Virus record (IMG/VR): IMGVR_UViG_3300022925_000209
Coordinates: 1 to 21,705 of that record
Source: a virus
DNA length: 21,705 bases
Reading direction: 5' to 3' (one strand)
The translations under genes were made by a program, and so were the position numbers. The notes beneath the pieces are model-generated. The model saw nothing but the letters and a program-made list of their open reading frames with translations, did no database searches and was not told where the DNA came from. This document shows positions 1-21,705 of this stretch, one piece after another; the stretch's first letter is position 1, and every line of letters starts with the position of its first letter.

Positions 1-1
1 T

Positions 2-169
2 ACCTTTCTATGTGAATACTGCACAATACCAGTACTTATCTCTCAGCCTGCAACTGTATTAATGTATACATGCAAGGGGCCAAAATCCCCAAAATTTCTA
101 AGGGAACTAGGCCCATCCTTAAAATTCACAAGACTATGCAGAGAATGTGGGGATCACTTCGATGTCTAG
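2..169 (+). CDS. Partial zinc-ribbon-like small protein (3' end)
   Basis: The frame is open from the left edge for 55 codons and stops at TAG 167-169. It has no start in the window, so the gene begins upstream (or at the internal ATG at 62). The visible part has cysteine pairs CEYC (visible residues 4-7) and CREC (46-49) plus a lone Cys at 24, the pattern of a small zinc ribbon. Its last 8 bases overlap the primase ATG at 162, the same tight stop/start arrangement seen through the rest of this strand, which supports both this gene and that primase start. Function is unknown. Fifty-five open codons alone could arise by chance, so the call rests on the Cys pairs and the overlap. Confidence 0.5.
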   Translation, partial: TFLCEYCTIPVLISQPATVLMYTCKGPKSPKFLRELGPSLKFTRLCRECGDHFDV

Positions 170-941
170 TTATCGTGAGCAGATAGAATGGGTTAAAACC
201 TTATCAATCAAAGAAGGCAGTCGGCTAACAACCGACTGTCCTTTCTGTGGTGGTAAGAACAAATTCACGCTAGATAAGTTTGATGGTAAGCTTGTCTGGA
301 ATTGTTATAGAGCATCCTGCAATGTTAAAGGCGCACATTCAGGTGAGCGTAATCTTGATGCGGTAAAGGCTAGACTATCTGGTTCTGCTATCAAGAGACA
401 TAAGCCCGAACCTAAACCTATTCCAACAATCACAACGAATGTATCAAACAGTGATACAGCTTTATCTTACCTTAAAAAGGTTAACAGTTATGATGCATTC
501 CTTAGAGGCGATATAAAGATTCGCTATGCCCCTAAAGAAAGTAGGGTACTTTTCTATAACAAAGACAGTACAGGCGCTGTAGGACGTTCTATGAGGCCTG
601 TACGTTCTAAGTGGTGGAGTTACGGTGAACTATCTAAAGGAATACATGTAGGTAACGGTGATCATGCAATCCTGGTCGAAGATGTAGCTTCTGCATGTGC
701 GGTATCAAACGTAACAGGTCTTACTGGTGTTGCGCTATTAGGTACGAACATTACTAAAAGCATTAAAAGAGCCATTAGTAATTATAAAAAAGTAACATTA
801 GTTCTTGACAATGACGCAAGTACTAAGGCAGTGTCTCTGTTAGGTGTACTTGGGTATAACTCCCAGGTACGATTGACTCTGGTAGATTTAAAGTATCTAT
901 CACCCGACAAGATAAGCGAGGTTATTAAATATGGAAAATAA
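162..941 (+). CDS. DNA primase, T7 gp4-like zinc finger and TOPRIM, no helicase domain
   Basis: Stand-alone primase that makes RNA primers for lagging-strand synthesis. With the ATG at 162 it is 259 aa. The N-terminal zinc finger uses C26, C29, C48 and C53 (CPFC near residue 26, then CYRASC). A TOPRIM fold follows, with the acidic motif LVED (E173) and LVLDND (D216, D218) that bind metal. A GTG at 147 would add five residues. I prefer 162 because GGGG lies 9 bases upstream and because the preceding gene ends just inside it. T7 joins primase and helicase in one protein; here the helicase is a separate gene at 1473, as in many marine podoviruses. Confidence 0.9.
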   Translation: MSSYREQIEWVKTLSIKEGSRLTTDCPFCGGKNKFTLDKFDGKLVWNCYRASCNVKGAHSGERNLDAVKARLSGSAIKRHKPEPKPIPTITTNVSNSDTALSYLKKVNSYDAFLRGDIKIRYAPKESRVLFYNKDSTGAVGRSMRPVRSKWWSYGELSKGIHVGNGDHAILVEDVASACAVSNVTGLTGVALLGTNITKSIKRAISNYKKVTLVLDNDASTKAVSLLGVLGYNSQVRLTLVDLKYLSPDKISEVIKYGK

Positions 942-1047
942 ACATCTACGGATTAATAGAAAAGTGTTACCTGCAATAATTTTTAAAACAGCTTGCAGAT
1001 ATTTGAAATGGAAATTTCCTCCAACAGCACCTCCAGCTTTTTCTTGA
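931..1047 (+). CDS. Possible small basic protein, 38 aa
   Basis: An ATG inside the last codons of the primase gene opens a 38-codon frame ending in TGA. GAGG at 918-921 sits 9 bases before it, a good ribosome-binding site, and the 11-base overlap matches the style of neighbouring genes. The product is basic in its first 30 residues and ends in a proline-rich stretch (PPTAPPAF). No family is recognised. It fills part of the otherwise empty 206 bases between primase and the next gene. An opposite-strand frame across the same bases has no supporting context. Confidence 0.35.
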   Translation: MENKHLRINRKVLPAIIFKTACRYLKWKFPPTAPPAFS

Positions 1048-1072
1048 ACATATTGAAAATTTAAAATAGAGG

Positions 1073-1125
1073 CGCAGGCAATCGGCTGCGTAAACAACTA
1101 TTCGTCTATGTCGCCAGTACAGACG
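1073..1125 (+). other. Two small hairpins before the 67-aa gene
   Basis: In the gap 1048-1147 the bases CGCAG (1073-1077) and CTGCG (1086-1090) can form a 5-bp stem with an 8-base loop. CGTCT (1103-1107) and AGACG (1121-1125) form a second 5-bp stem. Neither is followed by a T run, so they are not terminators. They could shape the 5' leader of the gene at 1148. Short stems like these can occur by chance. Confidence 0.25.
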
Positions 1126-1147
1126 TTAAAGTGAAGGGAATGGTATA

Positions 1148-1351
1148 ATGAAAGCTAGAGGGATTGTAGTAATAGACTACGATATTGAGGGTGGTTTCCT
1201 AGAGGCTGCAGAAGAGCAACAGAAACTTCAAGAAGCAATTGCTTCTATCGTGAAAGGCAACAAGCGTGTTGTATTTCACCAAGTGGATATGAAAGAGCGC
1301 AGAGGTGATCAAACCCCCGACATCAAGTCCATGAAGTTTAGGAACAGCTAA
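1148..1351 (+). CDS. Hypothetical protein, 67 aa
   Basis: Small protein between primase and helicase. It starts with a hydrophobic strand-like segment (GIVVIDYDI), then an acidic, glutamine-rich helix (residues about 18-36), then a second strand (RVVFHQVDM), giving a beta-alpha-beta outline. It has a clear ribosome-binding site (AAGGGA at 1134-1139, 8 bases before the ATG). It is the last gene before the terminator at 1385. I do not recognise the family and assign no function. Confidence 0.75.
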   Translation: MKARGIVVIDYDIEGGFLEAAEEQQKLQEAIASIVKGNKRVVFHQVDMKERRGDQTPDIKSMKFRNS

Positions 1352-1355
1352 CATC

Positions 1356-1413
1356 CTGTTTTAGAACAGTTTTAAAAGAAAGATGCCCTGATCGAAAGAT
1401 TGGGGCTTTTTTT
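1356..1413 (+). terminator. Tandem rho-independent terminator ending the primase operon
   Basis: The main hairpin is a 9-bp stem at 1385-1393 paired with 1398-1406 (GCCCTGATC with GATTGGGGC, two G-U pairs), closed by a GAAA tetraloop and followed by seven T (1407-1413). A weaker 5-bp hairpin (CTGTT 1356-1360 with AACAG 1365-1369, loop TTAG) followed by TTTT lies just before it. Together they should stop transcription coming from the primase side, so the helicase operon needs its own promoter downstream. Confidence 0.85.
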
Positions 1414-1435
1414 ATGTCCATTTTCTGCTATTACT

Positions 1436-1455
1436 CTGCCCTTAACTATGCCACA
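1436..1455 (+). promoter_or_regulatory. Repeated intergenic motif, copy 1, before helicase
   Basis: The bases CTGCC-CTTAACTATGCCACA lie between the terminator and the helicase start. They match copy 2 at 5001-5021 except for one missing base and three changes. The shared pattern is TGCC, optional A, CTTARYTA, TGCCACA, meaning two TGCC(A)C half-sites in direct repeat around TTA-RY-TA. Because the upstream transcript is terminated at 1413, a promoter must lie here, and this motif is the best candidate for it or for an activator site. No good sigma70 -35/-10 pair overlaps it. Confidence 0.45.
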
Positions 1456-1472
1456 GAGCAAGGGAGAGCAGA

Positions 1473-2693
1473 ATGGAAATACAATTATTAAAAACATTAT
1501 TAACTAAAGACTGTTACAACAGCACAAAACCCCGGCTGAGAAGATCAATATTTTCAGATGAAACGGGAAGCCTATACAATCTTCTAGGCGAAACCCATAG
1601 CAAGTACGATACGGATATAACTCCAGATGACCTCTACGGAATCTGGTTATCTGAAAACCCTGTCGCCACTACTTCAGAGATTGGTGATTTTCGTGATACG
1701 ATTGATGAACTCAAGTATGCAGATCCTATCACCCCTGACATAGCTACTGACATAATTGAAAACCTCTGGCGGCGTGAGATAGGCAGAGATATTGCCAATC
1801 TTGGTCTTAATATGTCTGAGGGTGACCTGTCAGCTATGACACGCCTGCAGTCATTACTTGAGCGCACCAAAGACAGCTACATGCCTGACAACTTTGGTGA
1901 ACCAACTACTGACGATATTTATGAACTACTAGCGGAAACCTCAGATGAAAACCGCTGGAAGTTTAACATAGAAACGCTTGCCCGTAACGTCTATGGCATT
2001 GGGCCATCGGAGTTTGGGATAGTATTTGCCCGTCCTGAAACAGGTAAGTCAGCTTTTGTTATCAGCATAGTTGCAGGCCCTGGCGGCTTTTGCCAACAAG
2101 GTGCAAAGGTTCTCTACTTAGGCAACGAAGAGAAAACTACCCGTACTAAACTGAGGGCAATACAAGCCTGTTCAGGTATGACCCGTGAGCAGATAGCCGA
2201 CAATCCTGATCTGGCTATGAGTAAATACCTGTCGATCAAAGACCGCCTGATAATGAAAGATGTTCAGGAGTGGGATCTAGATACGATCAACTCTTATTGC
2301 GAGAAGATTAAGCCTGATATTATAGTTGTAGACCAAGCAGACAAGATTAATATTGCTGGTAACTATAACGCCAGCCATGAGCGTATTCGTGAACTTTATA
2401 GGTCACTACGGGAACTAGCTAAGAGACATGATGCTGCCCTGCTAGGTGTAAGCCAAGCTTCTGCAGATGCAGAGGGCCGTACCCGTATCGACTTCTCTAT
2501 GCTTGAAGGCTCAAAGACAGGTAAGGCCGCAGAGGCAGATCTTATCATAGGTATTGGTAAGCATAATGGTGATGGTGACGATAACTCACCTAACCATGAT
2601 CGTTTTCTAAACATCAGTAAGAACAAACTCAGCGGGTATCACGGCTGCGTTCAATGCGTAATTCTACCAGAGGTGAGCCGCTATGTTGAGTGA
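1473..2693 (+). CDS. Replicative DNA helicase, RecA-fold (DnaB/T7 gp4 C-terminal type)
   Basis: Ring-type 5'-3' helicase that unwinds DNA ahead of the polymerase. In 406 aa, residues 1-150 form an alpha-helical N-terminal region without the primase zinc finger or TOPRIM. The RecA-like ATPase follows from about 160: Walker A ARPETGKS (186-193, K192), Walker B IIVVDQ (283-288, D287), and a sensor-like strand LLGVSQ (323-328, Q328). NEE at 218-220 sits where the catalytic Glu is expected. AAGGGAGAG lies upstream as ribosome-binding site. It works with the primase at 162 and heads the operon with the polymerase. Confidence 0.9.
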   Translation: MEIQLLKTLLTKDCYNSTKPRLRRSIFSDETGSLYNLLGETHSKYDTDITPDDLYGIWLSENPVATTSEIGDFRDTIDELKYADPITPDIATDIIENLWRREIGRDIANLGLNMSEGDLSAMTRLQSLLERTKDSYMPDNFGEPTTDDIYELLAETSDENRWKFNIETLARNVYGIGPSEFGIVFARPETGKSAFVISIVAGPGGFCQQGAKVLYLGNEEKTTRTKLRAIQACSGMTREQIADNPDLAMSKYLSIKDRLIMKDVQEWDLDTINSYCEKIKPDIIVVDQADKINIAGNYNASHERIRELYRSLRELAKRHDAALLGVSQASADAEGRTRIDFSMLEGSKTGKAAEADLIIGIGKHNGDGDDNSPNHDRFLNISKNKLSGYHGCVQCVILPEVSRYVE

Positions 2694-2862
2694 AGATGAT
2701 TTAAAAGAATTCTACGAACTTCTTGAGAAGAATAAAGCTGAGTATAAGAAAACCTCATCCCCTGAGATTAAGGATCTTTTGGATGAACAGTTTGATTTGA
2801 TCAACGCCTTTATTCTCAATCAAACCAAGATTGCCGCAAAGCTGGCAGGCTTCAAAGTATGA
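2683..2862 (+). CDS. Small acidic helical hypothetical protein, 59 aa
   Basis: An ATG inside the end of the helicase gene (11-base overlap) opens a 59-codon frame whose TGA overlaps the polymerase ATG (ATGA at 2859-2862). AGAGGTGAG upstream is a strong ribosome-binding site. The product is predicted to be almost all helix, rich in Glu, Lys, Asp and Leu, with few aromatic residues. It fills exactly the gap between helicase and polymerase, which is the main reason to call it real. It might be a small replisome accessory protein, but no family is recognised. Confidence 0.8.
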   Translation: MLSEDDLKEFYELLEKNKAEYKKTSSPEIKDLLDEQFDLINAFILNQTKIAAKLAGFKV

Positions 2863-4997
2863 GAGTCTTAGTACTCGACTTAGAAACCACCGTTAATAAA
2901 ATTGATGGCAAGATTGATAATAGTCCTTTCAATCCACAAAATAAGTGTGTCTCAGCGCACTTTGGTTTTCTTGGTTGGGATACGGTAGATGAGGTGACTA
3001 ACCTTGTCTTCCATCATAATGAAATAGAAATCCCTGATAGCCGAAAAGCGTTAGAACATTCGTTAGAACAGGCTGACGTGCTAGTAGCACACAACGCCAA
3101 GTTTGATGTTGCTTGGCTTATTGCAATGGGCTTCGACATACCAGAAACCGTATTCTGCACAATGCTTTGCGAATATGTACTGGCAAAGGGCCAGAGGCAG
3201 GAATTATCGCTTAAAGCTACAGCGGAACGCAGGGATGTAACCCGCAAGAAATCCGATCTGGTAGATGAACTTTTTAAGAGTGGTACGGGCTTTGAAGCAA
3301 TGCCACTGGATACTGTTCTAGAATATGCAGAAGCTGATGTTATCTCCTGCGCTGAAATATATCTGGCCCAACAGAATGACCTAGCCCATGAAAGCAACCA
3401 ATCGTTAAGTGAAACGATTAAGCTTACAAACGAAATGCTTCTGTTTCTTGTAGAGATAGAAGGCAACGGCATTAAAGTCGATCTGGATATACTTGCAGGG
3501 ATCAAAGAAGAGTTTCTTGCAGAACAAGCTGAATTAACCAAGCGCCTAGAAGAAATTGTTGAGCAAGTGATGGGCGATACCGTCATAAATCTCAATAGCG
3601 GTCAGGATATGACACGGGTTGTCTACAGCCGTGAGGTTATTGATCGTGATGATCATCAACAGGTCTGGAATATAGGCACAGATAGCAACAACAAGCCTCT
3701 ATTCCCGCCTAGAATGAACAGATCACAGTTTAACGCTGCGGTGCGGGCTACTACACGGGTTGTATATAAAACCAATGCTATTTGTTGTGATGCCTGTGAT
3801 GGTAGGGCGTATATACAGAAGTATAAACAGAAGACCCGTCAAAAGAACGGTAAGAAGTATCGTGTTCAAGGCGAAGCCTACAAGAATCTGTCTAAATGCC
3901 CTTCCTGTGCGGGTGTTGGTGCATTCTATCAGCCTAATGGTAAGGTAGCAGGCTTACGTCTTAACCCTACCATGCCTTCTGATGCTTCTATCAATGGATT
4001 TAAGACCGACAAGGTTACCATACAGCGTTTAATCTCGCAGGCAGAGGCCAAGGGCAATGATACCGCCGTTGAGTTCCTGACTAAGAGCAGTAGGCTTAAC
4101 GCAGTCAGTGTGTATTTAGATTCTTTCGTTAAGGGGTTTGAAAATTGGACACGGGCAGATGGTATTCTGCATACTAATTTTACCCAGCATGTCACGGCAA
4201 CAGGCCGACTATCTAGTACTTCGCCAAATATGCAGAACGCCCCAAAGCGTGGGTTTCCTGTGCGTAAGGCTGTCGTTAGTAGATTTGAAAACGGAATCAT
4301 CGTTGAAAGTGATTTCAGTTCTGTTGAATTCGTTTTGGCTGGGGAATTATCCCGTGACCCCCAGATCATATCTGATGTTAAGACAGGCAAGGATCTACAC
4401 AAACAGACTGCATCTATCATCTACCAGTGCAGTGAAGATGAAGTGACAAAAGACCGCCGCCAGGCGTCGAAGAAATTCAGTTTTGCGCCGATTTATGGGG
4501 GATTAGGCGCTGGAGAGGCAGATCACGTCCGATCATATTTTTCAACTTTTTTTGAGATTTATGAAGGTCTGGGTGCGTATCACCGTAGGCTTGCAGACGG
4601 AGTTCTAAAGAACGGTATTGTTCAGATTCCATCGGGAAGACAGTTCTTTTGGCCTAACGTAGTTCGTAAGCGTGGGGGCCGCACCAGCCACTACACACAG
4701 ATCGTAAATTACCCTGTGCAATCCTCTGCGGCAGATTTGATGCTACTGTCCTGTGTTCGTGCGCTTCGCAAGTTCAGAGAACTTAACCTACGTTCTAAAC
4801 TGATACTCACCGTCCACGACTCAATTGTCTCAGATGTCTATCCCGGCGAACTTGAGAAAGTTAAAGAAGCCCTGACATGGGCTATGGTGGACGTAATCAA
4901 AGAGGCTGAACAGCGTTGGAATTACACCTTCGCCCTGCCCTTAGAAATTGAAATATCAGGCGGCAAAAATTGGCTGGATCAAGTCGAATATGATTGA
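2859..4997 (+). CDS. Family A DNA polymerase with 3'-5' exonuclease and DnaJ-type zinc finger insertion
   Basis: Replicative polymerase, 712 aa. Exonuclease motifs: Exo I LDLET (D7, E9), Exo II HNAKFD (D83), Exo III YAEAD (Y156, D160). Polymerase motifs: A ESDFSSVE (D485, E490), B R534...K538...F542...Y546-G, C TVHDS (H653, D654, S655). Between them, at residues 309-354, lie two CxxCxG-type repeats (C310/C313 and C347/C350; the second reads CPSCAGVG) spaced like half of a DnaJ central zinc-finger domain. This insertion is known, as I recall, from HMO-2011-type phages. Phe at the E. coli 762 position (F542) is usually linked with lytic phages. Motif C has Ser in place of the usual Glu; some other phage enzymes share this. 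It overlaps the preceding 59-aa gene by ATGA. Confidence 0.95.
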   Translation: MRVLVLDLETTVNKIDGKIDNSPFNPQNKCVSAHFGFLGWDTVDEVTNLVFHHNEIEIPDSRKALEHSLEQADVLVAHNAKFDVAWLIAMGFDIPETVFCTMLCEYVLAKGQRQELSLKATAERRDVTRKKSDLVDELFKSGTGFEAMPLDTVLEYAEADVISCAEIYLAQQNDLAHESNQSLSETIKLTNEMLLFLVEIEGNGIKVDLDILAGIKEEFLAEQAELTKRLEEIVEQVMGDTVINLNSGQDMTRVVYSREVIDRDDHQQVWNIGTDSNNKPLFPPRMNRSQFNAAVRATTRVVYKTNAICCDACDGRAYIQKYKQKTRQKNGKKYRVQGEAYKNLSKCPSCAGVGAFYQPNGKVAGLRLNPTMPSDASINGFKTDKVTIQRLISQAEAKGNDTAVEFLTKSSRLNAVSVYLDSFVKGFENWTRADGILHTNFTQHVTATGRLSSTSPNMQNAPKRGFPVRKAVVSRFENGIIVESDFSSVEFVLAGELSRDPQIISDVKTGKDLHKQTASIIYQCSEDEVTKDRRQASKKFSFAPIYGGLGAGEADHVRSYFSTFFEIYEGLGAYHRRLADGVLKNGIVQIPSGRQFFWPNVVRKRGGRTSHYTQIVNYPVQSSAADLMLLSCVRALRKFRELNLRSKLILTVHDSIVSDVYPGELEKVKEALTWAMVDVIKEAEQRWNYTFALPLEIEISGGKNWLDQVEYD

Positions 4998-5000
4998 CTT

Positions 5001-5021
5001 GTGCCACTTAGTTATGCCACA
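5001..5021 (+). promoter_or_regulatory. Repeated intergenic motif, copy 2, before the ssDNA-binding candidate
   Basis: Starting 3 bases after the polymerase stop, the bases GTGCCACTTAGTTATGCCACA repeat copy 1 at 1436-1455. Here the half-site TGCCAC is present twice without change (5002-5007 and 5015-5020). A TTGACT at 4994-4999 with CACAAT at 5018-5023 (18-base spacing) would make a passable sigma70 promoter at this copy only. This 54-base gap is the only one between 1473 and 10572 longer than a few bases, which fits a second promoter driving the genes from 5052. Confidence 0.5.
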
Positions 5022-5051
5022 ATATAAGTTCCAATAAAGAAAGGTTCCTAG

Positions 5052-5882
5052 ATGAACGATATAACAACAGTTGATGGCTACGAGTTAGAACAATTCTCCG
5101 ATATTTTAGGCTCCGCAAGGAGCGGGGATTCTGGTGACGGTCTAGTTCGTGTACCAAAATTTGATCACCAGCATTCACCAGATGATGATGATGGAAACGT
5201 AATGCCCCGTGGTGAGTTTCGGCTCCATATGCCCGAAGGGATTGTCTACGCAAAGAAGCCTTTATTCAGGCCTCTTATGGCCCACATTCAGTATTATTTG
5301 TGGGAAGACGATAAGCTTACAAAATCACTGGTCTGTAATAATTTGCGGGATGAAGCCCGTGATACGGCTGGCGGTATAGCGTGTGGAATGCCTGAGTGGG
5401 AAGTTCGTGCCGAAGATAAAGAATTACGCCAGAAATACAAAGACTGCCAACGGCGTGTGGTTCGTGGATTGGTTACGATGGACGGTCATACCTTAGACGG
5501 TTCGCCTGTTAAAATTGAAAACCAACCAGCTATTTACTTTGGTAAAGGCAGCACGAATTACGGCGGGTTTTTTAATGAATATATGAATGTTCTGCCAAAA
5601 GGCGCACGTCTTCACGATTACCAATCTGAAATGTCTACTGAGCGCATGAAGGTTGGTGAAACAGTATTCTTTAAGATCCACTGGAAGCCGCTTCTTAACA
5701 ACAAGCTTGCGCTTGATCGTGATGCTTTTGAAACAATGAAGGTTTTTGCACAAACCATTCGTGACGAAAACAAATACATCGATAAAGAACATTTTGCGAA
5801 GATGAAGCAGGGCAGCCTCGATACCAAGGCCATCAAAGCTTTGGGCGAAAGTCTTGACGATGATTTTGAAGACGTAGCATGA
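5052..5882 (+). CDS. Hypothetical replication protein, candidate ssDNA-binding protein
   Basis: 276 aa, not a family I can name with confidence. What suggests a single-stranded DNA-binding role is its place between polymerase and exonuclease and its strongly acidic C-terminal tail (ESLDDDFEDVA), a usual protein-docking tail in phage SSBs. The centre is basic, aromatic and strand-rich (RRVVRGLVTMDG near 134, then IYFGKGSTNYGGFF at 161-174). An acidic patch DDDD sits at 44-47. AAAGAAAGG precedes the start. It is the first gene after the second copy of the intergenic motif, consistent with a need for high expression. A bacterial-type OB fold is not obvious, so the function is inference from context and tail. 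Confidence 0.5.
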   Translation: MNDITTVDGYELEQFSDILGSARSGDSGDGLVRVPKFDHQHSPDDDDGNVMPRGEFRLHMPEGIVYAKKPLFRPLMAHIQYYLWEDDKLTKSLVCNNLRDEARDTAGGIACGMPEWEVRAEDKELRQKYKDCQRRVVRGLVTMDGHTLDGSPVKIENQPAIYFGKGSTNYGGFFNEYMNVLPKGARLHDYQSEMSTERMKVGETVFFKIHWKPLLNNKLALDRDAFETMKVFAQTIRDENKYIDKEHFAKMKQGSLDTKAIKALGESLDDDFEDVA

Positions 5883-6748
5883 GCCTGCAAGCTGACATAC
5901 ACAAGGTCTTAGACCAGCTATCTAACAACGAAGGCGATACGCTGGATATTGATGATAGCTGGATAGAAGAAGCGGGTGAGGCATTCAAAGATGCCTTACG
6001 CCGACAGTTTGCCAAGCGTGAGGATGAAGACTTTCGTCTTCGCATGTCCAACATTGGTAAGCCCTTGTGCCAGCTACAGATGGCTAAAAGCGGCGCTAAG
6101 AAGGAACGCAAAGACTATAACTTCATTATGCGGATGCTGCACGGTGACGCTGTTGAATGCATAATGGACGTGATCCTTAAAATCGCCAAAGCCAACATCA
6201 CGGGCAGTAAAGATAAGGTGGTACTGGAGTTAGAAGGTACAACCGTTAAAGGCGAAGATGATGTTGAGATTGATAACAAAGTCTATGATATCAAGTCCTG
6301 TTCTCCCTTTGCCTTTGAACGCAAGTGGAAGATGGGGTTACCTGCCTTAAAAGCTAATGATGACTTTGGTTATGTTGGTCAGCTAGTTGGTTATTCAGAA
6401 GCCAAAAGTAAGAAAGCAGGCGGCTGGATTGTAGTATGCAAAAGCACTGGACAGGTTCTGGTGATGGATGCTGCTTTTTCTAAAGATGAAAAGGATACAG
6501 TTCTGCAGGATATGCAGATGAAGGCCACTGCTCTTAAAGATGATTGGTCGTTTGATAGGGGTTTTGAGCCTGTCGATGATTTTTTCAATAAGAAGTACAC
6601 AGGTTCTAAAAAGCTTCCTGCATCTTGTAACTGGTGCGACTTTAAAAAGTCATGCTGGCCCAAAGCCAAGCTACTTCCACAACCTATGTCAAAGGCCAAA
6701 GAGCCTAAGAAAAACTGGTATGTCCAGTATGAGGGCATGGAACTTTAA
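5879..6748 (+). CDS. Cas4/RecB-like PD-(D/E)XK exonuclease with probable Fe-S cluster
   Basis: 289 aa nuclease that probably resects DNA ends during recombination, replication or host DNA breakdown. RecB-family motifs in order: HGD-x2-E (88-93), D128 in GEDDVEID, catalytic VYDIKS (D137, K139), then Q168-LVG-Y172 as the QxxxY motif. Four cysteines, C64 before the nuclease core and C250, C253, C259 after it, match the split 4Fe-4S cluster of Cas4 and AddB. No CRISPR array or cas1/cas2 is near, so this is a phage replication nuclease and not an adaptation gene. The start overlaps the upstream stop by ATGA. Confidence 0.85.
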   Translation: MSLQADIHKVLDQLSNNEGDTLDIDDSWIEEAGEAFKDALRRQFAKREDEDFRLRMSNIGKPLCQLQMAKSGAKKERKDYNFIMRMLHGDAVECIMDVILKIAKANITGSKDKVVLELEGTTVKGEDDVEIDNKVYDIKSCSPFAFERKWKMGLPALKANDDFGYVGQLVGYSEAKSKKAGGWIVVCKSTGQVLVMDAAFSKDEKDTVLQDMQMKATALKDDWSFDRGFEPVDDFFNKKYTGSKKLPASCNWCDFKKSCWPKAKLLPQPMSKAKEPKKNWYVQYEGMEL

Positions 6749-7102
6749 ATGGCAATAACCCCGCAGTCTGCGAAAGCAAAAGGTCGCCGCCTGCAGCAAT
6801 GGGTGAGAGACAGGCTCTACTCCACTTTCCCTAAGTTAGAAGACGGAGACATCCGCTCTACAAGCATGGGGGCATCTGGAGAAGACCTGTTGTTCTCACC
6901 CGCCGCAAGACGCTGCTTTCCATACTCAGTGGAATGCAAAAACAATAAAAGTAATGCGATTTATAAAGTGATGGAACAGGCCATCAGCAACTGCCCCAAG
7001 GGCGCTACTCCACTAGCCATAATTAAGGCTGACCAGAAGAAGCCATTGGCGGTTGTGGATGCAGATCACTTTTTCAAATTGGCTAAAAGGAATAAAAAAT
7101 GA
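6749..7102 (+). CDS. Small PD-(D/E)XK endonuclease, possible Holliday-junction resolvase
   Basis: 117 aa. A basic N-terminal helix (AKGRRLQQWVRDRL) is followed by SGED (E45, D46), VECKN (E62, K64) and a later Gln-containing helix (EQA near 76), the compact layout of phage resolvase-like PD-(D/E)XK nucleases. In T7-like phages an enzyme of this kind (gp3) cuts branched replication intermediates and helps degrade host DNA; a similar role is inferred here from size and place. The start directly follows the exonuclease stop without gap. Confidence 0.7.
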   Translation: MAITPQSAKAKGRRLQQWVRDRLYSTFPKLEDGDIRSTSMGASGEDLLFSPAARRCFPYSVECKNNKSNAIYKVMEQAISNCPKGATPLAIIKADQKKPLAVVDADHFFKLAKRNKK

Positions 7103-7419
7103 ATTCTAAATACCTTCCCAAAAATTCAGTCTCTTTGGTTATATCTCTGGATGATGAAGGTCTACCTGTTGTTGATGCGTATGCTAACCTTACAAATGAA
7201 CAGACAGAAGAGCAAAATACATTTCTGGCTCTGCTACTTAAAGGATTAGAGTTTAGCGCTTATGCGGGGGGTAACTTCTTCGCTTCTATAGGTAACGTCC
7301 ACGCAATATTGGATAAGTATGAAGAAAACGATCTGGAATTTGAGCCTGACGAAGAACTGGTAGAGAAGCTTCAAGACGCAAAAATCATCCCTATCAACGG
7401 CAAGCAGAGGCCAAACTGA
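7099..7419 (+). CDS. Hypothetical protein, 106 aa
   Basis: Overlaps the nuclease stop by ATGA and its own TGA overlaps the next ATG (TGATG). It begins with a strand-rich section (NSVSLVISLDDEGLPVVD), then a helix, an alanine and glycine segment (SAYAGGNFFASIG near 53-65), and an acidic C-terminal part. The strict coupling to both neighbours shows that it is a real gene. I do not recognise the family. Confidence 0.8.
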   Translation: MNSKYLPKNSVSLVISLDDEGLPVVDAYANLTNEQTEEQNTFLALLLKGLEFSAYAGGNFFASIGNVHAILDKYEENDLEFEPDEELVEKLQDAKIIPINGKQRPN

Positions 7420-7724
7420 TGGGTATGGATGATACCTGGTATGATCTTAACGAAGATCCAAACCCCACTTTCGACATTACCCATGATCGGAAAAAAGTGG
7501 CATCAGATGGGCTTTCTACTTCTTATTACCAGATCCCTCAACATGCCACTGAACTACGCCATCTGATTAGCCACAAGGCAATGTCTAAGAGCCGTGGAGA
7601 CATCTTTAAGGCTTGCTACAGGCTGGGCGAGAAACAGGGCACGGACACGCTCTATGACCTCAATAAGATGAAGTTTTTCATCGAAGATTTAATCGAAATG
7701 CATAAGCGGGGAGAGCATCTATGA
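7419..7724 (+). CDS. DUF3310-family protein
   Basis: 101 aa. The C-terminal half has the DUF3310 pattern: an RGDIFKACYRLGEKQG stretch (59-74) followed by DLNKMKFFIEDLI (80-92), matching the family's GNaxKYxxRxgxKxg...DLxKAxxYI. The tyrosine pair before IP (36-40) also fits the family's start. DUF3310 proteins are widespread in phages and lie near nucleotide-metabolism genes; their activity is not established as far as I know. Here it sits directly before MazG and RNR, in keeping with that. Start and stop both overlap neighbours. Confidence 0.75.
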   Translation: MGMDDTWYDLNEDPNPTFDITHDRKKVASDGLSTSYYQIPQHATELRHLISHKAMSKSRGDIFKACYRLGEKQGTDTLYDLNKMKFFIEDLIEMHKRGEHL

Positions 7725-8047
7725 ATATGCAAGATTATCAAACACAGGCCTCTAAAACCGCAATCTATCCTGACTGTGAGATAGTGGTATACCCCGCACT
7801 TGGGCTTGTAAGTGAGGCGGGAGAGGTTGCAGGTAAAGTAAAAAAAGTCCTGCGTGATAACAACGGTAGCTTTGACCCTGTTCAGCGGGAGAAAATTGCC
7901 GAAGAAATCGGTGACGTGCTTTGGTACATTGCTGCCCTCTGCACCGATCTAGATATCGGTATGGAAACTATTGCCCAGCGCAATCTGGATAAACTCAACA
8001 GCCGCATGGCCCGTGGGGTTATCTCTGGCAGCGGTGATCACAGGTGA
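7721..8047 (+). CDS. MazG-like nucleotide pyrophosphohydrolase
   Basis: 108 aa, single-domain all-alpha NTP-PPase. The Mg-binding motif is E32-x2-E35 (GLVSEAGEVAGK) with E61, E62 and D65 (EEIGDVLWY), followed by N88 and K91 in NLDKLNSR. The family converts NTPs or dNTPs to NMP and pyrophosphate. Phage copies have been proposed to clean the dNTP pool or alter host ppGpp signalling; which applies here cannot be read from sequence. The start overlaps the DUF3310 stop by ATGA and the gene lies two genes before RNR. Confidence 0.9.
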   Translation: MNMQDYQTQASKTAIYPDCEIVVYPALGLVSEAGEVAGKVKKVLRDNNGSFDPVQREKIAEEIGDVLWYIAALCTDLDIGMETIAQRNLDKLNSRMARGVISGSGDHR

Positions 8048-8271
8048 AGTCGTACAGAGATCAGACATTTTGTGAGTGCGACTGCACAAACATGATCTGC
8101 CATCTTTATTACGATCAAGGTGTTCTGAAAGACGCCAAAGATGCGGGTTTACCCATCTTAACATCGGATCAGTCAAAAGGCTGTTCCTCATATTTAAAAC
8201 CAAAAACAGTACCTGCTGATCAATTTGTTGACGTTAACAAAATGATCGATCAAGAAAAAAGGGAGCAGTAA
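8044..8271 (+). CDS. Hypothetical Cys-rich small protein, 75 aa
   Basis: GTG start overlapping the MazG stop (GTGA). A tight cysteine cluster, CECDC at 10-14 plus C19 and C47, suggests metal binding or a redox role. The rest is polar and lysine-rich. Its place between MazG and RNR makes a thiol carrier for RNR conceivable, but the CxCxC pattern is not the CxxC of glutaredoxin or thioredoxin, so this is only speculation. No clear ribosome-binding site is present; translation is probably coupled to MazG. Confidence 0.7.
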   Translation: MKSYRDQTFCECDCTNMICHLYYDQGVLKDAKDAGLPILTSDQSKGCSSYLKPKTVPADQFVDVNKMIDQEKREQ

Positions 8272-10014
8272 ATGCTAAAGAATTCATACGGGCCTACACT
8301 TACTATCAGTGAACATATTCACGCAGAAAAGTATCGTAGTGAAGGAGAAACCTTCCAAGAAGCCATGACTAGGGTTGCTGAAGCCCTTAAAGATGATGAA
8401 ACACACTTCAATCAATTCCGCACTATTCTGTATAATCAGCGGTTTTTGCCAGCGGGTAGAGTGCAATCGGCTATGGGCGCTCCTCGCACTGTCACGCCGT
8501 ACAACTGCTTTGTAAGCGGTACAATTGAGGATAGTATGGACGGTATCATGGACGCCGCTAAAGACGCCGCTAAGACAATGCAGCTTGGCGGTGGGATAGG
8601 TTATGATTTCTCTACACTACGTCCTCACGGGGCGCTTATAAAAAGCCTAGACAGTCGTTCTAGTGGCCCACTAAGCTTTATGAAAATCTTTGATAGTGTC
8701 TGCCATACGATTGCTTCTGCAGGTCACCGTAGAGGCGCTCAGATGGGCGTGTTAAGGGTGGATCACCCCGATATCGAAAAGTACATCAGCGCAAAGAATA
8801 ACAGCACCGAATTAACAGGATTTAATATTTCTGTTGGGGTGACTGATGCGTTCATGGATGCCGTTAAATCAAACAGTGATTTTGATCTTGTGTTTGAGGG
8901 GCGTACATATTCCACGGTAAATGCCCGTAATTTGTGGGATAGTATTTTACGTTCTACTTGGGATTGGGCAGAGCCTGGAATCCTGTTTATTGATCGAATT
9001 AACCGTAAGAATAACCTGCATTATTGCGAGAAGATTGTTGCCACTAATCCTTGCGGAGAGCAACCATTACCGCCTTACGGTGCTTGTCTTTTAGGATCAT
9101 TTAACCTCACTAAATACATCGTAGAGCATGATGGTAAATACGTCTTCAATATGAACATGTTGAAGGAAGATATTCCTTATGTGGTACGGGCAATGGATAA
9201 TGTGGTTGATCGTGCGACATACCCTCTACCGCAACAAGAGAAGCAAGCCAAAGATACACGCCGTATGGGATTAGGCGTCACAGGTGTTGCAAATGCGATT
9301 GAAGCGTTGGGCTTTGATTTTGGATCAGATGAATTCATTCGAGTACTTGAGGATATTATGAGTACTATTCGTGACGTTTGCTATGAAACCTCTATCGAAC
9401 TGGCAAAGGAGAAAGGTGCGTTCCCTCTGTTTAAGAAGGATTACCTAACCAGCGAATTTGCTATGACCCTGCCTACCAAGATCCGCACAAAGATTGCCAA
9501 GTATGGAATTCGTAACAGCCACCTTCTTAGTGTTGCCCCTACAGGCACAATCAGTCTAAGCGCAGATAATGTGTCTAGCGGAATTGAACCTGTATTTAGC
9601 TATGTAACCAAGCGAACCATACAAACTTTTGATGGGCCAACAGAAGAGATTGTTGAAGACTACGGATACAGAGAATTTGGGGTCAAAGGTAAAACGGCAG
9701 ATCAACTATCAGTATTCGATCATGTTCGTGTTTTAAACGTAGCTTCCCGATATGTGGATAGTGCCTGCAGCAAAACCTGTAATGTAGGTGATGATGTTAC
9801 ATGGGAACAATTTAAACAAGTCTACATGGACGCTTATGAAGGCGGTTCGTCTGGTTGTACAACCTTTCGTGCCAGCGGAAAGCGTTTTGGAATTTTGAAT
9901 GCTGCTTCATCAGAAAACGATGTTGAAGAAAAGCCCGCAGAAAAGGACAATTTCATTGAAGAAGGTGGAGCGTGTTACTTTGACCCATCAACTGGATTAC
10001 GGAAGTGTGAGTAG
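8272..10014 (+). CDS. nrdJ: Class II (adenosylcobalamin-dependent) ribonucleotide reductase
   Basis: 580 aa, reduces ribonucleotides to deoxyribonucleotides for phage DNA synthesis. Active site: NPCGE (N259, radical C261, E263), redox pair C79 (YNC) and C272 (GACLLGSFNL), and the PTGTISL loop (423-429). The C-terminal CYFDPSTGLRKC supplies the shuttle cysteines C568 and C579. HRRGAQMG (152-159) and the absence of an NrdB gene or an NrdA-type ATP-cone indicate class II, which needs vitamin B12 from the host cell. Class II enzymes are common in marine podoviruses. The ATG follows the previous stop directly, with AAAGGGAG as ribosome-binding site. Confidence 0.93.
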   Translation: MLKNSYGPTLTISEHIHAEKYRSEGETFQEAMTRVAEALKDDETHFNQFRTILYNQRFLPAGRVQSAMGAPRTVTPYNCFVSGTIEDSMDGIMDAAKDAAKTMQLGGGIGYDFSTLRPHGALIKSLDSRSSGPLSFMKIFDSVCHTIASAGHRRGAQMGVLRVDHPDIEKYISAKNNSTELTGFNISVGVTDAFMDAVKSNSDFDLVFEGRTYSTVNARNLWDSILRSTWDWAEPGILFIDRINRKNNLHYCEKIVATNPCGEQPLPPYGACLLGSFNLTKYIVEHDGKYVFNMNMLKEDIPYVVRAMDNVVDRATYPLPQQEKQAKDTRRMGLGVTGVANAIEALGFDFGSDEFIRVLEDIMSTIRDVCYETSIELAKEKGAFPLFKKDYLTSEFAMTLPTKIRTKIAKYGIRNSHLLSVAPTGTISLSADNVSSGIEPVFSYVTKRTIQTFDGPTEEIVEDYGYREFGVKGKTADQLSVFDHVRVLNVASRYVDSACSKTCNVGDDVTWEQFKQVYMDAYEGGSSGCTTFRASGKRFGILNAASSENDVEEKPAEKDNFIEEGGACYFDPSTGLRKCE

Positions 10015-10016
10015 CC

Positions 10017-10193
10017 ATGAATAAACCCTTTGATGAAGGCTACGAAGCCTTCTTTAGGGGGGATTTCATATGTAACTACAGGCTCCGCTCTCACTACCAT
10101 CGTGAGTGGCAGCGGGGCTTCAATACAGCATATTTTTACAACAGGAATACACATGTACAAAGCATTCCAATCGAAAGACTTCAACAAGTATGA
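10017..10193 (+). CDS. Ribosome modulation factor (RMF)-like protein, 58 aa
   Basis: An ATG two bases after the RNR stop opens a 58-codon frame. Residues 7-38 read like the RMF pattern: EGYEAFFRG, then CNY in the place of the family's NPY or CPY, then EWQRGFNTA in the place of WxxGWxxA. RMF binds ribosomes and makes them hibernate as 100S dimers; phage and prophage relatives exist with unknown roles. The resemblance is by eye and the middle Pro is missing. The last 41 bases overlap the start of the next nuclease in another frame. GGAAG lies 11 bases before the ATG. Two RNA hairpins (10035-10052, 10080-10120) lie inside the gene. Confidence 0.55.
   Translation: MNKPFDEGYEAFFRGDFICNYRLRSHYHREWQRGFNTAYFYNRNTHVQSIPIERLQQV
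10035..10120 (+). other. Strong RNA hairpins within the RNR-nuclease junction
   Basis: Hairpin 1 is a perfect 7-bp stem GAAGGCT (10035-10041) with AGCCTTC (10046-10052) and an ACGA loop. Hairpin 2 has 10080-10089 paired with 10111-10120 (10 bp, two G-U), one C-C mismatch, then 10091-10095 paired with 10105-10109 (5 bp, one G-U). No T run follows closely, so these are not plain terminators. They may slow or separate expression of RNR and the downstream nuclease, or act as an RNase processing site. Confidence 0.45.
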
Positions 10194-10572
10194 CGAAGCT
10201 GCCAGAAATCGTGCTAAAGAGTTTTGGGAGAGCCAAGGATATACCTGCACGGATCACGATGATGAATATGATGTAGACCTTGTAGTAGAAAAGAATGGTA
10301 AGCGGTTTTACTGTGAGGTTGAGGTTAAAACCGTCTGGCATGGCAAAGAATTTAAGTATGATACCATTCATATTCCTGTGCGGAAGGCTAAGTTCTTAGG
10401 TAAACCTACGCAGTTTATGGTCTTTAATAATAGCCTTACCCATGCTGCCGTAATAGGTCGCAAAAAGGTGCTAAATGCGACTAAAGTAGATGTGCCTAAC
10501 AGGAAGATTGCCTTTGGCGAAAAGTTCTTCGATATACCGAAAGAAGATGCCATATTTGTGCAAACTATATAA
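10153..10572 (+). CDS. PD-(D/E)XK nuclease-like protein, 139 aa
   Basis: Last gene of the early operon. EYDVDLVV (D42) and CEVEVKTVW (E57, K59) give the D...ExK core of a restriction-endonuclease fold. Tyr- and Lys-rich strands follow. The ATG at 10153 has AGGA 6 bases before it and is preferred to a TTG at 10030 in the same frame. That longer start would add 41 residues of low-complexity Ser/Thr/Gly character and would run across the RMF-like gene. The target (host DNA, branched DNA or packaging intermediates) is unknown. Confidence 0.75.
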   Translation: MYKAFQSKDFNKYDEAARNRAKEFWESQGYTCTDHDDEYDVDLVVEKNGKRFYCEVEVKTVWHGKEFKYDTIHIPVRKAKFLGKPTQFMVFNNSLTHAAVIGRKKVLNATKVDVPNRKIAFGEKFFDIPKEDAIFVQTI

Positions 10573-10608
10573 AAGAAAAAAACCTCAAGGCGATTGACCT
10601 CAAGGCTT
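10573..10608 (-). terminator. Minus-strand terminator ending the late operon
   Basis: CCTCAAGG occurs twice (10583-10590 and 10598-10605). On the minus strand this reads CCUUGAGG twice, which pairs with itself through six Watson-Crick and two G-U pairs. Three more pairs extend the stem to 11 bp (10580-10582 with 10606-10608), with the 7-base loop 10591-10597. It is followed on that strand by a T-rich run (10573-10582). The plus-strand version would have two A-C mismatches, so the hairpin works in one direction only. It lies 91 bases past the end of the 1133-aa gene. Confidence 0.75.
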
Positions 10609-10629
10609 AATTTTTATATAACAGTAGGT

Positions 10630-10661
10630 GAATTGAACCTTGGTCGGTTCCAATTCGTTTT
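10630..10661 (+). terminator. Hairpin with short T run in the convergent junction
   Basis: GAATTG-AACC (10630-10639) pairs with GGTT-C-CAATTC (10646-10656) over 10 bp with one bulged C and a 6-base loop. GTTTT follows. Its T run is weak, so it may be an accessory plus-strand terminator or a transcript-end stabiliser. The stem is nearly symmetric and could form on either strand. Confidence 0.45.
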
Positions 10662-10667
10662 AGATTG

Positions 10668-10700
10668 AACCCTCAGATTTAGGTCTGGGGGTTTTTCTTT
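10668..10700 (+). terminator. Rho-independent terminator ending the early operon
   Basis: A 10-bp stem AACCCTCAGA (10668-10677) with TCTGGGGGTT (10684-10693, one G-U), loop TTTAGG, followed by TTTCTTT to 10700. It reads as a terminator only on the plus strand and stops the replication and RNR transcript before it enters the opposing late genes. Its end touches the stop codon of the 1133-aa gene on the other strand. Confidence 0.85.
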
Positions 10701-13700
10701 ACTGAGGAACAAGATCCATCATTTGCTGATCTACATTGTTTTGATCGTACATATATTCTTTCTCAGCACTTACTGCTTTAGTTGTACCCGCAGTTATTGC
10801 TGTAATTAAGTTTTCATAAACTAAAGGATCCATTGGGTATGTATCGTATTTTTTAGCTAATTCTAGAAACCTCTCTGGGTCTGCTAAAATATTATCTAAA
10901 ATTTTCTGCGCCCTGTTAGTTGTATCTAAAGCATCAAATGTTGCACCTGCTATCGAACGAATTTTTGCACCAGTTCTATTGAGAGGCCCAATAAGTGTCA
11001 TAATCATTCGATTAGTTGCTTGTACCGCTTCTTTATTAAATGCCGTTGCAGATACCCCCGGAACAGGAGTTGCCTGATTAGATTTATCAATCATACGGGC
11101 TGCATCTAACAGGATCTCAAAAGTTTCCATTCGCTCTGGTTGTTCAGAGTAAATTTCTCTGCCTATCGAAAGTATATTGTTAGCCTCTTCCAGTGTTCGA
11201 TCAACATTAGCACCCTTTAATGTTGTAGCCCCGCCGCTTTGTACTTTCGCACCTGATACTTTTTCTGACAGATATCTTAGATAAGCAGTTTCCATACCAT
11301 CACGAACTACAGAAGCACGGGCTGGGGGCATATCATCTAATCGGGCAACAATATCCTGTATTGTTCCTATGCCTTCAGATTCTCTAAATATTTTAACAAA
11401 AGCATCTTCTGGGTTTAGGTTTGTAGCCATTTCCCTTCCGTATACATTACTTAAAAACTTACCCAATTCTGTTTTTTTAACTTCTTTTCGTGTCTGTGAT
11501 GCGACTTCCTCTGCAGAAGTAAGGGCAGCTTCTAGTAATTTTTTATTTCCCGCTGCAGATTCAATTGAAGCAACTAAAGAATTAATTTGTTTAGCCCGTT
11601 CAGGAAAGGCTTGGTTAAGTGAATCAGCGTATTGTTGTAGTCGATCCGACATTCCTTTTAGTGCTTCAGGCGTCATAGATCCTTCTGACCTTACCTTTGA
11701 AGCAAACCCATTAATTACATCCGTAATCATGTAATCAGCAATTGCCTTTGGGTCTTCTACTTGCTCAAGTGCTGTTTTCATATTTAATACAGCATCAGCA
11801 TTATTACCCTCAAGAACAGAGGTTACCAGTTCACGGCTACGCTCTTTAAAACCAGCTTTCTGAGTTCCCCTTGTCATAACTGGCTCATAGAGATCGCCAA
11901 AATCAGCTACTACTCCACCATCTCGCCAAACAGGGGCGTATTGATCGGAATAATATGTATATGCTTTCGTGGCAGCATCTGCCGCCTCTTCGTCTGCATT
12001 TTCCGCAACCCACTGTACCTGATCATCAATAGCACGTTTAACATCTATAAGGCGTTTGGCTACCATATCATCGCCACGCTTATAGGCCTGATCAATTAGG
12101 TTAGAAAGTTCTGGGCGAACCTTGTTGTATAAGGTTTTAAAATCAACGCCACCGTTGAGTAACTCTTCAGCAAAGTCTCCTGCTTCTGTAGTAGTTGTAG
12201 TTGTTCCCTGTACCCCAAATGGTACAAAGGGCGCATCTTCTACGGCTTCTTTTGGTTTTAAAACAGACCTAATTGTATTGATAAGATCAACACTCTTGGT
12301 TCTTGTACCGCTTGTATCCAAAAGGTTTATTTGTTTTACGGCCTCTTCTACCTGTGCGGCAAAGCTACTATAATCAAAAGGCGTACCGTCTGGTATTGCA
12401 TTATACAGATCGTCTTTTGTTTTGCTCATTGTTTCTTTGGCTTGCATCAAACCGTTTCTGATTTGATCAAAGGAAGCAGATTTATCTGTAACAATGTCCG
12501 TTCCAGTTACCTGCTCTAAACGACTAATCTGACCACTAAGTTCCAGATCTGCATTCTGGATACCTTCGACTACCTGTTTTGCTGCAGCGTCAAAATTAGT
12601 TTGTGCATCTACGGCGTTAATATCAGCGGATGCTACGGAAGCACGGGCATCTGTTGCCAATTCATCTGCGGCAGCCGCAATAGTATCAACTTGTTCTGTA
12701 GGAACCTCTGAGGATATTTCCGCAAGGCGGTCATCCACTTGTTTTTGTAGTTCTCTAGCAGGCCCTTCAGAAGCAGCAATTAACTGCGGGTTATTAGATG
12801 CTTTTTGTATATTACCTGCACGAACCCCTGAAATTCTTGCTATATCTTCTGGTTCTGCAGTGCCCCTCAAAAGAGCAGAAAGAGTATCTACTGGTACTTC
12901 TTTAGCAGCAAGATTTTGTATCTCAGGAAGAAGAACAGTTTTATTTTCTTCAACAATTCGGGCAAGTTCTCTTTTTGCTTCTGCTATTTCTTGAGGTGTA
13001 GTAGAAAAATCAATCTTTATAAGGCTTTCGGTTAATTCATCATAGATCCTACGGGTAATAGTTTGTTCTCTTCCTGCGTCTAGTAATGGAAGGATAGTGA
13101 ATTTAGATGCCAGTTTAGCGGCTTGTGCGGTTGTCATTACAACCCCTGAAAGCGCACTGTTTAAAAACATACCTTCAACAAGCACATTTACACGCTGCTC
13201 AATTATGTCTTCTGCCTTGCTGTCGCCAAGATCAAGGCCCTGCGCTATTGGGATAAGAGCAGCCTTTTCTCCACCAAGGAATAAGGTTCCTTCATCTGTA
13301 CTGGTTGTAGCTGCAGCGCCTGTTTCGGCGGCGGCAAGAACTGCAAAACCTCTAATTACTTTAGGTAGAGCCTTTGTAACTACCTGTGCGGCAGCACCGC
13401 CCCCAAAAGAAGTTATTACCGCAGGAACAGCATCTGTTAGGATAGCATCCCCAAAGCTGTCGCCAGTATCGACATTAACGATTAACGGGCTTATGGCATC
13501 TACTGCGCCCTCTGCCCCTAATACTTCTGCTCCTGCAGCGCCCGCTTCAAGTATAGCCCCAGCACTTTCACTAAGACCCAAAGCAATTTTACTAAATTCA
13601 TCTACCTTGGCTTCAGTGTCATCAAAAGCCGTCGATGCCCTGTCCAAATCACCAGTTAGTAGCCCCGCAATAACATCATAAGTATTGTCCAACATACCAT

Positions 13701-14100
13701 TTTTACCAAACATCTTCATATCTGGTCGGGGTATATATTCACGCCTACCTGTTTCGGGGTCTTCGTATACTGCGTAACCCAAACCAAATAAAGGCTTTAT
13801 AACATCAGGGCTTTCCATGAGAGTATCGTATTTTTCTCTAGCCTCACTATAAGTAAGGCCTGAGTACATCTGTGTGCTAATAGCATCAGGTTCTTCTTCA
13901 GCTATTTCTTTTAAAGTAGGCTCATCTTCTTCGCCCTCTTGTGTATTTTCTAAATCATCAGAAGCAAAAGGATCAACGATGCTAGTTTCACTACTTGCCT
14001 CTACAGGAACAGGCTCTGTGTTGTCTGTTTCTATAGGTATAACACTACTTGTATTTGTTTCGTCTTCTTCAGTAGCAAATGGGTCTACAATATCTACCAT
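10699..14100 (-). CDS. Large virion-associated protein, 1133 aa, candidate internal/ejection protein
   Basis: Last gene of the late operon, starting at a TAATG overlap with the 826-aa gene. The first 75 residues are very acidic and contain a duplicated IVDPFA (4-9 and 41-46). Residues about 200-335 are unusually hydrophobic and small-residue rich (AVPAVITSFGGGAAAQVV, MFLNSALSGVVM), long enough to cross a membrane. From about 350 to the end the protein is mostly helix with many Ala, Glu and Gln. Size, place and this mix of membrane-like and helical parts fit the ejected internal virion proteins of podoviruses (such as T7 gp15/gp16). No lytic transglycosylase motif is recognised, so the role is inference. 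Confidence 0.6.
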   Translation of the reverse strand: MVDIVDPFATEEDETNTSSVIPIETDNTEPVPVEASSETSIVDPFASDDLENTQEGEEDEPTLKEIAEEEPDAISTQMYSGLTYSEAREKYDTLMESPDVIKPLFGLGYAVYEDPETGRREYIPRPDMKMFGKNGMLDNTYDVIAGLLTGDLDRASTAFDDTEAKVDEFSKIALGLSESAGAILEAGAAGAEVLGAEGAVDAISPLIVNVDTGDSFGDAILTDAVPAVITSFGGGAAAQVVTKALPKVIRGFAVLAAAETGAAATTSTDEGTLFLGGEKAALIPIAQGLDLGDSKAEDIIEQRVNVLVEGMFLNSALSGVVMTTAQAAKLASKFTILPLLDAGREQTITRRIYDELTESLIKIDFSTTPQEIAEAKRELARIVEENKTVLLPEIQNLAAKEVPVDTLSALLRGTAEPEDIARISGVRAGNIQKASNNPQLIAASEGPARELQKQVDDRLAEISSEVPTEQVDTIAAAADELATDARASVASADINAVDAQTNFDAAAKQVVEGIQNADLELSGQISRLEQVTGTDIVTDKSASFDQIRNGLMQAKETMSKTKDDLYNAIPDGTPFDYSSFAAQVEEAVKQINLLDTSGTRTKSVDLINTIRSVLKPKEAVEDAPFVPFGVQGTTTTTTEAGDFAEELLNGGVDFKTLYNKVRPELSNLIDQAYKRGDDMVAKRLIDVKRAIDDQVQWVAENADEEAADAATKAYTYYSDQYAPVWRDGGVVADFGDLYEPVMTRGTQKAGFKERSRELVTSVLEGNNADAVLNMKTALEQVEDPKAIADYMITDVINGFASKVRSEGSMTPEALKGMSDRLQQYADSLNQAFPERAKQINSLVASIESAAGNKKLLEAALTSAEEVASQTRKEVKKTELGKFLSNVYGREMATNLNPEDAFVKIFRESEGIGTIQDIVARLDDMPPARASVVRDGMETAYLRYLSEKVSGAKVQSGGATTLKGANVDRTLEEANNILSIGREIYSEQPERMETFEILLDAARMIDKSNQATPVPGVSATAFNKEAVQATNRMIMTLIGPLNRTGAKIRSIAGATFDALDTTNRAQKILDNILADPERFLELAKKYDTYPMDPLVYENLITAITAGTTKAVSAEKEYMYDQNNVDQQMMDLVPQ

Positions 14101-16580
14101 TACTTTAATACCCCGTAAGTTTTAGACCAGAAATCTGTTAAATCCTTATCGCTTACACCAGGATTTTCTTCCCTAGCACGGGATAAGAAATTTTCTAAAG
14201 TAGGTTTTCCTGATAACCATGAGAATGCGTCTGCCAACCCATTATCATTTGCATAAAGACCTGTTGATTTTCCGTAACCTTTAAATAGGTTTTGATCACG
14301 CCGCTGTAACATAATAACAGCATCATCTTCGTTGAAGTCATTTATCAACCTCTGGGTCTTTTTAACGACTGCTTCTGCTTGACTTTTCAGGTTAGCACTA
14401 AAGGTTGTATAGGTGTTACCTTGATCCAATATGGCAAGTGCTTTTTCAAAGTCTTTGTTAGATAGTCCTTGCCCTGATTGTCCTAGAGAACTTGCTGCAA
14501 AGGTGAACGCCAGTTTAATCTTCTCCGCTTGAAACAAGGCAGCTTTTCTTGTGGTTTCGTCTAATCCGGGGATACTATTTAGATATTGAGTTACTGCGCT
14601 ATCAATACTTGTCTCAATATCTGATAACGATCTAGTTTCGTTAAACGTATCTATGATAGTTCCAACTTCTACGCCTACTCTTTTTATAAATGGAAGTACT
14701 TTACCACCAACTGTAGTTAAGATAGCAGGATTACCCCCCATTTCAGGGTTAACCAAATCATCAAGTTTCTTTGCTGATTCCAGCGTAGTAGCCATACCTA
14801 TACGCTGCTTTTTAAGAGGCTGGATAGTAGATTGGTTAATCTTAATTACACCATCGTATATATCATCTTGTAGATCCAAGTTTATAACCTGTTCTCCCTC
14901 AACAGGAACACGGGTTTTAGTAGGATCATTAAGATCAACATACTGATTATTTTCATTGAGTTTAGCAGTAGTACTTTCAATTTCTCCCGTTTCAGATTTA
15001 TACTTAATTAGGAAAGTTTCGCTTCCTGGTAAAATCTTAGGTGCTTGAGCATTCCTGTTATTAAGAAGTTCTTGTAACTTTACAATATTTTGAGGTGCAG
15101 TGCCTTCCGTATTTATTATAGAAGTAATAGTAGCGGTATCTACATCGTCATAGTCTGCAATATTAAAATCATTTATTTCTTGTGCTGCAGCGGATGCGCT
15201 TTTCTGTACTCTTACCCTATCAATGTCTGCCTTATAATTAGAATCTGTAACGGTAGACGATAGAATTTCAAGAACATCATCACTTAGTTTATCTAAATCG
15301 ACTATACTTAGAGGCTTATCTGCAGATATTGCCTTGCCGTATTCTCTTACTCTCTTAGCACCATCGGCATCACCAGCATCTTCAAGTTCTTTGGCGTTGC
15401 CTTCAAAGTTATCTTTAGTAATTGTACTCCATTCGATTGGTTCCTTGATTTCCTTTTGTGCCGCTATTTCTGCATCAATAATCTTTAGGTCATCATCTTT
15501 AGCGCCCAAAGATTTAGCAACCCGCCGCTTCTGTTCCAAAGCAGCTTTATCCAATCCTACAAAAGAGTCAGGCTCTACTATAGTTTCCCACGGTTTAAGG
15601 TTTTTCTCTTCAGCATCCACAAGTGCTTTAATAGCAACAAATTCGTCTGTATTCGTTTCCTTTAATAACTCTAAGGTCTGAAGCTGGTTTTTTGCAGCTT
15701 CTAAATCACCAGCAAGAGAATTAATTGTAGATTTTAAACTTCTTCCTTTAAGCAGTGCTTCTCTGTCTTCCATTATTTTTAAGAGATCCGCATCTAAGGT
15801 AACATTGTCGCCCTTGAGTTCATCTTTATATAACTCAATGTCTTCTAATGTTTTTAATCTTGTGTAATCGAGTTTAGCAGGGGTTTCCCCGAATGGAGTG
15901 ATTTTAATTCCACGCTTTTCTATTTCCACAGGTTCAAGGGATGCATCATTTTCACCTTCAGGGCCAAGAATAGCATCCATCTGCTTTTCCATGCCCTTTT
16001 GCATACTACCTTCGCCTGATTTAGCTAAATCATCTACAGAGTTTGCAATTTGGTCTGCCGCCTCATTATCATCTCTACTATCAGCATCATAATAAGCATT
16101 TAATGTACTTTTAGAAGCAACATCCAAATCTACATCACTACGCTGTAGCAGCGGCCCCTGTAATTCACGGCTCTCAGTTTCAGTTGTAAATTCCAGCCTT
16201 CCGCTTTCCACCATATTCTGAGTAGCAGTCATAACTGCACCAACATCCCCATCCATAAGGGTAAGTTGCTGTTGGAAATAATTTACCGCCTGCGGGTTAT
16301 TGTTTGTACCAGAAAAAGTTTCAGATAAGATCAGGGCATTCTTTTTATTCTTCTGTGCCTTGTCTTCTGCTTTACGTTGCCGTTCAGCCGCAGCCCTTCG
16401 TGCCGCTCTTTCCTCTTTAGCTTTAATCTTTGCTTCTTCCTTTTCATCAGCCGCTTGCTGCATCCAGCTTTTAGCAATGATGTCTGCGCCCTTTGAGAAG
16501 GCTAAACCAAATGAATCTTCGTTTTTGTAATAGTTCTTTTTACCAGAAGAAACCGCCGCTTGTGTATCACGCCAACCCAT
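14100..16580 (-). CDS. Large helical virion-associated protein, 826 aa
   Basis: No family recognised. Residues 43-80 form a highly charged Lys/Glu/Ala/Arg helix (coiled-coil-like). The rest is mainly acidic helical segments with many Asp, Lys and Gln, and lacks cysteine-rich or enzyme motifs. AGAGGAG lies 8 bases before the ATG. It overlaps the 185-aa gene by 14 bases and the 1133-aa gene by 1. The pair of giant proteins at the end of the late operon resembles internal core/ejection protein pairs of podoviruses; that role is inferred from context and size only. Confidence 0.6.
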   Translation of the reverse strand: MGWRDTQAAVSSGKKNYYKNEDSFGLAFSKGADIIAKSWMQQAADEKEEAKIKAKEERAARRAAAERQRKAEDKAQKNKKNALILSETFSGTNNNPQAVNYFQQQLTLMDGDVGAVMTATQNMVESGRLEFTTETESRELQGPLLQRSDVDLDVASKSTLNAYYDADSRDDNEAADQIANSVDDLAKSGEGSMQKGMEKQMDAILGPEGENDASLEPVEIEKRGIKITPFGETPAKLDYTRLKTLEDIELYKDELKGDNVTLDADLLKIMEDREALLKGRSLKSTINSLAGDLEAAKNQLQTLELLKETNTDEFVAIKALVDAEEKNLKPWETIVEPDSFVGLDKAALEQKRRVAKSLGAKDDDLKIIDAEIAAQKEIKEPIEWSTITKDNFEGNAKELEDAGDADGAKRVREYGKAISADKPLSIVDLDKLSDDVLEILSSTVTDSNYKADIDRVRVQKSASAAAQEINDFNIADYDDVDTATITSIINTEGTAPQNIVKLQELLNNRNAQAPKILPGSETFLIKYKSETGEIESTTAKLNENNQYVDLNDPTKTRVPVEGEQVINLDLQDDIYDGVIKINQSTIQPLKKQRIGMATTLESAKKLDDLVNPEMGGNPAILTTVGGKVLPFIKRVGVEVGTIIDTFNETRSLSDIETSIDSAVTQYLNSIPGLDETTRKAALFQAEKIKLAFTFAASSLGQSGQGLSNKDFEKALAILDQGNTYTTFSANLKSQAEAVVKKTQRLINDFNEDDAVIMLQRRDQNLFKGYGKSTGLYANDNGLADAFSWLSGKPTLENFLSRAREENPGVSDKDLTDFWSKTYGVLK

Positions 16581-17124
16581 CTACAGGCTCCTCTTCTTCA
16601 TTTGATAAACCTAGCATTGCAGCCTGTTCTTCTTCACTGGCTGTTTCTACATCTGTTGGTGTAGCCATTAAGCCACCCTCTGAATTGGTCACTGACTCTT
16701 CAACAATTTCATCAGGATCGTCTTCTTCGTCATCATCAAAGATACCAAGCGCCAGTTTTAGGGAAGTAGGGGTAATTACCACACGGTTCTCATCGTTGAG
16801 GCCCATGTCATATTTGATGTCCTGTTCGTCAGCTATAATACCAATGTAACGGGCTAGTGGGCCTGCCATTAAAATAGCTAAGTCGATAGAAAACTTACCA
16901 CGGGAAATACCCTGCATGAGTATTGCGCTTACTACCGTAGCAACGTGCGTATCAATTTTTAAAAGAGCATAAACCAGTTCTAATTCTTCTGGCTCATTCA
17001 TTTTTCTAATTAAATAATCAACACCCTCATCGTAACTGACGATATCAGGTGGCCTATGCCAAGGATAATTACGGGTGTCTGCAGCGTAGTTTGCACCAGC
17101 AATCGGGAAATCAAACATCTTCAT
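16567..17124 (-). CDS. Hypothetical virion-module protein, 185 aa, acidic C-terminus
   Basis: Residues 1-128 look folded. They start with aromatic, proline-containing sequence (NYPWHRPPDI), then helices with a hydrophobic stretch (VATVVSAILMQGIS and FSIDLAILMAGPLARYIGIIA). The last 55 residues are strongly acidic and repetitive in Glu/Asp (FDDDEEDDPDE at 129-139, EEEE near 177). It overlaps both neighbours by 14 bases. It could be an assembly or scaffolding factor or a chaperone for the giant proteins that follow; I do not recognise the family. Confidence 0.65.
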   Translation of the reverse strand: MKMFDFPIAGANYAADTRNYPWHRPPDIVSYDEGVDYLIRKMNEPEELELVYALLKIDTHVATVVSAILMQGISRGKFSIDLAILMAGPLARYIGIIADEQDIKYDMGLNDENRVVITPTSLKLALGIFDDDEEDDPDEIVEESVTNSEGGLMATPTDVETASEEEQAAMLGLSNEEEEPVDGLA

Positions 17125-17290
17125 CTACGATCTCCTCATCATTGTCTTCTGACAACATCTCTTCTTCAAGTTCATCGAAGTATGCAGGGGTATGAAATAT
17201 TCCCTCTTCGCTTAATTCATTGGTAGCGGCGGGTATTTTACCGTTCATAAAAGCCTTAATCGACTTCTTCACTGCGTCTTCAAACTTCAT
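17111..17290 (-). CDS. Small acidic protein, 59 aa
   Basis: Fills the gap between the S74-domain protein and the 185-aa gene. Its ATG overlaps the upstream TGA (ATGA) and its TGA lies 14 bases inside the next gene. A basic N-terminal helix (MKFEDAVKKSIKAFMNGKI) is followed by an acidic C-terminal half (DELEEEMLSEDNDEEIVDED). This division is seen in small scaffolding or adaptor proteins, but no family is recognised. The double overlap is the main evidence that it is real. Confidence 0.75.
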   Translation of the reverse strand: MKFEDAVKKSIKAFMNGKIPAATNELSEEGIFHTPAYFDELEEEMLSEDNDEEIVDEDV

Positions 17291-19692
17291 TGGATTTCTC
17301 CGTAGTTAACTGTGAGATAGCCATGAGAACCTACAGAAACAGCATTTGGATATTTTTTCTGAACTTGTTGGGCTATAACCCCGTAAGCAGGAAACTTATC
17401 TGCCCCTATACGCTTGGCTTCTTTGTTCCATTTCCAGCTATAAATCTTTATGCCTTTTTCAGTATTCAGGTACTGAATGTCTGTCTTTAGTCGTTCATCA
17501 GAGGGCCACCCTCGACCAGAACTGATCCACGCAGCACCTAGCGTTATGAGGCCATCCATAATGCCATTACCGCCGCTGCTTTGTCCTGCTTGCGCTCTAA
17601 TCTCTGCGCCTAATATAGTGGCGTCACGATCAGCTTCTGCATTCCATCCCTTGAAGATATAATCCAAAAGATTGTCCACACGATCCCACAGTCGGGTCAT
17701 TGATTCTGTAGACAGATCAAACGCATTTTTAACATCTAGAGTTGCCGCCTCAAATTCCATTTCTGTATTTGTAGTGGCTACTGTTTGTCTCCATTTGGCA
17801 TTAGCAAGATCCAAGTTGTATTGCATATCTGCATAAAACTCTTGGCGAGACTGCTCTAGCTTAGAATTAAACTCACGGTTGTCGTTAATTTCGCCAGTAT
17901 TAAATCGCTTCATCTGATTGATTTGTTCAGAGTTCTGCAAAGATATCTGTGCATTCATATTGTCATAATATTTCTGCATATCGTTGGCTTGCTCTGCACC
18001 AAACAAACGGGCTGCGTTAATAGCAGACTGATCGTTAAAGATGGCATCAACCATTGCCTGTGTATTCACAACTTCAGCCTGTTGCTCATTAGTCAGGTTA
18101 GCCAAATCCATTTCCAAGAAGGCTTTAGCATTCTGTACCGCAGCGGCCTGACGTGCATCTAGATTTGCCACTTCAAACTTAGCCAGTACAGCGGCTTTAT
18201 TAATGATAGCTTCTTGGCGGTTATCTAGGTTCTTAGTTGTAAGGGTTTGGAAAAACGATGCTTCTTTTTCTGCAATACCAAGGGTTGCTTCCATGATGGC
18301 ATTACTCATGGCTGCGGTCATAGCGGTTCCAGAGATACCAGAGAAAGCCATTGTCTTTGCAACGTCACGGGAAAGTGATTGTGCCCAAGGCGGTATTACA
18401 GGGTTGCCATTACTATCTTTAAATTCGGCAGAGATAATTTCCATCTGCCCTAGAATAGTAGCCTTACTATCGGTGTAATTACCTTCACCCAGCTTCTGGG
18501 CTAACAGCTTACCCGCTACTGTAGAGGTGTCGATGATATTGCTGATGTTTTGTGTAGCAAAGTCGTTGAGGGCTTCGCCTGTTACGCTAACTGTACCGTC
18601 TTCATTAACGCCTGTAGCAGCGCCTGTCATATCAATCTGAGCAGCGTCTACTAGGTTCTCATCACGAATTTCACCTGTGGCTGCATCGACCGTTGTCGCA
18701 TCGGTTCCTAGCTGATCTGCGCTTGTACTGGCATCATACGTTTCTGCGCCAGGATTAACTACACCATCTACCGTAGCTGCATCACCTGTAGTTGCTACTG
18801 CAACAGTAGGACTATCACCTAAAAGGTAGTTGGGGTTAGTAGGGTCTAGGAGGGTTCCCGCAGTCTCAGGGTCAAGGTTAGGCAGATTGTCTACAAGACT
18901 TGCACCGTTGGCCTTTAGCCATCCCGCAGGATCATCTAGGATAGCCTGTATCTGTTCATTGCTTGTAGCCATACCAGCTTCTTCAGCCATCTTGATAATG
19001 GTTTCTGCGCCCTTAGTGGTATCATTACTTCCATCATCCTCAGTAGCATTATCTTCTGCTTCTTGTAGGATAGCCGCAGCTTGATCGTCATCACCGTTAT
19101 CACGGGCGTCTTGGGCCATTTTCTCATAACCAGATGTTGATTGATCATATCCTTCGTCGCCAGGATATTTACCAGAGGCATCTTTTCGTAAGAAGTCTTG
19201 TACCTGACCTGCTTCGTTTACTTCTACTTGGTAAGGAAGCCCTAGAAAGTTGTAGGAATACTGCATACCTGTTTCTTTATTTTCATATACCTGCTTACCG
19301 CCGTACACGCCTTTTTCTTGGGTTTCTGGGTCAAGGCCATTAGCCCACCCCGCTATAGCCCCAATAACACCTACAGGAGAAGCGAAGCCTAGAACCTTAT
19401 TAATACCTGACGGTGCAGCACCTGTTACTTTTTCAGGTTCAGCATTAGGTGTATTAGACGCAGGGCTGTAATCAGAGTTATTTGTATTAGTACTATTTGC
19501 AGATCCTGAATATGTGCCGCCTTCGCCTATATCAGAGGATGGTACAACAACATTATTTGATGGGTTATTATCGTCATCGTCATACACTAATGTACCGCCT
19601 ACATAGGATGCACCATCATTAGGAGTAAATGTATTGGCTACGCTTTCCGTAAAGCTATTGCCGCCGCCGAATGTGTCTGACCAAAAGCCCAT
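17287..19692 (-). CDS. Virion/tail protein with C-terminal S74 intramolecular chaperone domain, 801 aa
   Basis: Domain order: a Gly/Asn/Ser/Asp-rich N-terminal region (1-100), a hydrophobic segment (100-118), a long Asp/Thr/Ala region (200-380), three exact-length 22-residue helical repeats (487-552), further Gln/Asn-rich helix (555-650), and a C-terminal peptidase S74 domain (731-801). The S74 domain opens with SDERLKTDI and contains AYGVIAQQVQKKYPNAV. In tail fibres and spikes this domain assists trimer formation and then cuts itself off at the Ser (here S731). The N-terminal body is not fibre-like beta structure, so the protein may be a helical tail or core component that uses the chaperone. 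The start overlaps the o-spanin stop (TAATG). Confidence 0.8.
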   Translation of the reverse strand: MGFWSDTFGGGNSFTESVANTFTPNDGASYVGGTLVYDDDDNNPSNNVVVPSSDIGEGGTYSGSANSTNTNNSDYSPASNTPNAEPEKVTGAAPSGINKVLGFASPVGVIGAIAGWANGLDPETQEKGVYGGKQVYENKETGMQYSYNFLGLPYQVEVNEAGQVQDFLRKDASGKYPGDEGYDQSTSGYEKMAQDARDNGDDDQAAAILQEAEDNATEDDGSNDTTKGAETIIKMAEEAGMATSNEQIQAILDDPAGWLKANGASLVDNLPNLDPETAGTLLDPTNPNYLLGDSPTVAVATTGDAATVDGVVNPGAETYDASTSADQLGTDATTVDAATGEIRDENLVDAAQIDMTGAATGVNEDGTVSVTGEALNDFATQNISNIIDTSTVAGKLLAQKLGEGNYTDSKATILGQMEIISAEFKDSNGNPVIPPWAQSLSRDVAKTMAFSGISGTAMTAAMSNAIMEATLGIAEKEASFFQTLTTKNLDNRQEAIINKAAVLAKFEVANLDARQAAAVQNAKAFLEMDLANLTNEQQAEVVNTQAMVDAIFNDQSAINAARLFGAEQANDMQKYYDNMNAQISLQNSEQINQMKRFNTGEINDNREFNSKLEQSRQEFYADMQYNLDLANAKWRQTVATTNTEMEFEAATLDVKNAFDLSTESMTRLWDRVDNLLDYIFKGWNAEADRDATILGAEIRAQAGQSSGGNGIMDGLITLGAAWISSGRGWPSDERLKTDIQYLNTEKGIKIYSWKWNKEAKRIGADKFPAYGVIAQQVQKKYPNAVSVGSHGYLTVNYGEIQ
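18037..18234 (-). repeat. Three 22-residue helical repeats in the 801-aa protein
   Basis: Residues 487-508, 509-530 and 531-552 share the frame xNLxxxQxAxVxNxxAxxxxxx without insertions. Units start KNLDNRQEAI, ANLDARQAAA and ANLTNEQQAE. This period suits a regular helical or coiled-coil stalk. Similar NL-x-x-x-Q repeats occur, as I recall, in other marine podovirus virion proteins. Confidence 0.75.
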
Positions 19693-19937
19693 TAGATATT
19701 ATCCTTCTCTTTTTCACATGCACGGATTCGGTCACGCAGCTTTGCGTAATCAGCGATTGCCATCGGTATAGTTGTCTGATCCCCGTCTAGGGCATCCAAC
19801 TCATCCGCTAATTCTTGATTAAACTCTGAAGAATACTGCTCTATAGGCGGGCAGTAGACTTCCAGATTGGTTCTATAAACCGTTCCCCCGCAGCCGCTCA
19901 GTAAGAGACTTGCGGTCAGTAAGACTGTCAGCTTCAT
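19692..19937 (-). CDS. o-spanin (Rz1-like outer-membrane lipoprotein)
   Basis: 81 aa. A lipoprotein signal peptide with hydrophobic core LTVLLTASLLL is followed by lipobox LSGC, with C16 as the lipidated residue. The mature part is short and helical with a proline (CPPIEQY). It should sit in the outer membrane and join the inner-membrane spanin at 19873 to fuse the membranes at the last step of lysis. Its first 65 bases lie inside the i-spanin gene in another frame, the typical Rz/Rz1 arrangement. This indicates a Gram-negative host. Confidence 0.85.
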   Translation of the reverse strand: MKLTVLLTASLLLSGCGGTVYRTNLEVYCPPIEQYSSEFNQELADELDALDGDQTTIPMAIADYAKLRDRIRACEKEKDNI

Positions 19938-20112
19938 GTTCTGCCATTTTCTTATAAAAATCAGTCGTTTTCTTTTGCGCCTGAAGATCGTCTTGCAGGA
20001 CTTTATTCTTTTCTTTGGCCCGACCCTTAACCTGACCCATCACATAAATAATGGGCAAAGCTAAAGCCAAAGTGGCAATGATATAGGTTTTTATCTTGCC
20101 AAATATGAACAT
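19873..20112 (-). CDS. i-spanin (Rz-like inner-membrane protein)
   Basis: 79 aa from the ATG at 20112, which overlaps the endolysin stop (TGATG); a TTG three bases earlier would only add one residue. One N-terminal membrane segment (about 9-27, YIIATLALALPIIYVMG) is followed by a charged periplasmic coiled coil (Lys/Glu/Gln-rich to the end). This is the normal i-spanin layout, although short compared with lambda Rz (153 aa). It pairs with the lipoprotein encoded in its 3' part. GAGGG lies 9 bases before the start. Confidence 0.85.
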   Translation of the reverse strand: MFIFGKIKTYIIATLALALPIIYVMGQVKGRAKEKNKVLQDDLQAQKKTTDFYKKMAEHEADSLTDRKSLTERLRGNGL

Positions 20113-20843
20113 CAATGGATGCCCTCTTTATTATCTTTAAATCGTGCATATGCAGCCAAACCAATGCCGCCGATTGCACAGATTAAAAAGATGGTTTTAA
20201 GCATGGGAGCATAGGCAACCAACCCTTGGATCTGCCCTGCTACCTCATTCATTGCAGTAGCTGCCCCAGCAATCCCTGCACCTGCCATTGTCTTACTCTT
20301 AGCAAGCGATTTAGGGGCCTCTGCGGTAGGCTTCTGGGGCATTGCTGGGCCGCCTTCATCAGAAGGCAACTGTGCATCACGGGCAAATATAGCAGCCTCT
20401 GCGGAACGTCTGCGAGTTAGCCCACGAAGAGGTGTTAGTTTGCCATCCACACGGGCTTTATTCCAGCGCATGATCTGTTCAGGACAATCGTCGTAATTTC
20501 CGCTGTTCAGGCGCTTCAGCAAAGTTGATGACCTGAACGCCCCACCACCTAAGTTAAATACAAATGAAGTCAGGGCATCGTACTGCGATTGCGTTAAAGG
20601 TACGTTAACGTATTTCTTAACTATCTTACCATGTTCATCTAGATCTTCGATAAGACGTTGTTCGCAATACTCTTTTGTCCATTTAACGCCAGATCTTACG
20701 CCACGGGTTGCGCCAAATCCGCAAGTCCAACGTCCTGCCACGCAGCGATATGCGTGTACCATTCCATCGTCTTTTACTTTGTGCAGACCTTCAAACTTTT
20801 TAACAAGTTCTACGCAATCTTGAGATACTGTTGTTGGATGCAT
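20112..20843 (-). CDS. Endolysin, GH24 lysozyme with C-terminal membrane segment
   Basis: 243 aa muramidase that cuts peptidoglycan at lysis. Catalytic residues: E18 (KFEGL), C34 in the place of the usual Asp (AYRCVAGRWT) and T40, with CGFG after it. The GH24 domain ends near 157. A Pro/Ala linker (160-185), a Gly/Ala-rich stretch (AGAGIAGAATA) and one membrane segment (214-233, LKTIFLICAIGGIGLAAYAR) with a basic end follow. There is no N-terminal signal or SAR segment. Similar C-terminal modules are, as I recall, found in alphaproteobacterial phage lysozymes. No separate holin is in the window, so the tail may anchor the enzyme or act in a holin-like way. AAGGAA lies 8 bases before the ATG. 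Confidence 0.9.
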   Translation of the reverse strand: MHPTTVSQDCVELVKKFEGLHKVKDDGMVHAYRCVAGRWTCGFGATRGVRSGVKWTKEYCEQRLIEDLDEHGKIVKKYVNVPLTQSQYDALTSFVFNLGGGAFRSSTLLKRLNSGNYDDCPEQIMRWNKARVDGKLTPLRGLTRRRSAEAAIFARDAQLPSDEGGPAMPQKPTAEAPKSLAKSKTMAGAGIAGAATAMNEVAGQIQGLVAYAPMLKTIFLICAIGGIGLAAYARFKDNKEGIH

Positions 20844-20861
20844 TAATTAAATTCCTTAATT

Positions 20862-21705
20862 TTACGCATTAGGGTTTGGTGCAAACTGTGATTGAATCAT
20901 TGACAGGTCAGATTTATTGTCTCTGCCTAGCGCCGTATTCGTATTGCCTGTCGTAGCAAACGGTGAAGCAAAGCCAGAACTAGGAACAGCCGAAGACATT
21001 GGTGGGCTAAGATTACCCATAGATGCGTTACCGCCTTGCATATTCTGTATGTTGCTCAAATCGTTTAGGGATTTATTGATGTTTATTACTTTATTGCCAA
21101 TCTGCTTACCTGTTACGTCGAAAGAACGAAGCAGTAGATTACCTTGATTATCCATAGCACGGGAGATTGTATTACCCTGCTCATCAATGCTGTTTTTAAT
21201 CAATTGCCCGTTGTCGGAGAAAGCTGCACCAAGCTGGTTAAAGTCTTGTCGCATGTTCATATCCAGATCAGTCTGAGCCGCAGCAATCTTAGCTAGATCA
21301 CGGGCCTGTGCTACCTGACCACCATCTAACTTATCGAAGCCACCTGCCATAGCTTGTTGAACGTCAGTGACAGCGTTGTTGGTGGTAGTTTGGTTTTGCC
21401 CGACTTGCTGAGTCAAATCAGCCTGACCAGACATAAGACCGTCACCTACGCCCTGTATCTGTCCTGTTAGATCACGCTGATAATTCTCAGCCTGTGTCAG
21501 CATTTCGTTGACGTTCATATTGACCTGATCAACTTGATTGCCTGACTGATCAAAACGGGTCGCAATGATATTGCCCTGATCGTCCATCTGGCGGCTAATA
21601 GTGTCACCGTTTTCCGTAATCGAATTTTGAATTAGCTGACCGTTTTCATCAAAACTAGAAGACAGGGCTTGGTATTGTTGCTGAGTATTCGCATCAATAT
21701 TAGCG
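20862..21705 (-). CDS. Repeat-containing virion protein, 5' end beyond the window
   Basis: The frame is open from the right edge (first full codon at 21704) for 280 codons. An ATG at 21587 is internal, because repeat units continue upstream of it without a break. The protein carries two blocks of an 11-residue repeat, D-x2-G-x2-I/L-x3-I/M/F, joined by a Gln-rich helical region (residues 70-160 of the visible part), and ends in a Ser/Pro/Asn-rich tail. The bias to Gln, Asn, Asp and Gly and the place before the lysis cassette suggest a tail or fibre-like structural protein. No known domain is recognised. Only 18 bases separate it from the endolysin, so the two share a transcript. Confidence 0.8.
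   Translation of the reverse strand, partial: ANIDANTQQQYQALSSSFDENGQLIQNSITENGDTISRQMDDQGNIIATRFDQSGNQVDQVNMNVNEMLTQAENYQRDLTGQIQGVGDGLMSGQADLTQQVGQNQTTTNNAVTDVQQAMAGGFDKLDGGQVAQARDLAKIAAAQTDLDMNMRQDFNQLGAAFSDNGQLIKNSIDEQGNTISRAMDNQGNLLLRSFDVTGKQIGNKVININKSLNDLSNIQNMQGGNASMGNLSPPMSSAVPSSGFASPFATTGNTNTALGRDNKSDLSMIQSQFAPNPNA
21081..21653 (-). repeat. Two duplicated blocks of 11-residue repeats
   Basis: Block 1 (21516-21653) and block 2 (21081-21221) each hold four 11-residue units. Block 1 units begin DENGQLI, TENGDTI, DDQGNII and DQSGNQV; block 2 units begin SDNGQLI, DEQGNTI, DNQGNLL and DVTGKQI. Unit order is the same in both, so the four-unit block was duplicated as a whole and the copies then diverged. 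Confidence 0.8.

Follow-up and report, generated by a model that had tools for sequence, protein, structure and literature searches.

Kang 2013 reportedly found a partial DnaJ central domain in the DNA polymerase of phage HMO-2011. Papers on HMO-2011-type phages, in the passages that deal with this polymerase, credit Kang 2013 for the domain, describe it as carrying two CXXCXGXG motifs, place it between the exonuclease and the polymerase domains and use it to recognise members of the group (PMC9038755, PMC6918029, PMC8528129). For phage T7, the effect of thioredoxin on the polymerase and the 71-residue loop are stated in a passage of PMC3997047, and a title in the reference list of the same paper reports that the loop binds helicase-primase, SSB and thioredoxin.

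We analysed a 21.7 kb fragment of a virus record (the window), which carries a polymerase of this kind. The zinc-motif polymerase architecture is already published for HMO-2011-type marine phages and the window is one more case; the position of the insert within the polymerase fold and the gene that follows are considered below together with it.

The polymerase and its relatives

A Pfam scan placed the exonuclease domain (PF01612) at residues 52-172 of the polymerase and the polymerase domain (PF00476) at residues 380-706, covering profile positions 57-380 of 381. The protein can be aligned with that of HMO-2011 over its full length (38% identity over 99%), and the closest isolate is Roseobacter phage CRP-235 (65% identity, full length), followed by the Roseobacter phages CRP-738 and CRP-3 (60%) and CRP-212 (57%). 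In a tree of 88 out of 127 rows (30 dropped as too short and 9 for lack of the motif), whose bootstrap had not settled, the window groups with locus L014 (100/99) and CRP-235 (L016) joins them at 99/86, so that the window polymerase nests in a clade with this isolate; the assignment to the HMO-2011-type family made from the sequence-only reading is borne out. A full-length AlphaFold2 model built from 69 sequences (mean pLDDT 90.8, pTM 0.82) superposes on Bst Pol I (4dqi) with a Z of 35.4 over 548 aligned residues (rmsd 2.7). The coordinates of the features discussed are collected in Table 1.

Table 1. Features of the window around the polymerase gene and their positions.
Feature	Position	Strand	Remarks
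Toprim primase (possible partner)	147..941	+	phrog_47 2.8e-13; Pfam Toprim matches below cut-off
DnaB-like replicative helicase (possible partner)	1473..2693	+	PF03796 6.5e-13; phrog_19 6e-56
Family A DNA polymerase, HMO-2011 type	2859..4997	+	712 aa; 3'-5' exonuclease and polymerase
Thumb helix, residues 243-257 (Klenow 578-592), directly before the insert	3585..3629	+	MAFFT with E. coli PolA
Thumb-tip insertion, residues 258-376, replacing Klenow ~593-601	3630..3986	+	Alignment; absent in Klenow, L273 and L356
Putative zinc unit, residues 303-363	3765..3947	+	Secondary structure of model; profile match to 1exk
First CxxC, C310 and C313	3786..3797	+	Invariant in alignments A1, A2 and A5
Basic hairpin between the Cys pairs, 33 residues, net +9	3798..3896	+	12 residues longer than in most relatives
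Second CxxC, C347 and C350	3897..3908	+	Invariant in alignments A1, A2 and A5
Probable T4 gp32-like single-stranded-DNA-binding protein, 276 aa, acidic C-terminal tail	5052..5882	+	Predicted fold

The window shares with the other HMO-2011-type polymerases the order of exonuclease, zinc-motif insert and polymerase, two CxxCxGxG-type motifs and a similar gene order, and differs from most of them in a linker of 33 instead of 21 residues between the Cys pairs and in a first motif without its last Gly. The motifs are kept as loosely in accepted isolates, since the second one deviates in CRP-345, CRP-207, CRP-2 and CRP-603. The gene order of the window resembles that of CRP-235.

Cysteine motifs and their likeness to DnaJ

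Positions 3783-3920 encode residues 309-354 of the polymerase. The first motif, CDACDGRA (C310, C313), is a CxxCxG in which the last Gly is replaced by Ala, and the second, CPSCAGVG (C347, C350), is a full CxxCxGxG, both standing at the residues given in the sequence-only reading; C309 is an extra Cys, absent from most relatives.

Four viral scans together with phage records yielded 261 loci in which a polymerase ORF of 550 aa or more matches the profile of the family. This match runs end to end in 244 of them (231 from IMG/VR, 11 phage isolates, the window and its copy L001), and the 17 dropped by the end-to-end filter comprise 15 polymerases cut by contig ends and two Autographiviridae outgroups; eight loci, ICP2 (L026) among them, had no matching ORF of 550 aa. 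Both CxxC pairs are kept in 244 out of 244 full-length relatives and, as many of these are near-identical, also in 87 out of 87 representatives at 90% identity; the four Cys are found as well in all 15 polymerases cut by contig ends and in neither of the outgroups (L027 and L028). The number of residues between the pairs is 21 (172 loci), 33 (63 loci) or 34 (9 loci). None of the peptide patterns used to fetch the loci lies between the Cys pairs; one per scan lies within the leading part of the insert (e.g. DDHQQVWN), thus the scans favour insert-bearing members. Since both pairs are present in all the end-to-end loci, the motifs are not a matter of chance, and the conservation in close relatives on which the sequence-only reading had staked its case is complete in this set. 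Searched against 50,697 phage records, the insert of the window matched 12 records, all HMO-2011-type, and that of HMO-2011 itself matched 12 of HMO-2011 type plus 12 weak others (E 0.6 to 1).

In the model the putative zinc unit consists of a strand (303-309), C310/C313, a hairpin (322-329/332-340), C347/C350 and a second strand (355-363). A profile of the relatives with a 21-residue linker, compared with only four target sequences, aligned to residues 156-193 of E. coli DnaJ, a segment holding DnaJ motifs 2 and 3, which start at C161 and C183. When a profile of the unit (35 rows) was searched against 177,635 PDB sequences, the E. coli DnaJ zinc domain (1exk) came first, with an E of 2.9e-05 for the whole sequence and of 0.0013 for the best single stretch, which covers motifs 2-3; far weaker matches were a phage antiterminator Q (0.034), an Anti-TRAP homologue (0.05) and a DnaJ subfamily A member (0.072). 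The insert of the window alone, in a single-sequence search of the PDB, gave chance matches only (best E 0.79). Of 69 members, 49 match the DnaJ central domain PF00684 at E <= 0.001; the window itself reaches only E 1.1, probably due to its linker being 12 residues longer. The cut-off of 32.7 bits was reached neither by the window (10.1) nor by the seven relatives with a listed score (e.g. HMO-2011 29.0, HTVC033P 26.3).

On these matches the unit would correspond to the inner pair of the DnaJ motifs, 2 and 3. The inner two motifs of DnaJ share one zinc, therefore one Cys4 zinc site is expected in the insert. A full DnaJ (Hsp40) central domain has four CxxCxGxG motifs and two zinc sites; the insert has the same type of knuckles but only two of them, one expected site and no J domain. 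The DnaJ-type finger of the sequence-only reading thus stands as a detectable similarity to the half of the domain formed by motifs 2-3 and falls as a complete DnaJ domain, its single zinc site agrees with what the match to that half leads us to expect, and the HMM comparison it proposed gave matches for most members and only a weak one for the window. Anti-TRAP (PF15777) is a short protein that also contains two DnaJ-type knuckles, with one zinc; its match to the insert is weak (23 of 69 members at E <= 10, best 0.0012) and its context is different, HMO-2011 itself matching PF15777 with an E of 2.5e-05, below the cut-off.

The likeness to DnaJ motifs 2-3 would also fit a half domain that draws the DnaK system of the host into the replisome of the phage, a part played by DnaJ in lambda, and a passage of PMC9038755 mentions the role of DnaJ in lambda replication beside the domain. 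We regard this as very improbable, because Pfam scans of the window polymerase gave no J-domain match, only two of the four motifs are present with PF00684 scores under the cut-off in the window and in the seven relatives with a listed score, and such knuckles also appear, weakly, in Anti-TRAP and in phage Q proteins. Four invariant Cys in an inserted unit at the tip of the thumb could, in turn, make up a redox or metal sensor that gives up zinc from its Cys4 site when oxidised and so adjusts the activity of the polymerase; this we find barely credible, as a structural zinc explains the cysteines equally well and nothing other than the cysteines speaks for a sensor.

Position of the insert and its basic hairpin

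Aligned with E. coli PolA by MAFFT, residue 257 of the window stands opposite Klenow 592 and residue 377 opposite Klenow 602, so the insert, of about 119 residues, replaces some nine Klenow residues at the tip of the thumb. A profile of the polymerase follows Klenow from the exonuclease through the thumb helix with FNLSSTKQLQTILFE, stops there and resumes in a second stretch well past the insert; the model has a helix at 248-256, within this thumb helix. By these alignments the insert is at the thumb tip and splits the thumb subdomain. A location between the exonuclease and the polymerase domains, published for HMO-2011-type phages and repeated in the sequence-only reading, was rejected, since both the profile and the MAFFT alignments to Klenow resume on either side within the thumb. 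The split also accounts for the late start of the Pfam polymerase match: PF00476 begins at profile positions 49-63 in eight HMO-type proteins, three of them with a second stretch.

In T7 polymerase the same Pfam match starts or resumes at profile position 29, because T7's own insert precedes the thumb helix and the HMO insert follows it. The thioredoxin-binding loop of T7 is an insertion before a thumb helix with an FNPSS-type motif; in the window the insert comes after the equivalent helix. A MAFFT overlay of the insert on the T7 loop was accordingly read as an alignment artefact, in view of this helix order, with which the Pfam coordinates agree. Both elements are thumb-tip insertions in family A polymerases and both are candidate docks for a partner; the T7 loop, which has no CxxC pairs, flanks this short helix from the opposite side. 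The comparison with the thumb loop of T7 drawn in the sequence-only reading is strengthened by the insert itself being in the thumb tip, a closer likeness than that reading could know. In family A polymerases the tip of the thumb contacts the duplex as it leaves the active site, T7 gains its processivity there, and deletion of about residues 590-613 at the Klenow thumb tip is reported to cause loss of processivity.

The same site was compared in other polymerases. A scan seeded with more distant polymerases provided, from the best 80 loci among the matches listed, 77 whose polymerase ORF has 300 aa or more; the four-Cys pattern is present in 28 of those 77 and absent in 49, one of which (L344) lacks the thumb. 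Three states are seen at the site: HMO-type zinc inserts, inserts without zinc motifs, many of them with a motif like YKTGxRKGExKxK (e.g. L312-L325, also L277), and no insert at all (L375, L379, L356 and L273). Zinc-less inserts are located at the same site in ICP2 and in two Autographiviridae polymerases, and many other phage family A polymerases carry such a Lys/Gly-rich insert at this thumb site. Those of ICP2, Friunavirus D2, L277 and L312-L325 share with the HMO insert the insertion point and the richness in Lys and Gly, and differ from it in having no CxxC pairs and other residues around the site. In the tree of 88 rows the 60 zinc rows require two label changes, compared to a mean of 24.1 in shuffles; two are needed because L356, an insert-less row on a long branch, falls inside the zinc rows as the only intruder. 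The zinc unit perhaps had a single origin in the HMO-2011 group.

Eleven of the 33 residues of the hairpin in the window are Lys or Arg, giving the net charge in Table 1, and the whole polymerase has a net charge of -8; the "about 30 basic residues" counted between the pairs in the sequence-only reading hold for the length and the basic character of the stretch but not for the number of basic residues. The linker is positive in 87 out of 87 representatives (net +4 to +11), and a stretch as basic as the linker is seldom met in the rest of the protein (median 0.3% and at most 10% of the windows of equal length). The linker is strictly the most basic stretch of its length in only 29 of the 87 representatives, which counts against the explanation preferred below.

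These data also bear on a purely structural role, in which zinc would only stabilise the loop at the thumb tip and the insert would add nothing to replication beyond folding stability. The unit does vary more than the core, the mean frequency of the major residue being 0.51 at positions 303-363 versus 0.70 at 385-712, and 0.59, still under the 0.70 of the core, once the 12 columns absent in most relatives are left out; moreover, the length of the hairpin varies by 12-13 residues. Against this, the basic hairpin is kept in all 87 representatives and other phage polymerases have a different basic insert at the same site, which together suggest selection for a function of the tip; we therefore hold the structural role to be unlikely.

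The downstream gene and a possible role of the insert

The ORF directly downstream of the polymerase has no Pfam or PHROG match and its counterparts in isolates are annotated "hypothetical protein". In 190 of the 261 loci the polymerase is followed by an ORF of 200 aa or more, the other loci being ones of which some may end at a contig edge, and the 179 neighbours tested from IMG/VR and the window all fall in one similarity network, that is, one family. The model of the window protein (pLDDT 84.4) has its best match in the T4 gp32 core (1gpc; Z 7.7, 170 aligned, rmsd 4.0), followed by RB69 gp32 (Z 7.6), a chain of the PhiC31 integrase-excision factor complex (Z 7.6) and two more gp32 rows (Z 6.8 and 6.4), the next row being baculovirus LEF-3 (Z 3.6); every gp32 row is thus under a Z of 8, which is no proof of relationship. 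Foldseek found nothing in the PDB for this model at E <= 0.001 (the top rows were kinesin and fluorescent proteins), so that the gp32 rows come only from a second structural aligner; in BFVD 24 rows were obtained at E <= 0.001, most of them uncharacterised or unnamed and one, at rank 19, named single-stranded DNA-binding protein.

The last 20 residues of the neighbour have a median charge of -7 (range -11 to 0 in 189 loci, negative in 188 and 0 in one); the medians are -1 in the 20 residues before them, -2 at the end of the polymerase and -1 in the gene that follows (152 loci). With T4 and RB69 gp32 the protein has in common the acidic C-terminal tail and, possibly, the core fold suggested by the alignment over 170 residues, but the identity is 9-11% and the His-Cys3 zinc site of gp32, whose residues were taken from a passage of PMC3012046, is not conserved, a single Cys (C111) being invariant in 59 rows of the family. 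Going by the predicted fold, the product is a probable, hitherto unrecognised gp32-like SSB with an acidic tail.

The family is found in 11 of 12 zinc records, the one miss being L360, a fragment of 16.9 kb, and in none of 18 zinc-less records; it is also present in two out of two further zinc records and absent from the single record of L356. As these records were hand-picked, mostly for length, and share descent, their co-occurrence is only consistent with a partnership. Acidic tails are usual in SSBs, where they have many binding partners, and the presence of one does not by itself single out the hairpin. Passages of PMC3012046 state that the acidic C-terminal domain of gp32 binds other replication proteins and name primase, helicase loader and RNase H, the polymerase not being among those named there. 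In another system, SSB is predicted to bind the thumb tip of the C. perfringens family A polymerase, a placement compared with T7 and thioredoxin in a passage of PMC10061031.

Primase, helicase, polymerase and SSB genes stand together in the window, and the zinc unit might instead contact the primase or the DnaB-like helicase, receiving primers or coupling synthesis to unwinding; the helicase-primase named in the title listed in PMC3997047 would be the parallel in T7. The helicase of the window, however, ends without an acidic tail, and we judge such docking to be rather improbable. No thioredoxin-like protein was detected in the window by a CxxC motif scan of ORFs of at least 60 aa, and it contains no tRNA and no Rfam match at the gathering score.

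The explanation that we prefer, at about even odds, is that a zinc-clamped basic hairpin at the thumb tip holds on to DNA and serves as a dock for replisome partners, of which the SSB tail is the probable one, with a function like that of the T7 loop and a separate placement. Two knuckles of DnaJ type, the counterparts of DnaJ motifs 2 and 3, would bind one zinc and fix the base of the hairpin; as an extension of the thumb, the hairpin would reach across the duplex behind the active site and slow the dissociation of the polymerase. It would also present a basic patch to acidic partners, the likeliest being the tail at the C terminus of the downstream gp32-like SSB, and would do a job like that of the thioredoxin-binding loop with no need of a host factor. 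Conservation of the cysteines, the thumb position given by alignment, the relation to DnaJ 2-3, the basic charge, and the tail and predicted gp32-like fold of the neighbour are the observations on which this is built; we infer from them the binding of zinc, the grip on DNA, the docking of SSB and the gain in processivity. The literature searched contained no zinc, DNA-binding or processivity measurement, and neither the function of the insert, its thumb position nor a gp32-like protein in HMO-2011-type phages was found there, which does not prove their absence in print.

A stronger form, which we put forward tentatively, is that the zinc unit is a self-contained module for processivity and docking that replaces a host factor such as the thioredoxin of T7 and clamps the acidic tail of the unrecognised gp32-like SSB. 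New here are the thumb-tip location and the probable SSB next door, by which the role of the extra domain in a widespread phage polymerase is made directly testable. If the hairpin raises processivity and binds the SSB tail, it would amount to a small zinc-based module for processivity, one that other family A polymerases might be given by grafting. Thumb-tip inserts would then be a general route to processivity in phage family A polymerases, of which the HMO-2011 group would have evolved a zinc version, perhaps once.

Product of the gene downstream of the polymerase

The product encoded directly downstream of the polymerase is, judging from its predicted fold and acidic tail, probably the single-stranded DNA-binding protein (SSB) of HMO-2011-type phages. 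In structure comparison the model also showed similarity, at Z 7.6, to one chain of the PhiC31 integrase-excision factor complex, and in the BFVD structure collection it weakly matched a Microbacterium phage recombination directionality factor (E 0.011); gp32-like folds may be akin to folds of this kind. In the record carrying polymerase locus L172 (G026) the match to the SSB family, at 14142-14952, consisted of two overlapping pieces, as if the gene were frameshifted or mis-sequenced.

Elsewhere in the window, the 801-aa product of 17287-19692 is probably a tail or fibre part, since it ends in a chaperone domain of endosialidases.

Features of the window and of locus L356
Feature	Record	Positions	Strand	Characteristics
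Protein without annotation	window	5052-5882	+	predicted fold closest to T4 gp32; acidic tail
801-aa protein	window	17287-19692	-	C-terminal Peptidase_S74 chaperone of endosialidase (PF13884, 4e-10)
Family A polymerase	L356	2947-4740		tree position close to zinc clade; long branch

Polymerase relatives and the zinc unit

HMO-2011-type polymerases were present on three MAG contigs labeled Euryarchaeota, Maricaulis and Rhodobiaceae (L269, L270, L274), which may be virus contigs binned together with their hosts. The ICP2 polymerase (L026, 953-3046) is annotated as two adjacent genes, the break falling after the TGRLSS/PNLQN region.

The L356 polymerase has no insertion in its thumb, and nothing in its 51 kb record matched the gp32-like family; L356, which sits on a long branch, is a possible natural empty-site comparator. 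The second PDB match of the zinc unit was phage antiterminator Q (7ubj, E 0.034), another phage protein that, like the polymerase, displays a DnaJ-like double knuckle.

Follow-up and report, generated by a model that had tools for sequence, protein, structure and literature searches.

A conserved small gene behind the ribonucleotide reductase of an HMO-2011-type marine podophage very probably encodes a divergent member of the Rmf/CrpP fold superfamily

In a stretch of viral DNA of 21,705 nucleotides (IMG/VR record IMGVR_UViG_3300022925_000209, positions 1 to 21,705; hereafter the window), positions 10017-10193 of the plus strand are a real, conserved gene. We conclude with high confidence that the product of this phage gene belongs to the Rmf/CrpP fold superfamily, within a divergent subfamily characteristic of HMO-2011-type podophages. 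Its resemblance to ribosome modulation factor (RMF) is true homology at the level of the fold and superfamily. Phage-encoded Rmf/CrpP-fold proteins are already known, as in NF041887 and in the Agrobacterium phage Milano, which has two potential proteins of the RMF domain superfamily (PMC6588377); what is new here is an unrecognised branch in an abundant group of ocean phages. The gene and its surroundings comprise the following features:

8272-10014, plus strand: class II (adenosylcobalamin-dependent) ribonucleotide reductase (RNR), directly upstream of the small gene
10017-10193, plus strand: gene of the small Rmf/CrpP-fold protein, 58 aa, with its ATG 2 nt past the RNR stop codon
10023-10058, plus strand: predicted helix 1, residues 3-14 (AlphaFold and alignments), with invariant G8 (G16 of RMF) and F12
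10059-10091, plus strand: loop, residues 15-25, with G15 (G23 of RMF) and C19-N20-Y21 (C29-P30-Y31 of RMF)
10092-10154, plus strand: predicted helix 2, residues 26-46 (AlphaFold and alignment), with E30-W31-x-R33-G34-F35
10153-10193, plus strand: 41-base overlap with the downstream gene, encoding the variable C-terminus of the small protein
10153-10572, plus strand: PD-(D/E)XK-like gene, 139 aa, with D42, E55, E57 and K59 invariant in 7 homologues

The plus-strand frame at 10017-10193 encodes the 58-residue protein MNKPFDEGYEAFFRGDFICNYRLRSHYHREWQRGFNTAYFYNRNTHVQSIPIERLQQV, followed by a stop codon. A preliminary description of this DNA had reported here a 58-codon frame with the pattern GYEAFxxG..CNY..EWxxGF that overlaps the next gene by 41 bases in another frame, and it was accurate on both points: the pattern is present, and the downstream open reading frame, beginning at the ATG at 10153, is read in a different frame over 10153-10193. 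Relatives were found at 38 loci in viral contigs with the single protein as query and at 375 loci with the family alignment. The gene is intact across hundreds of viral contigs, and of the stops or frameshifts that the same description had named as evidence against it, no stop lies inside the domain in any locus examined. Among close relatives, changes in the gene fall mostly at third codon positions, and dN/dS over the 45 non-overlapping codons is approximately 0.1-0.4, which supports a real gene; the related loci L002, L003, L004 and L052 gave dN and dS values of 0.06 and 0.35, 0.06 and 0.42, 0.08 and 0.50, and 0.16 and 1.31, respectively, against the window, and a further comparison among close relatives gave 0.24 and 0.74. 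The overlapping C-terminus is under constraint in two frames and is uninformative for dN/dS. Read in either of the two alternative frames, these bases gave a dN similar to or greater than dS. Locus L001 represents either the window's own genome or a near copy. A chance open frame beside the RNR gene might be suspected from the shortness of the frame and from the lack of a family match for the single sequence, but conservation, dN/dS and the integrity of the frame across hundreds of loci refute this explanation, to which we assign virtually no weight. Inspection of the sequence before the gene revealed no convincing Shine-Dalgarno sequence at the usual spacing, and the small gene is therefore probably translationally coupled to the upstream RNR.

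The window is an HMO-2011-type marine podophage, closest to Roseobacter phage CRP-235/CRP-3. Its nearest annotated records are the Roseobacter phages CRP-235, CRP-3 and CRP-212, which are HMO-2011-type podophages (PMC6918029, PMC9038755), and its DNA polymerase A shows a weak, partial match to DnaJ CXXCXGXG, a feature reported for the DNA polymerase A of this group. HMO-2011-type phages are described as dominant and widespread in the sea (PMC9038755). The small gene had been described as lying in a gap that is easily skipped, and indeed gene callers passed over it in three isolate genomes, those of CRP-3, CRP-212 and CRP-235, where the open reading frame carries no annotation; a short overlapping gene after RNR is thus being missed in genomes of this group. 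Annotated homologues, all labelled hypothetical, are HMO-2011 ORF20 (AFV50582), CRP-345 gp38 and CRP-1 gp29, which belong to the same subfamily and occupy the same position near RNR/MazG, but are longer and have a basic N-terminal KYDAPL extension. The main text of two papers on these phages (PMC6918029, PMC9038755) contains no word beginning with 'ribosom'. In nearly all loci the small gene lies up to approximately 2 kb downstream of a phage class II (B12-dependent) RNR, at the end of the DNA replication and nucleotide gene block, often adjoined by MazG or by a nuclease-like gene. It is accessory, being present in 39 and absent from 34 of the 73 loci with close RNRs, and no RMF-like gene was found near the RNR of CRP-2, CRP-13, CRP-207 or CRP-603. 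The RNR itself has 580 aa in the window and approximately 640 aa in CRP-345 and CRP-235, both sizes occurring among phages with otherwise similar flanks.

The AlphaFold (AF2) model of the protein is a two-helix hairpin, as in RMF, with a pLDDT of 86.5 overall and approximately 95 in the hairpin. A Foldseek search of 350,542 PDB chains returned RMF (2jrm) as the sole match, with TM-scores of 0.63/0.61 and an E-value of 4, a weak value that can be expected for a chain of only 58 residues. In VIA-align, for which two chains only were compared, the model aligned with RMF of the hibernating E. coli ribosome (9iot_y) over 45 residues at 2.4 Å with a Z-score of 5.7, and with 2jrm at a Z-score of 5.6. 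Some of the structural matches in BFVD are phage proteins that carry the name ribosome modulation factor.

At the sequence level, the small protein alone matched nothing significantly in Pfam, NCBIfam or PHROGs. The profile of the RMF family, PF04957, with which the preliminary description had proposed to check the frame, thus failed to detect the single sequence but did emerge from the family, where no other Pfam model matched as often (14 of 30 members, best E-value 2e-4). Scores of 12.7-18.3 bits against a cut-off of 27.9 leave every family member whose score was read below the curated Pfam gathering threshold. The most frequent NCBIfam match was Rmf_CrpP_fam (7 of 30 members), and no family match rose above the NCBIfam cut-offs (NF041886, NF041887). 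With hhalign, we compared the phage family profile with collected bacterial RMF and Rmf/CrpP-like proteins. The mixed Rmf/CrpP alignment gave a probability of 95.6, an E-value of 1.3e-8 and a score of 44.4, and the divergent Rmf/CrpP-like proteins alone an E-value of 3.4e-8, whereas the match to gammaproteobacterial RMF alone was moderate (probability 40, E-value 3e-4). In controls, 150 column-shuffled phage alignments scored 8.8 on average and at most 15.9 against the mixed set, and at most 17.4 against canonical RMF, while the reversed phage alignment scored 6.5-8.3 (7.5 for the mixed set). The similarity over the whole hairpin therefore exceeds the controls and places the family in the Rmf/CrpP superfamily. 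The sub-threshold PF04957 matches, this controlled profile-profile similarity and the sole fold match in the PDB together establish true homology. The strongest profile-profile match is to the wider set that includes the Rmf/CrpP fold proteins of NF041886, NF041887 ('Rmf_like_phage') and NF041856; the phage subfamily differs from these in falling below their curated cut-offs, in its invariant EWxRG and in its occurrence in HMO-2011-type phages.

Among weak tblastn neighbours of the query (E-values 2-7) are Caulobacter phage Cr30 and Pseudomonas phage Ep020, whose proteins score 35.7 bits (above the cut-off of 27.9) and 25.6 bits with PF04957, respectively. The phage family profile found chance matches only, and not RMF, among PDB sequences, and a single weak match in 398 Pseudomonadota genomes, so that a close bacterial source did not emerge. 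No phage record matched E. coli RMF, and no work on phage RMF together with CrpP turned up in the literature library searched.

Residues tested in E. coli RMF served as the reference for asking which features the phage family has kept (PMC8126665). In RMF (PF04957; E. coli Rmf, PDB 6h4n, 9iot and 2jrm), the ribosome-contact residues are R3, K5, R11 and R45, of which R3 and K5 contact helix 28 and R45 contacts the anti-SD and is needed for dimerisation; alanine substitution of single conserved residues causes a drastic loss of 100S formation (PMC8126665). The phage family shares with RMF its length, the hairpin, A47 and the core pattern G-x2-A...G...(C/N)PY...W-x2-G-aromatic: among the structural residues, G16, W40 and G43 do not vary, and conservation of G23 stands at 80%. 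At the loop proline, the window member has N, and 47% of the family have P. In helix 2, W31, R33, G34, F35 and N36 correspond to W40, G42, G43, W44 and R45 of RMF, and it is here, and at the N-terminus, that the two differ. The basic N-terminal residues are missing: R3 and K5 fall mostly on gaps, and R11 is not retained. All family members have N or D in place of R45 and an invariant R in place of G42, and W44, itself one of the structural residues of RMF, is replaced by F. The phage family also differs from RMF in its location in a phage replication module and, as noted, in its sub-threshold Pfam scores. Net charge is +2 for the nearly neutral window protein, +7 for E. coli RMF and on average +11 for the HMO-2011 branch, which carries the basic KYDAPL extension. 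Since the structural core is kept and the contact residues are lost, the fold family is shared with RMF, while its known ribosome-binding chemistry is not. The missing contacts, together with the moderate gammaproteobacterial match, thus indicate a divergent Rmf/CrpP-fold subfamily and not an RMF orthologue; the earlier designation of the protein as RMF-like stands for the superfamily but not for RMF itself.

The downstream 139-aa protein had been called a nuclease. Its invariant D..E-x-E-V-K, a PD-(D/E)XK-like motif, makes it a plausible candidate PD-(D/E)XK nuclease, although it has no significant match among Pfam and PDB profiles. Defence-system models gave no match. Among the RNR-selected loci, 39 carry the RMF-like gene and 34 lack it; the nuclease-like gene occurs in 38 of the former and in none of the latter, counts that refer to loci and include redundancy among related contigs. 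An obligate cassette of the two genes holds in the close RNR clade but fails family-wide: no homologue of the nuclease-like gene was seen at 65 loci that carry the RMF-like gene, and the Cobavirus-type CRP-4 carries the nuclease-like gene without the RMF-like gene, so the pair is not obligate. In CRP-345-type phages the PD-(D/E)XK-like gene lies upstream, not downstream, of the RMF-like gene, and in other lineages (L008, L097, L044, L030 and L279) an adjoining gene resembles, by eye, a different PD-(D/E)XK-type protein, with such motifs as VDVKTK, LQIKC and IEVKSE. Replacement of glutaredoxin by the RMF-like gene as the RNR partner was considered and rejected, as few loci have glutaredoxin, four have both genes and the phage family alignment contains no conserved cysteine.

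The Rmf-fold phage protein may be a small docking protein, in which the Gly/Trp/Phe core would hold the hairpin together, with contact made through the face of helix 2 that is specific to the subfamily (E30, R33, N/D36). A leading target would be the host small ribosomal subunit, through contacts other than those of gammaproteobacterial RMF, and the outcome would be a damping or biasing of host translation while phage DNA is being replicated. We regard such a ribosome-targeting mechanism as a tentative possibility. Only the shared fold and the strong net positive charge of the HMO-2011 branch (mean +11) point to the ribosome, and the absent or replaced RMF contacts, the +2 charge of the window protein, the moderate canonical match, the accessory nature of the gene and the Foldseek E-value of 4 argue against it. 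The more specific proposal, in which a re-tooled Rmf-fold protein binds host ribosomes by a new set of contacts and redirects translation during infection, is rather doubtful. The mechanism is nearly tied with an equally tentative alternative, an Rmf/CrpP-fold adaptor unconnected with the ribosome that binds and modulates a protein of the nucleotide/DNA module, such as RNR, MazG or the PD-(D/E)XK-like neighbour, of the phage or the host, and the evidence does not separate the two. The adaptor would fit the loss of the ribosome-contact residues, the constant location after RNR beside MazG or nuclease-like genes, and the co-occurrence in the RNR-selected loci; however, the 65 loci without a nuclease homologue and the solitary nuclease-like gene of CRP-4 weaken that association, gene order is conserved in HMO-2011-type phages anyway, and a redox role would lack its conserved cysteine.

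The preliminary description had suggested that the phage could act on host ribosomes, for example by storing or redirecting them during infection; the analysis does not support this, and the R3, K5, R11 and R45 contacts are absent. Dimerisation into 100S particles in the manner of RMF is unlikely, and a true functional RMF, which the common fold and structural core might suggest, is very improbable given that R3, K5, R11, R45 and W44 are all replaced or missing and that single changes to alanine suffice to cut 100S formation by RMF drastically (PMC8126665). Retention of the core with loss of the effector contacts is also what a mimic or antagonist of a putative host Rmf/CrpP-family protein might show, occupying its site without exerting its effect so that ribosomes stay active for the phage; this too is improbable, since PF04957 matches occur in only 99 of the 398 Pseudomonadota genomes and are mostly strong ones of the classical kind. 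Returning to the ribosome-targeting mechanism, the conserved Rmf-fold protein is a testable candidate through which HMO-2011-type phages might act on host translation. Were it to bind ribosomes, it would join bS21, bL9, bL12 and HPF among the ribosome-associated proteins encoded by phages (PMC6375957).

Beyond the PD-(D/E)XK-like gene, the replication module and the minus-strand structural module converge, and at their junction lie two terminator-like hairpins with T-tracts, one per strand (10580-10608, minus strand; 10667-10694, plus strand). Further along, 10699-16580 (minus strand) encodes two large proteins of 1133 and 826 aa, which have no PHROGs match at an E-value of 0.001 and lie near a DNA-ejection-like protein.
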